IMG/VR virus record: IMGVR_UViG_3300020465_000009
Location: 1 to 64,000 of that record
Length of the DNA stretch: 64,000 nucleotides
Origin: a virus
Reading direction: 5' to 3' (one strand)
Made by a program: the position numbers and the translations under genes. This document shows positions 1 through 64,000 of this stretch, one piece after another. Positions within the stretch are counted from its first letter, which is position 1. Each line of letters starts with the position of its first letter. The notes below the pieces were generated by a model. That model saw only the letters and a program-made list of their open reading frames with translations. It had not been told where the DNA came from and did no database searches.

Positions 1-293
1 TCTGCATATCTTATTCTTAGTGTGTGAATCTGTCCAACCGGACCAGTCATTGGTTGTACACCAACGATCTCGTTCGCGATAACAGTAGGCATAACCCTAC
101 GTATTACTGGAAGAATCACTCTGTTTAGAGTAGCAACATTACCGGCACTAGTTGCACCAGCAGTGGCTTGTTCTGACAAATACTTTTTAGTATTTTCAAG
201 AACAACATCCATTGTTTTTTTCTTGTTGCCTTCTAAACCTTCAGTTAGGGCCTGTTTTGTTTCGCCCCATTTAGATTCAAATAGTTCTGACAT
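1..293 (-). CDS. 23: Major capsid protein gp23, N-terminal part (cut by window edge)
   Basis: This is the first 97 residues of the major head subunit, which forms the hexameric shell of T4-like capsids. It reads leftward from ATG at 291-293 (MSELFESKWGE) and runs off the window. The segment near the edge, with VGVQPMTGPVGQIHTLRIRYA, matches the conserved gp23 stretch after the prohead cleavage region. It lies directly downstream of scaffold and protease genes on the same strand, which is the T4 order 21-22-23. In T4, gp21 removes the N-terminal part of gp23 during maturation, and this N-terminus is presumably a similar propeptide. Identification is confident despite truncation. Confidence 0.93.
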   Translation of the reverse strand, partial: MSELFESKWGETKQALTEGLEGNKKKTMDVVLENTKKYLSEQATAGATSAGNVATLNRVILPVIRRVMPTVIANEIVGVQPMTGPVGQIHTLRIRYA

Positions 294-317
294 TTGAATA
301 TTCCCCTTTTAGTTTAG

Positions 318-1388
318 TTAATTGTTAAGTCCCGCTAATTTACGAAACTCCACCATTTCAGCATCTTCTCTCGTACCTCTGTCACCTTTTGCTTCAGAAA
401 TAATTTTCTTCTGTGTAGCAATTGGTTGTTCAGCCATTACGTGAGGCAGATACTTGTCGAATGAAGCCTGTAAGTTGTCTGTTTGAACTGATTCTAACAG
501 TTGACTCATAACTTCACCCTTCTCTTTGCCCAATGGTTTGAGCATTTCAGCCATCTTTTCCTTGCGTTCCATCAAGTCTGCTTGTCTTTTGGACTCAGCA
601 TCTTTTGACTCAATCACCGCTTGTTTTTCTTCGACAGCCTTCTCAGCGTCTTTTAATTTAAGTGCAGTTTCATCCACAACTTTCATTAACTTCGCAGTCT
701 CAGATTTCTCATTTAAGTAAGAATTCTGGTACTCAGAAGCAAACGCTTCGAATATTTTCTTACCAAAGTTGACAGTTCTTGCCGTTGTAATATCTTCCTT
801 AAGAGATTTCAACTCTTCAGAAAGTTTTTTGTTAACAGCATTCTCTACAACTTTAGCAGATTTTGTTATGAAAGCCTCTTTCATCTTAGCCATTTGTTTT
901 TTGGCTTCGGCTACTAGTTTGACTTTCGTTTCCACAACGCCTTTTTTGTCTTCATGGAATTCTTTAATTTCTTTTGCAAGAGCCTTTACTACAAACTCTT
1001 CCATTTTCTTAAAGTTTTCATGAACACCTTTTCTGTCGCTGTGCAGTTCTGTTAACTCTTCTGAAAGTTTCTTCATGATAAACTCTTGAAGTTTTTCAGA
1101 ATGTTTGCCTACATTTTCTTTGTAAGCAATTTTTTCTTGTGCAAGTGCTTTTCTGTCTTCAACAAATTTTGTGATTTCCTCAGATAATTTCTCAGTCATC
1201 ATTTTGTCGATAGCCTCGATCATGTTGCTTTTGTCGTGTTCGTATCTTTTAGCAAACTCTTCTCTCAACTCAGCACCTACAGTTTCTCTGTTTTCTTTTA
1301 CTTTTGAATCCCATGCTTCAGCGATAGCCTTTTGAGTATCTTCTGATATTGCACCTGATTCAACTAGTTTTGATATTGCATCAATCAT
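318..1388 (-). CDS. 22: Prohead scaffolding core protein gp22
   Basis: 356 residues, almost entirely charged helix with long Lys/Glu-rich heptad-like stretches and no cysteine, as expected of the internal scaffold around which gp23 assembles before gp21 digests it. The N-terminus (MIDAISKLVESGAISEDTQ) resembles gp22 proteins of marine T4-like phages. It sits between the protease and the major capsid gene. Its start ATG overlaps the last base of the protease reading frame, which suggests translational coupling. It is longer than T4 gp22 (about 270 residues), with repeated blocks of the type KLSEEL-x-x-L/F-x-x-D-R/K that suggest internal duplication. Function is assigned from composition and synteny. 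Confidence 0.88.
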   Translation of the reverse strand: MIDAISKLVESGAISEDTQKAIAEAWDSKVKENRETVGAELREEFAKRYEHDKSNMIEAIDKMMTEKLSEEITKFVEDRKALAQEKIAYKENVGKHSEKLQEFIMKKLSEELTELHSDRKGVHENFKKMEEFVVKALAKEIKEFHEDKKGVVETKVKLVAEAKKQMAKMKEAFITKSAKVVENAVNKKLSEELKSLKEDITTARTVNFGKKIFEAFASEYQNSYLNEKSETAKLMKVVDETALKLKDAEKAVEEKQAVIESKDAESKRQADLMERKEKMAEMLKPLGKEKGEVMSQLLESVQTDNLQASFDKYLPHVMAEQPIATQKKIISEAKGDRGTREDAEMVEFRKLAGLNN

Positions 1389-2017
1389 TATTTTAGGTCC
1401 TTTATTATGTTAGTTAACGCATCTTTCAGATGCTTTTGTGCTCTTTTGTCATTTCTCACTTCTTCCGCCAGACCCTTTGCTCTCAATCCACCTCTTGTGT
1501 TTAGCAAGTGTTCGTAAATTGGCGTTGGGTAAGCACCTGGGGCCGAAGGTTGGGCCACAACATCAACGGTAATGATCTCAAAGTCTGAAACTTCGCCGCT
1601 TCCGTACTCGGAAATATTTCCGCTACCTCTACTAGAAACGCCTAGTTTCACACCTGATTCCAACATCGTTTTGACAAGTTGACCCATCGGTGTTGGCAAA
1701 ATTTTCATTTTGCCGTATCCATTTGGACCGTCCATCCACATCTCAGTAATCATGTGAGACACTCGGTCCAAATTAATTTTTAAATCGTCTGGATGATCTA
1801 CTTCACCTAATACAGAATAACCTGAACTTATTTGGTCATTAAGTGTTTTAACTGCTTTGCCAATTTCGTTTACTGGGTAAACTCTTTGGTTAGCATTTTT
1901 AATTCCACCTTGAATACAGATCCCTTTCATGTACAAGTCCTTGCCGTTGTCGCCTTCGTGCAAGATCTGTACTCTAGCCTGATCGTAAGTTAGATGTTCT
2001 CTAAGGTATAGTGACAT
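1388..2017 (-). CDS. 21: Prohead core protease gp21
   Basis: 209 residues, the size of T4 gp21, the serine protease (MEROPS family S77) that matures the prohead by cutting scaffold, core and capsid proteins. The catalytic region is visible: a histidine in GEVDHP near residue 73, and a serine in the GVSSRGSG block near residue 128. The conserved C-terminal block DFEIITVDVVAQPSAPGA follows. The last ~35 residues are basic and may be a removable tail. The gene lies upstream of the scaffold with a one-base overlap, the standard head-operon arrangement. Confidence 0.92.
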   Translation of the reverse strand: MSLYLREHLTYDQARVQILHEGDNGKDLYMKGICIQGGIKNANQRVYPVNEIGKAVKTLNDQISSGYSVLGEVDHPDDLKINLDRVSHMITEMWMDGPNGYGKMKILPTPMGQLVKTMLESGVKLGVSSRGSGNISEYGSGEVSDFEIITVDVVAQPSAPGAYPTPIYEHLLNTRGGLRAKGLAEEVRNDKRAQKHLKDALTNIIKDLK

Positions 2018-2042
2018 TCAAACTCTCCAATGTTCAGTTCAA

Positions 2043-3014
2043 TTACGCTTTCGCGTTAACTGGACTCTTTGCTGATTTATCTGAATGATCCGCTTTGTCC
2101 GCCTTCATCTCTTTTTTGTAAGATGTTGACTTATCTTTTGCTGGAGTATTCTCGAAATCACCACTCATTTTTTGTGCTGTTGGAGCCGGTCTTCCTTTTT
2201 CTTCTGCTCCGCCTTTAGCGATATTATGTGTTGAACCGCCTGCACTCTTAACTTTTGAGTTTACTGGTGACGTTTTCGAATCAGCATGGTCGGCTGTGTC
2301 CGCTGACTTTTGGATTTTGTATTCTTTTACAGTTTCCTTAGTCGCTTCTTTGCCTTCCATTGGTACTGGTGCAGTTTCTGGCGCTGGTTGTTCAATTGGA
2401 GCCTCTAGTGACTCTTCTTTGTCTTCATCGCCTTTGTCTGCCATCATTTTTTCGAATTCTGCTTTTAATTCATCCAAAGCATCTTCCAAATCAACTACTC
2501 TGTCTTCCATGTCTTCTGGCTCTTTATCACCATCTGCATCCATGTCCATATCTTTTTCCATGTCATCAGCGGCTTTATCGCCCATTTCTTCCTCATCAGC
2601 AGAGATGTCTTTGATTAATTCATCAGTAGCATCGCCACCAACTTCTTCAATTGACTCTTCTTCTGTTTTTTCTGATTCGTCAGTAACTTCTTCTTTTGAA
2701 GTTTCTTCGACAGTTTCGTCTTCTTTAGATTCTTCTGAAGTTTCTTTAACTTCTTCGTCTTTAGCAGTTTCTTCTACTTTTTCTTCAGCAGTTTCTTCTA
2801 CTTTTTCTTCTGACGCTTCAGTCTCTTTAACTTCTTCTTTTGCTTCGTCTTTGTTTTCTTCTTTAGCCTCTGAAGTTGGTACTTCTTCTGCTAAACTTTC
2901 GTAGATGTCTCTTGATTTTTCAACTACGATTTCGTGGAACAGTTGTTCCGCTTTGTCGTTCTCTTCGTTGATTAGTAATTCTAATAACGATTCGAATTTA
3001 TTTTCTTTTGTCAT
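2043..3014 (-). CDS. Acidic prohead core protein, gp67-like (expanded)
   Basis: 323 residues in two parts. The first ~40 residues form an amphipathic helix (LLELLINEENDKAEQLFHEI then VEKSRDIYESLAEE), resembling the N-terminus of T4 gp67, whose similar helix is followed by a run of Asp/Glu. The next ~150 residues are Glu/Lys/Thr/Ser low complexity with repeated EETAEEKVEET-type units, and the tail (KMSGDFENTPAKDKSTSYKKEM) is basic. T4 gp67 is only 80 residues and lies between genes 20 and 21, as this gene does. The role as a processed core component is inferred from position and N-terminal resemblance. The long insertion has no recognisable fold. Confidence 0.6.
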   Translation of the reverse strand: MTKENKFESLLELLINEENDKAEQLFHEIVVEKSRDIYESLAEEVPTSEAKEENKDEAKEEVKETEASEEKVEETAEEKVEETAKDEEVKETSEESKEDETVEETSKEEVTDESEKTEEESIEEVGGDATDELIKDISADEEEMGDKAADDMEKDMDMDADGDKEPEDMEDRVVDLEDALDELKAEFEKMMADKGDEDKEESLEAPIEQPAPETAPVPMEGKEATKETVKEYKIQKSADTADHADSKTSPVNSKVKSAGGSTHNIAKGGAEEKGRPAPTAQKMSGDFENTPAKDKSTSYKKEMKADKADHSDKSAKSPVNAKA

Positions 3015-3114
3015 TACACGTGCTCCTTAATATTGGCAAGTTTTGTACTTATAAGTGTTTATATTTACTATCTTTATGCAAATATACGGAGATATATGAC
3101 AAAAAAGGGTATTT

Positions 3115-3744
3115 TTAGGTTGGTCGTTGTGTTAGTTTGAACAGTTCAACGAACTCTTTGGTGTTCATGTGGCCTAAATTTTCATTCCATTCGAGGTCTT
3201 TTGGCTTGAATGCACCTTCGGGACACACTCTATAGAACTTTATTTCCTTGAAATCGGCTAGGCAACGTTTGGTTTGATTCATCCAATTGCCATAAAAAGT
3301 TGCTTCGTCGGTACGTTTTTTGTAGTTTCTTGTGTCGCCAAATATGTTATTGAGTTTTGCCGCTTTTGTATTTGGGTTGATCACGTGTCCTTGATAGTCA
3401 AAACCCAGTATATAAATGTGTTTGAATCCTTTTTCACAGGCCATTCTGAGAGCAGTTGGACCAGAACTCCAGCCAAGACTTGGTTGAAACCATTGAACGT
3501 GGTTCAGTATTGTGGGATTTTTGTTGTATTGTGCATTGAAGTTGCTCCAAACCTGATTGTTTTGCATATAATCAGATTCTGCAATCTCGTTTATCATTTT
3601 TGGATCAACGGCAATTAGATAATCAGGACGTTCTGTTCTGTAAACGGCGTTACAGGCAAACACCGTGCCGTGTTTCTTAAGATCTTCAATGGCGATACCC
3701 TTACGTGATTCACCGTTGCCTAATACAAATGCTGTTGTTGACAT
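3115..3744 (-). CDS. Rossmann-like GNGxS protein (sialyltransferase/DUF115-like)
   Basis: 209 residues. The N-terminus has a nucleotide-binding-like loop, FVLGNGESRKGI, followed by VFACNAVYR and PDYLIAVDP. This GNG-x-S ... CN ... D pattern is seen in GT42 sialyltransferases (GNGPSL, RCN) and in DUF115/MptE-like proteins. A conserved middle part, SSGPTALRMACEKGFKHIYI then GFDYQG, fits the second half of such a fold. Partner and substrate are unknown. It lies between the core protein gene and a small gene in the head operon, overlapping the latter by one base, so it is probably made late with capsid proteins. A role in modifying virion proteins is possible but untested. Confidence 0.5.
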   Translation of the reverse strand: MSTTAFVLGNGESRKGIAIEDLKKHGTVFACNAVYRTERPDYLIAVDPKMINEIAESDYMQNNQVWSNFNAQYNKNPTILNHVQWFQPSLGWSSGPTALRMACEKGFKHIYILGFDYQGHVINPNTKAAKLNNIFGDTRNYKKRTDEATFYGNWMNQTKRCLADFKEIKFYRVCPEGAFKPKDLEWNENLGHMNTKEFVELFKLTQRPT

Positions 3745-3986
3745 TATAACTCTAAGTTATCGTCTTGTGCAGGTTGTCCGTACATCTTTTGGACAAATTT
3801 TGATTCTTCCTTTTGCTGTGCATCGTGGGCCTCTGATGCTAATCTCATTGAATTAATGTCTTTGAGTGTAAGACGTGTTTTTCTTGTGTCTGCTTTATCT
3901 AAAACAGATATATCGTTTTCAGGCTCATAGGTTTTATCCTGTTTTGCGCCTTCTTCGTCGTATGTAAAGAACTCAAATAGTTTCAT
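3744..3986 (-). CDS. Small conserved head-operon protein of unknown function
   Basis: 80 residues, hydrophilic, with no cysteine and no membrane segment. It begins MKLFEFFTYDEEGAKQ, has a central basic helix (TRKTRLTLKDINSMRLASEA) and ends in an acidic NLEL. It lies 14 bases downstream of the portal gene and its stop overlaps the start of the next gene, so it is part of the head operon. Its place corresponds to T4 genes 67/68, which encode small prohead core proteins, but no sequence resemblance to gp68 can be claimed. It could be a second core component. Confidence 0.6.
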   Translation of the reverse strand: MKLFEFFTYDEEGAKQDKTYEPENDISVLDKADTRKTRLTLKDINSMRLASEAHDAQQKEESKFVQKMYGQPAQDDNLEL

Positions 3987-4000
3987 ACTCGTATTTAATC

Positions 4001-5734
4001 CTAAACTTGGCCTCCGCCGCCGGTACCACCCGGTGCTGTTCCACCGCCTCCTGGTGTTTGTCCAGGTGCTCCTGGGCCACCTTGATCTGGATTAGGTACT
4101 TCAGGGTCAGCAGTTGGTTCTGCAAATTGGTCTAAATCACCCGATATTCCTGATTGTGTAACTCCGCCGGAACGTAATTGTTGATTTTTAGTTTGTTTTT
4201 TCTTAGGAACTGCATTTTCTTCTGCCCATAAATCAGAGTTCTGAGCCATTTCTTCTTCAGTAAGTCCAAGATATCTTTTTAACGCAAATCTTTTCGAAAT
4301 ATATGGAAGTTCTTGTATCTGTGCAAACGTTCCTATTCTAACTTGATCCATCTCTGTTTGTCTGTATTGTGCAAAGTTTTGTGGTGGATTAAGTTTTAGA
4401 TCAAAAACCGAATTGTCTATGTTGTAACCATGCTTTTTAATATAAAGTTTAAACTCTTGATCAAATGTTGGATTTAAAAGAGACTGTAATCTCGCACAGT
4501 ACTTGTTGAATCTTAATTCTTGTATGTAAGCAGTACCTACTCTACCGTCATTGTACTGTTGCTGTCCATCATCTGGACCAGTCGGCAAGTACGAACTTGG
4601 TATTCTCAAACCTCTGAACAATTTGTTTGTAAAGAATTTAAGATCGTCTATCTCACCTAAGTTTGTACCACCCGGTAGTGTATCAACTTTAGATCCTCTT
4701 CCTTCTGCTGTTTGCGGAAAGAAGTAATCCTCATTAATGCTCATAGGGTTATATGTTGCATCAATATAGTTGACACCACCTGATGTGCTTGGAATTCTTC
4801 TTTGATTGATTTCGTTTTTCACTCTCTCAACGAATTGCATAGCCAAGTGTGTTGGCATATTACCTACGTCGATATAAAATACTCTTCTTTCAGGTGCTCT
4901 TTGAACCCTGTAAATGATAATTGCGTCTTCTAATAATTCTTTTTGTTTGTAAACTTTGAAAACTTGTTCTAATACTGATTGTCCAAACGGAAATAAGTTG
5001 TCTAATCCGTCTGACATTGACATATGTACAACGTGTTCGGCATTTATACTGTATTGATTCATTGTTCTGTAGAATCTTCCACCAGTCTGTCCACCAAATC
5101 CTGACATATTTGGAGATTGTCCTGCACCTGCATAACTTTGTGAGTATGCCGCAGTGCCTCCACCTGTTGTTCCTGCACCACCATAAGTTTGATTTGGTGT
5201 TATTGCAGTTGCACTTAATCTTTGTAGGTTTGGATTAATATCTCTTATAACATATTGTTCGGGTGTTTTTCCCTCGGATTCATTTACAACAATTCTATCT
5301 ACTTTTGCGTTGTCTATGTACAACCATTTCAATGTTTCTGGATCTCTCACAAAGAAACAATCGCCATACTTCAATGCATTCCTGAATATTCTAAAAATTC
5401 TTTTTTGTAATTTGTTTGTTTTTGTCCACTGCTGAAGTGCTTTCTTTAAAAGTTTTACTTCATGTTCAGTAGTTTCGTCTTTGAAAACTAAATCAAACGG
5501 TGTGCTGTTTTCTTGATTTTGTTGTGTAGAAAATTCTGCAAGTATATCAAGTGCCGCATTGATTTCACTGTCTGAATCCATTTGATCATACTGAAAATAT
5601 CTCTGTATCCTGTTTGGATGTCCTGTGTAAACATCTGGCAGATATGAACTGTAATTTCTTTTCGCGAAATTCGGAACTTTCTCTCCGGATAAAGGAGACA
5701 AGTTTGCGTCTTTAAAGTATTTTTTCCAAGCCAT
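4001..5734 (-). CDS. 20: Portal vertex protein gp20
   Basis: 577 residues, close to T4 gp20 (524). This is the dodecameric portal that starts head assembly and passes DNA. Recognisable conserved blocks include YQYDQMDSDSEINAALDILAEFST near residue 50, FRNALKYGDCFFVRD, a long stretch IIYRVQRAPERRVFYIDVGN near residue 280, and RVGTAYIQELRFNKYCARLQ near 415. The C-terminus is unusual: about 40 residues of Pro/Gly-rich low complexity (GGPGAPGQTPGGGGTAPGG) not present in T4. There is also a Gly/Ser/Tyr-rich loop near residues 185-215. It is preceded by the tape measure gene on the same strand with a 39-base gap. Confidence 0.95.
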   Translation of the reverse strand: MAWKKYFKDANLSPLSGEKVPNFAKRNYSSYLPDVYTGHPNRIQRYFQYDQMDSDSEINAALDILAEFSTQQNQENSTPFDLVFKDETTEHEVKLLKKALQQWTKTNKLQKRIFRIFRNALKYGDCFFVRDPETLKWLYIDNAKVDRIVVNESEGKTPEQYVIRDINPNLQRLSATAITPNQTYGGAGTTGGGTAAYSQSYAGAGQSPNMSGFGGQTGGRFYRTMNQYSINAEHVVHMSMSDGLDNLFPFGQSVLEQVFKVYKQKELLEDAIIIYRVQRAPERRVFYIDVGNMPTHLAMQFVERVKNEINQRRIPSTSGGVNYIDATYNPMSINEDYFFPQTAEGRGSKVDTLPGGTNLGEIDDLKFFTNKLFRGLRIPSSYLPTGPDDGQQQYNDGRVGTAYIQELRFNKYCARLQSLLNPTFDQEFKLYIKKHGYNIDNSVFDLKLNPPQNFAQYRQTEMDQVRIGTFAQIQELPYISKRFALKRYLGLTEEEMAQNSDLWAEENAVPKKKQTKNQQLRSGGVTQSGISGDLDQFAEPTADPEVPNPDQGGPGAPGQTPGGGGTAPGGTGGGGQV

Positions 5735-5773
5735 ATCTAATTTTACACTTTTCTTTTAACAATAGCAACCATA

Positions 5774-7939
5774 TTATGCCATTAAAGCACCACCTGTTGA
5801 TGCCCTCGTAAATTTTGCGGTATTTTCTGTTGCCCTACGAGTACGGTCATTAATGCCTACAAGCATATTTACACTTGCTAACAACTCTTTTATGTTTTTA
5901 TTCGTTGCCTCTGACTGGTTTACCATGGATATTAAACTATTTTCCATACGGTCGGTATTGAATATTGATTGAAGATCTGTGTTGGCTGTGATCGCACTGC
6001 TCTTGCCAGGCATAACCAATTCAGGTCCACGTTCTCCTACCAAGTATGGAGTGTTCGCGGCCATATTGCCACCAAACTGTTTGGCCCCTAATGCTCCACC
6101 GGCCTGTGTACCTAGTCCAAATCCTACAGCGGCTCCAACCGGTCCACCAACTGCGAATCCTAACAGTGCACCTAGTATACCACCACCTAATCCAAATTTT
6201 CCTTGTCGCTTTTTGTCCGGATCATCACTGGCCAAGTCTGTTGCCACATCTGCTCCACCAAGTAATGCTCCTAGTAGTGGTAATCGTCTCAATGCATTTT
6301 TTCCGAAATTTGCAACTTTTCCTAATTTTGATACTTTGCCTTTTTTGCTTCCGCCTCCGCCAAAGAAACCACCGCCGCCACCCATACCACCGGCCGCTCT
6401 TATTCCTGCCGCGGTACCTAGTGAAACAATAGTGACCTGCTTCGCGAAGTCTAATAATAAAGTACCAGCAAGGGCCGTCGTTAATGCCGCGGCCATTATT
6501 TGTGGATTGTTAATGGCAAAATCTGCTATGCTTAATATTTTAGGAGTAAGGGTCTCAATAAACGTTACAAGTCCTCCTAGTTTTGGACCAAATGCTTGTA
6601 ATAGTCCTGTTTCTATGAGTTGGAATTGTGCTGATAATCTTTTGAACGCATCTTCGAATAGTGTTAAAGTCTGTGTGAGGCCTGATGAGTCTTTCTTAGC
6701 CTGTTCTCTATTTTTTTCTTCTAAATCTATTTGTCTGTTTCCTAGATCAATTACAGCACCTTGTACATTCAAAAGATCTACAACACCTTTTGAAGTGATT
6801 GCTGAAAATCTTTCACCACTCTTTTTGGCAAGTGCTATTGCCTGTTCTAATGCCTGTTCTTGTGTAATACTTCCATTGATTAAGGCTTGTATTACAGGTT
6901 GGATACCTCTTATGTTGATCGCTAGTTTCTGTGCTTCTGGTGTGATCGCTCTACCACCGTTGGCAATCAAATCTTGGAAGCCTGTTGCCAGTTGTGGAGA
7001 AAGTTTTGTAATGGTTCCTGCAAACCCTTCAAGTCTCTGCCTTGTTTCGTCAGTTTGCATTGTCAAGAATGCTTGGAATCTTTCGTTGGACCTTGCCATT
7101 TCAATCCCATCCATTACTTGATCTCTTTGTAATCCTGTAACTTTTGCCAACCCGTCTAATGCTTTTGCAAAGTTCATTGAACTTTGTATTCTTTGTTGGG
7201 CAGTCATGTTTTCCAATGTTCCGGCTCTTCTTGCTCCTTCTAAGTTTGTAAGCATTGTCTCGTTGATTTCGTCAACTGTGAAACCTAGTGGTGCAAGTGT
7301 TTGTATTCCAAATTTTCTGAAGTCGTTTGCAAGTCTACCAAATTGTTTTGCCCCTTCAGACGTTGTCCCAAACATTGCCGCTAACTGTTCTGAATTCTGT
7401 TTTACTAAATTTGCGAAATCATCCAATGGTAATCCTGCTTGGTTGGCCGCAATCCTCATATCGATAATGCTTTGACCAAACGATGCACCTGATTGTGCTA
7501 GTCCTCTAAATGTTTCTATGCTGACGTCTAATCTATTTCCAAGGAAGCCAAGTAGGTCACCTGTTCTACCAAGTCCTTTGAAATTGTCTGATAAAGCACT
7601 GATACTGCCTTCACCCTTGAAGGCCGCTTTTGCCAAACCAAATACTGCGTCACCGGTTTTCTTGAAACCACTTGCTAAAACCTCAGAAGCCTTTATCAAC
7701 TTTTCAGTTGAACTTATTTGGTCATCTATCTGCTTGAGTTGTGCTTTCTCTAGTTCGCCTATTTCTTTTTTCTTGAGAACCTGTACTTTTAGGTATTTGA
7801 GTTCACGGAGTTTAAGTTCCATGGCGTCTTTGTTAGTTTTCGCCTCTTTTAGGCGATCGTTGTATAACCTTTGTCGAGCCTCCCTTAACTTGGGATCATC
7901 AATTACCGATTCTAACAGTTCTTTTATTTCGTTGTCCAT
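5774..7939 (-). CDS. Predicted tail tape measure protein
   Basis: 721 residues. The N-terminal ~100 residues are coiled coil. The middle is helical, with repeated hydrophobic heptads. Two glycine/alanine-rich membrane-like segments occur near residues 480-500 and 585-625. The C-terminus carries NTPYLVGERGPELVMPG near residue 635, a motif found near the end of many phage tape measure proteins. The family sets tail length and enters the host envelope during DNA injection. T4 gp29 (590 residues) plays this role, though no residue-level match to gp29 is claimed. It is the first gene of the leftward head operon and faces the divergent gp26 and small chaperone-like gene. Tape measure genes usually sit beside tail assembly chaperone genes, which supports both assignments. 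Confidence 0.72.
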   Translation of the reverse strand: MDNEIKELLESVIDDPKLREARQRLYNDRLKEAKTNKDAMELKLRELKYLKVQVLKKKEIGELEKAQLKQIDDQISSTEKLIKASEVLASGFKKTGDAVFGLAKAAFKGEGSISALSDNFKGLGRTGDLLGFLGNRLDVSIETFRGLAQSGASFGQSIIDMRIAANQAGLPLDDFANLVKQNSEQLAAMFGTTSEGAKQFGRLANDFRKFGIQTLAPLGFTVDEINETMLTNLEGARRAGTLENMTAQQRIQSSMNFAKALDGLAKVTGLQRDQVMDGIEMARSNERFQAFLTMQTDETRQRLEGFAGTITKLSPQLATGFQDLIANGGRAITPEAQKLAINIRGIQPVIQALINGSITQEQALEQAIALAKKSGERFSAITSKGVVDLLNVQGAVIDLGNRQIDLEEKNREQAKKDSSGLTQTLTLFEDAFKRLSAQFQLIETGLLQAFGPKLGGLVTFIETLTPKILSIADFAINNPQIMAAALTTALAGTLLLDFAKQVTIVSLGTAAGIRAAGGMGGGGGFFGGGGSKKGKVSKLGKVANFGKNALRRLPLLGALLGGADVATDLASDDPDKKRQGKFGLGGGILGALLGFAVGGPVGAAVGFGLGTQAGGALGAKQFGGNMAANTPYLVGERGPELVMPGKSSAITANTDLQSIFNTDRMENSLISMVNQSEATNKNIKELLASVNMLVGINDRTRRATENTAKFTRASTGGALMA

Positions 7940-7967
7940 GCTTTATTATTACCCCATTATATACGCA

Positions 7968-7975
7968 TATAAATA
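7968..7975 (+). promoter_or_regulatory. T4-type late promoter for gp26 operon
   Basis: Exact TATAAATA, the octamer recognised by the gp55-type late sigma factor, lies 36 bases before the gp26 start. Initiation would fall near 7981. The preceding bases ATACGCATAT recur just before the promoter of gp6 (22680-22689). Confidence 0.72.
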
Positions 7976-8001
7976 TTGACATACATACACTTGTATAGTA
8001 C

Positions 8002-8009
8002 TATTTATA
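8002..8009 (-). promoter_or_regulatory. T4-type late promoter for tape measure/head operon
   Basis: TATTTATA on the plus strand is TATAAATA on the minus strand. Leftward transcription would start near 7996, giving a leader of about 57 bases before the tape measure ATG at 7939. It faces the rightward promoter at 7968-7975, so the two transcripts would overlap at their 5' ends. Confidence 0.65.
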
Positions 8010-8010
8010 G

Positions 8011-8874
8011 ATGGAAAAAATGACAGAAAATACCAACCCGTTACACAAATACTTTAGGACTCCTAGTATATATGTGTCACTACCATGTGGGGCAACATAT
8101 GACCCGAAAGTGTTAGAGATGCCTCAGTCAGGAGAAATAGGTGTTATGCCTATGACTGCCAAGGACGAGATCATATTTAAAACACCTGACGCATTGATGA
8201 ACGGACAGGGTGTAGTGGATGTGATACAGAGTTGTATTCCGGCAATCAAAGATGCATGGCAACTTAAAAATTATGACCTTGACACAGTATTGATTGCGAT
8301 CAGAATAGCAACTTATGGCGAAATGATGGACATGAATTACACTGTGCCTGGTACGTCAGTCAAAGTGGATCACAGTTTGAACTTGCCTGCACTATTAGAA
8401 AATATTAAAAGTGTTAGAATTGAAGACACAATCACATTGAAAGATGGATTAAAAATTACAGTTGAGCCGTTGGTGTACAAAGACATCACACAGACAGCAT
8501 TGACAACTTTCCAACAACAGAAGATGTTTAGCCAGGTAAGCAACTCGCAGGCACCTGATGTTGAGAAGACTAAAAAATTTAATGAAGCATTCAATCACTT
8601 GAATGAACTGACAACAGAGTTGATGATGAAAAACATCAGCAAGATCACAATACCGGATGGCACAGTCGTTGAAGACAAGACACAGATCAAACAATTTATT
8701 GAGAACGCAAACGCAGTCATGGTAAATGAAATCACAGAAAAACTTGCTGACATAAGATCACAGGGATCTGTTAAACCATTAAAAATGAAAGCAACCGAGG
8801 AGCAGATCAAGATAGGTGCACCTGCCAACTACGATGTTCCTATTACATTTGATACTGCAAATTTTTTCGTATAA
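8011..8874 (+). CDS. 26: Baseplate hub subunit gp26-like
   Basis: 287 residues. The pattern NPLHKYFRTPSIYVSLP, then a conserved block MTAKDEIIFKTPDALMNGQG followed by VVDVIQSCIPAI near residues 55-80 and DTVLIAIRIATYGEMMDMNY near 95, is characteristic of the T4 baseplate protein family that includes gp26. In T4, gp26 acts in assembly of the central hub (T4 gp26 is 208 residues). The gene begins a rightward operon behind a late promoter. Near its 3' end a slippery A AAT TTT occurs nine bases before the stop codon, in the correct phase to fuse into the next frame. A tail assembly chaperone role like lambda G/GT is therefore a possible alternative reading. Confidence 0.75.
   Translation: MEKMTENTNPLHKYFRTPSIYVSLPCGATYDPKVLEMPQSGEIGVMPMTAKDEIIFKTPDALMNGQGVVDVIQSCIPAIKDAWQLKNYDLDTVLIAIRIATYGEMMDMNYTVPGTSVKVDHSLNLPALLENIKSVRIEDTITLKDGLKITVEPLVYKDITQTALTTFQQQKMFSQVSNSQAPDVEKTKKFNEAFNHLNELTTELMMKNISKITIPDGTVVEDKTQIKQFIENANAVMVNEITEKLADIRSQGSVKPLKMKATEEQIKIGAPANYDVPITFDTANFFV
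8859..8865 (+). other. Candidate -1 ribosomal frameshift site (A AAT TTT)
   Basis: The zero-frame codons read gcA AAT TTT ttc gta taa, so the heptamer fits X XXY YYZ. A -1 slip passes the gp26 stop at 8872-8874 and enters the frame of the next gene, giving a fusion of about 362 residues. A weak 5-bp stem (TGTCA/TGACA) lies about 18 bases downstream. Confidence 0.5.
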
Positions 8875-8876
8875 CT

Positions 8877-9098
8877 TTGCTGTCACAAGTGGATTCTGAC
8901 ATTGTCAAGACACTTAAGGACATGGAAAACACAGCAAAAGATATCAAGATGGATATTTTTAGATTGTGTTGGTATATGCGTGGCGGACTCACCTACTCAG
9001 AAGCAACTTCTTTGAGTCCAGACGAGCGTCAAATCATTGGTAAAATAGTTAAGGAAAACATCGAAACTACCAAAAAAACGGGTCAACCTTTCTTCTAG
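8877..9098 (+). CDS. Small tail assembly (chaperone-like) protein, probably read by frameshift from gp26
   Basis: About 73 residues. The core is DIFRLCWYMRGGLTYSEATSLSPDERQIIGKIVKENIETTKKTGQPFF. The W-Y-M-R-G-G-L/V block and the terminal PFF recur in small proteins beside gp26 in marine T4-like phages, in the place of T4 gp51, a hub assembly factor. No ATG exists before 8922. The upstream possible starts are TTG at 8877 and CTG at 8880, without a ribosome binding site. The ATG at 8922 has AAGGA only one base away. The lack of a good start fits translation by -1 frameshift from gp26 at 8859-8865. Confidence 0.62.
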   Translation: MLSQVDSDIVKTLKDMENTAKDIKMDIFRLCWYMRGGLTYSEATSLSPDERQIIGKIVKENIETTKKTGQPFF

Positions 9099-9150
9099 AA
9101 TATAGTATACTTTAATAGTATTTGAATATGCAGATAATTAACACTTACAT

Positions 9151-9486
9151 ATGTCCGAAAGAGATCTAGTCAAAGAACTCAAAGCACAAATCGTCGACCT
9201 CACAGCAGACCGAGACGATGCTCTGGCGAAAGTAAAGTCCAAAGAATCACGTATGAAACAGGTGTTGATTAAATTGGAACACGCCACGCAGGATGTTCAG
9301 GCAACTGGCCACAAAATTGGTGAACAGAACAAAATGATCTCGGAACTTCAGGCCAAACTCAATACCAAGGAAGAGTTACTGCAAGAAGCATTAACTAAAA
9401 TAAAGATGCTCAAAGGACATGATGATTCAACAGAAGAAACAGACCAAGAAGAACCGCAAGAAGAAGACACCGACAGAGAAGATTAG
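9151..9486 (+). CDS. Coiled-coil protein with acidic tail, unknown function
   Basis: 111 residues. Residues 1-90 are a continuous amphipathic helix with heptads (LVKELKAQIVDLTADRDDAL ... ISELQAKLNTKEELLQEALT), predicted coiled coil. The last 20 residues are nearly all Asp/Glu/Gln/Thr. There is no catalytic motif, cysteine or signal peptide. It follows the small tail assembly gene by 52 bases, a gap that contains AT-rich promoter-like sequence but no exact late octamer. The end overlaps the next gene by about 65 bases in a different frame. Size and acidic tail would suit a structural or transcription-associated adaptor, but no assignment is made. Confidence 0.65.
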   Translation: MSERDLVKELKAQIVDLTADRDDALAKVKSKESRMKQVLIKLEHATQDVQATGHKIGEQNKMISELQAKLNTKEELLQEALTKIKMLKGHDDSTEETDQEEPQEEDTDRED

Positions 9487-9964
9487 GACATGGTTGGATG
9501 AGTTCGTAACCAAACCAAATCCGGTCTTTGGAAACTTGCCACCTTGCCCTTTCGCTAGGAAGGCCATATTGGACAACAAGGTGCATTTCATAGAGATGCC
9601 TCCCATAACAACATATTCAACACTGTATCAGTTCATATGCGAAGCGGACTTCGAAGAGATAGACGTGTTGTGCATGATCATAGAGCCTGACAGGTTGACT
9701 GCAAAAGAGACCGTGGAACTGGCGCATGACCTAAATCAATATTTCATGAGCAAGGACGTGGTTGTGTTGGAGGATCATCCCGACATAGATGAACGTGTCA
9801 AGGACGTGAGATTGAACAACGGTGAGTACATACTGTTCCTTGTGCAAAGTTTGAGCAAGTTGAACAAGTTCAGCAAGATGCTGGAATCAGGCCCCTACTA
9901 TAAGAACTGGAGCAAAAGTTATCTTAAAGATGTGAAAGGTTTTCGACATCCGAAAACAAAGTAA
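9422..9964 (+). CDS. CPxAR-domain protein (stand-alone copy), unknown function
   Basis: About 180 residues. It has a basic Lys/Gln-rich N-terminus (overlapping the previous gene), then LPPCPFARKAI near residue 40, LNNGEYILFLV near 138 and a conserved end GPYYKNWSKSYLKDV. The same landmarks (PVCPYARQA, LNKGEYQLIGL, GYYKNWSEQHYNDI) occur in the N-terminal half of the methyltransferase fusion at 60470-61663, so this is one domain family present twice here. AAAGGA at 9412-9417 favours ATG 9422 over ATG 9419. The 3' end overlaps the opposing gene by 41 bases. Two conserved cysteine/arginine landmarks suggest a functional domain, but its chemistry is unknown. Confidence 0.7.
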   Translation: MIQQKKQTKKNRKKKTPTEKIRTWLDEFVTKPNPVFGNLPPCPFARKAILDNKVHFIEMPPITTYSTLYQFICEADFEEIDVLCMIIEPDRLTAKETVELAHDLNQYFMSKDVVVLEDHPDIDERVKDVRLNNGEYILFLVQSLSKLNKFSKMLESGPYYKNWSKSYLKDVKGFRHPKTK

Positions 9965-10691
9965 GCCTGCTGTCTCTTCTACACAGTTTCTTGTATAATT
10001 TTTTATCGGTGCTCCACTCGGTACCGGTCCACCATTCAAAACCCTTCCATGATGCCTTGTATTCCGAACTCTTCTCGTAGCCACTGCCCAGGTAGTAGTG
10101 TGACACACAGTTCTCCCGTGCCCAAGACAATTCCATGTCCAGTGACAATGCACTTATGGGAATACTGTTGGCGTGGATGACGCTCTCAACTCCCTGCAAC
10201 ATGGTTGGATTTTCTTCCTTCGCCTGTGCTGTGAGTATGTCCTCTTGGTACTTGTAGTATTTCTGTTTGGTGAATCCCACTATGTTGTCCGGACTGTCGA
10301 TGTAAAATATCAGGAACCTGTCTCGGTCATGGTAAAAACGGAACGGATCGTAGTCCGCGCCAAATTTTTTATCCTTCATGTACTGTCTGTATATCTTGGG
10401 CAGTCCCAACAGCGACACCATCTCGTTAGCCTCTATCGTTTTCATGCCCAGCGGTTTGCCATTGTGTTCGAACTTGCGGAACCGCGGTTCGTATTTGCGT
10501 AAATCTATTCTAGTGCTACGTGATTGGTACCACACTTCTTTGTTTTTGTAATCGTGGTCCAGTGCCAACCAACCCTGCTCAACTGCGTCGTCCTCTTCTT
10601 CAGGTTGCACGATAGCCATGGGTCGGCATATTACTAAATCTTGATCTTCCTGTTTGCCCAAAACGTGATCGAATATCAGTTCCATATACAA
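9924..10691 (-). CDS. Arginyl-tRNA-protein transferase-like (GNAT-fold) protein
   Basis: 255 residues. The C-terminal half (from about residue 165) reads GVESVIHANSIPISALSLDM, ELSWARENCVSHYYLGSGYE, SSEYKASWKGFEWWTG. This arrangement resembles the C-terminal acyltransferase domain of arginyl/leucyl-tRNA-protein transferases (SL...E...A...G..YYYLGY.......YKA.+.P). The N-terminal cysteine cluster of eukaryotic-type enzymes is absent. The start is TTG at 10691 or ATG at 10685; neither has a clear ribosome binding site. It is the only gene of its unit and ends tail-to-tail inside the CPxAR gene. Transfer of an amino acid or acyl group is inferred from fold resemblance only. Confidence 0.45.
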   Translation of the reverse strand: MYMELIFDHVLGKQEDQDLVICRPMAIVQPEEEDDAVEQGWLALDHDYKNKEVWYQSRSTRIDLRKYEPRFRKFEHNGKPLGMKTIEANEMVSLLGLPKIYRQYMKDKKFGADYDPFRFYHDRDRFLIFYIDSPDNIVGFTKQKYYKYQEDILTAQAKEENPTMLQGVESVIHANSIPISALSLDMELSWARENCVSHYYLGSGYEKSSEYKASWKGFEWWTGTEWSTDKKLYKKLCRRDSRLTLFSDVENLSHL

Positions 10692-10800
10692 TACTTAAGG
10701 TCAACTCAAAGATGGCTTACAGCCATCTGAAACATCGCTACGCTCGTTTCCTTTTCTTAATTTACGCATCTGTAAAAAAACTAAACGCACAATGCGTACT

Positions 10801-10876
10801 CTTGTAGTAGATGAGCAGTCACAATTCGGCTATTTCTAGCCGAACCGACTTGAACTTGTAGTGAGTTCGCAGTCAC
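10801..10876. repeat. Imperfect direct repeat, two 22-nt units
   Basis: Units at 10801-10822 and 10855-10876 have identical 8-nt flanks (CTTGTAGT and GCAGTCAC) around different 6-nt centres (AGATGA and GAGTTC). They are separated by 32 nt containing the 8-bp hairpin. Confidence 0.7.
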
Positions 10877-11137
10877 CGTACATCGTTGCCGTAGCCGGGC
10901 GGTTGTGCTGTACCCGTTCACTCATTCATCCAACGCGAGTAGATATAACCTTTGTACGATAATTCTATATCTACTTGGGGTTGCTTTTTCCCAGAGCCCC
11001 ATCATTTTTGCATTTGCATCAAGGGATTCACCTGTCGCTTGTTAAGCCGCATTTCCCTGCTCACTTTCGAGATGCTATGTTTTTGCCTATGAATTTCAGT
11101 TTAAGATTGATTTGTGCCTATCGCTGTTATATAGTAC

Positions 11138-11143
11138 TATAAT
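11138..11143 (+). promoter_or_regulatory. Possible -10 element upstream of GIY-YIG gene
   Basis: TATAAT lies 33 bases before the ATG at 11171, inside AT-rich sequence. No good -35 element is present at 16-18 bases; TTGTGC sits 20 bases upstream. Weak candidate for a host-sigma or early promoter. Confidence 0.35.
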
Positions 11144-11170
11144 GATTAGTACTAAAGGATATTTGAGTTG

Positions 11171-11614
11171 ATGTCAATGGAAAATTGGATTTACCAATCT
11201 AAAACAATAGAATCACTACCAGAAGACTGTGTTGGATTTGTTTACCAAATTACAAATACAACTAACGGTAGGATGTATATTGGTAAAAAACTTGCGAAGT
11301 TCAGCAAATCACGTAAACCGTTGAAGGGCAGAGTTAACAAAAGACGTTACAAAATTGAAAGTGATTGGAAGGATTATTACGGTTCCAGTGATGCCTTGCA
11401 CGAAGATATCAATAAACTAGGCAAGGACAAATTCAAAAGAGAGATACTTTATTATTGTAAATCCAAAGCAGAATTATCATACGTAGAAGCAAGGGAGCAG
11501 TTCGCTAGAAAAGTTTTAGAATCGGAAGATTATTACAATGGTCATATCAGGGTTAGGATACATGGCTCTGGTATTATGAGAGAAAAGAAAAGCAAAGGAA
11601 TTTTAAATGATTAA
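11171..11614 (+). CDS. GIY-YIG endonuclease, free-standing (Seg-like)
   Basis: About 147 residues. The N-terminal catalytic module starts VGFVYQITNTTNGRMYIGKK, the GIY-YIG signature in the form VYQI ... YIG. KIESDWKDYYGSSD and a DKFKREILYYCKSKAELSYVEA helix follow, as in Seg-type free-standing homing endonucleases of T4-like phages. A glutamate in YVEAREQFAR near residue 120 is in place to be the metal ligand. The start may be TTG 11168 or ATG 11171; GGATA/TTGAG just upstream offers only a weak ribosome site. It lies right after the hairpin-rich segment and overlaps the next gene by 8 bases. No split gene was found around it, so it is not in an intron. Confidence 0.78.
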   Translation: MSMENWIYQSKTIESLPEDCVGFVYQITNTTNGRMYIGKKLAKFSKSRKPLKGRVNKRRYKIESDWKDYYGSSDALHEDINKLGKDKFKREILYYCKSKAELSYVEAREQFARKVLESEDYYNGHIRVRIHGSGIMREKKSKGILND

Positions 11615-12350
11615 AATTTTGAGATTTATAGGCGGGTTCGGCGGCGATAACATTATCAAGATGGCAGTTGATAGTGACAGCACATTGTTGTCCAGTGTTA
11701 ACTTTGAGGGTCTAAAAATAAACGGAGTTCAAAAAGATGACCCAATGCCAAAAGAAAAACGTATGTACGGAATGGAACAAGTTTACAATCTATGGGACGA
11801 AAAAACAATTGACGTTGAAGCATTGAAAAAAGAGATAGAAAGTCTTAAAGCACAAAATACCAAAATGATTATTAAAAGTCATTTGTATATTGATGCGTTC
11901 GATGACGTAACTGTAGATATTATTCCAACACCAAAAACTTTGTCTTGGGCATTAAGTTGTAATTGGTTGAAAACAAGCACTAGGTACACACATCCATTGG
12001 AATTTCCTATACCAGATCAAGAAGTTAAAGAAAGATTCATTCTTTACCAAACAGCACAGAGGTTGATACAAGTTATGCGTAATGATAGTGCAACACCTAA
12101 AATTTATATAGACGATCTATTCAAAGATTTCAAACAACTGCAAAGTGTTTGTGGCGATGCCGGAATAAAACTTAATAATCATTGCGAGAAATGGCACAAG
12201 AACTGGCAGGAGAAGAATAGAAAGTATTTGCCTTCGCAAATTTACAAAGATATGTTGGAAGAAGAATCTCCAAACTACAATCACATAGATCTATCCAGGA
12301 TTGAAAAATATACCTTGCTGGCTTTAAAGGGAAGTTTTAAAATTATATAA
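11607..12350 (+). CDS. Protein of unknown function with GGFGGD N-terminal loop
   Basis: 247 residues. It begins MIKILRFIGGFGGDNIIKMA, a strand-glycine loop-helix start reminiscent of nucleotide or sulfonucleotide-binding proteins, but it lacks the GK[ST] of a Walker A motif. A coiled segment (EALKKEIESLKAQNTKMIIK) follows near residue 75, and later parts are rich in Lys and aromatic residues. There are no membrane segments. The start overlaps the end of the GIY-YIG gene, so the two are co-transcribed. The stop is followed within 3 bases by the terminator hairpin at 12353. A sulfotransferase-like or kinase-like fold is a guess that sequence alone does not establish. Confidence 0.6.
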   Translation: MIKILRFIGGFGGDNIIKMAVDSDSTLLSSVNFEGLKINGVQKDDPMPKEKRMYGMEQVYNLWDEKTIDVEALKKEIESLKAQNTKMIIKSHLYIDAFDDVTVDIIPTPKTLSWALSCNWLKTSTRYTHPLEFPIPDQEVKERFILYQTAQRLIQVMRNDSATPKIYIDDLFKDFKQLQSVCGDAGIKLNNHCEKWHKNWQEKNRKYLPSQIYKDMLEEESPNYNHIDLSRIEKYTLLALKGSFKII

Positions 12351-12352
12351 AA

Positions 12353-12378
12353 AAAGCCTCCACGTTAGCAGAGGCTTT
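12353..12378 (-). terminator. Bidirectional terminator between convergent genes
   Basis: Perfect 8-bp inverted repeat AAAGCCTC / GAGGCTTT with a 10-nt loop, between a plus-strand stop (12350) and a minus-strand stop (12408). Read on the minus strand it is followed by a long U-rich run (TTTTTTTATATAATTTT overlapping the stem end), a strong intrinsic terminator for the Hc1-like gene. On the plus strand the tail is TTTAGTTTAAG, weaker. Confidence 0.8.
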
Positions 12379-12407
12379 AGTTTAAGATTGGATCCAATCA
12401 GCAATAA

Positions 12408-12599
12408 TTACGCCGCAGTTTTTGCCGCGTTTTTAGCCTCTTGAATTTCTTTTCTTCTTGCTTTGATCAATTTAGAAAGATTCGCAAGTGCTTTTCTGGC
12501 TCTAGTCGCAGAAGCCTTAACACCTTTCTCTGTGAACTTACCGTTCTCTTCAGAGTAATTTTGAATCTCTGTCATGATCGACTCATGTGTTTGTGACAT
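12408..12599 (-). CDS. Histone H1-like (Hc1 family) DNA-binding protein
   Basis: 63 residues, basic and rich in Ala/Lys. The central part EKGVKASATRARKALANLSK and the tail RRKEIQEAKNAAK match the pattern of bacterial and chlamydial Hc1 histone H1-like proteins (KGNKAA...RARKA...L.K....RK...EAK), here with V in place of N. Such proteins bind and condense DNA non-specifically. AAGGAAGGA precedes the ATG. A sigma70-like promoter and an intrinsic terminator bracket the gene, so it is probably expressed alone and possibly earlier than its late-class neighbours. Function could be in packaging, nucleoid remodelling or host takeover; family membership is judged by motif only. Confidence 0.6.
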   Translation of the reverse strand: MSQTHESIMTEIQNYSEENGKFTEKGVKASATRARKALANLSKLIKARRKEIQEAKNAAKTAA

Positions 12600-12649
12600 A
12601 TTATCTGTCCTTCCTTATTCGTACGATATAATTAATTAACATATGTTTA

Positions 12650-12679
12650 ATTTAAGCACATAAGAACTGGTTTTGTCAA
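12650..12679 (-). promoter_or_regulatory. Sigma70-like promoter for the Hc1-like gene
   Basis: On the minus strand TTGACA (12679-12674) is followed after 18 bases by TTAAAT (12655-12650), a 6/6 and 4/6 match to host vegetative consensus. It lies in the only gap before the gene. Transcription would begin about 45 bases before the start codon. Confidence 0.5.
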
Positions 12680-12686
12680 TCATTTT

Positions 12687-14462
12687 CTAAACAATAATTT
12701 CCACGTCATTTGCATAATTGGTAAAACCATTTTCTTTGGTAACTTTTAGTATCGAATTTACTCTGCCTACCAACTCATCTTTGTGTGAAATTAAGAAAAT
12801 ATTTTTGTTCTGCGTTCTGCTCATCTCTTTTAACACTGCCATTGAACTTTCAACACCCGAAATATCCATTCCTGCATCTATAAGTTCGTCAATAAACAAC
12901 AAGTTGATCTGTTGATAAAGGCTTTCCCAAACATCTCTGAACGCCCAACTTAAACTTAATATCAATCTATTTCTTTCACCTCTGCTTAAATTATCAAAGT
13001 CTAGTTCTCTACCAAGTTCTTCAATCTGCACAGTTAAATCGCTTTGGAAAACCACTGTGTGTGGTAATTTAACTTTTCCTAAATAAAATGCTAGACGCTG
13101 ATTCAAGTATGTTAAGTTTTGTTCTATAATTCTTGTTCTAATGAATGAATCTTTTGCAGTTAACAATTTGTATAAAAATTCTTGGTGCCTATGCAAGTCT
13201 TCCAGTTCATTAACAATACCATAATCAATTTTTTGTATTGCACTTTTATTAAGTTCTTCTATTTGTTCTGCGTATGGATCTTCTTTTTCTGTTGCTTGTT
13301 TTAGTTGTCGTTTGAGATCCTTCAACGATGCTTTGTGATTGTATGCCTCGTCCATTGTGTCGTAATAGGTATCTGGTATTTGTCCTATATCACCAATTTC
13401 GTCTATGCCCTGTTGCACTAATACAAGATCACTTTTTAACTTATTTGTATATTCTACAGATTCGGTTAAGTTTTGTTTCAACTGATCCACCAAATGAGTA
13501 TGTTTCTCATCGTTGAGCGGTTGTTCGCAAGTTGGACATTTTGATGTTTTTGCAAATTCTAAGTCTTTGTTTGTTTTTTCAACACTAGTTTCTGCTTTTG
13601 TCAAGGCATCCTCGTGATATGCTTTTTCTTTTTGTAGTCCTCGTAGTGCAGTTTGGTTTTCTTTGTGTGATTGTAATTTTTTGTGTAGATCTAGTTCTGC
13701 TTTTATATCTACTTTTTCTAGTTCTGTAATAGCCTCGTTGAAACTTTTTATATCATCTTCTTTTTGTTTTTGCCATGCACTGCTTCTTAGTTTTAGGCTT
13801 TCTATTGATTCTTGTATTTTTTCATTTGATGCAATTTTACTATCAATTCTCATTTTTTCTTCGGTCATTTGTGTTTTAGTTGCTTTTTGTTTTTCTTTTA
13901 ACAAGTCTGCTTTTTGTGATAATAAAGTTATACCAAGCAACTGCTCTATAATTTCTCTTTGCTCTGCTTGTTTCGTACCAAGAAACGGCAAAGTGTAGGT
14001 ATTCAACGTGATTATATTTTTAAACATTGCCAAAGTCATGCCTAGCAATTTGTTTATTTCTAATTGTGTTTCTCTGTTCTCACCTTGTGCTTCGTTGTCT
14101 TCCGTATTTTGTTCTATGTCGTTAGCATAAAATTTGAATATTTGTGGCTTTCTGCCTCTTTCTATTGTGTAATCGATATTGTTTTTTGTAAACTTAACAC
14201 TCACCAACATATTTTTTTCATTAGTTTTGTTTACAAGATTGTCTCTTCTGATGTTTGTTAATGCTTCTCCGAAGAACACGTATGACAGAGCATTTATAAT
14301 TGTTGTTTTACCAGTACCATTTCTAGCACCTGCATCGTCTCCTCCTAAATCCATGTTCTCACCTATGACAAGAACTAAATTTTTATCATTAAATTTTATA
14401 CTTTGTGCGGCATTTCCCACACTCATAAAATTTTTAACTGTAAGTTCTTTAACGGTTAGCAT
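12687..14462 (-). CDS. 46: Recombination endonuclease subunit gp46 (Rad50/SbcC-like)
   Basis: 591 residues, similar to T4 gp46 (560). This is the SMC-like ATPase that with gp47 resects DNA ends for recombination-dependent replication and host DNA breakdown. The Walker A is RNGTGKTT at residues 47-54. Two long coiled-coil arms meet at a zinc hook CPTCEQPL near residue 306. The ABC signature LSRGERNRLILSL is near 490 and Walker B LLFIDELIDAGMD near 515, followed by an ISHKDEL switch histidine. All hallmarks are intact. Start ATG overlaps the end of the 49-residue gene upstream. It is the distal gene of a unit beginning at or before gp55. Confidence 0.96.
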   Translation of the reverse strand: MLTVKELTVKNFMSVGNAAQSIKFNDKNLVLVIGENMDLGGDDAGARNGTGKTTIINALSYVFFGEALTNIRRDNLVNKTNEKNMLVSVKFTKNNIDYTIERGRKPQIFKFYANDIEQNTEDNEAQGENRETQLEINKLLGMTLAMFKNIITLNTYTLPFLGTKQAEQREIIEQLLGITLLSQKADLLKEKQKATKTQMTEEKMRIDSKIASNEKIQESIESLKLRSSAWQKQKEDDIKSFNEAITELEKVDIKAELDLHKKLQSHKENQTALRGLQKEKAYHEDALTKAETSVEKTNKDLEFAKTSKCPTCEQPLNDEKHTHLVDQLKQNLTESVEYTNKLKSDLVLVQQGIDEIGDIGQIPDTYYDTMDEAYNHKASLKDLKRQLKQATEKEDPYAEQIEELNKSAIQKIDYGIVNELEDLHRHQEFLYKLLTAKDSFIRTRIIEQNLTYLNQRLAFYLGKVKLPHTVVFQSDLTVQIEELGRELDFDNLSRGERNRLILSLSWAFRDVWESLYQQINLLFIDELIDAGMDISGVESSMAVLKEMSRTQNKNIFLISHKDELVGRVNSILKVTKENGFTNYANDVEIIV

Positions 14463-14598
14463 TCTTTTTCTTCCATTTTAAATAACCTTTTAACCAATCT
14501 GCTCTATCTAATCTTCTTGCAAAGTCAAAAATCGGTTGCTCCTGTTCCTCTTTTTTAGTTAATATTTTCCAAAGTTTTCTTTTACTAATTGTTGACAT
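14449..14598 (-). CDS. 49-residue basic protein between gp47 and gp46
   Basis: Reading frame of 49 codons, ATG at 14596-14598, starting MSTISKRKLWKILTKKEEQE and ending WLKGYLKWKKKNANR. It overlaps the end of gp47 by 14 bases and the start of gp46 by 14 bases, filling the gap between them exactly. This packing is typical of genuine phage genes. In T4, small genes (46.1, 46.2) also sit between 47 and 46, but no homology is claimed. It is strongly basic with aromatic residues, which would allow nucleic acid or gp46/47 contact. No Shine-Dalgarno site is visible, so translation would be coupled to gp47. Confidence 0.5.
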   Translation of the reverse strand: MSTISKRKLWKILTKKEEQEQPIFDFARRLDRADWLKGYLKWKKKNANR

Positions 14599-15607
14599 CC
14601 AAATCATTATAGATTGCTGTTAATATATTTTTGTCATATGTTTCAGAATCTACTCCTTGTAGTTGTGATATAACAATTTGATCTACGGAATCAAATTTTT
14701 GCACTTCAACGTTTGGTTGTTGTGCCTGGTCAATTTGTTCAGGAATCAACTGTAATTCTCTTAATTGATATTTCTCTATAAATGTTTCTCTTATAAAATT
14801 TGCTTCTTCGTATGAAATTTTTATATCTAAAGTAACTCTCACATACATTTTTGCTTTTAGGTATTTGTCTGGATCAGCAAGTAGTTCACTTATTTTAATT
14901 GTGATATATCTTGGCATATCCGGCCAGTTGATATATTTTGGCTTTTGTCCATATTCTATAATCATCATGCCTCTATCATCATCCCAAGCATCTGCGTAGT
15001 TGTGTGGAAATGCGTTACCCATGTAAGTTACATTTGCGTTTTGTTGCCTTTTGTGGAAGTGTCCAGTGAATACTTCGCCACAGTTTTTAAAATGTTCTGT
15101 TTTAATTGTGCCAACGTCTGGCATCTCTACCATTGCATTCATTTTAAAATATGGAAGTTCAAAATGTCCAAATACATATTTTTGATTCATACTTGCAATT
15201 TTTTTGTATTCATCGCCAACGATCCATGGAATTATTGCAACGTCATCCTCAACTATCCATTCATTTACTATGTGTATGTTTGGTATATTTCTTATAAACT
15301 CCATGGAGTTTATTTCTCTTTTTTCTCTGTAAAACAAATCATGATTGCCCATGATCACATACACTTTTTCAAATGCTTGTCCTAATCTTTCCATGTTTGA
15401 AACTGTGTAGTTCATTGTGGAAACATTTGTTGATGATCTGTGGTGGTGCCAGTCGCCTAGAAATATACAAGTTTCACAACCTTGTGCTTTGGCTTGTTCA
15501 ATAAACCAATAAATGAATTCTTCACAGTCGTCATTGTGTACACGACTGTTTCCTTTCATCCCAAAGTGTATGTCAGTGAAACAAGCAACTTTTTTAAAAA
15601 ATGCCAT
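14585..15607 (-). CDS. 47: Recombination endonuclease subunit gp47 (Mre11/SbcD-like)
   Basis: 340 residues, equal in size to T4 gp47. The metallophosphoesterase motifs are all present: FTDIHFG (D-x-H) near residue 11, FLGDWHHH near 46, IMGNHDLFYR near 83, a GHFE block near 147 and GHFHKRQ near 181, before NAFPHNYAD. It provides the nuclease activity of the gp46/47 complex. It begins one base-step from the end of gp55 (gp55 stop region 15607), so translation is likely coupled. Confidence 0.96.
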   Translation of the reverse strand: MAFFKKVACFTDIHFGMKGNSRVHNDDCEEFIYWFIEQAKAQGCETCIFLGDWHHHRSSTNVSTMNYTVSNMERLGQAFEKVYVIMGNHDLFYREKREINSMEFIRNIPNIHIVNEWIVEDDVAIIPWIVGDEYKKIASMNQKYVFGHFELPYFKMNAMVEMPDVGTIKTEHFKNCGEVFTGHFHKRQQNANVTYMGNAFPHNYADAWDDDRGMMIIEYGQKPKYINWPDMPRYITIKISELLADPDKYLKAKMYVRVTLDIKISYEEANFIRETFIEKYQLRELQLIPEQIDQAQQPNVEVQKFDSVDQIVISQLQGVDSETYDKNILTAIYNDLDVNN

Positions 15608-16587
15608 TAGTACCTTTTTTTGATTGTTGGTTTATGCTTACTGATATCAAGAGTTTTGTAACCAACCTCCTCAAAATTTTCTTTTGTCAATTTTCCAGTT
15701 TTTTTCAATGCTTTATTCAGTTTAGCAATACCTGTTTTATTTACAGTCTTAACTTCGCCGTGTGCATTTTTCATTCTGTCTTTGTAGGTGATTGTCTGTG
15801 TGGTGTTATTTTGTTGTCTAGTAAATGACGGCATCATATTATTTTGCTCTAACAAGTCGTCTCTGATGTTTTGATTTTTCTTTTCTATGTTTAGAATTCT
15901 TGTAAAACTGTTTGTTATAGCGGCAGTATAATATGCAAATGGATTCTCTGACTTGCTTTCGTCAAACTGTAAACCAATTTGTGATAATTGCATCAATGCT
16001 TGTGATTGCATTTCGTCGTTGTATGTGTAACCTCTCCAGTTTGATCTTGTGCCATAACGTTCGCAAAGTTTCATAAACATCATTGCTAAACTGTTTGTAA
16101 TTTTTCCATGGTCGCAAGAGAAGTGACCATTACTCATTCCGCCAATCCAATGCGATTTGCCAACACATTTTGGTTTGCCTTTCTTGTCCAGTCTATAATG
16201 TTGGAATGGAGGAAAGTTTACTTTTGTGTGCCTATCGGATTCTTGTTTTGGATTCTTTTTACGTTCAAGGTCTTCCGGGATATGCTCAAAAGACATTACC
16301 CTAAACACCAAATCTGTTTTGTCAATTTTTCTTGTTGATACAGTATAATCCTGCATCTTAATTTTTTTCAATCCAGATTCTTTTGCTTCTTCCCAGGCTT
16401 GTTGCGTTAATTTTTTTGCTTTATTTTTCCTTGCGTTTGCTATTGCAGATGCATTGATTTTTTTGATACTAGGAACAATCAAATCATAGGAAGAATCTTC
16501 TTTTTCCACGTATGAACAATATGTGTTTTTGCTGGCGTGTATTTGCGCCAATAAATCTCTGTTGTTTAGATACTTTACTCTTTTCAT
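15607..16587 (-). CDS. 55: Late-promoter sigma factor gp55 with a long internal insertion
   Basis: 326 residues against 185 in T4. The start RVKYLNNRDLLAQIHASK matches the T4 gp55 N-terminus (YVNNKELLQAI), and residues ~162-260 match the rest: NSLAMMFMKLCERYGTRSNW, RGYTYNDEMQSQALMQLSQI, NPFAYYTAAITNSFTRIL, EKKNQNIRDDLLEQN. This region binds RNA polymerase core and recognises TATAAATA. Between them lies an insertion of about 130 residues that is absent from T4. It includes a Cys/His cluster (C141, H146, H155, C158, H160) which could bind a metal. The protein would read the late promoters seen in this window. The divergent baseplate operon starts just upstream. Confidence 0.88.
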   Translation of the reverse strand: MKRVKYLNNRDLLAQIHASKNTYCSYVEKEDSSYDLIVPSIKKINASAIANARKNKAKKLTQQAWEEAKESGLKKIKMQDYTVSTRKIDKTDLVFRVMSFEHIPEDLERKKNPKQESDRHTKVNFPPFQHYRLDKKGKPKCVGKSHWIGGMSNGHFSCDHGKITNSLAMMFMKLCERYGTRSNWRGYTYNDEMQSQALMQLSQIGLQFDESKSENPFAYYTAAITNSFTRILNIEKKNQNIRDDLLEQNNMMPSFTRQQNNTTQTITYKDRMKNAHGEVKTVNKTGIAKLNKALKKTGKLTKENFEEVGYKTLDISKHKPTIKKRY

Positions 16588-16654
16588 AATTTTCCTAATG
16601 TTAATGTGTAAAAACCAGTGCCGTAAGGGAATTAAATGCGCCTATAATTGTGCC

Positions 16655-16662
16655 TATAAATA
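16655..16662 (+). promoter_or_regulatory. T4-type late promoter for the baseplate operon
   Basis: Exact TATAAATA, 49 bases before the ATG at 16704, within a duplicated context (GCCTATAA occurs at about 16640 and again here). Initiation near 16668 gives a leader containing AAGGAAGAG as ribosome site. Confidence 0.75.
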
Positions 16663-16703
16663 TGTTTTAAGTATACAAAATTATACAAGGAAGAGCAACC
16701 GAA

Positions 16704-17549
16704 ATGGCAGACAACTTTATAGGAAAAGCAATAGAGACAGGTTCAAACATTTATAACCGAACCATAGGTAGACTATTGGGCGCCGGCATCGGTAAAGATT
16801 TTAAGATAGCACAGGCCCAAGCAACATGGGTAGGAAGATCTGCAGGCGAAAAGGATTGGAGAGTAAAATTAACTTTACCACCAATGTCAGATCTTAGACA
16901 CGAATTTTTTAACAACAACGCACTTCTTAGACCGTTACAAGACGCAGGTGGATTTCACTGGCCTCTTACACCGTCTATGGTTATACAGCACACTGCAAAT
17001 TATAATGCATTGGCTCAAACACACAGCAACTATCCTTTCCAGGCTTATCAAAATTCACAAGTTGACCAATTAAACATCATTGGTGAGTTTCCTGTACAGA
17101 ATACAGAAGACGCAAGGTATTGGGTCGCAACGATAAATTTTTTACGTGGCATCACTAAAATGTTTTTTGGAAAACAAACAATGGGGCAGGACAACTACAA
17201 AGGCAATCCGCCTCCAATAATGCACTTGAATGGATATGGAGATCATATGTTTAGAAACGTTCCTGTAATAGTAAACACATTTAACGTTGAACTTAGAGCA
17301 GGTACAGATTACATTTCTACAAACGACGATGTGTACAGTGCAAGATCAACCAACACAGAAGTCGCAAGTTTAGTTAGAAAAGGAATTATAGAAGACAACG
17401 AAATATCGGCTACATGGGCACCAACATTATCAAACATATCAGTTCTAGTAACTCCTATCTACTCTAGAGATACAATTGGTAGATTCAATTTACAAAAATT
17501 CATGCGTGGAGAACTGAACGGTAAGGGCGACGAAATAGGATTTATCTAA
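16704..17549 (+). CDS. Baseplate tail tube cap/initiator protein (gp48/gp54-like)
   Basis: 281 residues. The sequence WRVKLTLPPMSDLRHEFF, PLTPSMVIQHTANYNALA, HSNYPFQAYQNSQVDQLNII, GEFPVQNTEDARYWVATINF is typical of the tail-tube-like proteins that cap the baseplate and start tube polymerisation in marine T4-like phages. There they are annotated gp48 or gp54. T4 has both (364 and 320 residues); which one this corresponds to cannot be settled by eye. It is first in the rightward baseplate operon, and its stop overlaps the start of the gp53-like gene. Confidence 0.75.
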   Translation: MADNFIGKAIETGSNIYNRTIGRLLGAGIGKDFKIAQAQATWVGRSAGEKDWRVKLTLPPMSDLRHEFFNNNALLRPLQDAGGFHWPLTPSMVIQHTANYNALAQTHSNYPFQAYQNSQVDQLNIIGEFPVQNTEDARYWVATINFLRGITKMFFGKQTMGQDNYKGNPPPIMHLNGYGDHMFRNVPVIVNTFNVELRAGTDYISTNDDVYSARSTNTEVASLVRKGIIEDNEISATWAPTLSNISVLVTPIYSRDTIGRFNLQKFMRGELNGKGDEIGFI

Positions 17550-17848
17550 TGGCAAAATATTCAAGAACATCTCCTTATTTTGAAACAGACCAAAATAAAT
17601 TATATTTAGATCTATTAAAGCCTAGGACTATCACAGCCGAAGCAGACGACGAAACATATACAATCGAAAGAACCTATGCTTATAGACCTGATCTACTTGC
17701 ATTTGACTTATATGGTACACCAAGACTTTGGTGGGTATTTGCACAAAGAAATGCCGACGAAATTGAAGATCCTATCTATGATTTCAAACCAGGCACAGTA
17801 ATAAGATTACCAAAGCCAGAAAATGTCAAAGCAGATCTAGGATTATAA
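17549..17848 (+). CDS. 53: Baseplate wedge subunit gp53 (LysM-like)
   Basis: 99 residues. The core RTYAYRPDLLAFDLYGTPRL, WWVFAQRNADEIEDPIYDFK, PGTVIRLP is the LysM-like module of marine T4-like gp53 proteins: an aromatic D-L-L-A ... W-W-V-F ... N ... D-P ... G-x-x-I-x-x-P pattern. It is much shorter than T4 gp53 (196) but of normal length for marine relatives. gp53 joins neighbouring wedges around the hub. It overlaps the upstream gene by one base and precedes the hub gene by one base. Confidence 0.85.
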   Translation: MAKYSRTSPYFETDQNKLYLDLLKPRTITAEADDETYTIERTYAYRPDLLAFDLYGTPRLWWVFAQRNADEIEDPIYDFKPGTVIRLPKPENVKADLGL

Positions 17849-17849
17849 G

Positions 17850-20057
17850 ATGGCAGAAAAAAATATCCTACATAAATTTGCATCTTATAATTGCTTGTTC
17901 ACGATTTCATCTTGCAACGACAAAGAATTACAAAACAGATCATACTTCAAGAATCCATTGAAAAACATAGTGGCAAGGTCTGGAGGTATAAGTGACGCAG
18001 AAGTTTCTGCCAATCAGTTGGTAGCGGAGGCCGAGGCGGCGAGGGCAAATCAGGATATACCGGCATTGGCACGTCAAAAAGTTTATGATGACAAAATGGT
18101 TTACATCAAAGACAGACAGATATCGGAAAAAGTTTTAGAAAAAGGCAGAGATATATTCATTGAGAACGTCAATATATTAAGCACAGCAAGTCCAAGTTTT
18201 GAGCGTAACCTAGGTACTTTTACAAAGATAGATATGGCATTGGTCGAACCATATGGAATAAGCCTGATTGAAAAATTACGTGGAGCAACCGCAAAAGAAG
18301 GTTATATAGATTATCTTGATGCACCAATGTTGCTTACCTTACAAATTAAAGGACAAGACGAAAACGGAAATTTCACAACAACAAAAGAAGAAACAATCAC
18401 AAGAAAAATTCCTATATTAATTGCTAGGGTAGAATTTGATGTAACGGAGTCAGGTACAGAATATAGATTAGAAGCACTTCCTTACTGCGAAATGGGATAT
18501 GATGATAGGTTTAAATTTCCGAGAAGAGATGTACAAGCCTTCATTCCGCATGGTGGCACATATCAAGACTGGGCCGATTCGGTAGAATTTGCTATCAACA
18601 GTTCAGGAAATGCAGACGAAACTGCAAGGTCACAAATGGATGTGGAAATAGCAGAATCAACTAGGAAGTTGCCAGACGTGTACAAATTTCACCTGCACCC
18701 AGAACTTAGGGGCAAATTAACATATGATAAAATGTCCAAAGAACAGATCAGAGCAGAAGGAACACCATTGAGTGATAATAAAGAGTTTGCAGAACTAATC
18801 GATGGAGCGTCAAAGGTACCACCTTACAAAGGAGGTGCACAAAAAGGAATAACGCATAAGTTCAGCGATTCTTTTCCTCAAGCAATAGAAAATATTGTGC
18901 AACTATCAGACTTCTATAGAGAAGTATTAGAAAATTGGACTGAAAAATTTGCAACTGCCCAAGGAATATCCACTACGATTGCTCCCAACACTCCGTTTGC
19001 CAGAGACAAAACAACAAAGGAATTAATTGGTGATCTTAAAAAATTGAAACCAACAGATGATGTAAAGTCGTATGCCAGACAAAATCAATTTGTGGACTGG
19101 TTTAGAATAGTAGTGACCGTTTCGCAAGAAACAGGTACAGCAAATTTTGATCCAATCACTCGTATGCATCCAAAAACAATTAATTACACAGTGGTGCCTT
19201 ATAAGGTTCACATCAATAAATTTTTACAACCAGGATTGCATTTAGCAAAACCAAAAGATGTGGAAAAAAATGTAAGAAAAAATTACAACTATATCTTTAC
19301 TGGAGAAAACCTTGATGTGTTAGGATTCAATATAAACTACAAAGCGGCATTCTTTGTGCGTAATGTTAGACCCACTTACAAAACCGATCAGGAAAAAGGC
19401 GGATTGGACAATAAAAAAGATTCAAACTCATGGTTCTCAGAATTAGTAGGGGGAAATAAATCAGATCAATATAACTTAAAAACCTTGTCAGAAGAAACTA
19501 AACTTCCTTTCAACCTTAGAGGAGCACCTTCCAATATAAAAAGTAAAAATGCAGTAGACGAAAGTGTGCCTCCGAGAATGTCAGCATTCATGGACTATCT
19601 AACAAATCCAGATGCAGATATGCTTCAACTGGACATGGAAATTTTAGGTGACCCTGCATACATATCAGAAGATTCTTTTGATCCATCTTTGCAAAATGCA
19701 TTCAAACCAGTGGATTCGGATTTCGATCTAGGCAAACAGCAATTTAAATATAATAGTTATATGCCAATTATAGGATTAAATTTTAGATTTCCTGGAGATC
19801 CACAGGAACAGAAAGGTGTATATTTTGATAGACCTGCACAAAATACTGACACATCTGGAATGATGTTTAACGGTTTATACCAATTGGTTAAAGTGGACAG
19901 CAAATTTGAAGGCGGCAAGTTCACACAGGACTTGAGACTGGTGAGATTATTGAATCAAGATTCTACAGAAAAAACAGATGCTTCACAAGCCAAAGATGTA
20001 CATAAAATAAATGTCAATGACATAGACCAAGCAGGCAGAATTAGGGGAGGCTTATAA
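17850..20057 (+). CDS. Predicted baseplate hub-region structural protein
   Basis: 735 residues, no signal peptide or catalytic motif. The N-terminal section (KFASYNCLFTISSCNDKELQ) and a beta-rich middle (PILIARVEFDVTESGTEYRL, EALPYCEMGYDDRFKFPRRD) are followed by a helical linker. The C-terminal part (LQLDMEILGDPAYISED, MPIIGLNFRFPGDPQE, FNGLYQLVKVDSKFEGGKFT, QDLRLVRL) looks like the tail-tube/hub beta domain where a protein builds on a D-P-A-Y-I strand set. It sits where T4-like phages put hub genes, between gp53 and gp5. It could be the functional counterpart of gp27, but this is position-based. Confidence 0.6.
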   Translation: MAEKNILHKFASYNCLFTISSCNDKELQNRSYFKNPLKNIVARSGGISDAEVSANQLVAEAEAARANQDIPALARQKVYDDKMVYIKDRQISEKVLEKGRDIFIENVNILSTASPSFERNLGTFTKIDMALVEPYGISLIEKLRGATAKEGYIDYLDAPMLLTLQIKGQDENGNFTTTKEETITRKIPILIARVEFDVTESGTEYRLEALPYCEMGYDDRFKFPRRDVQAFIPHGGTYQDWADSVEFAINSSGNADETARSQMDVEIAESTRKLPDVYKFHLHPELRGKLTYDKMSKEQIRAEGTPLSDNKEFAELIDGASKVPPYKGGAQKGITHKFSDSFPQAIENIVQLSDFYREVLENWTEKFATAQGISTTIAPNTPFARDKTTKELIGDLKKLKPTDDVKSYARQNQFVDWFRIVVTVSQETGTANFDPITRMHPKTINYTVVPYKVHINKFLQPGLHLAKPKDVEKNVRKNYNYIFTGENLDVLGFNINYKAAFFVRNVRPTYKTDQEKGGLDNKKDSNSWFSELVGGNKSDQYNLKTLSEETKLPFNLRGAPSNIKSKNAVDESVPPRMSAFMDYLTNPDADMLQLDMEILGDPAYISEDSFDPSLQNAFKPVDSDFDLGKQQFKYNSYMPIIGLNFRFPGDPQEQKGVYFDRPAQNTDTSGMMFNGLYQLVKVDSKFEGGKFTQDLRLVRLLNQDSTEKTDASQAKDVHKINVNDIDQAGRIRGGL

Positions 20058-22249
20058 TGGCATACAAAACATCATTTGGTTTCACAGACACACAAGATAA
20101 TCAAAAAGATTTTAATGAAAAATTCAAGTCTATTGATACAGGACCATACATAGGACAGGTAAAATACAATGTCGATCCGTTGAGAATGGGTAGATTGGGA
20201 GTTAACATTCCTGCACTAACTAAAGCGGAAAATCCAAAAATGGATGACATAGTGTGGTGCCAGTATCTTTCTCCATTCGCTGGAGCAAAGCCTTACAAGG
20301 CAGTAAGCAGTACTGATCCATTCAAACAAGAAACTAACCAACACTCGTATGGTATGTGGGCAGTTCCGCCAGACATAGACACATCTGTGGTAGTGATTTT
20401 TGTAAAAGGTGAAAATAAAGTAGAATCTGCATTTTGGATAGGTTGTGTGCAAGAGCCAGGCACAAACCAAATGATACCAGGCATGGGTTCAAACTCAAAC
20501 AACAGTTTAAGCACAGAGGCGGCCGGCGACATGGGCAGTGGAGATCCATCACAACTTTATGGAACACAACAATTACCTGTAACAGAAAGAAACAGAAAAG
20601 TACAATCTGGAGAAAAAGGAGCATACGACGATTTCCCTTCAAGGAAATATCCTGTCAATGAGGACCTTGCAGATCAATTAAAGAAACAAGGACTTATACG
20701 AGACCCTGTTAGAGGTACAACAACTTCGAGTGCAACCAGAGAATCACCTAGTGCAGTGTTTGGATGGAGTACTCCGGGTAGAGTCAGAGGAGACTCACGT
20801 GAACTTAATGTTGGCGCACAGGAGGCCAAGACAAAAACAGATAGGCATCACGGTCATTCTTTTGTAATGGATGACGGAGAAAAAGGTGGAAGCAACCAGT
20901 TATTAAGAATGCGTACATCTTCAGGACACCAAATTTTAATGCACGATTCGGATCAAACAATCTACATCAGTCACGCATCTGGAAATTCTTACATAGAGAT
21001 GGACAAAGAAGGAAAAGTCGACATATACTCAGGTATAGGTGGAATCAATATGCGTACTGAAGGCGACATGAATATACACTGTGATGGAAACTTTAATGTC
21101 CACGCAAGGAATATGATCAGGATGGCCACTGAAGGTGAGTATGTACAAAGCGGAAAATATTTAATGAACCTTGGACACAACGGTGTGTTCACAAGTGCTC
21201 AGGAAGGTGGTGTAAGAACATACGGTAAGCAAGGCATCAGTATGTACGGTGCCAGCACAATGATAGGAGCCGGTGGATCAGTTCACCTGGCAGGATCGGC
21301 AGTGCATTTGAACTCCACTTTCGCTTCAGCAGAATGGGGACCAACATGGCTTACTCCAGAAGCGGCCACAGTAAACCCAAGATTAGAAAATGATGTTGAA
21401 CTTACAGTAAAAGGATCAAGCGGACAAGTGGGAATATTGAAACCAGGCACAAGAAAAACAAGAACAACTGTGCATAATTTTGTGCATCACGAACCGAGAT
21501 TTAGATTGTCTGCATTTAATTCTACGACAGGACCTTGGAACGATTCTGAGTACACAACAAAAGCAAGAACTCCAGGCACTAAAGAATTTATAGAACAGAG
21601 AAACAGAGAGTCTGACATAGAGTCTATTAAATTAGGACAACTACAGGCAGATGCTCTTGCTTACGCAAAATGGAAAATGGGTAACAGCACAAATGTACAA
21701 AAGGCTTCCGAGGCATTAAAATTATTCAGTCAAGATTATAATAAAACATATAATATATCAAATGTACTGAAAACTGCGGCACCATTTATTCCTGACAGCA
21801 AAAAAGGTGCACTTGTACAAGAAGTAATAGACGTTGTGGGTGATAAAGATTTACAACTATTTGCAAATCAAATATTCACAAACGCATCGGGAGATGTCTT
21901 TACACTAAAAGGTTCAAAAATTAGTAAAAATTTAAGTTCAATGAACAATGTTATAGGTGATGCAACAAACAACTTGTCTGCTATAAACAAATCAATCAAA
22001 GGTGTTACCAATGATGTATACTCCACTGTCGACGGTGTAGTAGATTTAGAGAACGCGGCATCAATATTCAATGACGTTTCATCTTTGACACAAACATACA
22101 CAATGGTCAAATCAGGTAGGATCACAAGTGTAGGACAAGCAAAAATGTTAATAACAAGTGCTGGTAACACAATAAAAAGTTTATCTAGTGGAATTTCAAA
22201 TATAGACTTTAAAAATATAGGATCAAAAATTAAGGGATTTTTTAGTTAA
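20057..22249 (+). CDS. 5: Baseplate central spike gp5-like, without lysozyme domain
   Basis: 730 residues. Residues ~30-150 form the gp5/VgrG OB-fold (GPYIGQVKYNVDPLRMGRLG, VNIPAL, VWCQYLSPFAG, SVVVIFVKGE, AFWIGCVQEPG). Residues ~275-420 carry the repeats of the triple-stranded spike (LRMRTSSGHQILMHDSDQTI, EMDKEGKVDIYSGIGGINM, GDMNIHCDGNFNVHARN). The last ~180 residues are helical. T4 gp5 has a lysozyme domain between OB fold and spike; here a Ser/Gly-rich linker occupies that place and no lysozyme catalytic signature was seen. Stop and start overlap with the preceding gene (position 20057). Confidence 0.85.
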   Translation: MAYKTSFGFTDTQDNQKDFNEKFKSIDTGPYIGQVKYNVDPLRMGRLGVNIPALTKAENPKMDDIVWCQYLSPFAGAKPYKAVSSTDPFKQETNQHSYGMWAVPPDIDTSVVVIFVKGENKVESAFWIGCVQEPGTNQMIPGMGSNSNNSLSTEAAGDMGSGDPSQLYGTQQLPVTERNRKVQSGEKGAYDDFPSRKYPVNEDLADQLKKQGLIRDPVRGTTTSSATRESPSAVFGWSTPGRVRGDSRELNVGAQEAKTKTDRHHGHSFVMDDGEKGGSNQLLRMRTSSGHQILMHDSDQTIYISHASGNSYIEMDKEGKVDIYSGIGGINMRTEGDMNIHCDGNFNVHARNMIRMATEGEYVQSGKYLMNLGHNGVFTSAQEGGVRTYGKQGISMYGASTMIGAGGSVHLAGSAVHLNSTFASAEWGPTWLTPEAATVNPRLENDVELTVKGSSGQVGILKPGTRKTRTTVHNFVHHEPRFRLSAFNSTTGPWNDSEYTTKARTPGTKEFIEQRNRESDIESIKLGQLQADALAYAKWKMGNSTNVQKASEALKLFSQDYNKTYNISNVLKTAAPFIPDSKKGALVQEVIDVVGDKDLQLFANQIFTNASGDVFTLKGSKISKNLSSMNNVIGDATNNLSAINKSIKGVTNDVYSTVDGVVDLENAASIFNDVSSLTQTYTMVKSGRITSVGQAKMLITSAGNTIKSLSSGISNIDFKNIGSKIKGFFS

Positions 22250-22261
22250 TAAATATTTTAT

Positions 22262-22678
22262 ATGGCATACGTATCAAGCACAAACACAGGTGGAAGTCAA
22301 GGAAACAGAGTTACCTTTAGGGGTTTCAGTAGCAAAGCATCTGAGGCCAATTACAAATTGTATGATTTCGAGTGTGCTAAACAAGATCTGCTCAACAGAC
22401 TTACTATACGTAAGGGAGAAAGAGTTGAGAATCCAGAATTTGGCACAATCATATACGATTTGTTGTTTGAACAGTTTACAGATTCTCTCAAAGAAGCAGT
22501 CACAGACGATATAACGCAAAATTTGAACGCCGATCCTCGTATAGGAGTTGAGGAAATAAGAGTAACTGAAGCAGAGCATGGCATAGCGATTCAGGCATCA
22601 ATACGTTATGTACCGTTAGATATCACAGAAAAAATGCAGTTTATCTTCACTGAAGATATGGCAAACGATCTAATATAA
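22262..22678 (+). CDS. 25: Baseplate wedge subunit gp25
   Basis: 138 residues, the length of T4 gp25 (132). The core YDFECAKQDLLNRLTIRKGE, RVENPEFGTIIYDLLFEQFT and a C-terminal DPRIGVEEIRVTEAEHGIAI, QASIRYVPLDITEKM fit the gp25-like family shared with type VI secretion TssE. This protein initiates sheath polymerisation at the baseplate. The family's E-P-R-x-G type loop appears here as NPEFGT. It lies between gp5 and gp6 as in T4-like synteny. Confidence 0.9.
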   Translation: MAYVSSTNTGGSQGNRVTFRGFSSKASEANYKLYDFECAKQDLLNRLTIRKGERVENPEFGTIIYDLLFEQFTDSLKEAVTDDITQNLNADPRIGVEEIRVTEAEHGIAIQASIRYVPLDITEKMQFIFTEDMANDLI

Positions 22679-22698
22679 TATACGCATATTATTAATAC

Positions 22699-22706
22699 TA
22701 TAAATA
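22699..22706 (+). promoter_or_regulatory. T4-type late promoter for gp6
   Basis: Exact TATAAATA in the 42-base gap before gp6, 22 bases from the ATG at 22721. It is preceded by ATACGCATAT at 22680-22689, identical to the sequence at 7961-7970 beside the gp26 promoter. Confidence 0.65.
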
Positions 22707-22720
22707 TCGTTGTATACGAT

Positions 22721-25700
22721 ATGGCCACAACAGATAGACAAAACAGATTACTTGTAGCGGAAGATTGGACAAAGATCTACCAGGCTTTTCAACAGGCTGA
22801 TTTCAAATCTTATGACTTTGAAACACTGCGTAGAACAATGGTCAATTATCTGCGTGAAAATTATCCTGATGATTTCAACGATTACGTAGAAAGTTCAGAA
22901 TATGTTGCGTTGCTTGATCTGATTGCCTATATCGCTCAGGCACTTGCATTCAGAGTTGACCTCAATGCTAGAGAAAACTTTTTAGCAACTGCCGAAAGAA
23001 GAGATTCTATTTTAAGATTAGCACGTTTAATCAATTACAATGTAAAAAGAAATCAACCAGCAACAGGATTGTTAAAAATTGATACTGTTACTACCACAGA
23101 AGACGTAAGAGATTCAACAGGAAATAATTTAGCAAACCAAACAATCGTTTGGAACGATTCTATTAACTCTAATTACAGAGAACAGTTCATTTCTATCATG
23201 AGTGCGGCAAACACCACAGGACAAACTTTTGGAAAACCAAGAGAAGCAGGTAACATCGGTGGAATACAAACAGACATTTACACATTATCATCAAATCAAA
23301 CAGATTTGCCTCTTTTTAAATTTACAAAAAATATTGGTGGTGTTAGTAGGAATTTTGAAGTGGTCCCGTCAGCAATTACAGGATCAGAATCAATATTTGA
23401 AAATGAGCCAATTGTGGGAACTGGTTTAACTTATGCTTACAGACAAGACGGCGCAGGAGATTCATCAAACAACACAGGGTTCTTCTTTTTGTTCAAACAA
23501 GGAAATATATCGTTCCAAGATTTTTCAATTGAAAACTCTACAACAAATTTAACGCAACCTATCGGAGCACAAAATATCAACAATTCAGATGTGTGGTTAT
23601 ACAAACTAGACGACTTGAATCAAATATCAGAAAAATGGACACAGGTTCCTTCACTTTCAGGAAACAACGCCATATACAATTCATTATCAAAAAACGTAAG
23701 AAATATTTACAATGTAATTACTAGAGATGGTGATGCCATTGATTTAGCATTTGGTGATGGAAACTTTTCCAATATTCCATTAGGAAATTTTAGATGTTAC
23801 TACAGAACAAGTGATAATGAAAAATTTTCAATTACACCTTCTGATATGCAACGTATTAATCTTGCAATTCCGTATATTGATAAAAACGGATCACAACAAA
23901 CACTTACAGTTACAGCATCACTAAAACAAAGTATCTACAATTCAACTGCGTCAGAAAGCAATGATTCTATTAGAGACAAAGCACCACAAACATTTTACTC
24001 GCAAAATAGAATGGTTACAGCAGAAGACTATCAAGTTGTACCTTTATCTGCATCACAGGAAATTATTAAAGTAAGATCCGTAAACAGAACAGCATCTGGC
24101 GTTTCTAGACAGAAAGAAATTTTAGATCCTACTGGTGCTTACTCGAGTTTGAGTATATTTGCGGAAGATGGTATTTTGTACAGAGAAGAAAAAAATAACA
24201 CTTTTACTTTTACATTCAAAAACAAAAATAATATTTTAGACACCATTAATTCTAAAGTCGAAGCAAAATTAAAATTGCCATACAGCAGACAGTTTTACTA
24301 CTTAAAATACGGAACTAAAAATTTAGCAACTTTGTCGGCTACGTGGAATTCAACAACTACAAGCACAAATTTAAACACTGGATATTTTACAACAGGCACA
24401 GGTGCATTAAAAACAGGAATCTATGCAACATCAAATTTAAAATATGCTAAAGCAGGTTCGTTAATAAAGTTCACTTCACCGAACACAAACAAATTCTTAA
24501 ATGGAAAATTTGTTGCAAGTTCAACAGATAACGCCACTGATAGAGAATGGGCAAAAATAGGCGAAGTAGAAGGTGATGGCGCTAATAACGGTACAGGTAA
24601 TTTGGAGACCGGAGTAGGTCCAATATCACTAACTGACATAATTCCAAACGGTGCTGTGCTTAACGCAGTCATTCCTGCTTTTACAATAAACTTTACAACT
24701 GCTTTGAAAAACGATTTAATTGATAGAGTTAATGCTTATGAAAATTTTGCATTGAGATATGATCAGGAAAACGAAGAATGGAAAGTGATTACGTCTACAA
24801 ATGTTAGTACAAGCACAGTATTTGGTTTAGGTAACGCAGGATCAACTACAGGTACAAATTTAGATCAAAGTTGGTGGTTTAATTTTACAAATGACGGCAA
24901 TACATACACAGTTACATACAGATCACTAGATTACATATTTGAATCCGAAAAACAAAATAAATTTCACTATGATGTTGAAGAAAAAATTTACGATTATAAA
25001 ACTGGACTAGCAGTAAAAGACACTGTAAAACTTCTTAAAACAAACAGTTTAGTATCAACAGGAAATTCAATAGGTTATCCTTTACAATGGCAAATTGTAG
25101 ACACAGTAACAGAAGCAGACGGATACCAGGACAACGCAAAAGTAAAAGTAGGTTTTTACGACGCCGATGATGATGGTGTTGTTGACAATCCAGAATTATT
25201 TGATATTTGTGTAGAACCTGACACTTCGCCTACCACAAAATTTGTCTTTTTCGAAAAATATCTTTCGTACAATAATATAGAAAGATTTAGACCATATGCG
25301 GCAACAAACTTTGTTGTAGCAGAAAAAGAAGCAGACATTACATTAAGTTCTGCAACTTATTCAAACGATCAGTTATTTTATTTTTATGATCAAGCGGAAG
25401 ACGTTGTGAAAAAATACAATTCAACAACAAACACTTTAACTACAACAACAGATTATTATGGCAGACGTGGAAGAAGCAGTCTGTTATTCCAATACAAACA
25501 TAATGCAGGGCAAGAAACAAGAATTGATCCAAGTGTTTCAAACATAATTGATTGTTATATGCTTGAAAGATCTTATGACAACCTATATAGAATATGGTTA
25601 CAGGACGGCGGAACAAAACCAACTCCAAGCACACCTGACCAATTGAGAATAAGTTATTCCGGATCTTTGAATCCTTTGAAATCACTTAACGATCAAATTG

Positions 25701-26209
25701 TTTATCATCCTGTAAAATACAGAATATTATTTGGGCAATATGCTGACGAAAGTTTACAAGCAACATTTAAAGTAGTGAAAAATCCAGGAACAAACATATC
25801 TAATGCTGTTATCAAAACAAGGGTAGTAGCGGCAATAAATGAATATTTTGCTTTGGATAATTGGGATTTTGGAGATAGTTTTTATTTCACAGAACTAGCC
25901 GCATATATTCACCAACAATTGGCACCAGATTTATTGACAGTAGTAATTGTGCCAAATCAGTCAGGACAGACTTTTGGAAGTTTATTCCAAATATCAAGTG
26001 CGACAGACGAAATTTTTATCAGTGGGGCCACCGTTGATGATGTTTCAATTATAAGTGCCTTAGGAGCAAACCAATTAGTTGCATCAGGCACAGTAGTTAC
26101 ATCTACAGGAACGACATCAAGCACAACAACTACATCAGGATCAGCAGTGTCAGGCTCTACTACATCAGGATCCGGTTCAAGTACCGGCAGTAGTGGGGCA
26201 GGATACTAA
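22721..26209 (+). CDS. 6: Baseplate wedge subunit gp6
   Basis: 1162 residues, well above T4 gp6 (660). The N-terminus has the baseplate-J-like start DFKSYDFETLRRTMVNYLRE, YVALLDLIAYIAQALAFRVD and NARENFLATAERRDSILRLA, strongly conserved in gp6 of marine T4-like phages. A mid part with DKAPQTFYSQNRMVTAEDYQ, VVPLSASQEIIKVRSVNR is the second diagnostic block. The C-terminal domain ATFKVVKNPGTNISNAVIKT, VVAAINEYFALDNWDFGDSF is also typical. gp6 forms the wedge ring that triggers sheath contraction. The last ~45 residues are Ser/Thr/Gly low complexity ending GAGY, an odd tail also seen at 39128-39853. Confidence 0.9.
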   Translation: MATTDRQNRLLVAEDWTKIYQAFQQADFKSYDFETLRRTMVNYLRENYPDDFNDYVESSEYVALLDLIAYIAQALAFRVDLNARENFLATAERRDSILRLARLINYNVKRNQPATGLLKIDTVTTTEDVRDSTGNNLANQTIVWNDSINSNYREQFISIMSAANTTGQTFGKPREAGNIGGIQTDIYTLSSNQTDLPLFKFTKNIGGVSRNFEVVPSAITGSESIFENEPIVGTGLTYAYRQDGAGDSSNNTGFFFLFKQGNISFQDFSIENSTTNLTQPIGAQNINNSDVWLYKLDDLNQISEKWTQVPSLSGNNAIYNSLSKNVRNIYNVITRDGDAIDLAFGDGNFSNIPLGNFRCYYRTSDNEKFSITPSDMQRINLAIPYIDKNGSQQTLTVTASLKQSIYNSTASESNDSIRDKAPQTFYSQNRMVTAEDYQVVPLSASQEIIKVRSVNRTASGVSRQKEILDPTGAYSSLSIFAEDGILYREEKNNTFTFTFKNKNNILDTINSKVEAKLKLPYSRQFYYLKYGTKNLATLSATWNSTTTSTNLNTGYFTTGTGALKTGIYATSNLKYAKAGSLIKFTSPNTNKFLNGKFVASSTDNATDREWAKIGEVEGDGANNGTGNLETGVGPISLTDIIPNGAVLNAVIPAFTINFTTALKNDLIDRVNAYENFALRYDQENEEWKVITSTNVSTSTVFGLGNAGSTTGTNLDQSWWFNFTNDGNTYTVTYRSLDYIFESEKQNKFHYDVEEKIYDYKTGLAVKDTVKLLKTNSLVSTGNSIGYPLQWQIVDTVTEADGYQDNAKVKVGFYDADDDGVVDNPELFDICVEPDTSPTTKFVFFEKYLSYNNIERFRPYAATNFVVAEKEADITLSSATYSNDQLFYFYDQAEDVVKKYNSTTNTLTTTTDYYGRRGRSSLLFQYKHNAGQETRIDPSVSNIIDCYMLERSYDNLYRIWLQDGGTKPTPSTPDQLRISYSGSLNPLKSLNDQIVYHPVKYRILFGQYADESLQATFKVVKNPGTNISNAVIKTRVVAAINEYFALDNWDFGDSFYFTELAAYIHQQLAPDLLTVVIVPNQSGQTFGSLFQISSATDEIFISGATVDDVSIISALGANQLVASGTVVTSTGTTSSTTTTSGSAVSGSTTSGSGSSTGSSGAGY

Positions 26210-29200
26210 TGGCAGATAATCCACTTAACTCAAGAGCAAACCAAGAAGTTGTAAGTCTAGACAACGGAAAAACTACTTTCAGAAGAAGTATAGCACACCT
26301 TCCTGTTGTTTTCCAAACAGATTCTAACCATAGATTTTTATCAAGCACAATAGATCCTTTGATTCAGAAAGGCGCATTAGAAAGACTAGATGGATTTATA
26401 GGAAAACAAGATGCTAATACAAGAGTAACAAGTGACACTTATATAAGTGCAACAAGCAGAGATAGAATGGCTTATCAATTAGAGCCTACTGTAACTTACA
26501 CAAACAAAGATACAACATCTATAAATCCTGAAGACCAAGTTTTATTTTCAGGCACGTATGATGATTACATTAATCAATTAAAATATTTAGGTGGCAAGGT
26601 AGACAATCATGATAGATTGCATGACTCCAATGTCTATTCTTGGAATCCGTCCGTAGATTTAGACAAGTTAATTAATTACAGAGAATACTATTGGTTACCG
26701 ATTGGACCAAACAGTATATTAATTGATGACGTTGGACCAAATGCTGTAACTGAAATAAATGTTACTGCTGTTAAAGGTGCATTTAAATTTAGTACAACAG
26801 GTGATTCAGAAAATCCAAACATAAAATTATACAAAGGAAACACTTATAAGTTCAATGTTGATGCAAAAGGTCATTCATTCAAAATCATGACCGAACCTTA
26901 CAAAGAAGGTATTGCAGAAGATGGATCAACATCAGTGATATATTCCACAGGTGTTACAAACCAAGGTGCCGACAACGGCACAGTAACTTTTACAGTGCCA
27001 ACAACTGCTCCGGATGTTTTATACTATCAATGCGGAAATCACAGTGCAATGAACGGAATATTTAATGTTGCTAAAGTTGAAACAAATTCAAAAATTGATG
27101 TTGCAAAAGAAATTTTAGGTGCAAAACGTCACCAATTAAGAACACTTGAAATATCAAATGGTATGAGAATAAAGTTTGGCAACAATGTTACAGATGCAAC
27201 AGGCTACGCAAACAGAGAATTTTATGTTGAAGGGGTTGGAGAATCAATTACATTAACTCCTGTAGAAGATTTAATTACACCTGAGAGTTATGCAACAACA
27301 AGCACTATACCATTTGACAGATATATTTTTGATTCTAAACCATATTCAAAAGCATTTTATCTACCAGAGAAACTTGATTACATTACAATTAAAAGAGATT
27401 CCCCGGACAGAAATGCATGGTCAAGATACAATAGATGGTTTCATAGATCTGTAATTGAAAAATCTGCAGAAGTAAATGGATACACACCTAACCTAGACGA
27501 AACTAAAAGAGCAAAAAGACCAATTATTGAATTTGACTCAGGTATAGAATTATTTAATCACGGAAAAATTGCCAAAAAGTCTGTAACTTTATTTGACACA
27601 ACAACATTAGATGCATTTAGCACTGTAAGTAATTCCGCAGGGTACATTGTAGACGGTGTTGCACTTGCTGACGGTATGAGAGTTGTGTTCGCCAAAGACA
27701 CAGACCCAATAGTAAAAAATAAAATTTATAAAGTTAATTTTGTTCTTGCCTCAGATTCAACAAAGGTTATAAACTTAACTGAAGAGTCAGATGCAGTTGC
27801 ATCACGAGGTGAAAGTGTATTTGTTGAATTTGGTGAAGACAATCAAGGGAAAACATTTTATTTTGATCATGATGCCGACAGTGCATTGACTTGGCAAGAT
27901 TCTCAGGAAAAAACAAAATTAAATCAAAGTCCGCTTTTTAATTTATATGATAATAATCATGTGCTGATAAATGACGCTCAAACTTATCCAAGTAGTTCGT
28001 TTACTGGTTCTAAAATTTTTAGTTTCCAAACATCCGATTCGGCAACAGAAGATACTGTGCTTGGAATGAAAATTAAGTACAACACAATTAATAATGTTGG
28101 AGATATTGTTTTTGATTCCGATCATACAGACGGAACTTTTACATACAGAAACGGAAATTCAACCGAAACAAAAAATTTAGCAGAAACACATTTACATTAT
28201 AACAAAAGTTTAACATCTCATGACTCGGTTGGTGCATGGACAAAGAGACCAACAGGAGCCAAACAAAGGGTTATAAGAACTTACTTTGTAGATGCTACCG
28301 AGAAAAAATTATTTCCTATAGATTTTTATAAAAATTCAGTGGACTTAACTGATCTTGAAGTAAGTGTTTTAGTAAATGGTAGTAGAAAAAATTTAGATAC
28401 AGATTATAAAATTGTAGATGGAACAACATTCAAATACATTCAATTTACAAAAGATCAAACAGTTGGCGATAGAATTGTTATTAAATGTTACAGCAAAGCG
28501 GCAAAAGTTTCCGACAAAGGAATTTATGAGGTCCCGGAAAATTTAGAATTCAATGGCTTGAATGAAAAGACAGGATCTTTTACATATGGACAGATTGTAA
28601 GACATACGCAGGATTTATTTGATAAAGCAACGTATGTGACTGGAGTTTTTCCTGGCGCATCGACATTGAGAGATTATCCAGAGGCATATAACGCAGGTGG
28701 AACAATCATACAACACGAAGGAAGTTTGGTTCCTGCTGTATTCAATTTAATTGACAAAGAAGCAAATTTAATCAATGCAATGAACTATTGTGCGATTGAA
28801 TATGAAAAATTTTACAACAGTTTTTTAACTTACACAATGGATTCACCTTACGAGGGTGTAGCCGCGGACAGAGTAGATGAAATATTAGGAGCCATTAATC
28901 AAGATAGAACAGCATCTTTTCCTTTCTTTTATGACGACATGATAGGACACGGTGAGGCAAAAACTTTGAGAACATTCACAGTTGCAGATGCAAATGATAC
29001 TGATTATGCTATAGATTCACAATTTAGTTCAACTACTTTAAGCAACAGAGCAGTGTACGTTTATGTAAATGATGTTCAATTGGTATTGGATCATGATTAT
29101 ACGTTTAGTACAACCGATGATACAATTTCTATATCAAAAACACTTGCAGTGGGTGATATCATAAAAATTTATGATTATTCCAATACAACTGGTAGTTTTA

Positions 29201-32200
29201 TTCCACCAACTCCAAGTAAATTAGGAATATATCCAAAAACAAAACCTGAAAAACTTACAGACGACACTTATATTACAAACACCGATGTAATTGTAAAGCA
29301 TGATGGTTCAAGGATAAAAGCATATGGTGATTACAGAGATGATTTAATATTAGAACTTGAAAAAAGAATTTACAACAATATTAAAGTTTCTTATGACGCA
29401 GAAAAATTAGATCCAAACTCTATCATACCTAGCATTTTCCAAACTACAGAATATACTTTAGATGAAGTTAATGATGTCATAGGAAAAGATTTTTTCACAT
29501 GGGCAGGCAGAAACAATATTAGATATATCACAAATGATACTTACAGAGAGCCGGAGCCATTTACATATAACTACGCATCATCACTAGGAAAAATTGACGG
29601 CAAATTTTTACAAGGACATTGGCGAGCAATATACAAATATGTGTATGACACAGATCGTCCTCATACTCACCCATGGGAAATGATGGGTCATGCTGAAAAA
29701 CCTAGCGATTGGGAAAGCACTTACGGTTCAGCACCATACACAGCAGGTAACAGTATTCTTTGGGACGCTGTTGCAGGTATGTCTGGTAGATATGGCAAGT
29801 CAGAAATCAAATCTTATCTACCTGTCGACGATCAAGGTAATCTAAAAAATCCAATACAGATTGGACTTGTAAAAGATCTGGATCTGTTTATGAGACAAAG
29901 GAATTGGAAGTTTGGAGATCATTCACCCGCGGAAACGGCTTGGAGAAGATCAAGTGCGTATCCTTTCAGCATAGTAAAAATGATGGCGGTGTTGAAACCT
30001 GCCAAATTCTTTAGTATCTTTTTAGATAATTCAAGACTCAAAACAAATGTATCGAATAATTTAATTGACAACGACACAGGTATTAGACAAACACTTTCAG
30101 GCGCAAAATATCATTTAGAAACAATCACAAATACTGCAACAGGTGTTGTTACAAGATATCAAACAGCAGGTTATCAACCTTGGATAGTGAACTATCTGAT
30201 TCATCAAGGATTAGATCCTAAAACTTTTTACTACGATAAAATGAAAAATCTTAAAGTTCAATTAGGATACAAACTAGGTGGGTTTACAGATAAAGAAAAT
30301 ATCAAGGTAATGCTTGATAGTATATCTCCTGGTTCTTCAGCAGGTTCAAAATTTATACCCGATGAGAACTACAAAGTTTTATTTAGAACTTCGAACCCGG
30401 TAAACACATACCAATATTCAGGTGTGTTGATTGAAAAAAATACTGAACTGTCAGAAGACGGGTCAACACTTGTAGGCGGTTATAGGGTAATTGGATACAG
30501 TGCAGAAAATCCTTATTTTACTTTTTATCAACCTATTAGAGGAGGTATTACAGGTAAAGTTGAAGTTGGGGGTGCTAGAGCAGAAAAATTTGCTTCATTC
30601 CTTCAAGACGCACAGGTTATTCCTTATGGTCATGTGTTTATGGAAATACAGGATGTCGTTGACTTTTTATTTGGTTACGGAAAATATTTAGAAGAACAAG
30701 GATTTACTTTTGACAAATTTTCTAAAGAAATCGGTGAAGTACAAAATTTTGATACATCAGTAAAAGAATTTTTATATTGGACGACACAAAACTGGTCGCA
30801 TGGATCAGCAATAACTTTATCTCCCGGTGCTGAAAATTTAATGCTTACAACAAAAAATAGTGTTGTTGGAAAATTACGAGGACTATCAGGAAACTATTCA
30901 GTATTAGATGCAGGCGGTAAGAAATTTGATCCAAGAGATATTTCTGTTAAAAAATTAGGAAATATTTTTGATATGTCTTCTATTGGCAAGGAAGGTATAT
31001 TCAATGCTGAGATGTTAAGTGTACAAAAAGAGCATTTAATTTTATTTGATAACAAGACTGTGTTTAGTGACATATTATATGATCCAAAAACTGGATTTAG
31101 GCAACAAAGACTTAAACTGATAGGATGGAAAACAGGTGAATGGAATGGAGACTTCTCTGCTCCTGGATTTGTTTATGATTCTGCAAAAGTAAATTATTGG
31201 ACAGCGAACCAAGATTATAAAATTGGTGACACAGTAGAATATCAAGGTAAGTTTTATGTAGCGAAAGTTAATCATACATCATCTAGTAATTTTGAAACTG
31301 AAAAATTTATATACAAAACAGAAAAACCTGCTCCACAGTTATTGCCTAACTTTGAATACAAAATTTCACAATTTAAAGATTTTTACAATCTTGAAACCAA
31401 CAACTTTGACGAAACGCAACAAACTCTTGCACAAAAATTAATCGGATATCAAAGCAGGGATTATTTAGAGAACCTATTTGCTAATGATATTTCTCAATAC
31501 AAATTTTATCAAGGATATATCCGAGAAAAAGGTACCAAAAATGCTATAGATAAACTATTAAAAGCACAGTACCAAAACCAAGATATATCTATCGACCTTT
31601 ATCCGGAATGGATGATAAGAACTGGCGATATAGGAAATTCAGATGCTAAAAAAAGTGTACAGGTTGAATTCACAGCATCAGAAAATTGTGGCACAATACA
31701 AAGTATAGAACTTTTAGATAACACAGTTGACTCTCCACAATATGCACGTTCTAAGGTTTCTTATCTAGATACCTTGTATGATAAACCTATTGATTATACA
31801 CCATCTAGTACATTTAGTCAGTTAGATTATTCAGGCGTTGGCATAGATAGAGAAACTCAACAATTATTGCCGACTGCTGGATATCCACAAGTAACACAGG
31901 TACAACATTCAGCATTCCATATCAAAGACTTGAAAAATCTTGATGTGAACAATGTGTCTGGAGCGGAATTAATTTGGGTAGCAAGTAAACACAATCATGA
32001 CTGGGACGTATTTAGAATAACTGAAGCAGATTTCAGAATTAAAAATATTACACCTATGAACGAAGCAACGCAGTTAAAAATACAATTTACTGAAGCACAT
32101 AGTTTACAACAAGCATCAAACACAACAACTGCCGATTATTTTGCGGTGTCCAATAGTAAATCAAATGATTTAAATGCTGTTCATCAAGTCAAATCGGTTG

Positions 32201-35200
32201 AAAGCAAGGATACTATTATAATAGATTACGCAGGAAATACAAATTTTATTCCAACAGTCGCTGACGGATCAACGGCTGACACATTTGGCAACGTTTACAA
32301 ATTCATAAGTGTACGTTTGAGTTCAATGGATGCTGTCAATGACAAGTTGTCATTTTTAGAATATAAACCAGAAGACACAGTTATAAACAGGGTTGGTGAC
32401 AAAGTATTTGCCGATGCCGATTCTGAAGGTTTATGGAAAGTATATGAAAAAGTAAATGCTTACACTAGCCAAGTAACAAAATCACCTGATGTCATAGACA
32501 ATCAAGATTACGGTTACAACATTGTTGCCAGAAACGATGGAAGAACAGTGGTAGTTGCGGCTCCTACAAAAGGACAAGGAACTTTACATTTCTTATTTAG
32601 AGCACAATCAGGATCAACATTTAGTTCAAGCACAAATGACGCATTAGGCACAGTGGTAAACGAAGGTGCTGGAAGTAGTTTCAGTGTACAAAACTCTGCA
32701 ACTATGACCGACAACAACGATAATACTAGTAAACTTGGTTACTCATTATCGATGAGTACAGATGAAAATTTTGTTGTTGCAGGTGCACCTTACACGAACA
32801 CAGTTGATTCAGACGGAAGTACAAGACAAATAGATTCAGGACTTATAAAAGTTTATGTATGGGACACTGCAACTTTCAAATATTCTTTATTAAACACTAT
32901 CAATCCTCCAACAGATGGTTCAACTTCAAATGAAAATTTAAATTTTGGTTGGTCGCATAAAATTTCAGAACCTGGAGACAGTGTAAGAAGCACTCCAACA
33001 AAATACTTGTTTGTAAGTGCACCTGGACATTTGACAGATACGGGTAGAGTTTATGTTTATAAATGGGGAGTAGGCGCAGACGGATCAACATATGATACAT
33101 GGACACAAACATCAGTAATTGAAGCACCCGACGGTGGTAGCAACCAAAGATTTGGACATATAGTCCAAGCAAACGACAATGGAGATATTATTGCAATATC
33201 TTCCAAATCACCCGGCACTGCTGGAAAAGTTGAAATATTTGTAAGACAAGGCCATACAAATGACGGTAGTACATCTGATACATTTAATTTGGTGCAAACA
33301 TTAACAGGAATATCAGCAGACGGATCTTCACTGAACACTGCATTTGGTGAATCAATGACAATGAGTAAGGATGGAAAAACTTTAGCAATAGGTTCTCCTG
33401 GATACGACGATAGTGTTGACGCAGATGCAGGTGCGGTACACATTTACAAATGGAACGCAGACGGTTCCACAAACACTTACACTTTAGATCAAACAGTGAT
33501 ATCTCCGGAGAAAAAATCAAATCAAAAATTTGGAACATCTTTAGATATTAATGATAGTGCTACAAGAATTATTGTTGGAGCCGCAGGTGTGTCGAGTGAT
33601 AAAGAATTAAGGTTAGATTCTGGGTCAACAAGTTTTGACTTGCAGGCAACTACAATTATAGATCAAAACGTTGGATCTGGTGGTGCTTACACATTAACAA
33701 AATACAATACAAAATTTGTCATAGACGAAAGATTGATTACAAGTTCGGTATCTTCGGACGATGATTTTGGAAGAGGAGTTTGTGTTATAGACCAATCAGT
33801 GTTTGTAGGTGCTCCTGAAGATGATGGAAACATAAGCACAGATGGTAGCACTCTTGCTTCTAATGATGGAACTCTAACAATATATGATTGCAATGAATTA
33901 AACACATATGCCTGGAAGGCAATTACAAGTGAGACGCCTTTAATAGATAAAGATAGAATAGGTGAAGCATTTGTATTCAATAAAGATTCAAATTCAATAA
34001 CAGATTATTTAAATTACTACGATCCAGTCAAAGGAAGATTGTTAGGTGTAGCAGAAAGAGAAATTTCATTCAAAACATCACTCGATCCTGCAAGGTACAA
34101 TTATGGCACATCAGATACCAGCAAGATTGCATGGGGTGAAGATCATTTAGGCGAAGTTTGGTGGGATCTAAGCAAAGTAAAATGGTTATGGTATGAGCAA
34201 CACACTCAAGAATACAAAGCAAACAACTGGGGTAAACTATTTCCTGGTGCAGAGATACATTGTTATGAATGGGTAGAATCAATTTATCCACCTTCTGAAT
34301 ATTTGATACAATCTAGATCAACAGACGGAGTAGCGGCAGGGATAACCGGAATACCTTACAAAACAGATGATTCCGCAGTAACAATTAAACAAAAATATGA
34401 TTCTCGAAAAGACGGATTCGTAAATTATTATTATTTCTGGGTTAGAAACAAAAGCAGTCTTCCAACAAAAAGTGTTGTTAAGAGACGTATACCAGTAACA
34501 ACGTTAGAATTAACAATTAGCAATCCTTCAACATCAGGAATTCCTTATTTTGGAGTCACAGATAAAAATAAAGTTTTAGTGTTTAATTGTGAGAATCTTG
34601 TTGTGCCTGGTTCTTCTGTCTTTAATTTTGACTTTAGAAATATCAATTTTGATGGAGATTCATATTCTGTTTGGAAACTTATAAGAGAAGATGACAAGAA
34701 CTTTAGTGTAAACAGCACAATTGAAACTAAATGGTGGGATTCGTTATGTGGTGTAAACACAGCAGGTGATAAAGTACCTGATCCGGATCTTAGAGAGAAT
34801 TTAAAATATGGAAACAGACAGAGACCAAGACAAAGTTGGTATAGAGATAGATTTAGTGCATTGAAACAAATAATTGATTATGCAAATACTGTTTTAAAAG
34901 AAAATGAATTCGCAGGAAGTTTTGATCTAACAAATTTAAATTCTGAGGATCCAGAACCAACACTTGCATCTGGACAATATGATACATCTGTAGATACATA
35001 TGCAGATTTAACTTATATAAACACTGCTGACATATCAGGTGATGCAAATTATCTAGTGAAATCAGATGAGACAGTACAAGGACTTTGGTCAGTGTACAAA
35101 TGGTCTCAGGCTGGAAAAATATTTACTAGAACAGATACACAAACTTACAAGACATCGAGATATTGGTCATATGCAGATTGGTATGCGTCTGGTTTTGATG

Positions 35201-38200
35201 CAAACACTATAATAGAGAAACAAATTAATTATCAGTATGAATTAGATTCTACAGATGCCAAAATTGATGCCATTGTAAAAGTTTTACAAGCAGACACAGG
35301 CGGTTGGAAATTATTCAAAAAAACTTCTTCTGGATGGACAAACGTTGGTACTGAAAATGGAACTATTCAGTTGAGTACAAAACTTTATGATTATACACAA
35401 GATGACACAGGATTTGCTGGAGAAGATAGGTTTGATGATAACACTTTTGACCAAGAACCTACAACAGAAACTAGAAAAATTTTAGAAGCATTAAAAAATG
35501 ATTTATTCACTGGAGAATTTGCAATTTACTATAACAAATTATTCTTCATAGGACTAAGAACTGTACTCAGCGAACAAACATATGTTGATTGGATGTTCAA
35601 AACATCATTTGTAAATGCTAAAAACAGTATCAGACAACTTGACCAAAGAAAAAATTACGAAGTTGGAACAGATGCATGGGTAGAATCTTACATAAAAGAA
35701 GTAAAACCATTTGCAACAAAATTACGAGAATACAAAATTGGTTACAATAAGCAAGAGGACATGGATGGAATATTCACAGACTTTGATAATCCTCCTTTTT
35801 ATGATCCTCTTAATGCAAAAATTAGAAACGTAGATTTAAATGTAGATACTGCAAAACTTTCACTTTACCCATGGAAGATGTACAATGATAGTTACAAAAA
35901 ATATGTAAAATCAATTACAGTGACATCGGGTGGTTCGGGTTATACACACGTACCTACTGTTACAATTATAGGCGGAACTACAGGTGCAAGAGGTCCATTC
36001 CAATTATTAGGCACTAGCAGTTCGGGAAGTACTTCTGGAACTTATGGATATTTTTATCCATTGTTTACTAGTGAACAAAATGCAGAAATTTGGGATAGTC
36101 AAAATGGTGGCTCCGGAGTTGCACATAGTCATACTTTTGATGAGTATCCTGGAGTTACTTTTTATATGCCTAACAGTTCAATGAACCATGGTAAAACACA
36201 GGCATCATTGTTATATAAAACTTACGAGACTGATGTGTCTCAGGCAAAAGCCACTGCAAAAATTGTAAATGGCAAAGTAACTTCTATAACGGTTACTGAT
36301 ATTGGTGGAAACTATACTTCAACACCAACAGTTATTATATCAGGTGGTACAGCGACAGGAGTAAATCCATCAGACCAGGCAAAAGCATACGCATATTTAG
36401 AAAATGACTTGGTTAGAGATTTCAATACAACAATTAAATTTGATAGAGTGCTATCAACTTCTAGAGTAAAAGATTGGACTGCACTTGCAAGTTACGTTTA
36501 TGGCGACCTAATTAGATACAACAACGAATTGTATAGAGCAACAAGTGCCTTTACAGCAACATCAGACTTCGATGAAAACGAAGATAAAGTCCAAAGGATT
36601 TATGGAGACGAAACTGGATTAACTGCATCAGATAGAACTAAAGGTTTCTACACACCCGGTGATGGAATGCCAGGCAACGAATTAAATCAATTAATGGACG
36701 GAGTTGACTATGGCGGAACAATGGTTACTGGATTATTGTTCAATGAAGGTAAAGGTTGGAACAACTTTAGTTGGGACACAGTTGGTTGGGATAGATTTAA
36801 CACATCCAACATACAAACTTTCTACGCAGATGGATCAACAGCAACATATACATTCAAAACTGCTCCTGCATCTTCAAAAGCATATCAAGTTTATGTTTCT
36901 GAGAACGACAGCACAAAAAGAAGATTGAGTGATGTGTTTAGAGGCGACGGATCAACTACTGCATTTACATTAAGCACTGTGCCAAACGAAGGCGCAATGA
37001 TCGAATTTATACCATTTGACGAAGATGGAGTTACAACACCTACAGATGACAGAACACTGGATAATGTGATTAGTGGCGGATTATTTAGAACTGCGTTAGG
37101 TACTGCTCCATCTGATATCATATTGGAAGGAGACGAATTTGTTTCTCCAGAAACAAGTTACGCCCCAGAAGAAGCAGTACCGGGACAAATATTCGACACA
37201 GTAGATATAAAAGTTTATACTGCTCCGGAATCAGGTGTGCCATTTATATCAGATACATCAAGCATTGGTGACGGAAACACAAAAGTTTTCAAACTTGGTG
37301 ATTATCCTGGAACACTTGCATCAGTAACTGTCAGTGTCGACGGAGTTATTAAAAGATTAACTACAGATTACACTGTAAACGTAAAAACTAAAAAAATAAT
37401 TTTTGGAACAGCACCGGCCAATAATTCTGTTATAGGAATAAAAACTTTTGCAATATCAGGTGAGAACTATAGAGTGTTAGACACTATTGTTGGTGATGGT
37501 AGTACAGCGACTTATACAACAAGCACAAGGGGTGAATTTAATTTAGATTCAACATCTTCTGAGATGTTCGTAACAATAGATGGTGTGCCAACAGTTGCAT
37601 TTACAAGTAGCACAACAGCAAATACAATTACAATAACTTTCAGTTCTGCACCAGCAGTGAATAGTTTAATACAAATAGCAGGATTCAATAAATCAACAAC
37701 TTCATCTAGAAGTTACGCAAGTATCAGAAGAGAAGTAATCACTTACGATGGTTCAACCAACGTAATAGGTTTAACATATCCTCCTGGTGCAATAGGACCA
37801 TACTCAGGACTGACCATGTTAGAGATAGCAGGAAAAATGTTACGTGGTCCGGACAATTCATATTATATGGGAGACGGTAGCACTTATACATATGGAGTAT
37901 CGTCTAGTGTTGGCGAAGATTCAACAGTAGATCCTGCAAAAACAATTACAAGTGCAAGTCAAGTACAAGTGTTTGTAAATGGTGTAGAGAAAAATTTAAA
38001 CACTCACTATACCGTTGACATTTCAAACCAAAATGTAAACTTTGTTACTGGAAGTGTGCCTACAGCAACAGATGTAATTGCAATAAGCACATTAGTTGAT
38101 AATCATTACACTGCATCAGGCACAGATATTACTTTGAATACAACACAATTAGGTACCGATGGTTTCACAGTCACTTCAGGTACGACAATAGTTGCCACAA

Positions 38201-39117
38201 CATTTAACAATGCACTTGGTATGAAATTAAGAAGAGAAGTGCTTGAAGGAAAATCAAATGGAATATTTAAATTAAGATTTGAACCTCTTAATTCCAGTTA
38301 TGCATTTGCTTGGTTAAATGGAGTTCAATTAAATGCAGGAAAAGATTACTTGATAGAAGGAAACACTTTAACTGTGTATGGCAAAACAATAGTGTCATCT
38401 GACAGATTAGATGTTATGTATTTTGCATTAGAATCAGCAACAGGTTCAACAGGATTTAGAATATTCAAAGATATGCTTAACAGAACATTTTACAAACGTA
38501 TATCTAAGAAAAATACTACAACATTGAAAACAAGATTACATATGGAAGACAAAGACTTTAAGGTTGAAGATGAAGGAGCAGTGCCAGAACCTGATATTGC
38601 TTCTAATACACCTGGTGTGGTCTTCATAGACAAAGAAAGAATTGAATACTTTATTAAATCAGGGAACAAAATATCTCAAATTAGAAGAGGTACCCTTGGA
38701 ACAGGAATTAAGGACCATAGTTCAGGCGCAGAAGTGGTAGACGCATCTGGAACACAAACTATACCTTATGCTGATACTGTGTATACTGACACTTATACTG
38801 GTGACGGTAGCACAACAGCATTTACCACAACACAAACCATAACCTCCGCTAGTCAATTAGACATATTCATTGGTGGCCAACGATTGTTGTTGACTAGCGA
38901 GGACGGTTCAACCGTTAATTACACTGCATCTGGAACAACTGTTACTTTAACAGGCACAGCACCAGCATCAGGAGTACAAGTTAAAATATTACACAAGAAA
39001 GGACAGGTTTGGTACACTGCTTTAGATGGTAATCCAGCAGATGGCAAAGGATTACAAGCATCTACTACGCAACAGGCTAAATTCATAGCAGGAGAGCCAA
39101 CAAATTCACCTGAATAA
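26209..39117 (+). CDS. Giant baseplate/tail structural protein (gp7 position), 4302 residues
   Basis: A single uninterrupted frame of 12.9 kb starting one base inside the gp6 stop. Position after gp6 corresponds to T4 gp7 (1032 residues) and to the very large structural proteins of marine T4-like phages. Visible modules: residues ~205-290 a cupredoxin-like domain (GHSF near 221, C-G-N-H-S-A-M near 275). About 1660-1700 and 3425-3465 hold two W...Y..GD.V.Y.....Y.A carbohydrate-binding-like motifs. Residues ~2100-2560 hold seven FG-GAP-type repeats, probably a beta-propeller. Two GGSGY...PTV.I.GG motifs lie near 3240 and 3360. About 3530-4290 hold repeated GDGST...F.V..DG.....Y modules typical of fibres. 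Receptor or envelope contact is inferred. Confidence 0.8.
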   Translation: MADNPLNSRANQEVVSLDNGKTTFRRSIAHLPVVFQTDSNHRFLSSTIDPLIQKGALERLDGFIGKQDANTRVTSDTYISATSRDRMAYQLEPTVTYTNKDTTSINPEDQVLFSGTYDDYINQLKYLGGKVDNHDRLHDSNVYSWNPSVDLDKLINYREYYWLPIGPNSILIDDVGPNAVTEINVTAVKGAFKFSTTGDSENPNIKLYKGNTYKFNVDAKGHSFKIMTEPYKEGIAEDGSTSVIYSTGVTNQGADNGTVTFTVPTTAPDVLYYQCGNHSAMNGIFNVAKVETNSKIDVAKEILGAKRHQLRTLEISNGMRIKFGNNVTDATGYANREFYVEGVGESITLTPVEDLITPESYATTSTIPFDRYIFDSKPYSKAFYLPEKLDYITIKRDSPDRNAWSRYNRWFHRSVIEKSAEVNGYTPNLDETKRAKRPIIEFDSGIELFNHGKIAKKSVTLFDTTTLDAFSTVSNSAGYIVDGVALADGMRVVFAKDTDPIVKNKIYKVNFVLASDSTKVINLTEESDAVASRGESVFVEFGEDNQGKTFYFDHDADSALTWQDSQEKTKLNQSPLFNLYDNNHVLINDAQTYPSSSFTGSKIFSFQTSDSATEDTVLGMKIKYNTINNVGDIVFDSDHTDGTFTYRNGNSTETKNLAETHLHYNKSLTSHDSVGAWTKRPTGAKQRVIRTYFVDATEKKLFPIDFYKNSVDLTDLEVSVLVNGSRKNLDTDYKIVDGTTFKYIQFTKDQTVGDRIVIKCYSKAAKVSDKGIYEVPENLEFNGLNEKTGSFTYGQIVRHTQDLFDKATYVTGVFPGASTLRDYPEAYNAGGTIIQHEGSLVPAVFNLIDKEANLINAMNYCAIEYEKFYNSFLTYTMDSPYEGVAADRVDEILGAINQDRTASFPFFYDDMIGHGEAKTLRTFTVADANDTDYAIDSQFSSTTLSNRAVYVYVNDVQLVLDHDYTFSTTDDTISISKTLAVGDIIKIYDYSNTTGSFIPPTPSKLGIYPKTKPEKLTDDTYITNTDVIVKHDGSRIKAYGDYRDDLILELEKRIYNNIKVSYDAEKLDPNSIIPSIFQTTEYTLDEVNDVIGKDFFTWAGRNNIRYITNDTYREPEPFTYNYASSLGKIDGKFLQGHWRAIYKYVYDTDRPHTHPWEMMGHAEKPSDWESTYGSAPYTAGNSILWDAVAGMSGRYGKSEIKSYLPVDDQGNLKNPIQIGLVKDLDLFMRQRNWKFGDHSPAETAWRRSSAYPFSIVKMMAVLKPAKFFSIFLDNSRLKTNVSNNLIDNDTGIRQTLSGAKYHLETITNTATGVVTRYQTAGYQPWIVNYLIHQGLDPKTFYYDKMKNLKVQLGYKLGGFTDKENIKVMLDSISPGSSAGSKFIPDENYKVLFRTSNPVNTYQYSGVLIEKNTELSEDGSTLVGGYRVIGYSAENPYFTFYQPIRGGITGKVEVGGARAEKFASFLQDAQVIPYGHVFMEIQDVVDFLFGYGKYLEEQGFTFDKFSKEIGEVQNFDTSVKEFLYWTTQNWSHGSAITLSPGAENLMLTTKNSVVGKLRGLSGNYSVLDAGGKKFDPRDISVKKLGNIFDMSSIGKEGIFNAEMLSVQKEHLILFDNKTVFSDILYDPKTGFRQQRLKLIGWKTGEWNGDFSAPGFVYDSAKVNYWTANQDYKIGDTVEYQGKFYVAKVNHTSSSNFETEKFIYKTEKPAPQLLPNFEYKISQFKDFYNLETNNFDETQQTLAQKLIGYQSRDYLENLFANDISQYKFYQGYIREKGTKNAIDKLLKAQYQNQDISIDLYPEWMIRTGDIGNSDAKKSVQVEFTASENCGTIQSIELLDNTVDSPQYARSKVSYLDTLYDKPIDYTPSSTFSQLDYSGVGIDRETQQLLPTAGYPQVTQVQHSAFHIKDLKNLDVNNVSGAELIWVASKHNHDWDVFRITEADFRIKNITPMNEATQLKIQFTEAHSLQQASNTTTADYFAVSNSKSNDLNAVHQVKSVESKDTIIIDYAGNTNFIPTVADGSTADTFGNVYKFISVRLSSMDAVNDKLSFLEYKPEDTVINRVGDKVFADADSEGLWKVYEKVNAYTSQVTKSPDVIDNQDYGYNIVARNDGRTVVVAAPTKGQGTLHFLFRAQSGSTFSSSTNDALGTVVNEGAGSSFSVQNSATMTDNNDNTSKLGYSLSMSTDENFVVAGAPYTNTVDSDGSTRQIDSGLIKVYVWDTATFKYSLLNTINPPTDGSTSNENLNFGWSHKISEPGDSVRSTPTKYLFVSAPGHLTDTGRVYVYKWGVGADGSTYDTWTQTSVIEAPDGGSNQRFGHIVQANDNGDIIAISSKSPGTAGKVEIFVRQGHTNDGSTSDTFNLVQTLTGISADGSSLNTAFGESMTMSKDGKTLAIGSPGYDDSVDADAGAVHIYKWNADGSTNTYTLDQTVISPEKKSNQKFGTSLDINDSATRIIVGAAGVSSDKELRLDSGSTSFDLQATTIIDQNVGSGGAYTLTKYNTKFVIDERLITSSVSSDDDFGRGVCVIDQSVFVGAPEDDGNISTDGSTLASNDGTLTIYDCNELNTYAWKAITSETPLIDKDRIGEAFVFNKDSNSITDYLNYYDPVKGRLLGVAEREISFKTSLDPARYNYGTSDTSKIAWGEDHLGEVWWDLSKVKWLWYEQHTQEYKANNWGKLFPGAEIHCYEWVESIYPPSEYLIQSRSTDGVAAGITGIPYKTDDSAVTIKQKYDSRKDGFVNYYYFWVRNKSSLPTKSVVKRRIPVTTLELTISNPSTSGIPYFGVTDKNKVLVFNCENLVVPGSSVFNFDFRNINFDGDSYSVWKLIREDDKNFSVNSTIETKWWDSLCGVNTAGDKVPDPDLRENLKYGNRQRPRQSWYRDRFSALKQIIDYANTVLKENEFAGSFDLTNLNSEDPEPTLASGQYDTSVDTYADLTYINTADISGDANYLVKSDETVQGLWSVYKWSQAGKIFTRTDTQTYKTSRYWSYADWYASGFDANTIIEKQINYQYELDSTDAKIDAIVKVLQADTGGWKLFKKTSSGWTNVGTENGTIQLSTKLYDYTQDDTGFAGEDRFDDNTFDQEPTTETRKILEALKNDLFTGEFAIYYNKLFFIGLRTVLSEQTYVDWMFKTSFVNAKNSIRQLDQRKNYEVGTDAWVESYIKEVKPFATKLREYKIGYNKQEDMDGIFTDFDNPPFYDPLNAKIRNVDLNVDTAKLSLYPWKMYNDSYKKYVKSITVTSGGSGYTHVPTVTIIGGTTGARGPFQLLGTSSSGSTSGTYGYFYPLFTSEQNAEIWDSQNGGSGVAHSHTFDEYPGVTFYMPNSSMNHGKTQASLLYKTYETDVSQAKATAKIVNGKVTSITVTDIGGNYTSTPTVIISGGTATGVNPSDQAKAYAYLENDLVRDFNTTIKFDRVLSTSRVKDWTALASYVYGDLIRYNNELYRATSAFTATSDFDENEDKVQRIYGDETGLTASDRTKGFYTPGDGMPGNELNQLMDGVDYGGTMVTGLLFNEGKGWNNFSWDTVGWDRFNTSNIQTFYADGSTATYTFKTAPASSKAYQVYVSENDSTKRRLSDVFRGDGSTTAFTLSTVPNEGAMIEFIPFDEDGVTTPTDDRTLDNVISGGLFRTALGTAPSDIILEGDEFVSPETSYAPEEAVPGQIFDTVDIKVYTAPESGVPFISDTSSIGDGNTKVFKLGDYPGTLASVTVSVDGVIKRLTTDYTVNVKTKKIIFGTAPANNSVIGIKTFAISGENYRVLDTIVGDGSTATYTTSTRGEFNLDSTSSEMFVTIDGVPTVAFTSSTTANTITITFSSAPAVNSLIQIAGFNKSTTSSRSYASIRREVITYDGSTNVIGLTYPPGAIGPYSGLTMLEIAGKMLRGPDNSYYMGDGSTYTYGVSSSVGEDSTVDPAKTITSASQVQVFVNGVEKNLNTHYTVDISNQNVNFVTGSVPTATDVIAISTLVDNHYTASGTDITLNTTQLGTDGFTVTSGTTIVATTFNNALGMKLRREVLEGKSNGIFKLRFEPLNSSYAFAWLNGVQLNAGKDYLIEGNTLTVYGKTIVSSDRLDVMYFALESATGSTGFRIFKDMLNRTFYKRISKKNTTTLKTRLHMEDKDFKVEDEGAVPEPDIASNTPGVVFIDKERIEYFIKSGNKISQIRRGTLGTGIKDHSSGAEVVDASGTQTIPYADTVYTDTYTGDGSTTAFTTTQTITSASQLDIFIGGQRLLLTSEDGSTVNYTASGTTVTLTGTAPASGVQVKILHKKGQVWYTALDGNPADGKGLQASTTQQAKFIAGEPTNSPE

Positions 39118-39127
39118 ATACACTAGG

Positions 39128-39853
39128 ATGACTGAAGAAACTAAACAAACAGAACATAAAGAAGAGAACAAGAAGCCACAAGATCATAACGGAGTTATGA
39201 TGACTGGACATATTAAAATATGGGATCCAGAATCAGGTGAAGTAATTGTGGACAAAAGAAATGCTATACATTATGAAAATATGTCACAAGCATTGGCAAA
39301 TTCATTAGCAAATAAAACAACAGGTTTCGTACACGAAATGGCGTTGGGTAATGGTGGTACATCCGTCGATCCAACAGGAATTATAACTTACCTTACGCCA
39401 AATTCAACAGGATCAAATGCCACTCTTTACAATCAAACTTATTACAAAGTCATAGATGACAATTCATCTACAAACAAAGACACTTCAAAAAACAAAATGG
39501 AAGTGAGACACACAGCAGGAAACAAATACACAGACATAGTAGTTACTTGCACACTTGATTATGGAGAGCCAACAGGACAATCAGCATTTGATAATACAAC
39601 TAATTTCAATGGAGATTATGTGTTTGATGAACTAGGATTAAAAAGTTGGGAAGGAACAGAGAACGGGTCAACAAATAAATTACTGACACACGTTATTTTT
39701 CACCCTGTACAAAAATCATTGAACAGATTAATCCAAATTGATTATACTTTAAGAATACAAAGTTTAACAACATTTACTGAAACAAGTGACACTGCTGTTA
39801 CTACATCAAATACTGTGAGTGGTACAACATCAGGAAGTAACACTGGATATTAA
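39128..39853 (+). CDS. Structural protein following the giant baseplate gene (gp8 position)
   Basis: 241 residues. After a charged Glu/Lys N-terminus comes a conserved block MMTGHIKIWDPESGEVIVDK, RNAIHYENMSQALANSLANK, VHEMALGNGG, found in structural proteins of marine T4-like phages. FNGDYVFDELGLKSWEG and LTHVIFHPVQKSLNRLIQID follow later. The last ~25 residues are Thr/Ser/Gly low complexity ending SNTGY, like the gp6 tail. It sits where T4 has gp8, but identity with gp8 cannot be shown by eye. AATAAATA overlaps the stop of the previous gene 15 bases before this ATG. Confidence 0.65.
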   Translation: MTEETKQTEHKEENKKPQDHNGVMMTGHIKIWDPESGEVIVDKRNAIHYENMSQALANSLANKTTGFVHEMALGNGGTSVDPTGIITYLTPNSTGSNATLYNQTYYKVIDDNSSTNKDTSKNKMEVRHTAGNKYTDIVVTCTLDYGEPTGQSAFDNTTNFNGDYVFDELGLKSWEGTENGSTNKLLTHVIFHPVQKSLNRLIQIDYTLRIQSLTTFTETSDTAVTTSNTVSGTTSGSNTGY

Positions 39854-39856
39854 TAA

Positions 39857-41365
39857 ATGGCATATACAGTAAACAAAACAAACAGTTCGGCATCACCAAA
39901 CCAATACACGGTGCAAGATAATGCAGTTAATGATCAAACAGATCTAAGTCTTATCGGTAAAGGTTATGCAGGATATGGCGAATTGATTGCTGAAAACTTT
40001 TTGCATCTATTAGAAAATTTTGCAAACACTAGTCAACCGACAAAACCTTTGTTAGGACAGATGTGGTATGACAGCACAGCAGGTAGAATAAAAGTATACA
40101 CTGGATCATCTTTTGTTCCGGTAGGCGGAACAGTCCCATATCAGTCTTCTGCACCAGGAACATTGGTTCAAGGGGACCTTTGGATAGACAGCGATACAGG
40201 ACAACTTTATTTTTACAACGGATCAACAAGTATACTTGTTGGACCACCTTCATCGACAGGTACAACAAATGGTTTTGTTTACGATTCAATTTTAGATAGC
40301 ACGGACACATCACAAAATATTACTAAATGGTATAATAACGGAAATTTAATTGCTACAATCAGTGCAACAAGTTTTACACCAAAATCTGCTTTAGCAGGAT
40401 TCACAACTGTTTCAAAAGGAATAACTTTATCAACAGACATCACTGACAACAAATATAACGGAACTGCAACAGACTCAGATAAACTTGGTGGAGTAGCGGC
40501 GGCAAACTTTTTAAGATCCGACGCAAATGATACTACATCTGGAACACTAGGAGTAGTTACAGATTCAGGTATGACTGTGGGTACTGACAGTGATTTATCT
40601 ATCACAGTTGACGGCACAGGTGTTGTATTTGCAAACACAGTGCAGAATACAAACATGAGTTTCAAAACAAATGCTGGCGGTACAGTCACAACAATGGTGA
40701 CATTAGACGGTACAAATTCAAGAGTTGGCATATTAACAGCATCTCCAACAGAGGCTTTAGAAGTAAACGGCACAGTGAAGGCTACTACATTTAACGGAAA
40801 CCTAACAGGAACAGTATCAGGTGACGTATCTGGAAATGTTACTAGCACAGGTGCAAACTCAATGACAACATTAACAATGGGCGGAACACTTACTACAAAA
40901 AATATTTTGCCAGATGCAACAACAAGTTATGACATAGGTTCGACTGCTAAAAAATACAATACTGTATATGCAAAAGCAACATCGGCTGAATACGCCGACT
41001 TGGCTGAAAAATATGAATCCGATTCAGAATATGAAGTAGGCACAGTTATGATATTTGGTGGAGAAAAAGAAATTACACAATCAACAATCTCAAATGACAC
41101 TAGAGTTTGTGGAGTAATAAGTGAAGATCCTGCTTACTTAATGAATAGCGGATCTGAGGGTCAAGCAGTAGCACTTGTAGGAAAAGTTAAATGTAAAGTA
41201 CATGGTGTTGTTGCAAAAGGTGACCTTTTGACTACTTGCGGAACACATCCAGGCTGTGCCCAAAAGGCAATAAGTCCGGTATTAGGTTCAATAGTAGGAA
41301 AAGCAATGGAAAGCAAAGATGATGCTGGAGAAAGTGTCATTTTAATAAGTGTTGGAAGGTTATAA
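39857..41365 (+). CDS. Tail fibre-like protein, paralog A
   Basis: 502 residues. The N-terminal ~130 residues (LSLIGKGYAGYGELIAENFL, LLGQMWYDSTAGRIKVYTGS, GDLWIDSDTGQLYFYNGS) are shared with the proteins at 41376-42773 and 46081-47733 and probably form the attachment domain. The middle is beta-rich with collagen-like spacing (NGNLTGTVSGDVSGNVTSTG). The end, SAEYADLAEKYESDSEYEVG then TVMIFGG, VCGVISEDPAYLMNSG, GKVKCKVHGVVAKGDLLTT, resembles the C-terminal domain often labelled peptidase G2/intramolecular chaperone in phage fibres. It contains several cysteines. A host-recognition role is inferred. Confidence 0.75.
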   Translation: MAYTVNKTNSSASPNQYTVQDNAVNDQTDLSLIGKGYAGYGELIAENFLHLLENFANTSQPTKPLLGQMWYDSTAGRIKVYTGSSFVPVGGTVPYQSSAPGTLVQGDLWIDSDTGQLYFYNGSTSILVGPPSSTGTTNGFVYDSILDSTDTSQNITKWYNNGNLIATISATSFTPKSALAGFTTVSKGITLSTDITDNKYNGTATDSDKLGGVAAANFLRSDANDTTSGTLGVVTDSGMTVGTDSDLSITVDGTGVVFANTVQNTNMSFKTNAGGTVTTMVTLDGTNSRVGILTASPTEALEVNGTVKATTFNGNLTGTVSGDVSGNVTSTGANSMTTLTMGGTLTTKNILPDATTSYDIGSTAKKYNTVYAKATSAEYADLAEKYESDSEYEVGTVMIFGGEKEITQSTISNDTRVCGVISEDPAYLMNSGSEGQAVALVGKVKCKVHGVVAKGDLLTTCGTHPGCAQKAISPVLGSIVGKAMESKDDAGESVILISVGRL

Positions 41366-41368
41366 ATA
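41361..41368 (+). promoter_or_regulatory. Late-promoter octamer overlapping a stop codon
   Basis: Exact TATAAATA containing the TAA stop of paralog A, 15 bases before the ATG of paralog B. Initiation at the usual distance would leave a leader of only about two bases, so activity for this gene is uncertain. Confidence 0.4.
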
Positions 41369-41375
41369 CTAGCAA

Positions 41376-42773
41376 ATGGCGTACATAATTAACAAAACAG
41401 ACGGGTCAGCAGTAACTACAATTACAGACGGTACTATTGATAACACTACATCTTTAACACTGTTTGGAAAAAGTTATTCTGGGTTTGGTGAATTACTAAA
41501 CGAAAACCTTGTAAAATTATTAGAGAATTCAGCAGGTACATCTGCACCAGCGGCACCTTTGACAGGTGAATTATATTTCGACACATCAACAGCACAATTA
41601 AAAGTTTATGACGGTGCTAATTTCAAACCAACTGGGGGTGCAAAATCACAATCATCACAACCAACTTCTGCCAGTGCAGGAGACCTTTGGATGGATTCAG
41701 ATGATGACCAATTATATGTTTACACAGGATCAGCATGGCAACTTGTTGGACCTCAATTTACAAAAGGACAAGGTTTATCTGGTTGGCAAGTAGAAACTAT
41801 ACAGGACAACGGTGGTGTCAACAAAACTGTTGCGTCAATGTATGTGGGAACTACAAGGGTAGCAATACTATCTAAAGAAACTTTCACACCGGGATCAGCA
41901 CAGTCTGGTTTCGCTTCAATTAAATCAGGTATAACATTAAATTCAACATTAGGGGCAGTATTTGAAGGATCAACTGCTTCGGCGGCGGCGATAGATGTAT
42001 CAGGAACAACGAATACAAGTGCATCAGTTATTGCAGGTGGTAACTTTTTAAGATCAGACGCGGCAGACACTACAACAGGACAACTGACAGTTGACGTAGA
42101 TGCAGGTGTTAGAATAGGTGATCAACAAGAACTTGTTATTTCGGTATCAAGTAATGATGTCACAGTAGCACAAACAAAACAAGACAAAGATTTAAAATTT
42201 ACAGTTAATGATGGCGGATCAACTAAAACTCCAATACAATTAGTAGGAGCAACAGGCGGAATAAGCCTTACAGGTGACGTAACAATTACAGGAAACTTAA
42301 ATGTTTCAGGAGAATATGAAAACACTTCAGGTGAAATCAACCTATTAAATGACCAATTCTTAAAATTAGGAAATGGTTCACCAAACAATGATGGTGGTAT
42401 TATAGTAGAAACAAGTGATACAGATGACGCAAGACTATTTTGGGACGAGTCAGCGAGTCAATGGGTAGCAGGTTTTGGTGCATCATATTCACAAATTATA
42501 AGAGATACAGATGCAGTTACAGATGGTAACGCAAATAAAGAAAAAGTTTTAAAAACAACAGCGGCTGGATTACTTACAATCACAAACATTAATTTGGCGG
42601 CAGTAGGTTCAGCAATAACAACTTCAGATACTTCAAGTGTTGCAGTACCGACAGTAGGTCAAGTTGCGACATATGGAAACCTATGGGGCGGATCAGCGAA
42701 GTATGTAAACACTTCTGCTCCTACTTCAGGTGACGGTAACAACGGAGACTTCTGGTTCGTAAGGGAGGCATAA
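41376..42773 (+). CDS. Tail fibre-like protein, paralog B
   Basis: 465 residues. The N-terminal domain is paralogous to those at 39857 and 46081 (LTLFGKSYSGFGELLNENLV, LTGELYFDTSTAQLKVYDGA, GDLWMDSDDDQLYVYTGSAW). The middle has VDVDAGVRIGDQQELVISVS and a beta-prism-like stretch VTITGNLNVSGEYENTSGEI. It ends TSAPTSGDGNNGDFWFVREA, lacking the cysteine-containing C-terminal domain of the other two copies. It is followed after six bases by the glycine-rich Hint protein. It is probably an adaptor or fibre segment; the divergent C-terminus suggests a different binding tip. Confidence 0.75.
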   Translation: MAYIINKTDGSAVTTITDGTIDNTTSLTLFGKSYSGFGELLNENLVKLLENSAGTSAPAAPLTGELYFDTSTAQLKVYDGANFKPTGGAKSQSSQPTSASAGDLWMDSDDDQLYVYTGSAWQLVGPQFTKGQGLSGWQVETIQDNGGVNKTVASMYVGTTRVAILSKETFTPGSAQSGFASIKSGITLNSTLGAVFEGSTASAAAIDVSGTTNTSASVIAGGNFLRSDAADTTTGQLTVDVDAGVRIGDQQELVISVSSNDVTVAQTKQDKDLKFTVNDGGSTKTPIQLVGATGGISLTGDVTITGNLNVSGEYENTSGEINLLNDQFLKLGNGSPNNDGGIIVETSDTDDARLFWDESASQWVAGFGASYSQIIRDTDAVTDGNANKEKVLKTTAAGLLTITNINLAAVGSAITTSDTSSVAVPTVGQVATYGNLWGGSAKYVNTSAPTSGDGNNGDFWFVREA

Positions 42774-42779
42774 TCCTTT

Positions 42780-44207
42780 ATGGTTGCTTTAGTCAAAACA
42801 TTTAATTACACAGGAACAGTACAAGAAGCAGAAATACTGCCAGGCACTACTTCTATAGACATATATCTATGGGGCGGCGGTGGCGGCGGTGGAGGACCTG
42901 ACGACAATCCAGGAGGTGGAGGCGCTTCGGCAGGTCACGTCAAGCACACAGGTTATACAATAAGTGCTTCAGCAGTTGGTACAACACTCAAAGTTGCAGT
43001 AGGCGGCGCGGGTGCAGGTGGATCATCAGGAGGTGGTGCACCAGGCGGATCCAACGGAAAAGGTTTAACAGGATATTCAGGCGGTGTAGGCGGATCAGCA
43101 GGTCCAAGACCATATTCAGGTGGTGGCGGAGGTGGCGGAGGTGCCACTATCGTCAGCATTGATGGCACAGTTACTCACGTTGCAGGTGGCGGCGGTGGAG
43201 GTGCTGGTGCAGGTAATCACTCTGGATCGGTTCCTGGTATAAATTCAAATTCAGCAACATCAAACTCACCGGCCACACATGGTGAAAATGGTGCATCTCA
43301 CTCTGGAGACGGAGGAGGTGGTGGTGCTGGTGGTGGTGGAGCCGCTGGCGGAAAAGGTGGATCTGGTGGATCTGGAGACAATTCAGGTACTGGAGGATAT
43401 TCAGGTTCGAACTTAACTCAGACAGGCGGAACAACAGGTTCAGGTTCTGGAAGAACACCAGACGGAACAGGCGAAAGTTATTATGCTTCGGGTGTTGGTA
43501 CAGGTGGAAGTCCAGCAGGTACAGGTGGAAACGGATTAGCAGTAATTGTTTTCAATATTGGAGTACAAGCATCAACAAAAGTAAGCGGTGCATGGAAAGA
43601 CATTAACAGCATCTTCACAAAAGTAGGCGGTACATGGAAACAGGTTACAGCAGGTTATTACAAAGTTGGCGGTGCCTGGAAGGCATTATTCAATTCAGGT
43701 ATAAACTTTACATCAACAGCGGCAGGTTTTGGTGACAGTTCAGGGTCATCACCATCGGGTTCAGGTGGATCAGGTGGCGGTGGTTGTTTCATTGCTGGAA
43801 CTCCAGTAACAATGGCAGACGGATCATTCAAAGCAGTTGAACTTGTAGACATAGGTGATGAAGTAGCAGTTGGAGGCAAAGTGTTTGCAACTGGTAAGTT
43901 CTTAATAGACAATCTATACGAATACAAAGGCATACACGTTTCGGGAACGCACATGGTCAAAGAAGATGGTAAATGGACTAGAGTTGAAAACAGCAAACAC
44001 GGTGTATCTCTAGGCGACGATGATGCAATAGTTTATGTGTTTGGAAGTGAAAACAGAAGAATTATAATTAACGGAATAGAGTTCACAGACTACTTTGAAT
44101 TAAGTGAACAACAAGAATTAACCAACCACGGCGAAAAGTTCTTTAGTAATTGGCAAGATCATGATAGACAGATACATGATAAAAATGTTAATATACTAAA
44201 TGCTTGA
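42780..44207 (+). CDS. Glycine-rich fibre/adhesin protein with C-terminal Hint domain
   Basis: 475 residues. Residues ~35-245 are glycine-rich (GGGG runs separated by short strands), like glycine-rich adhesin tips. Residues ~262-302 hold three K-V-[SG]-G-[AT]-W-K repeats. A Ser/Gly linker follows, then from Cys336 a Hint (hedgehog/intein-like) domain: CFIAGTPVTMADGSFKAVEL, VDIGDEVAVGG, a later VSGTHMV block, and ANN... IINGIEFTDYFELS. The catalytic Cys and threonine/histidine block are visible but there is no C-terminal His-Asn-Cys splice junction. Self-cleavage or ligation rather than splicing is therefore expected if it is active. It is in the fibre operon and overlaps the next gene by 8 bases. 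Confidence 0.75.
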   Translation: MVALVKTFNYTGTVQEAEILPGTTSIDIYLWGGGGGGGGPDDNPGGGGASAGHVKHTGYTISASAVGTTLKVAVGGAGAGGSSGGGAPGGSNGKGLTGYSGGVGGSAGPRPYSGGGGGGGGATIVSIDGTVTHVAGGGGGGAGAGNHSGSVPGINSNSATSNSPATHGENGASHSGDGGGGGAGGGGAAGGKGGSGGSGDNSGTGGYSGSNLTQTGGTTGSGSGRTPDGTGESYYASGVGTGGSPAGTGGNGLAVIVFNIGVQASTKVSGAWKDINSIFTKVGGTWKQVTAGYYKVGGAWKALFNSGINFTSTAAGFGDSSGSSPSGSGGSGGGGCFIAGTPVTMADGSFKAVELVDIGDEVAVGGKVFATGKFLIDNLYEYKGIHVSGTHMVKEDGKWTRVENSKHGVSLGDDDAIVYVFGSENRRIIINGIEFTDYFELSEQQELTNHGEKFFSNWQDHDRQIHDKNVNILNA

Positions 44208-44871
44208 TAAATCATTTTACATCGGTAGACAGGGCGAATGCTTTAGGCAACTAGATAAGCATTGGCAAAATATCAAACACGAATTTGACACACAACCAAA
44301 CAAAGTATTTTTAGATCCAGAGGATTTTTCGGACAGTGTACGAGGATTACCAGAGGATTTTGACGATCGCTCAGGAGACTATGTGCATGGTCAATGGCAG
44401 GCATTGGGAATACAGTCCGGAGATCACGAAGGACAAAAGTTTGAAGATTATCCTATACTATATGATATATTAAGAAAATTTCCATACAAAACAAACGTGG
44501 CGATAATGACGGTTGGCCCAGACACAAAAATTGGTAATCATACTGACAACGAAGGTGGTTGGAGATACCAAATGTGTATCGAAGATGGTGGAGGAGATCA
44601 AAGCGGTATGTATGTTATGAATTTGGAAACAAAAAAACAAGAACTATACACTTGGAAATCAGGTGATGCATATGTTTTCCAACCTGGACTACAATTACAC
44701 AATGGATTCAATAACAATCCCGGACACAGAACCACTTTGCTTATTGACTTTTTCAAAGAATCCGAGTACACTAAAGAAGCATTTGAAAAATATTACCAAA
44801 ACTATTCAGAGTGTTTTGAAGGTTTGGAAAATTTAGTGGACGTGTATGAACAAAGAAAACGAAAAAAATAG
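44200..44871 (+). CDS. 2-oxoglutarate/Fe(II) oxygenase, Asp/Asn beta-hydroxylase-like
   Basis: 223 residues. The metal triad is visible: H-x-D in KIGNHTDNEGGWRY near residue 112 and the distal histidine in FQPGLQLHNGFNN near 167. The 2-oxoglutarate-binding arginine in GHRTTLLIDF is near 180. This matches the aspartyl/asparaginyl beta-hydroxylase family. Such enzymes hydroxylate protein side chains; free small-molecule substrates are also possible. It is the first of three small enzymes placed between fibre genes. The C-terminus (VYEQRKRKK) overlaps the dehydrogenase gene by 26 bases. Confidence 0.75.
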   Translation: MLDKSFYIGRQGECFRQLDKHWQNIKHEFDTQPNKVFLDPEDFSDSVRGLPEDFDDRSGDYVHGQWQALGIQSGDHEGQKFEDYPILYDILRKFPYKTNVAIMTVGPDTKIGNHTDNEGGWRYQMCIEDGGGDQSGMYVMNLETKKQELYTWKSGDAYVFQPGLQLHNGFNNNPGHRTTLLIDFFKESEYTKEAFEKYYQNYSECFEGLENLVDVYEQRKRKK

Positions 44872-45424
44872 AATATTCATAACTGGTCATACCAGAGGTA
44901 TTGGCAAAGCGGTTTTTGATTTTTTCAAGGACAAAGGATTTCATTGCGAAGGCGTTAGCACATCAACCGGTTTTGATGTTGACAAAGATTGCGATCACAT
45001 TGTTAGTATGATGCAAAACTTTAATCACATAGTGCTGAACGCATACAAAGGCAAAAGCCAAAAAGAAATGTTAAAGAAACTTATAAAAAATTATCAAAAC
45101 GAAAATAAAAAGATTGCAGTAATTACAAGCACATCTGGAACATCAATTGGCGCCGATCCAGATCACACATCTCCAACGTACATACAATATTGTCAAGACA
45201 AAAAAGATTTAATGCAATATATAGAAGCAATACAGCAAGATCTGTATTCGAAGCCAATGAACATATATGATATATGTCCAGACACAGTAAAAACTGATAT
45301 GTCAGAAGGACTATGGGAAGATTGGCCAAAACTTCAGGCACAGGAAGTAGCGGAATGCGTTTGGATTTGTTTCAACAAGGATTTTAACATTAATAGGATG
45401 GTGATACAAAAACATGAACATTAG
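44846..45424 (+). CDS. Short-chain dehydrogenase/reductase
   Basis: 192 residues, short for the family (about 250). The NAD(P)-binding motif TGHTRGIG lies at residues 13-20. VLNAYKG takes the place of the usual NNAG motif near residue 70. A serine-containing strand ITSTSGTSI is near 92. The active-site Y-x-x-x-K occurs as YCQDK near 118, with PDTVKTDM in the usual PG.v.T.m place. The catalytic set looks complete. Substrate unknown; the C-terminal substrate lid is shortened. It overlaps both neighbouring enzyme genes, so the three are translated together. Confidence 0.78.
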   Translation: MNKENEKNRIFITGHTRGIGKAVFDFFKDKGFHCEGVSTSTGFDVDKDCDHIVSMMQNFNHIVLNAYKGKSQKEMLKKLIKNYQNENKKIAVITSTSGTSIGADPDHTSPTYIQYCQDKKDLMQYIEAIQQDLYSKPMNIYDICPDTVKTDMSEGLWEDWPKLQAQEVAECVWICFNKDFNINRMVIQKHEH

Positions 45425-45878
45425 AAAATGGAACTTAGATAAAGATTATGATACTTTAGTGCAATGGTGGACCGATTGGAAGTTTGGCGTAGTGCCAAAA
45501 GAGTGTCTACCACCGGAAGGGATAATGGTAGAAAATGATGGTGTTCCTATATGTGCTGGTGGATTATATGTTGGCGAAGGAACACAATTTGCTTTTATGG
45601 AATGGATAGTGGCAGATAAAAATGCAAACAAAAGATCAGTGCATACTGCGTTGAAAATGTGTATTGATGCTCTGATTGATTTAGCAAAGGCAAAGGGTAT
45701 CAAATTGGTATATACAGCCACTAAAGAAAGAGAACTGCACAAAAGATATACAAAATTCCATAAATTTATACTAGCGGAAACTAATGTACACACATTTCTA
45801 CGTGATTTAGATGGAAAATACAGCGAAGATTTACATTGGATATCCGATGACGAGCAATACAATAAGACTAATAAATAA
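45414..45878 (+). CDS. GNAT-family acetyltransferase-like protein
   Basis: 154 residues. It opens MNIRKWNLDKDYDTLVQWWT, a standard GNAT first strand-helix, then has a central strand QFAFMEWIVADKNANKRSV in the acetyl-CoA-binding position. The helix VHTALKMCIDALIDLAKAKG and a strand-helix LVYTATKERELHKRYTKFHK follow, as in phage GNATs. The classical Q/RxxGxG/A loop is degenerate (NANKRSV), so cofactor binding is uncertain. It is third of the small enzyme group between fibre genes and overlaps the dehydrogenase by 11 bases. Confidence 0.6.
   Translation: MNIRKWNLDKDYDTLVQWWTDWKFGVVPKECLPPEGIMVENDGVPICAGGLYVGEGTQFAFMEWIVADKNANKRSVHTALKMCIDALIDLAKAKGIKLVYTATKERELHKRYTKFHKFILAETNVHTFLRDLDGKYSEDLHWISDDEQYNKTNK
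45870..45877 (+). promoter_or_regulatory. Near-consensus late promoter before the 58-residue gene
   Basis: AATAAATA, seven of eight to the late octamer, overlaps the end of the acetyltransferase gene. It is followed by AAGGAG at 45883-45888 and ATG at 45898, giving a plausible short leader. Confidence 0.4.
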
Positions 45879-45897
45879 GCATAAGGAGTACATTTAA

Positions 45898-46074
45898 ATG
45901 GCAACAAAACAAGAAGTCGCAGACTACATTAACGCAAATTGGGAGTCAACTTTTACGGCAGATGACGAGAAAAAGATCGATCAAATGCTTACACCAGAGT
46001 TAGCAGAAATCCTAATCAAACTTGTGGGTGATGTTAGTTTCTTGGTTGAAGTTAGAGACAACAAATCAAACTAG
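45898..46074 (+). CDS. 58-residue acidic protein of unknown function
   Basis: Starts MATKQEVADYINANWESTFT, ends VSFLVEVRDNKSN. A good ribosome site AAGGAG lies 9 bases before the ATG, and the stop at 46072-46074 is six bases before the next gene. Predicted as one or two helices and a strand (LAEILIKLVGDVSFLVEV). It has no cysteine and no catalytic motif. It sits between the enzyme trio and fibre paralog C, so it may be a fibre chaperone or small structural piece. The clear start signals and tight packing argue that it is real. Confidence 0.7.
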   Translation: MATKQEVADYINANWESTFTADDEKKIDQMLTPELAEILIKLVGDVSFLVEVRDNKSN

Positions 46075-46080
46075 GAAAAA

Positions 46081-47733
46081 ATGGCGTATAAAATTAACAA
46101 CACATTCGGGACGCAAATAGTCTCACTTGCAGACGGTACATTAGATACCGCTACAACGGATCTTGCACTTTTTGGAAAAGGGTATGCAGGATTTGGTGAG
46201 AAACTTAACGAAAACCTTGTTAAACTTTTAGAACATTTTAATAATACTTCAGCGCCGACAAAAAAGATTCAAGGTCAATTATGGTTTGACCAAACAAATA
46301 AACAAATTAACGTTTACACAGGAACAAAATGGAAGCCGGTTGGATCACCAACTAACTCCACGTCATCACCTACAAATGCAGTATTAGGTGACACATGGTT
46401 TGACACAACAAATAATCAGTTGTATGTTTACAACGGATCTGCTTGGACACTAATTGGACCAACCACAGTAGCAGGTTCTGGTGTAACACAAATGGTTTCT
46501 GAAACAGTTCAGGACAACACAGGTGTAAACAAGTCAATATTAAAAGCAGTTACAAATGACTCTGTGGTTTATATTGTAAGTGCAGAAGCATTTACGCCAT
46601 CATCTACAGAAACAAATGCCGCGGCATTGATCACGGCAGGTTTTGCAACTGTATCAAAAGGTATCACACTATCAACTGCGATATCTTCTAACAAATTAAC
46701 TGGTACAGCAGACGATAGTGATAAACTTGGCGGAGTTACAGCGGCCAATTATCTAAGATCAAATACAAATGATACCACAACAGGTACACTAGGAATTTTA
46801 AGTGACGGAACAGCACTAACTTTAGGTGCTGGATCGGACATCACAATGAATGTCACAAGTGACAATTTAACTTTTGCACAGAACACACAAGACAAAGATA
46901 TAATTTTCACAGTAAATTATTCAGGCACAACAACAACATTGATGACACTAGACGGTTCGACTGGTAGATTAGAACTTCCATCAGTGGGTGATTTAAGGGT
47001 CAAAGGAAATTTAACAATTGATGGTACTACTACCACAGTTGCAACTTCAACATTAAGAGTTGAAGACAACATGATCGAACTAAACAGAAACGTTTCTTCA
47101 AATTCAGGAATGCCAAACTTTACAGGATTGAAAGTTAACAGAGGATCTACATCGTTAGCAACTGAACAAGACCTATTTTGGGTTTGGGACGAAACTTTTG
47201 CTGATGACGGAACTACAATTTATGGTGGAGCAGGCGGTGCCTGGACAGCATTCAAATCAGGTGGTGGAGATGATGCCGAATTATCAGCGGCAACTTTGGT
47301 CGATATCAGAGCAAATGTAGTCCATGCAACAACTACAACGGCTTTATACGCCGACTTGGCTGAAAGATATGCAAGTGATATGCCATTACAAGCGGGTGAT
47401 GTAGTGATGCTTGGCGGCACAGAAGAGATTACAAAATGTGATAAGGAACTTTGTGATAACGTTTTTGGAGTAGTAAGTGATTCACCGGCATTTTTAATGA
47501 ACGCATCTGCTGGTAACAATGAAAGTCATCCAATGGTAGCATTAAAAGGACGTGTTTTTGTTAAAATTCAGGGCAAAGGACAGGCAGGAGACCGTATAGT
47601 GAGTGCTGGAAATGGTGCGGCCAAAGTGGCTGGCCTGGACGAATGCACCGCTTTTAATGTATTGGGCAGACTAATTAAGGATAAATACAACGAAGACATA
47701 ACACTAACAGAATGCGTGATAGGAGTTAAATAA
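46081..47733 (+). CDS. Tail fibre-like protein, paralog C
   Basis: 550 residues, the longest of the three paralogs. The N-terminal domain has LALFGKGYAGFGEKLNENLV, IQGQLWFDQTNKQINVYTGT, and GDTWFDTTNNQLYVYNGSAW. The middle carries TVSTLRVEDN-type and GNLTIDGTTTTVATSTLRVE, a beta-prism-like motif frequent in T4-like fibres. The C-terminal domain (TTTALYADLAERYASDMPLQ, AGDVVMLGG, VFGVVSDSPAFLMNASAGNN) is the same as in paralog A. Duplication and shuffling of these domains around inserted enzymes is evident. Confidence 0.75.
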   Translation: MAYKINNTFGTQIVSLADGTLDTATTDLALFGKGYAGFGEKLNENLVKLLEHFNNTSAPTKKIQGQLWFDQTNKQINVYTGTKWKPVGSPTNSTSSPTNAVLGDTWFDTTNNQLYVYNGSAWTLIGPTTVAGSGVTQMVSETVQDNTGVNKSILKAVTNDSVVYIVSAEAFTPSSTETNAAALITAGFATVSKGITLSTAISSNKLTGTADDSDKLGGVTAANYLRSNTNDTTTGTLGILSDGTALTLGAGSDITMNVTSDNLTFAQNTQDKDIIFTVNYSGTTTTLMTLDGSTGRLELPSVGDLRVKGNLTIDGTTTTVATSTLRVEDNMIELNRNVSSNSGMPNFTGLKVNRGSTSLATEQDLFWVWDETFADDGTTIYGGAGGAWTAFKSGGGDDAELSAATLVDIRANVVHATTTTALYADLAERYASDMPLQAGDVVMLGGTEEITKCDKELCDNVFGVVSDSPAFLMNASAGNNESHPMVALKGRVFVKIQGKGQAGDRIVSAGNGAAKVAGLDECTAFNVLGRLIKDKYNEDITLTECVIGVK

Positions 47734-47738
47734 GACAT

Positions 47739-48728
47739 ATGGCATACCAAACAGGTGATACAATATTAGATGACGAGTACAACTTATTCATAAGTGGATC
47801 AAGTGCTACTCAATACGGAATTAACCACATAATGGGCACAGGTAACGCAGGTTACGGACTGGGCCAAACAGAATTAGCGACAACAACAGCAGGTGTAACA
47901 ATCCAAGCGGCACAGTGGAACTCATTATTCACAGCAATGGACAATGTTGCAAATCACACAAACAGATCATTAACTTCAACAGCGGCAAGATCCGCAGGTG
48001 ATCCTATCGCGGCGGTATCAGCACTATCAACAGACTTGAACAACTTGGCGGCAGATGTCGTAGGTGGTTCAGTAAGTGCAACAGCAGTTTCAGAAGGCAG
48101 TGAAGATCAATCATTAGTAGCATCAGCAGTATATGATACATCACACATATGTGAAGCGTCATTTACGTTCGCAGGTGGTAACGAAGCAAGATGGTTCTTC
48201 AACGCAGGCGGTAAGTTAAGAATGAAACTTACTAACACAGCAACAAACTCAACATCAAAAGACACTTCAGTATCAGGAATTATAACTTCAATAGGTACTT
48301 TTGATATTGCATCAACAACTTCAGCAAGATCAGGTTCGGGTGACACTGCAACAACAGAAGCGACAACAACTGGTTACTACGATTTAGGAACTTCTTACAC
48401 TACACTTTTACACATTGAAGAATCAGCAGGAACTTATACTAACAACATAGAAGTTAAGTATGAGGCTAAAGTAAGTTCAGCACACGGTGACGGTCTAGGT
48501 AACAACGGTGACGTGGTTACTGTTAAGGCTTCAGTACTATTGAACGATGGTACAAGATCAGACTACACTTCAGGTAATACTTCAGGCGTAAACGTTGAGG
48601 CAGAAGCGGCAGGTCCAACAGACTTTGCTTTCCACACAGTGGATCCAACTACTGCACAAGGACTTTCGACTGTTTACACATCAATCACAGTAGCAAGTGT
48701 ATCTAACGCAATCGTTAACAACGATTAA
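47739..48728 (+). CDS. Structural/fibre protein of the tail operon end
   Basis: 329 residues, low in charged residues and rich in Ala/Ser/Thr. It begins MAYQTGDTILDDEYNLFISG, has WNSLFTAMDNVANHTNRSLT near residue 70 and ARWFFNAGGKLRMKLTNTAT near 150. These motifs recur in structural proteins of marine phages. The second half is beta-rich (DLGTSYTTLLHIEESAGTYT, IEVKYEAKVSSAHGDGLGNN). No cysteine-rich or catalytic site is present. It is the last gene of the plus-strand structural operon. A distal fibre component is likely but not proven. Confidence 0.65.
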   Translation: MAYQTGDTILDDEYNLFISGSSATQYGINHIMGTGNAGYGLGQTELATTTAGVTIQAAQWNSLFTAMDNVANHTNRSLTSTAARSAGDPIAAVSALSTDLNNLAADVVGGSVSATAVSEGSEDQSLVASAVYDTSHICEASFTFAGGNEARWFFNAGGKLRMKLTNTATNSTSKDTSVSGIITSIGTFDIASTTSARSGSGDTATTEATTTGYYDLGTSYTTLLHIEESAGTYTNNIEVKYEAKVSSAHGDGLGNNGDVVTVKASVLLNDGTRSDYTSGNTSGVNVEAEAAGPTDFAFHTVDPTTAQGLSTVYTSITVASVSNAIVNND

Positions 48729-48781
48729 TTTTTCCAAATAGTAATAATAACTATTCGCAAGGCCAATTCGTCTGGTCGTAA

Positions 48782-48810
48782 TTGACTTTACCAATAATTA
48801 ATTGTATAAT
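48782..48810 (+). promoter_or_regulatory. Sigma70-type promoter TTGACT-17-TATAAT
   Basis: A near-perfect vegetative promoter in the 87-base gap after the structural operon. The -10 ends six bases before the ATG at 48816, so the transcript would start at or next to the start codon. An imperfect 7-bp inverted repeat with one bulge (CAATTCG / CGTAATTG) overlaps the -35. Confidence 0.55.
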
Positions 48811-48815
48811 AAGTT

Positions 48816-49133
48816 ATGGATATTGGCAAACTTCTTAAAGATTCAGATCTATCACATGATCTGGCACAGCACAAAAAAAATGCTCTAGAAAGATTAAAGT
48901 CTAGACAAATAATCGCCTATGAAGGAAGGTTATTCCGTGCTGATTCTCAAACTATCAATTTGGTTCAGACGTTCAAGGCTCATCAAGATTCCTTTTACAT
49001 CTTAGACACCAATGATAATCCTTGCCATATCACTAATCCAACCGAGTTCTTAGGATTGTTGATGGAAAGAAACCAAGAAGCACTTAACACATATCATCAA
49101 TTATTCGAGGACCTCAAGACAAAGAGGTTTTAA
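48816..49133 (+). CDS. Protein of unknown function, first of accessory region
   Basis: 105 residues. Helical N-terminus (HDLAQHKKNALERLKSRQII) then a short beta segment AYEGRLFRADSQTIN and a helical end NPTEFLGLLMERNQEALNTY. The R/K-x-x-[A/I]-Y-x-G-x-x-F-x-A-D pattern is like small phage tail-fibre-associated proteins, and it could act at the fibre. There is no Shine-Dalgarno sequence. A sigma70-type promoter places the transcription start at the ATG, so leaderless translation is possible. The next gene begins at the following base. Confidence 0.55.
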   Translation: MDIGKLLKDSDLSHDLAQHKKNALERLKSRQIIAYEGRLFRADSQTINLVQTFKAHQDSFYILDTNDNPCHITNPTEFLGLLMERNQEALNTYHQLFEDLKTKRF

Positions 49134-49898
49134 ATGTCAAAAGGAGTTTTACTCTACTGTTTTGACACGCCAGAAGTTGCGTATCATAAGATGGCCGAAC
49201 GATGTGTTGAACAGATCAAAGAACATCTTGGATTGGAGATCACCATTGTTACGAATTCTGAGACCTATGACAAGTTCAAACCATTGGGATTCATCAATTA
49301 CAAAATCATAGAAAACAGCACAGGTAATCGCAGGGCATATAGAGGCAAAAATATTGCATGGAACAATCTTGAAAGAACAAATGCGTATGATGATTCACCA
49401 TACGATACCACAATACTGATGGACTGTGATTATTTTGTGTTCACTGATAACCTATTGACATACCTGGACACAGATTATGAACTATTGATGCATGACAAGG
49501 TGCATGACCTCACAGGCAAGGATTTAATACTGCAAAAAAATGAAGCCACTTTGCCAATAGTTTGGGCAACTGTGACAATTTTCAAAAAGACCAAGTACAC
49601 CAAAACCTTTTTTGACTTGGTATCACATATAAAACAACACTGGTTGCATTATAAAAACCTATACAGAATAATTTTTTCCAATTACAGGAACGATTATGCT
49701 TTTGCTATTGCATTACATCAGTTGAATGGATTCAAAGCAAACAAAAATTTTATTCCAAGTTCTATGAGTATGTTGGCACATGAAGTTGATGTATTAGATA
49801 TGCCAAAAGATGGGTGTGTCTACAAGCACAAGGGCACAGTGGGATATGTGAAAAAACAAGATATCCATGTAATGGACAAGGAGTTTTTAAATGTTTAA
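49134..49898 (+). CDS. Glycosyltransferase-like protein 1 (GT-A type)
   Basis: 254 residues. N-terminal strand-helix GVLLYCFDTPEVAYHKMAER, then ITIVTNSETYDKF, and a D-x-D-like metal site in ILMDCDYFVFTDNLL near residues 95-100, as in GT-A glycosyltransferases. GLK-type acceptor regions cannot be recognised. Similar layout to the following two genes suggests a related family. No membrane segment, so it would be cytoplasmic. It overlaps the next gene by 8 bases. Donor and acceptor unknown. Confidence 0.55.
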   Translation: MSKGVLLYCFDTPEVAYHKMAERCVEQIKEHLGLEITIVTNSETYDKFKPLGFINYKIIENSTGNRRAYRGKNIAWNNLERTNAYDDSPYDTTILMDCDYFVFTDNLLTYLDTDYELLMHDKVHDLTGKDLILQKNEATLPIVWATVTIFKKTKYTKTFFDLVSHIKQHWLHYKNLYRIIFSNYRNDYAFAIALHQLNGFKANKNFIPSSMSMLAHEVDVLDMPKDGCVYKHKGTVGYVKKQDIHVMDKEFLNV

Positions 49899-50691
49899 GG
49901 GGTACATCTGGTTTGCACAAAACAATTCAACTACAGACTACATAGAATTGAGCAAAAGGCTCGCTATTTCAATCAAGTCTTATAACCAAATTAATAAGGT
50001 ATGTGTGATAACGGACCGACCTGTCGAATGCAAGGAGTTTGATTATGTGAAAGTGCTTGATAAAGATCACAGCAAAAATCAAGAATGGAAAATGAATAAC
50101 GAATGGCAAGTTTTTAAACTTTCGCCGTTCACCCACAACATCAAATTAGAAGCAGATATGCTTTTCACAAGCAACACAGACTGGTGGTGGAACCATCTGC
50201 ATCAAAACAATTTAGTATTTTCTTACAACTGTAGAAATTATCAAGACAAGACTATAAAGGACACTCCTTACAGAGAACTTTTTAAGGTTAATCAACTGCC
50301 AAATGTTTATAATGGACTGACTTATTTTAGAAGAAGTATACAAGCGGAACAATTTTTTAAAATTTGTAGAACAATCACTTTGAATTGGAAAGAAGTTTCT
50401 AAAAAAATGCTGATTAATTGCCATGACCCCGAACCCACAACAGATGTTGTGTATGCATTGGCACTTAAGATCATGGATCCATTACAGGAAAACAAAATTG
50501 AGTATGATTGGTTTAATTTTGTCCACAACAAAAATGCAATTAACAATTTGTCGCCAGTTTACAACAACGATCAATATCTGAATCCAATAAAAGTGGGAAA
50601 TAAAACATATGTTGGTGGCTACAGGCAAGACAGAATATGGCATTATTACAACAAAGGGTTACCTAAGGAGTTAGATGAGCGAGTTTTTTAA
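49891..50691 (+). CDS. Glycosyltransferase-like protein 2
   Basis: 266 residues. It begins MFKGYIWFAQNNSTTDYIEL, continues KVCVITDRPVECKEF and has an E-x-D site in IKLEADMLFTSN near residue 86, in the place of the metal-binding D-x-D. A later VVYALALKIM segment and GGYRQDRIWHYY end resemble GT-A proteins of marine phages. Sequence is only distantly like its neighbour at 49134. Overlaps both neighbours. Function inferred from fold-level motifs. Confidence 0.52.
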   Translation: MFKGYIWFAQNNSTTDYIELSKRLAISIKSYNQINKVCVITDRPVECKEFDYVKVLDKDHSKNQEWKMNNEWQVFKLSPFTHNIKLEADMLFTSNTDWWWNHLHQNNLVFSYNCRNYQDKTIKDTPYRELFKVNQLPNVYNGLTYFRRSIQAEQFFKICRTITLNWKEVSKKMLINCHDPEPTTDVVYALALKIMDPLQENKIEYDWFNFVHNKNAINNLSPVYNNDQYLNPIKVGNKTYVGGYRQDRIWHYYNKGLPKELDERVF

Positions 50692-50959
50692 AGCAATGGC
50701 GGAGTTCAAACCAACTCCAAAAAAGAAGCACTACTTCAAAAACACTGAAGTGACTCTCAAACAATACCAAGAGATACAATTTCATGGAGAGGATAATTTT
50801 GAAATTGTAAATGGCAAAGTGCAACGTAAAAAAATTGTACCAAAAGAACAAAATCAAACTGTATTGGTACAAAGCACAGAAGGTTTCGTGTTTAAAAACA
50901 AAGATCCATATTGGGTTGAAGGCATAGGCAAGGAAGGATATACATGGAAGACAAAGTAA
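50675..50959 (+). CDS. Small basic protein of unknown function
   Basis: 94 residues, rich in Lys/Gln with Trp near the end (KDPYWVEGIGKEGYTWKTK). No recognised domain. It overlaps the preceding and following glycosyltransferase-like genes by 17 and 16 bases, so it is part of the same operon. Possible adaptor or peptide substrate of a neighbouring enzyme, but the sequence does not show that. Confidence 0.55.
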   Translation: MSEFFKAMAEFKPTPKKKHYFKNTEVTLKQYQEIQFHGEDNFEIVNGKVQRKKIVPKEQNQTVLVQSTEGFVFKNKDPYWVEGIGKEGYTWKTK

Positions 50960-51837
50960 GAGTGACAGATTTAGATTTTGTTTATATCAGTTTCAAGGAG
51001 CCTAACAAGGAAGAAAATTGGGCAGATCTTTTGAGCAAGGTGCCATGGGCGAAACGTGTTGATGGTGTGGTGGGATTTGATAACGCACACAAGGCCGCGG
51101 CAGAAAAGGCAGAAACTGATTTCTTTATCAGTGTGGATGGAGACAACATAATAGATGAAAGTTTTTTATTGCAAACTTTGGACTTTAGCAAAACAAATAA
51201 AAATGCTGTACACCGTTGGCGGGCGAAAAACAGTGTGAATGGTCTAACATATGGCAATGGCGGATTAGTTGGTTGGCCAAAGGAAACCTGCCTGCGAATG
51301 AAGACACACGAAAACGCGGAAGACGAAAAAGCAAAGATAGATTTTTGTTGGACTGTGCCACACGAGAACTTGCATAATGTATACAGCGAGACAATTATCA
51401 ACGCAACAGCACAGCAGGCATTTGTGGCAGGTTACAGAGAAGGTGTAAAAATGAGTTTGGACCAGGGACAACCTATAAAGCCTTCCGGCTTCGGTAAAAA
51501 ACTGCAACAATCTAATTTAAGAAACTTGCTTGTATGGATGACCATTGGTGCAGATGTTGACAATGGCAAGTATGCGATGCTGGGTGCAAGGACAGGATGT
51601 TATGCCACAACAATTAGAGAGACAGACATATTAAAAGTACGTGACCTAGATCTACTGACAAAACAATTTATTATAGACGAAATAGATGTGGAACAGGAGT
51701 TGCAAACTTATGGAGAATCACTACGACAACAATTAGACATACCTGTTGCAGAATACAACGAACAACAAAGCGAATTTTTTAAATTTTGTATGCCTAGGCA
51801 CACAAACAAAGGAGTACAGGATCGTGAGTACAAGTAA
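50944..51837 (+). CDS. Glycosyltransferase-like protein 3
   Basis: 297 residues. The N-terminal 70 residues contain VYISFKEPNKEENWADLLSK, a strand-helix start, then KAAAEKAETDFFISVDGDNI with D-x-D at about residue 63-65, the metal-binding site of GT-A enzymes. The second half (YATTIRETDILKVRDLDLLT) is helical and has no matched domain. A ribosome site AAGGA precedes the ATG. Ends inside the first radical SAM gene by 14 bases, so glycosyltransferases and radical SAM genes form one transcription unit. Confidence 0.6.
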   Translation: MEDKVRVTDLDFVYISFKEPNKEENWADLLSKVPWAKRVDGVVGFDNAHKAAAEKAETDFFISVDGDNIIDESFLLQTLDFSKTNKNAVHRWRAKNSVNGLTYGNGGLVGWPKETCLRMKTHENAEDEKAKIDFCWTVPHENLHNVYSETIINATAQQAFVAGYREGVKMSLDQGQPIKPSGFGKKLQQSNLRNLLVWMTIGADVDNGKYAMLGARTGCYATTIRETDILKVRDLDLLTKQFIIDEIDVEQELQTYGESLRQQLDIPVAEYNEQQSEFFKFCMPRHTNKGVQDREYK

Positions 51838-53194
51838 GTACAAGTCAGATGCTTTAGCGGCAAAGGAGAAATTGAAAGAGATATCTCCAACGTTTTGCCT
51901 TGCAAAATGGAATCAGGTGTCATTGCACCTTCCCACAGGACTTACTAATTCATGCTATCACCCACCTTTGCACAAGATAGATGCAGACGCAGTCAAACTA
52001 AATCCTGCGGCACTGCACAACACAGCAGAAAAATTAGATCAAAGATTTAAGATGCTTCAAGGAGAACGTCCCGATGGATGTTCGTATTGCTGGAAGATAG
52101 AGGACACCGGAGAGATGTCGGACAGACATTATAGATCGGGTGAGCCATGGGCCATGCAGGACTTTGAAGCGATCAAACAGAATCCAATGACGACTAGTTG
52201 GACGCCGAGGTATGTGGAGGTTAACTTTAACAATGCCTGCAACTTAAAATGCAGTTATTGTTCTCCGCAATTCTCAACAACGTGGGGACAGGAGATTGAC
52301 AGATATGGCCAATATCCTACATCTCCTCCCCACAATGCACCAGAGCACTTCCAAGGTCGTAGAAGGCCAATACCCAACAGAGAGGAAAATCCATACGTGG
52401 ATGCTTTCTGGAAATGGTGGCCTACACTATACAAAAATTTAAAACACTTCAGGATGACGGGCGGAGAACCAATGATGGACAACAACACTTACAAGGTGTT
52501 GCAGTACATTATAGATAATCCAAAACCAGATTTGCATTTGAACGTCACTAGCAATATGTGTCCGCCAAACGATAAGTTGAAAAACAAGTACTTTGACATG
52601 ATGAAAAAGATATGTTTAGAAGAAAAAGTTGAACACGTGATGCAGTTTGTCAGTGTTGATTCATATGGCAAACAAGCAGAATACATACGTCATGGGTTGG
52701 ACTACGACAGAATGATAGGCAATGTTGATGAATTTTTAGAACGTATTCCACACAGGAACAGTGTAACATTTATTATTACATATAACAATTTGAGTGTAAC
52801 AGGACTAGGTGCCTTGTTGGAAGAAATAAAACAATTAAGGGAAAAGCATTCAAAGGACTATCAGAGAGTATGGTTTGATATACCGTTGTTAAGGCAACCG
52901 CAATGGCAACAAATCACTTTGCTTCCAGAAAGTTATCAGGAGATCCATAAAAGCAACATAGACATGATGCAAAAATTATCCGGCGATGAACACGGATTTG
53001 AGGCATTTAGAGATTTTGAAATTCAAAAGATGTTGCGAAATCTCGCATATTGGAAAAAGAACGCGGACGCAAGTACGCAACAAAAAAAGAACTTTTACGC
53101 ATTTTTCTCGGAACACGATCGAAGACGCGGCACAAACTTTGAGAATACATTTCCGGAAATGCTAGAATTTTGGGAGGAGTGTAGAAACGCATGA
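51824..53194 (+). CDS. Radical SAM protein 1 (N-terminal twitch type)
   Basis: 456 residues from GTG 51824, chosen because AAAGGAG lies nine bases upstream; a longer frame upstream would overlap the preceding gene by 92 bases. The [4Fe-4S]/SAM-binding motif CNLKCSYC has cysteines at about 139, 143, 146. GGEPMM lies about 65 residues later. The N-terminal segment has FCLAKW, SCYHPPLHKID and CSYCWKIED, cysteines that could hold an auxiliary cluster (twitch/SPASM-like, here N-terminal). The end RRGTNFENTFPEMLEFW is a motif shared in variant form by the other copies. Most similar to radical SAM 2. Substrate unknown. Confidence 0.85.
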   Translation: MSTSKYKSDALAAKEKLKEISPTFCLAKWNQVSLHLPTGLTNSCYHPPLHKIDADAVKLNPAALHNTAEKLDQRFKMLQGERPDGCSYCWKIEDTGEMSDRHYRSGEPWAMQDFEAIKQNPMTTSWTPRYVEVNFNNACNLKCSYCSPQFSTTWGQEIDRYGQYPTSPPHNAPEHFQGRRRPIPNREENPYVDAFWKWWPTLYKNLKHFRMTGGEPMMDNNTYKVLQYIIDNPKPDLHLNVTSNMCPPNDKLKNKYFDMMKKICLEEKVEHVMQFVSVDSYGKQAEYIRHGLDYDRMIGNVDEFLERIPHRNSVTFIITYNNLSVTGLGALLEEIKQLREKHSKDYQRVWFDIPLLRQPQWQQITLLPESYQEIHKSNIDMMQKLSGDEHGFEAFRDFEIQKMLRNLAYWKKNADASTQQKKNFYAFFSEHDRRRGTNFENTFPEMLEFWEECRNA

Positions 53195-53922
53195 TAATTT
53201 GTCACGGATGTAGTTTTACAAAATACAAATGGTCAACATGGCCTAATTTTATTAGTTGGTTCAAACCATCTAGTGTGAAAAATTTCGGATTCAGTGCAAG
53301 TGGCAATGAAACTATTGCAAGAGGTGTAGTAAACAGTGTAATGAAATATAAAGATATAGAACATATGTACGTTATGTGGTCAGGATCTGACAGATATGAA
53401 ATTGTTCGAGATACTGAAGAGGATTTACAACATGAACTGGCCACGTACTCTAGATTTGATCCGGACTTTGACTGGTGTGTATGGTTTGGTGGACATCCTG
53501 ATAGTAAAAAACATGAAGAATATCAAAAACATTTTTTAAATGAAGGACAAAATTGGTTTAGGACACTAGAAAAAATATTGTATACCCAAATGTTTTTACA
53601 AAAACACAATATAGATTACACAATGATGATTTACAAAGCAGATGTATTAAGACATAAAAATTTATCAAATGCAGAACAATCTTTGTACAACCAAATAGAT
53701 TGGACAAAATTTAAGTTCTACAAAGACAAATTAGGTATGTGGGAATTTGCACATGAACTTTATCCAGACGAATTCGCCGAAGATAGCGATCAACATCCTT
53801 TACCCTTGACACATTACCATTGGGTAAAAGATGTAATTTTTAAAAGTAATGTTGAACCACCAGAGGAAGAATACAAAAAATTGACACAATGGAAGATCTT
53901 GAATATAAAAAACAAATACTAG
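53191..53922 (+). CDS. SGNH-hydrolase-like protein 1
   Basis: 243 residues. It starts MIICHGCSFTKYKW, where the G-x-S of the SGNH block I appears as GCS. GFSASGNETIARGVV follows in the place of the G-x-N block, then HPLPLTHYHWV near the end for the catalytic histidine. A strand MYVMWSGSDRYEIV matches the same strand in the second copy at 59580. The replacement of the usual Asp in GDS may alter activity. It overlaps radical SAM 1 by four bases (ATGA) and radical SAM 2 by 34 bases. Ester or acyl hydrolysis on a glycan or peptide is inferred. Confidence 0.6.
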   Translation: MIICHGCSFTKYKWSTWPNFISWFKPSSVKNFGFSASGNETIARGVVNSVMKYKDIEHMYVMWSGSDRYEIVRDTEEDLQHELATYSRFDPDFDWCVWFGGHPDSKKHEEYQKHFLNEGQNWFRTLEKILYTQMFLQKHNIDYTMMIYKADVLRHKNLSNAEQSLYNQIDWTKFKFYKDKLGMWEFAHELYPDEFAEDSDQHPLPLTHYHWVKDVIFKSNVEPPEEEYKKLTQWKILNIKNKY

Positions 53923-55232
53923 ATACAAAATCTGCAAGTTTCTGCGGTGCAAAATGGTACAATGCTACTATATGGTTAGGCTCTGGCCAAACTACAAGTT
54001 GTCACCACCCACTTCCTCACGCAATAGATTTAGAAGCAATCAAAACTAATCCTAGTGCAATACACAATACTTGGCAAAAGAAAAAACAACGAAAACAAAT
54101 GCAGTGTGGCGAAAGACCTGCAGGTTGTGAATACTGTTGGAAGATAGAAGATATGGGCAGAGATGCAATATCGGATAGAGTATACAAATCAAGAATACAT
54201 TCAAATGAAGCCTTAGACGAAGCATATAGATCTGATCCAGAAACAGATTGGAATTTAAAAACTTTAGAAATTGCTTTTGACAGGACTTGTAATTTTGCTT
54301 GTTCGTATTGTAATCCTGCGTTCAGCACAACTTGGGCAAGGGATATAAAACAAAAAGGTCCATACAAAAATATGACATCAGACGGACGTAATCATTTTAC
54401 CCATGCACACGATTCTGCAGAACCATATAAAAAAGATGAAACCAATCCGTATGTTGAAGCATTTTATAAATGGTGGGAAACAGACTTGCACAAAAGTTTA
54501 GAAGAATTAAGAATCACAGGCGGTGAACCTATGATGTCACCTAATCTATGGAGATTGCTGGATTGGATAGAAACACAGGGTGAAAAGATGAATCCTAATA
54601 TGCGTATTGCAATTAATTCAAACCTAGGTGCAAAACAACAAATTATTGATAGATTCAAAGACAAACTTAAAGGATTTAAAAACTTTCACTTGTATACAAG
54701 CAATGAAGCGACATTCGGACAAGCAGAATACATAAGAGATGGCTTAAATTATGGCGACTGGCACAGCAATTTTTTACATATGATGGTGGATAAAGTTCCA
54801 TCTGAAATACACAACATGGCAACAATTAACGCACTGTGTTTGGAGTCATTACCTGAGTTCTTAGAAAAATTAGTGTGGTTTAAAAGTGCAAGTAAAGTAT
54901 ATGGACCATCAGTCAACTTTACACTTAATATTTTGCGTTTTCCTAGTTTTCAATCACCATTAGTACTGCCGGATGAACTGAGAAATAAATTTAAGACCAA
55001 CATTGAACAGTTTTTAAATAACAATAAAAAGTTCTTAGAAGAGATGGAAATTAATCACACACAACGATTAATCGACTATCTTGATGTTGTTAAAACACCA
55101 CACGCCGGAGCGGCAGTGCAAAGTAAACTACAACAAGATTTTAAAAAATTCTATCAACAATACGATCTAAGGAGAGGAAAAGATTTTGTTAAGACTTTTC
55201 CAATAATAGGAGAATGGTACCGTGGCATATGA
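53889..55232 (+). CDS. Radical SAM protein 2 (N-terminal twitch type)
   Basis: 447 residues. The SAM motif CNFACSYC has cysteines at about 134, 138, 141, followed by GGEPMMS. N-terminal landmarks (FCGAKWYNATIWLGSGQTTS, CHHPLPHAID, CEYCWKIEDMGRDAISDR) align with radical SAM 1 through most of the length, so the two are recent paralogs. The C-terminal RRGKDFVKTFPIIGEWY motif matches too. No signal peptide. It overlaps its neighbours on both sides. A different cysteine spacing in the auxiliary region from SAM 3-5 suggests a separate substrate. Confidence 0.85.
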   Translation: MEDLEYKKQILDTKSASFCGAKWYNATIWLGSGQTTSCHHPLPHAIDLEAIKTNPSAIHNTWQKKKQRKQMQCGERPAGCEYCWKIEDMGRDAISDRVYKSRIHSNEALDEAYRSDPETDWNLKTLEIAFDRTCNFACSYCNPAFSTTWARDIKQKGPYKNMTSDGRNHFTHAHDSAEPYKKDETNPYVEAFYKWWETDLHKSLEELRITGGEPMMSPNLWRLLDWIETQGEKMNPNMRIAINSNLGAKQQIIDRFKDKLKGFKNFHLYTSNEATFGQAEYIRDGLNYGDWHSNFLHMMVDKVPSEIHNMATINALCLESLPEFLEKLVWFKSASKVYGPSVNFTLNILRFPSFQSPLVLPDELRNKFKTNIEQFLNNNKKFLEEMEINHTQRLIDYLDVVKTPHAGAAVQSKLQQDFKKFYQQYDLRRGKDFVKTFPIIGEWYRGI

Positions 55233-56520
55233 GTACGGGGCGAAAGAGCCTGAAAAATTAAAAATTAAAGATATGACTCCAGAGCAAAAGGAGTTGTTGA
55301 TTGAGAGTGATACTTTTTGTATGCTACCATGGATGCACCTACACGCCTTTCCGGATGGTAGGGCATATCCTTGCTGTTTTGCTTTAGACAAGTTACCAGT
55401 AGGAGATGTAAACAAACAATCAATGGAAGAGATTTGGAACGGAGACAAAATGAAAAAAATGCGTCTCAATATGTTGCAAAACAAACCATCCAAAGAGTGT
55501 TTCAAATGTTATGACCAAGAAAAATCAGGTTTCTTCAGTTTACGTTTAAGTTCAAACAAACATTTTGGACATAACATTGATATGACTAAAACAACACAAC
55601 AAGATGGATCGGCAGACTTTGTTATAAAATATTGGGATATACGTTTTAGTAATTTATGTAATATGGCTTGTAGAAGTTGTGGTACATGGTTTAGTTCTAA
55701 TTGGTACGAAGATCATAAGAAACTGACAGGTAGTCCACCACCTCACGCAAAAATAATGAGGGCAGGTAGGACTTCTAATGATATATGGGAACAGTTGTTA
55801 AAACAATTCGACCATGTTGAACAATTTTATTTTGCAGGTGGTGAACCAATTATCATGGAAGAACACTATAGAATATTAAAAGAATTAGATAAAAGAAAAA
55901 TGTATCACGTAAGATTAATTTATAATACTAATTTTAGTAAAACAAAATTTAAAGATATAGATGTTTTCGAATTATGGAATAAGTTTGATTCAGTTTCAAT
56001 AGGTGCAAGTTTAGATGCCGAGGGAGCCAGAGGAGAATTAATGCGTAAAGGAACTAAATGGGATGAAACAGTTGCAAACAGAAAACGTATGTTGGAAGTT
56101 TGTCCACAAGTTGATTTTTATATTAGTTCAACAGTAGGATTAGTTAATGCTTTACACGTTCCTGATTTTCATAAGAATTGGGTAGAACAAGGATTAATTA
56201 AACCTCAAGATTTCAATTTCAATTTATTGCAGTTTCCATTATGGCAAAGAATGGACCTACTTCCGCAAGAATTCAAAGAACAAGTTAAACAGAAATATGA
56301 AGAACACATGGTATGGCTTAAAACAAAGGATCATTTGACAAGAGCAACTAAAGGTTATGAAAGTGCTTTAGATTACATGATGAGGAGAGATAAAACAGAT
56401 AAACTGCCTTTATTTTTCCAAAACACAAGACGTTATGACGAAATTAGAAATGAAAACTTTTTAGATATATTTCCGGAATGGAAGGAGTTATTTGACAAAT
56501 ATGAGACACCGAAGACCTAA
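55222..56520 (+). CDS. Radical SAM protein 3 (N-terminal twitch type)
   Basis: 432 residues from GTG at 55222, with AGGAG nine bases upstream. N-terminus FCMLPWMHLHAFPDGRAYPC then CFALDKLPVGDVN, a SPASM-like C-x-x-P-W ... G-x-x-x-P-C-C signature, with CFKC at about 98. The SAM motif CNMACRSC has cysteines at about 146, 150, 153. FAGGEPIIM follows. The end NENFLDIFPEWKELFDKY carries the shared N-F-x-x-x-F-P motif. Members with this layout are known as N-terminal twitch domain radical SAM proteins; few have assigned reactions. Overlaps the alternative oxidase gene. Confidence 0.87.
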   Translation: MAYEYGAKEPEKLKIKDMTPEQKELLIESDTFCMLPWMHLHAFPDGRAYPCCFALDKLPVGDVNKQSMEEIWNGDKMKKMRLNMLQNKPSKECFKCYDQEKSGFFSLRLSSNKHFGHNIDMTKTTQQDGSADFVIKYWDIRFSNLCNMACRSCGTWFSSNWYEDHKKLTGSPPPHAKIMRAGRTSNDIWEQLLKQFDHVEQFYFAGGEPIIMEEHYRILKELDKRKMYHVRLIYNTNFSKTKFKDIDVFELWNKFDSVSIGASLDAEGARGELMRKGTKWDETVANRKRMLEVCPQVDFYISSTVGLVNALHVPDFHKNWVEQGLIKPQDFNFNLLQFPLWQRMDLLPQEFKEQVKQKYEEHMVWLKTKDHLTRATKGYESALDYMMRRDKTDKLPLFFQNTRRYDEIRNENFLDIFPEWKELFDKYETPKT

Positions 56521-57115
56521 AGATTTTGGAGATAAGTGTGCATTGTGGTTTACAATGAGATTGAGATGGATCGCAGATACATTTTTTGCCAAAAGATACG
56601 GACATAGAGCAGTTGTTTTAGAAACAGTTGCAGGTGTTCCGGGAATGGTAGCAGGTATGTGGAATCACCTTCGTAGTTTACGAAAAATGAAACCTGACGA
56701 CAGAGGTTGGATAAGAACACTTCTTGCAGAAGCGGAAAATGAACGTATGCATCTAATGATATTCATAGAAATTGCAAAACCTAATTGGTTTGAACGTTGG
56801 ATGATTATTACAGCACAATTTTTATTCTGGCATTTTTATATGTTTTTGTATATATTCTTTCCAAAAGTAGCACATAGAATGGTAGGATATTTTGAGGAAC
56901 AAGCAGTAATAAGTTATACATCATATCTAAAAGCCATTGACTTGGGCAAAATAGAAAATATTGATGCTCCTGATATCGCAAAAAATTACTATAGGTTAGG
57001 TCCTAATGCAAAGTTAAGAGAAGTTGTTAAAGCAGTACGAGAAGATGAAAGAGGTCATGCACAGGAAAATCATAAAATGGCCGATTACATAAAGGATGGC
57101 AATGACGAGAGTTAA
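56501..57115 (+). CDS. Alternative oxidase (diiron ubiquinol oxidase family)
   Basis: About 204 residues from ATG 56501 (TTG 56492 is an alternative; AAGGAG at 56482-56487 lies between the two spacings). All diiron ligands are present, numbered from the TTG start: E44 in LETVAGVPGMVAGM, E84 and H87 in AENERMHLM, E135/136 in YFEEQAV, E186 and H189 in EDERGH. Two hydrophobic in-plane helices (IITAQFLFWHFYMFLYIFF) fit a monotopic membrane protein. The sequence is closer to mitochondrial-type AOX than to plastid-type PTOX, judged from ETVAGVPG and NERMHL. It moves electrons from quinol to oxygen without pumping protons. It is embedded in the radical SAM operon. Confidence 0.9.
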   Translation: MRHRRPKDFGDKCALWFTMRLRWIADTFFAKRYGHRAVVLETVAGVPGMVAGMWNHLRSLRKMKPDDRGWIRTLLAEAENERMHLMIFIEIAKPNWFERWMIITAQFLFWHFYMFLYIFFPKVAHRMVGYFEEQAVISYTSYLKAIDLGKIENIDAPDIAKNYYRLGPNAKLREVVKAVREDERGHAQENHKMADYIKDGNDES

Positions 57116-58436
57116 ACCAAAAGACGGAAACAAAACATTTTGTATGGCGCCATGGACTCATACCTATCTGTCGCCACAAATGGAAAGACGTTTGTGTTGC
57201 AGTTCTCGTGAATCTTCTACTAATTTTAAACAGTATATTGATACATTTGATCCTAAGGGCAACAACGACAAAATGAATTTACAGACACTAGATCAACACT
57301 GGAACTCCGATTACATGAAATCGGTTAGAGTAAAACTTATGGCCGGTGAAGAGATACCACAGTGTGCTGTGTGTAATCACAAACTATTGAATGAGCAAGT
57401 ATACAGACAGCATTTTAATTGGTTGTACAGGAACAAAATAGAAGAGGCATTCGCGTCAACAGACGATACAGGTCATACAACAATGAAAACCGAAAGTTTT
57501 GATTACAGGTTTTCGAATCTTTGTAATTTTAGTTGTAGAATGTGTGGAGATATGTTAAGCAGTAGTTGGGAAACAGAAAACAAAAAGCACGGCAAAGGTG
57601 ACTATGAACGTTATAGGATTTGGGGAAGGAAAGACATCAAAGAACAACTAGCAAAATTCCATGATCAACAGATTGTAAAAGAATTCACAGAAGCAGTTGA
57701 AGAAAAACGCATCACTGAATTATATTGGTGCGGTGGAGAACCCTTGATGTGGAAAATACATTGGGAAGCAATGAAAAGAATAGTAGAACTTGGATACCAG
57801 GACCAAGTTTTAGCAAGATATAATTCTAATATGAGCAGAATACAATATTACAAGTACAACTTATTTGATGACATTTTAAAACATTATCCTAATTTTCAAA
57901 TATGTGCATCAATTGACGGAACAGGTGAAGTGGGAGAATACATTAGGACAGGATTGAAATATGATGTATGGCTTGAAAACGTAAAATACGGTTTGAAATT
58001 TGCCGACCAGGCGAAAAAAAGAATACAATTAGATCTCACAATTACAATGCCGGGACTGTTTGATTTAGAAAACATGGTACATCTAAGCAATAATTTACAG
58101 ACTGAACTGTTGACAAAACAAGTATTCAATTTCTCAAACGACAATGCAATGGCTCCTCTTTTTATGCCATACGATATTATGAGCGAGATAATAGACGATG
58201 CAAGGGACAAAACTATAAAATATAAAAATAAAAATTTAAACAATTTCTTTCAACAATTAGATGAGATGCAGTCACAAAAAAGAAATAACGAATTAGTGTA
58301 CAACGAAAAGGAATACAAAGAAGGACAGAAAAATGGAAAAGCGGAAGTTGAACGTTTGGACAGAATACGTGGTACAGATATTAAAAAAATATTAGGTAAA
58401 AACAAAAAGGCTTTAGAATGGTGGACAAGTATTTAA
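57102..58436 (+). CDS. Radical SAM protein 4 (N-terminal twitch type)
   Basis: About 444 residues; ATG 57102 is preferred to 57096 because AAAGGA then lies five bases upstream. N-terminal FCMAPWTHTYLSPQMERRLC and CAVCNHK supply likely auxiliary-cluster cysteines. The SAM motif CNFSCRMC is at about 141, 145, 148, then WCGGEPLMW. An ASIDGTGEVGEYIRTGLKY block is like those in radical SAM peptide maturases. The end IRGTDIKKILGKNK is a diverged form of the shared C-terminal motif. It overlaps the alternative oxidase stop by 14 bases. Confidence 0.86.
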   Translation: MTRVKPKDGNKTFCMAPWTHTYLSPQMERRLCCSSRESSTNFKQYIDTFDPKGNNDKMNLQTLDQHWNSDYMKSVRVKLMAGEEIPQCAVCNHKLLNEQVYRQHFNWLYRNKIEEAFASTDDTGHTTMKTESFDYRFSNLCNFSCRMCGDMLSSSWETENKKHGKGDYERYRIWGRKDIKEQLAKFHDQQIVKEFTEAVEEKRITELYWCGGEPLMWKIHWEAMKRIVELGYQDQVLARYNSNMSRIQYYKYNLFDDILKHYPNFQICASIDGTGEVGEYIRTGLKYDVWLENVKYGLKFADQAKKRIQLDLTITMPGLFDLENMVHLSNNLQTELLTKQVFNFSNDNAMAPLFMPYDIMSEIIDDARDKTIKYKNKNLNNFFQQLDEMQSQKRNNELVYNEKEYKEGQKNGKAEVERLDRIRGTDIKKILGKNKKALEWWTSI

Positions 58437-59590
58437 AAACAAATGTGTGTCCATTACCTTGGACGCATTTAGAAATTGATGTAAACGGTGGTGCTTCGCC
58501 ATGCTGTTTATACAAAGGTAGTATTCCAAATGTTAAGGTGTACGAAACAGATTTAAAAAAAATACAAAACAGTGAATATATGGAAAATTTAAGGCAACAG
58601 TTTAAGGACGGAATACGCCCTACAAATTGCCAAAGTTGTTGGCAGGAAGAAGATGCGGGTAAAACGTCCAAACGTATGAATTCACTTTACAAAATGAAAA
58701 ATAGTTTAACAAATTGGAATACTGATAGCGAGCCAACACTGAAATTTATAGACTTTAAGTTAGGCAACGTTTGTAATTTGAAATGTAGGATTTGTGGTAG
58801 TTGGAGTTCTAGCAAATGGGCACAGGAAGAACTTGACTACGGAGAAAATCCAGTGGCAAGAAAAAATTTGACAGAGGGTGGATGGCCAAAAAAATATCCT
58901 AAGTTTTTTGATGACGTCAAAGACAGTCTTAAAGAAGCAGAATTTTTTGAATTCACAGGCGGAGAGCCTTTTATGATACAGAATCATTTTAAAATATTGA
59001 AGCATTGTGTTGAAAAAGGTTATGCTAAAAACCAAGACATACACTACAATACAAATGGTACGCAATTACCTCCGCCACAGGTATTTGATCTATTAAAAAA
59101 TTTCAAGCGAGTAGAAGTAGCATTTAGTATAGACGATGTAGGTGAACCTTTTGAATATCAACGACATCCTGCAAAATGGGTAAAAGTAAATGAAAATTTA
59201 ATTGAATGGAAAAAAATGCAAACACCTAATATGGAATTTCAAATATGCAGTACAATAAACATCTTTAATATTTTAAGTCTTGCAAAATTAAACTTATGGG
59301 TAAGACAGTTTCAACCTAAATTCTTTTATGTGAACACTTGTTTTGATCCGGACGTTTTTAATATACAGACTTTGCCACAACAGGTCAAAAACATAGTAAC
59401 AGATAGATATAAGGATCTTAAAGATTTTCAAGGCACTATTAATTTTATGAACAGTATTGATAGAGACACACAAGAAATAAGAGAGCAACGAAAAGAGAGG
59501 ATTATGAAAGCAGACAAATATAGGAACGAAAATTTTGGAGAAGTGTTTCCACTATTAGATAAAATGTTGGGAGTATATCATGGAACATAA
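58418..59590 (+). CDS. Radical SAM protein 5 (N-terminal twitch type)
   Basis: 390 residues, the shortest of the five. AAAGG lies seven bases before the ATG. VCPLPWTHLEIDVNGGASPC then CLYKGSIPNVK and CQSCWQEEDAGKTSKR form the N-terminal auxiliary region. The SAM motif CNLKCRIC is at about 119, 123, 126, with FTGGEPFM and AFSIDDVGEPFEYQRHP later. The end NENFGEVFPLLDKML carries the shared motif. Overlaps radical SAM 4 and the second SGNH-like gene by 19 and 11 bases. Confidence 0.87.
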   Translation: MVDKYLKTNVCPLPWTHLEIDVNGGASPCCLYKGSIPNVKVYETDLKKIQNSEYMENLRQQFKDGIRPTNCQSCWQEEDAGKTSKRMNSLYKMKNSLTNWNTDSEPTLKFIDFKLGNVCNLKCRICGSWSSSKWAQEELDYGENPVARKNLTEGGWPKKYPKFFDDVKDSLKEAEFFEFTGGEPFMIQNHFKILKHCVEKGYAKNQDIHYNTNGTQLPPPQVFDLLKNFKRVEVAFSIDDVGEPFEYQRHPAKWVKVNENLIEWKKMQTPNMEFQICSTINIFNILSLAKLNLWVRQFQPKFFYVNTCFDPDVFNIQTLPQQVKNIVTDRYKDLKDFQGTINFMNSIDRDTQEIREQRKERIMKADKYRNENFGEVFPLLDKMLGVYHGT

Positions 59591-60395
59591 ACTTGTAATA
59601 GCAGGCGGTGATTCCTTCACTTTTGGACATGAATTGTCTGACGATGATAATGGCAAAAGAGCATCAAGAGTGAGTTGGGCATACAAATTGTTCCAGGAAA
59701 TACCAAACTGGGCAAATGGTTATGATTTTTTGAATACTGCCAAAGGCGGCATAGGTAACAGTGCTATTGCCCGTAAAGTTTTTGATTGCGTAAGTATGCA
59801 TCAGCACAAACAAAAATATGTTTTTGTGATGTGGAGTTTTGCATCAAGATACGATTGGGCCATGCCAAGACACAAACTACTTGAAGACACACGTTGGGCA
59901 ACTATCACGCCATGGGATACAAGCGATGGCATAGATGAGGCAAACAGAATATTGTCAAGCAACGAACCCCATCTCGAAGGGTGGAGACAAAGACGTGAAG
60001 AAATGCAAGAAACCAAAGTGGGTCCTTTTGCTGACAATCTTTATAGGTACGGTGCAAACAGGTACCATGAAACTTACCTTAGTTGGAAAAGCATAATTTG
60101 GTTACAAAATATATTGGAAAAGAAAAAAATACCATATCTGTTTACCTTGGCCGACAACTCATTGTTTTACGACCAAGAGAACCTTGTGTTCCAAGATGAC
60201 CGATTGATGAAATCAATGTACAAAGAAATAGATTTTACCAATTGGTTTTCTTTTGGTGAACGAATGATGGGATTTAACCAATGGACTTTATTGAACGATT
60301 ACCAAAGGGGAGTGACACATCCGCTTGACCAGGCACACTATGATGCTGTAAAATTAATGAAACCCAAACTAGATGAGATATTGACGTATGTTTAA
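59580..60395 (+). CDS. SGNH-hydrolase-like protein 2
   Basis: 271 residues. Block I is AGGDSFTFGHE (G-D-S with the nucleophile serine near residue 12). GGIGNSAIARKVF follows for the G-x-N block and THPLDQAHYDAV for D-x-x-H near residue 245. The arrangement is intact for an SGNH/GDSL esterase or acyltransferase, in contrast to the GCS variant at 53191. GGGAG-like ribosome site precedes the start. It overlaps radical SAM 5 and the following microprotein. Deacetylation of a glycan or transesterification is possible. Confidence 0.72.
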   Translation: MEHKLVIAGGDSFTFGHELSDDDNGKRASRVSWAYKLFQEIPNWANGYDFLNTAKGGIGNSAIARKVFDCVSMHQHKQKYVFVMWSFASRYDWAMPRHKLLEDTRWATITPWDTSDGIDEANRILSSNEPHLEGWRQRREEMQETKVGPFADNLYRYGANRYHETYLSWKSIIWLQNILEKKKIPYLFTLADNSLFYDQENLVFQDDRLMKSMYKEIDFTNWFSFGERMMGFNQWTLLNDYQRGVTHPLDQAHYDAVKLMKPKLDEILTYV

Positions 60396-60483
60396 AACCG
60401 TGTACAATTATATAAAAAGCAAGTATTTGCGTTGGAAAAAGTTAAGAGAACAAAAGAAAAAAGATCCTTATGTATACAAGTAG
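60388..60483 (+). CDS. 31-residue microprotein A (KKKDPYVYK family)
   Basis: MFKTVYNYIKSKYLRWKKLR followed by EQKKKDPYVYK. The ATG sits inside the stop region of the SGNH gene (ATGTTTAA) and the end overlaps the methyltransferase start by 14 bases. A basic amphipathic helix followed by a fixed D-P-[YF]-[VI]-Y-K end. A second copy at 61656-61760 on the other side of the methyltransferase has the same start context and the same end. Its function is unknown; a small regulator, anchor or substrate of neighbouring enzymes are options. Confidence 0.6.
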   Translation: MFKTVYNYIKSKYLRWKKLREQKKKDPYVYK

Positions 60484-61663
60484 TGTGTTGCAACAGGTAA
60501 AGAAAGATTTAGAGTCATGGACCACAAACTTTGTGGAAGCCAGTAATGAATTCTATGGCGGCAATTTTCCAGTTTGTCCATATGCCAGACAGGCAAGAAT
60601 TAAAGGGCAGACAACATATGCTTTGTATCCAGGAGGCAACATCAAGGAGTTCATACAAAATTCAGTGAATAAGTTGATCGAAAATGACGAACACAAACAG
60701 ATGTTAATTGTTTTGCCACCCAGGGCAAAATGGACAATTGGTATGGATAAAATGATATACAACATCAACAAAAGGATTATTCCTTTAAATTATTTTGCAC
60801 TGAAAGGCAGTGCTAACGGATCTAAAAGCAGTTACCCCGGATTGTTAAACAAAGGAGAATATCAATTGATAGGACTGAACACATTAGACAAAGTGCTTGA
60901 AGGAGTAGAATGGCTCAAGCAAAAAGGCTACTACAAAAATTGGAGTGAGCAACACTACAACGACATAGTTGTAAGACGACAACGTATGTACGACAAGTAT
61001 GGAAAACAAGATATCAAGGCTTTCTACGACAAAAACAACTTTCCAGGCAAGTATTCGGCAAATGACCTTTTAGAATACTACAATGGAAATAGGTATCTAA
61101 ATTTTATACAGCAATACATATCAGGAAGATTTACAGTGCTTGATGCAGGTTGTGGCACAGGATTCACAACAAATTATTTTGCTAGGAAAAATACAGATTT
61201 AAAATTTACAGGAATAGATTTTGCAGAAAGTATCACATGGGCAGAGAAAATTAGCAGTGAATTGCAGTTAAGGAATACAAATTACATCAAGGCAGATTTA
61301 AATGATTTTGAATCAGATACAAAATATAATGTAGTGTTGTGCCAAGGGGTATTACATCACATTCCTGCCTATAACAAAGTATTAAAAAAATTACAAGGAA
61401 TGGTCAATAGCAACGGACTATTCATAATAGGTTTATATCATCCATGGGGGAAGATGTTACAAAGACTTTTACCAACGCAATATCAAAGTAATGTGTTGGA
61501 AGAAGACCAAGAAAAAAATCCTTTTGAATTATCATTTACAAAAAAAGAAGTTGTAAAGATGTTCAAAGGATACACACTAATAGACAGCCACCCTTCGGCT
61601 CTAATGAATTGGAGGAACGGAGGATTGACTGTTTATGTTTTTAGAAAGGCAAAATATGTTTAA
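60470..61663 (+). CDS. CPxAR-domain/SAM methyltransferase fusion
   Basis: 397 residues. Residues ~1-180 repeat the domain of the protein at 9422-9964 (PVCPYARQA near 36, LNKGEYQLIGL near 128, GYYKNWSEQHYNDI near 150). Residues ~215-397 are a class I SAM-dependent methyltransferase: VLDAGCGTGFTTNYF motif I near 225, LKFTGIDFAES, YNVVLCQGVLHHIPA near 285 and GLFIIGLYHPWG. The methyl acceptor is unknown. Flanked by microproteins A and B with overlapping reading frames on both sides. Confidence 0.8.
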   Translation: MYTSSVLQQVKKDLESWTTNFVEASNEFYGGNFPVCPYARQARIKGQTTYALYPGGNIKEFIQNSVNKLIENDEHKQMLIVLPPRAKWTIGMDKMIYNINKRIIPLNYFALKGSANGSKSSYPGLLNKGEYQLIGLNTLDKVLEGVEWLKQKGYYKNWSEQHYNDIVVRRQRMYDKYGKQDIKAFYDKNNFPGKYSANDLLEYYNGNRYLNFIQQYISGRFTVLDAGCGTGFTTNYFARKNTDLKFTGIDFAESITWAEKISSELQLRNTNYIKADLNDFESDTKYNVVLCQGVLHHIPAYNKVLKKLQGMVNSNGLFIIGLYHPWGKMLQRLLPTQYQSNVLEEDQEKNPFELSFTKKEVVKMFKGYTLIDSHPSALMNWRNGGLTVYVFRKAKYV

Positions 61664-61760
61664 TTGGATTAAGAAAATCTATAACAAGATCAAATCAGAA
61701 ATTGCTTATAGAAAAAGACTGAAAGAACTTAAGAAAAAAGACCCGTTCATTTACAAATAG
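61656..61760 (+). CDS. 34-residue microprotein B (KKKDPFIYK family)
   Basis: MFNWIKKIYNKIKSEIAYRK then RLKELKKKDPFIYK. As with microprotein A, the ATG lies in ATGTTTAA overlapping the upstream stop. The C-terminal L-[RK]-E-x-K-K-K-D-P-[YF]-[VI]-Y-K is nearly identical between the two. Paralogous duplication around one gene is clear. The ending is reminiscent of small basic proteins in marine T4-like phages, but none has an assigned role known to me. Confidence 0.6.
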   Translation: MFNWIKKIYNKIKSEIAYRKRLKELKKKDPFIYK

Positions 61761-61768
61761 GATAAAGA

Positions 61769-62338
61769 ATGGAAAAACTAAAAGAAGAAATACTTAAAAG
61801 GTTTTCTAAGGAAAAGAAACCGGTTTATGAACTTATAGAATTGCACGATATAGATTGTGCAGAAGATCCTGTACGTCCAGAACTTGACCTTAAGTTTAGA
61901 ACTTCGTATGGTAGAAAGATATATGGCCTCAAAGACGAAGAAGGAGATATAGCGGCAATTATGTGTTTTGCATTTACACATGATGTTCCAAAAACTGTAG
62001 ATGAGATGGACAAATTGAGTAAAGATGCTGTCCTTCAAGCAACACATAGAGCAGGGGTGCAAGGCACTATTGCTATTGCTTATACAGTATGGGCCAAGAA
62101 GAGAGGTGGCGGCCGTGCAATAGTGAATGAAGTTTACAAAATGGTTAAGAAGTCAAGCAATCTAAACAGGTTGGTAACACTATCACCATTGACAGACATG
62201 GCTAGGAACTTTCATTTAAAAAATGGTGCAAAGGAATTACAGGTAAACGAGACAACACAAAATTTTGAATATGATATTGAATTGGAAGAATGGGAAAAAT
62301 ATTTAGAAAGGGCGAAAAAGTTTTTTAGAATATCATGA
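61769..62338 (+). CDS. GNAT-family acetyltransferase-like protein
   Basis: 189 residues. Central strand IAAIMCFAFTHD, then GTIAIAYTVWAKKRGGGRAI, with the R-G-G-G-R-A loop in the acetyl-CoA phosphate position, and the C-terminal LVTLSPLTDMARNFHLKNGA which is a recurrent end block in marine-phage acetyltransferases. Preceded by AAAGAATGG with a weak ribosome site. Its four-base overlap with the next gene (62335-62338) suggests coupling. Substrate unknown. Confidence 0.7.
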   Translation: MEKLKEEILKRFSKEKKPVYELIELHDIDCAEDPVRPELDLKFRTSYGRKIYGLKDEEGDIAAIMCFAFTHDVPKTVDEMDKLSKDAVLQATHRAGVQGTIAIAYTVWAKKRGGGRAIVNEVYKMVKKSSNLNRLVTLSPLTDMARNFHLKNGAKELQVNETTQNFEYDIELEEWEKYLERAKKFFRIS

Positions 62339-62670
62339 ACTGTTTAGGATTATTTTTAGCCGTATCAATGCACGTGGGACTTGAAGCAAATTATAATAAC
62401 ATCCATCCCCACGCAAGATGTACAGTAGACAACAAGATTGCAGGTGTATTTTATAATTCGGAGGACCGTGTTAGTGGGTATATCGGTAGAGAATTTGAAT
62501 TAGATGAATATTGGAATCTTGAAATAGGATTGGTGACAGGTTACAAAACAGCAGACGTACTTCCTATGGTCAGATACAAGACTGGCGGTTTTTTCCTTGC
62601 ACCAGCATATGAAAAGCATAACGGCAAAGAAAATTTTGGATTAGTATTAGGTTGGGAAATAGGAAAATGA
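62335..62670 (+). CDS. Small secreted or outer-membrane-like protein
   Basis: 111 residues. N-terminal hydrophobic stretch MNCLGLFLAVSMHVGLEANY may be a signal peptide, though no positive charge precedes it. The rest alternates polar and hydrophobic residues with aromatic girdles (GVFYNSEDRVSGYIGREFEL, WNLEIGLVTGYKTADVLPMV, FFLAPAYEKHNGKENFGLVL), consistent with short beta strands of an outer-membrane-type barrel. Similar proteins occur in marine T4-like phages without assigned role. It could alter the host envelope. Confidence 0.45.
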   Translation: MNCLGLFLAVSMHVGLEANYNNIHPHARCTVDNKIAGVFYNSEDRVSGYIGREFELDEYWNLEIGLVTGYKTADVLPMVRYKTGGFFLAPAYEKHNGKENFGLVLGWEIGK

Positions 62671-63050
62671 GAGAAGATCTAATGGTACAACAACAGGTTA
62701 AAAGTAAATGGCAACACATGGTTGGAGTAATATGCCTCAATCAAACATACAGAAAACAAGTGAAACAAGTTTTGCCTAAATTGTTTAAAAGATATCCAAA
62801 CCCTGTTGCATTTATAAGAGGCAGACAGAAAACACAAGAAAATATGCTCAAACCTTTGGGTATGTGGAAAGTGAGAGCAAAAAGACTTAGAAACATGAGT
62901 ATAGATTTTTTAACATGGAATGGAAAAGAAGCATCAGATTTACATGGTATAGGAAAATACGGAAGTGACAGTTATAAAATTTTTTACAAAAATGAAATTC
63001 CTGCTGATGTGCAGGACAAAGAATTAAGAAAGTATATTGCACAGTTATGA
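62667..63050 (+). CDS. HhH-GPD DNA glycosylase, MBD4-like
   Basis: 127 residues from ATG 62667, which overlaps the upstream stop as ATGA. The pattern WQHMVGVICLNQTYRKQVKQ, FKRYPNPVAF, LKPLGMWKVRAKRLRNMS, the helix-hairpin-helix LHGIGKYGSDSYKIF and the catalytic aspartate region QDKELRKY match the catalytic domain of MBD4 (thymine/uracil DNA glycosylase). The iron-sulfur loop of EndoIII is absent, as in MBD4. It would remove mismatched T or U, or a modified base. Confidence 0.82.
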   Translation: MREDLMVQQQVKSKWQHMVGVICLNQTYRKQVKQVLPKLFKRYPNPVAFIRGRQKTQENMLKPLGMWKVRAKRLRNMSIDFLTWNGKEASDLHGIGKYGSDSYKIFYKNEIPADVQDKELRKYIAQL

Positions 63051-63490
63051 AAATTTTAATTATGGGACTACCAGGATCAGGAAAGACAACTTTAGCAAAA
63101 ATTCTTGCACCTCGACTTAATGCAATACATCTAAACGCAGACGAGGTACGTAAGCAAGTAAATGATTGGGACTTCTCCCCAACGGGTAGAACTAGACAAG
63201 CGGATAGAATGAAATCATATGCAGAAAAATGGATAAAAGAAAATAGAAATGTAGTGGCCGATTTCATATGTCCTACAGAACAAACTCGTAAAGACTTTGA
63301 TCCTGATTATACCATATGGATGGACACAATAAAAGAGAGTCAATACGAAGATACTAACAAGATGTTTGAGCAACCAAAAGAATATGATTACAAAGTCACT
63401 CATAAAGATGCTATGATGTGGGCATTTATGATAATGAATGACATCAGAGATAAAGGAGGCGTTGGACCACATGATCAAATGGGACAATAA
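63047..63490 (+). CDS. APS-kinase-like P-loop kinase (CysC-type)
   Basis: 147 residues. Walker A GLPGSGKTTLAK at residues 7-18, then HLNADEVRKQVNDWDFSPTG, RTRQADRMKSYAEKW, which is the adenylylsulfate-kinase pattern (LDGDxxR ... S.xxR...R), and NVVADFICPTEQTRKDF for the later strand-helix. Short compared with CysC (about 200 residues). It may make PAPS from APS or phosphorylate another nucleotide or sugar. The four-base ATGA-type overlap (63047-63050) links it to the glycosylase. Confidence 0.75.
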   Translation: MKILIMGLPGSGKTTLAKILAPRLNAIHLNADEVRKQVNDWDFSPTGRTRQADRMKSYAEKWIKENRNVVADFICPTEQTRKDFDPDYTIWMDTIKESQYEDTNKMFEQPKEYDYKVTHKDAMMWAFMIMNDIRDKGGVGPHDQMGQ

Positions 63491-63839
63491 AAAACCTACT
63501 GCACAGATGCTTGGAAGATGGCAACCATTCCACGATGGCCATTACAAATTGTTTGAGCAAATAGTGAAGAAAACAGGCCAAGTGCTTATTATGGTAAGAG
63601 ATGTGCAAGGAGTAGACGACAATCCTTTTGATTTTGACACAGTAAAAAACAATATTGAAGAAAAATTAAATCCAAAATACGAAGGACAATTTAAAATTAT
63701 CCTAGTACCAAACATAACAAATATATGCTACGGTAGAGGAGTAGGATATAAAATTGAAGAAATTGTTTTAGATGAAGAAACACAAAAAATATCAGCAACC
63801 AAAATTAGACAAACAATGAGAGACGAAGGAAAATTATGA
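63471..63839 (+). CDS. Nucleotidyltransferase of the HxGH superfamily
   Basis: 122 residues from ATG 63471, chosen because AAAGGAGG lies 11 bases upstream. The ATP-binding block MLGRWQPFHDGHYKLF (G-R-x-x-P-x-H-x-G-H form) is near residue 12. A central VLIMVRDVQGVDD and NIEEKL follow, and the closing motif ISATKIRQTMRDEG is the I-S-x-T-x-I-R phosphate-binding end. It is like NMN/phosphopantetheine/cytidylyltransferases. With the adjacent CysC-like kinase it may supply an activated nucleotide donor. Overlaps the carbamoyltransferase start by four bases. Confidence 0.78.
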   Translation: MIKWDNKKPTAQMLGRWQPFHDGHYKLFEQIVKKTGQVLIMVRDVQGVDDNPFDFDTVKNNIEEKLNPKYEGQFKIILVPNITNICYGRGVGYKIEEIVLDEETQKISATKIRQTMRDEGKL

Positions 63840-64000
63840 GAATTTTAGGTATTAATTGCATGAACCACGATGCCGCTATGGCAGTTGTGGATGGCGACAA
63901 AATATTATGGGCCGCTCATGCAGAACGTTACTCCAAGGTTAAAAATGATCATTATCTGAATTGGCAAATTGTAAATGAAGCAATGAAATATGGTCCTTTT
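63836..64000 (+). CDS. NodU/CmcH-family carbamoyltransferase, N-terminal part (cut by window edge)
   Basis: Residues 1-55 are present: MRILGINCMNHDAAMAVVDG, DKILWAAHAERYSKVKNDHY. The I-L-G-I-N ... H-D-A-A ... V ... A-E-R-x-S/K-x-K-x-D pattern is the start of O-carbamoyltransferases such as NodU and TobZ, which transfer carbamoyl from carbamoyl phosphate to a sugar or antibiotic hydroxyl. The start overlaps the upstream stop (ATGA type). The full protein would exceed 500 residues. Confidence 0.82.
   Translation, partial: MRILGINCMNHDAAMAVVDGDKILWAAHAERYSKVKNDHYLNWQIVNEAMKYGPF

Follow-up and report, generated by a model that had tools for sequence, protein, structure and literature searches.

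Two divergent genes in a viral genome flank an interval that seems to hold no gene of its own, which raises the question of whether the DNA between them encodes a structured RNA and, if so, what that RNA may do. The window examined is a stretch of 64,000 nucleotides from an IMG/VR virus record (IMGVR_UViG_3300020465_000009). The left-hand gene starts at 10685 or 10691 on the minus strand, the GIY-YIG endonuclease gene starts at 11168 on the plus strand, and inspection of the open reading frames found no credible gene within 10692-11167. The first-pass annotation had described this interval as gene-free, higher in G+C than most of the window, and furnished with strong inverted repeats and a duplicated 22-nt unit, all of which is borne out. 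The G+C content is 41.6% versus 36.8% for the 64-kb window. The part assigned below to the RNA reaches 43.4%, a value equally high in 7% of windows of the same length. The repeats have stems of 8, 8, 10 and 8 bp and, together with the duplication, are located as follows.

10710-10717/10721-10728: inverted repeat, 8 bp
10825-10832/10837-10844: inverted repeat, 8 bp
10938-10947/10966-10975: inverted repeat, 10 bp
11132-11139/11147-11154: inverted repeat TAGTACTA, 8 bp
10801-10822 and 10855-10876: the two copies of the 22-nt unit, 77% identical and 54 nt apart

Relatives of the segment were found by several routes. A pattern scan with the duplicated unit yielded one near-identical contig; the other three of the four contigs with the 22-nt repeat pattern (L002-L004) are chance matches in coding sequence. 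With the neighbouring GIY-YIG protein as the query, 80 contigs were retrieved, and nearly all of them contain the segment, as a rule at 75-82% identity and usually directly upstream of the GIY-YIG gene. The first full-length alignment contained a 19-mer common to all copies (GGGCGGTTGTGCTGTACCC on the plus strand; one letter differs in L051), and a search with it returned more than 119 IMG/VR stretches and four MAG contigs. These matches include copies distant from any GIY-YIG gene as well as groups that align little beyond the core. A stem-variant pattern added L212-L214, L217 and L218, and its three remaining matches out of eight (L211, L215 and L216) are due to chance. The RNA core is single-copy in all 15 long records (15/15). 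Its carriers are large tailed phages, mostly T4-like and mostly marine, and some RNA-bearing phage sequences are non-marine. Among the isolate phages of INPHARED, no DNA match was found for four divergent copies. The RNA is also present in MAG contigs L206-L209, assigned to Marinimicrobia, Pacearchaeota, Betaproteobacteria and Pelagibacter, which are probably phage contigs sorted into bacterial or archaeal bins.

Comparison of these copies makes it virtually certain that the segment is a real, conserved and structured non-coding RNA. RNAalifold applied to 66 copies, together with mutual information, gave many compensating helices, and the pairs of highest mutual information are those of canonical helices. 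Alignment A1 consists of 42 divergent rows, minus strand, aligned by MAFFT on sequence and not fitted to structure. Its structure has 76 pairs, including the pseudoknots PK1 and PK2, and is 96.5% paired versus 83.6% in shuffles. Double-changed cells number 408 versus 104 ± 9.5 after shuffling (0/500), controls slid by one to three columns give no more than 62, and 42 pairs have changed on both sides. The first-pass annotation had proposed a structured RNA, to be refuted by a lack of covariation among homologues or by an unnoticed conserved coding frame. Compensatory changes prove to be abundant, and no such frame came to light: when the core is compared with the window copy, 211 of the 280 indels have lengths that are not multiples of three, and the open frames are about as long as in shuffles, which rules out a coding segment.

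The RNA is almost certainly read from the minus strand, as judged from its sequence relatives, because within pairs on that reading the G-U cells outnumber the A-C cells by 199 to 26. A plus-strand RNA is ruled out, since minus-strand G-U pairs would read as A-C on the plus strand. Folding energy alone is a modest signal that favours the wrong strand (z of -3.3 plus and -1.5 minus for the whole interval; -2.3 plus and -1.1 minus for the RNA part). The certainty of structure, comparative as it is, comes from the relatives and not from folding energy. The first-pass annotation had taken the whole 476-nt interval as its unit; the RNA itself covers about 10708-11122, with ends that are inferred. 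Its parts are listed from 5' to 3' after the entry for the whole.

10708-11122, minus strand: structured RNA, supported by homologues in more than 119 viral contigs, covariation on 42 rows and the balance of G-U versus A-C
11016-11075, minus strand: helices P2 (GCAUC/GAUGC) and P3 (AGGGA/UCCCU), compensatory at 6 of 10 pairs and about 95% paired
10976-11001, minus strand: helix P4 (UGGGG/CCCCA) with an inner three-pair helix, from alignment A1
10938-10975, minus strand: helix P5, the 10-bp repeat of the first-pass annotation, compensatory at 11 of 13 pairs, with as many as six pair types
10953-10958, minus strand: loop of P5, serving as the PK1 5' strand (CGUACA), with double changes at 6 of 6 pairs and 99.2% paired
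10931-10934, minus strand: putative PK2 5' strand (GUUG), complementary to its partner and invariant in 42/42 rows
10896-10916, minus strand: core hairpin P6 (CGGGUACAGCACAACCGCCCG), with a covarying stem and a loop CAAC (10902-10905) predicted to pair with GUUG
10888-10895, minus strand: small hairpin P6b (GC-UACG-GC), compensatory at 2 of 2 pairs
10877-10882, minus strand: PK1 3' strand (UGUACG), supported by covariation and by distant groups
10852-10876, minus strand: twin hairpin R1, with loop ACUACA (10857-10862) matched to that of R2
10817-10850, minus strand: helices P8 and P8b (AGUC/GACU; GUUCGGCUA/UAGCCGAAU), P8b being 100% paired with compensatory changes
10799-10822, minus strand: twin hairpin R2, with loop ACUACA (10803-10808), identical to that of R1 in 95/96 distinct copies
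10729-10750, minus strand: 3' hairpin P9, compensatory at 5 of 5 outer pairs
10710-10728, minus strand: 3'-terminal hairpin P10 (AGAUGGC/GCCAUCU), compensatory at 3 of 7 pairs and followed by no U-tract

Not all of these elements are equally secure. P8 is weaker than P8b, at 81% paired, and the hairpin form of R1 and R2 is less secure than the rest, their stems being short and varying. PK1 was recovered in several distant groups outside A1, for example as an 8-bp helix in L105, L212 and L213 and a 9-bp one in L108; elsewhere (e.g. in L111, L100 and L217) it is weak or escapes the automatic test. The combined p-value for the distant groups is only indicative because some rows are related. For PK2, in which GUUG would pair with the CAAC in the core loop, complementarity is the sole evidence, since both strands are invariant. 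Three single-position scans for variants of that core loop found no true variant belonging to the RNA. The P6 stem occurs as CGGG/CCCG or UGGG/CCCA, and in far relatives as GGAGG/CCUCC or AAAGG/CCUUU, and the P6b loop reads UACG, GAAA or GAGA depending on the relative.

The 5' end is placed at about 11122, an inference from a conserved -10-like position and an AGGC motif, and the 3' end is put at about 10710 or 10708 because P10 is the final hairpin with covariation. The window copy lacks an evident terminator at its 3' end, and since no U-tract follows P10, this end may arise by processing. The sequence just upstream of the RNA is a probable promoter.

11120-11167, minus strand: probable RNA promoter region, TTGAC-N17-TATATA or TTGACC-N15-TATAAA in relatives

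A promoter-like score of at least 9 is reached in 98 of 114 relatives versus 33 of 114 shuffled sequences, with positions clustered before the AGGC motif. The window copy has a -10-like TATATA and a degenerate -35, and a consensus promoter scan of the window gave none on the minus strand. Between 11130 and 11160, the window has the TAGTACTA inverted repeat where relatives have the RNA promoter, so the window copy may have a changed promoter. Like the promoter, expression is inferred, there being no transcript data.

The duplicated unit noticed at first pass is more than a repeat: it forms two short hairpins with matched loops, R1 and R2, and is therefore probably functional. The 96 distinct copies, in all but one of which the two 6-nt loops are identical, fall into eight loop types (ACCACA, GCCACA, AGCACA, AGUACA, ACUACA, ACAUGA, ACGUGA and AGAUGA), and distant relatives also repeat a motif (AGAUAGA or GGAUGAU). 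On a tree built without the loops, the loop type has changed at least 13 times, and both loops are alike each time. In terms of mutual information, each variable letter of one loop is most strongly coupled to its counterpart in the other; by the same measure no third column within the RNA pairs with them. Since the letters beside the two units differ (CUC versus UCU), copying of a block of DNA is not an easy explanation. Loops that covary only with each other would imply one shared partner in trans, and we consider it reasonably probable, in the absence of binding data, that both loops bind such a partner. Confidence is low for any particular partner, be it protein, host RNA or a further copy of the phage RNA itself. 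No consistent complement of the loops that might be a phage-encoded antisense target was found in ten phage records, some searched in part, and loop complements of 9-10 nt are absent outside the RNA in several records, again with some searched in part. The loops of group C resemble snoRNA C/D boxes, a likeness that is absent from the main group and was taken as chance.

Together these observations lead us to favour, as a probable though unproven reading, a stand-alone, pseudoknotted phage non-coding RNA of about 415 nt, encoded on the minus strand, whose twin loops grip one partner in trans. A host-type promoter would probably drive the RNA early in infection. Its body, comprising P2-P6, the two pseudoknots and the invariant loop UACAGCACAACCG, may then act as a rigid scaffold that presents the short hairpins R1 and R2 with their common loop sequence. 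The two loops would in turn bind a single partner, either a loop-recognising protein or a host RNA. The action in trans, the nature of the partner and the function are all inferences. In CsrB/RsmZ and in RNAIII of S. aureus, several hairpins carry the same short loop and one partner binds repeatedly. The present RNA differs from these in having exactly two loops, whose sequence shifts between relatives yet remains matched, and it bears no sequence relation to them. Each loop of the main group has the form Y-NNN-A, a pattern that would suit a tRNA anticodon loop (U33-NNN-R37). That this is an undescribed class of phage RNA whose loops co-evolve with a changing partner, and that it might on this basis capture or shield a pair of identical host tRNAs, is a speculation to which we attach very little weight.

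Contact between RNA copies could also keep the loops alike. The best-surviving alternative is a homo-oligomeric ornate RNA, resembling the cages of GOLLD and ROOL, in which the twin loops are contacts between copies. GOLLD and ROOL are large ornate phage RNAs of unknown function that assemble into cages without protein (PMC12286853). They are the closest kind to the RNA described here, which is likewise a large, pseudoknotted and highly conserved phage non-coding RNA with no known function or obvious protein partner; GOLLD includes a marine one. However, the sequences are unrelated, and at about 415 nt, as opposed to about 660 or more than 800 nt, the present RNA is roughly half the length of GOLLD. 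Its twin loops are identical rather than complementary to each other, and pairing of a loop with a receptor would need a third covarying position, of which none was found. Furthermore, GOLLD and ROOL often lie near tRNA islands, whereas 15 of the 16 loci scanned have no tRNA island beside the RNA, L239 being the exception. Oligomerization through the loops thus seems unlikely, without being dismissed.

The first-pass annotation had recognised no known class, and this stands: a search of Rfam 15 with the window and six divergent loci found no match at the gathering threshold and only chance hits at E values up to 10. No tmRNA was found. Identity with GOLLD or ROOL is rejected for lack of a match to their Rfam models, both RNAs being in Rfam (PMC12286853). 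A group I intron carrying a GIY-YIG endonuclease is likewise rejected, as there is no Rfam intron match and the ORFs on either side are intact and point away from each other. Part of 16S rRNA resembles the core, to a degree expected by chance, and the resemblance was discounted. While absent from Rfam 15, the RNA could still be identical to a published marine RNA outside that database (e.g. IMES). IMES and other abundant marine RNAs from metagenome studies are likewise structured, and marine environmental sequences are their only known source. Large RNAs without a known function such as GOLLD, ROOL and OLE are among the open puzzles of bacterial and phage biology; the present RNA would join them as a compact class, strongly supported by covariation, in common uncultivated ocean phages. 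Its matched twin loops offer a concrete and quickly testable handle on function, and the alignment and structure may be used as a model with which to gauge whether the RNA is abundant in marine metatranscriptomes.

The genomic setting bears on whether the RNA acts by itself. In the marine T4-like group it lies between the early block on the gp46 side and the block of baseplate (T4-type, PF12322) and tape measure genes, and this position at the early/late boundary is syntenic although the genes right beside the RNA vary. The divergent late gene follows the RNA in some groups and lies elsewhere in others, and L212 and L214, which are larger phage contigs, have the RNA among unrelated genes. Several groups have a downstream neighbour oriented opposite to the RNA, which therefore is no leader there. 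Since the neighbours change, the GIY-YIG gene may be absent or occur alone and downstream genes may be opposed, the RNA is very likely a unit of its own, neither a leader nor an accessory of the GIY-YIG gene. A cis-acting role in the 5' UTR, as leader or riboswitch for the divergent late gene (9924-10685, minus strand), would suit the window and the main group, where the RNA is directly upstream on the same strand. Yet no downstream gene is constant, the one in other groups being unrelated or opposed to the RNA; a TTAAGTA box lies between RNA and gene, so the gene may have its own promoter; and the RNA, which closes with two hairpins, lacks an evident expression platform. We regard the leader as improbable.

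A function at the level of DNA, such as a replication origin, a packaging site or a recombination site, would be in keeping with the early/late boundary and the nearby gp26-like baseplate gene. T4 has a replication origin in the neighbourhood of the corresponding baseplate gene. Compensated pairs that tolerate G-U on one strand only nevertheless point to selection on RNA, and the exchange of UACG and GNRA-type loops in P6b also speaks against a DNA element, which we find very improbable. Least credible of all is that the RNA belongs to a mobile GIY-YIG element and partners or guides its endonuclease, in the manner of HEARO/IscB. The gene adjoins the RNA in most contigs, but many of those were found through that gene, and loci found by the RNA core have other neighbours, the GIY-YIG gene being 0.6-2.7 kb off, inverted or absent. 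Relatives of the gene are also present in 89-300 kb records that lack the RNA core, and the one in phage Melnitz has a gene, and not the RNA, directly upstream. HEARO and omega RNA are comparable as large structured RNAs beside an endonuclease gene; here the neighbour (11168-11611; Pfam SegE_GIY-YIG, E 9.5e-38) is of the common SegE type and not of the IscB type with HNH/RuvC, it is not obligate, and there is no Rfam match. The endonuclease to which the first-pass annotation had drawn attention is thus an incidental neighbour, each occurring without the other.

Some minor observations concern the surrounding genes. PHROG 447 and several cyanophage records label the GIY-YIG family 'NAD synthetase', apparently an annotation error that has spread. 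The 253-aa product of the gene at 9924-10685 (minus strand) has no relative above threshold in Pfam, PHROG or INPHARED, and its orthologues (27-68% identity) lie beside the RNA in many uncultivated phages. A small histone H1-like protein (Hc1, PF07432, E 3.9e-12) is encoded at 12408-12599 on the minus strand and adjoins a gp46-like gene. Between the divergent tape-measure and baseplate genes, two TATAAATA boxes, the T4 late-promoter sequence, stand back-to-back at 7968 (plus strand) and 8002 (minus strand). A tRNA search of the 64-kb window found none; in a 111-kb phage contig (L239, G012:60001-80000) the RNA lies between two tRNA arrays, with 27 tRNA genes within 20 kb.
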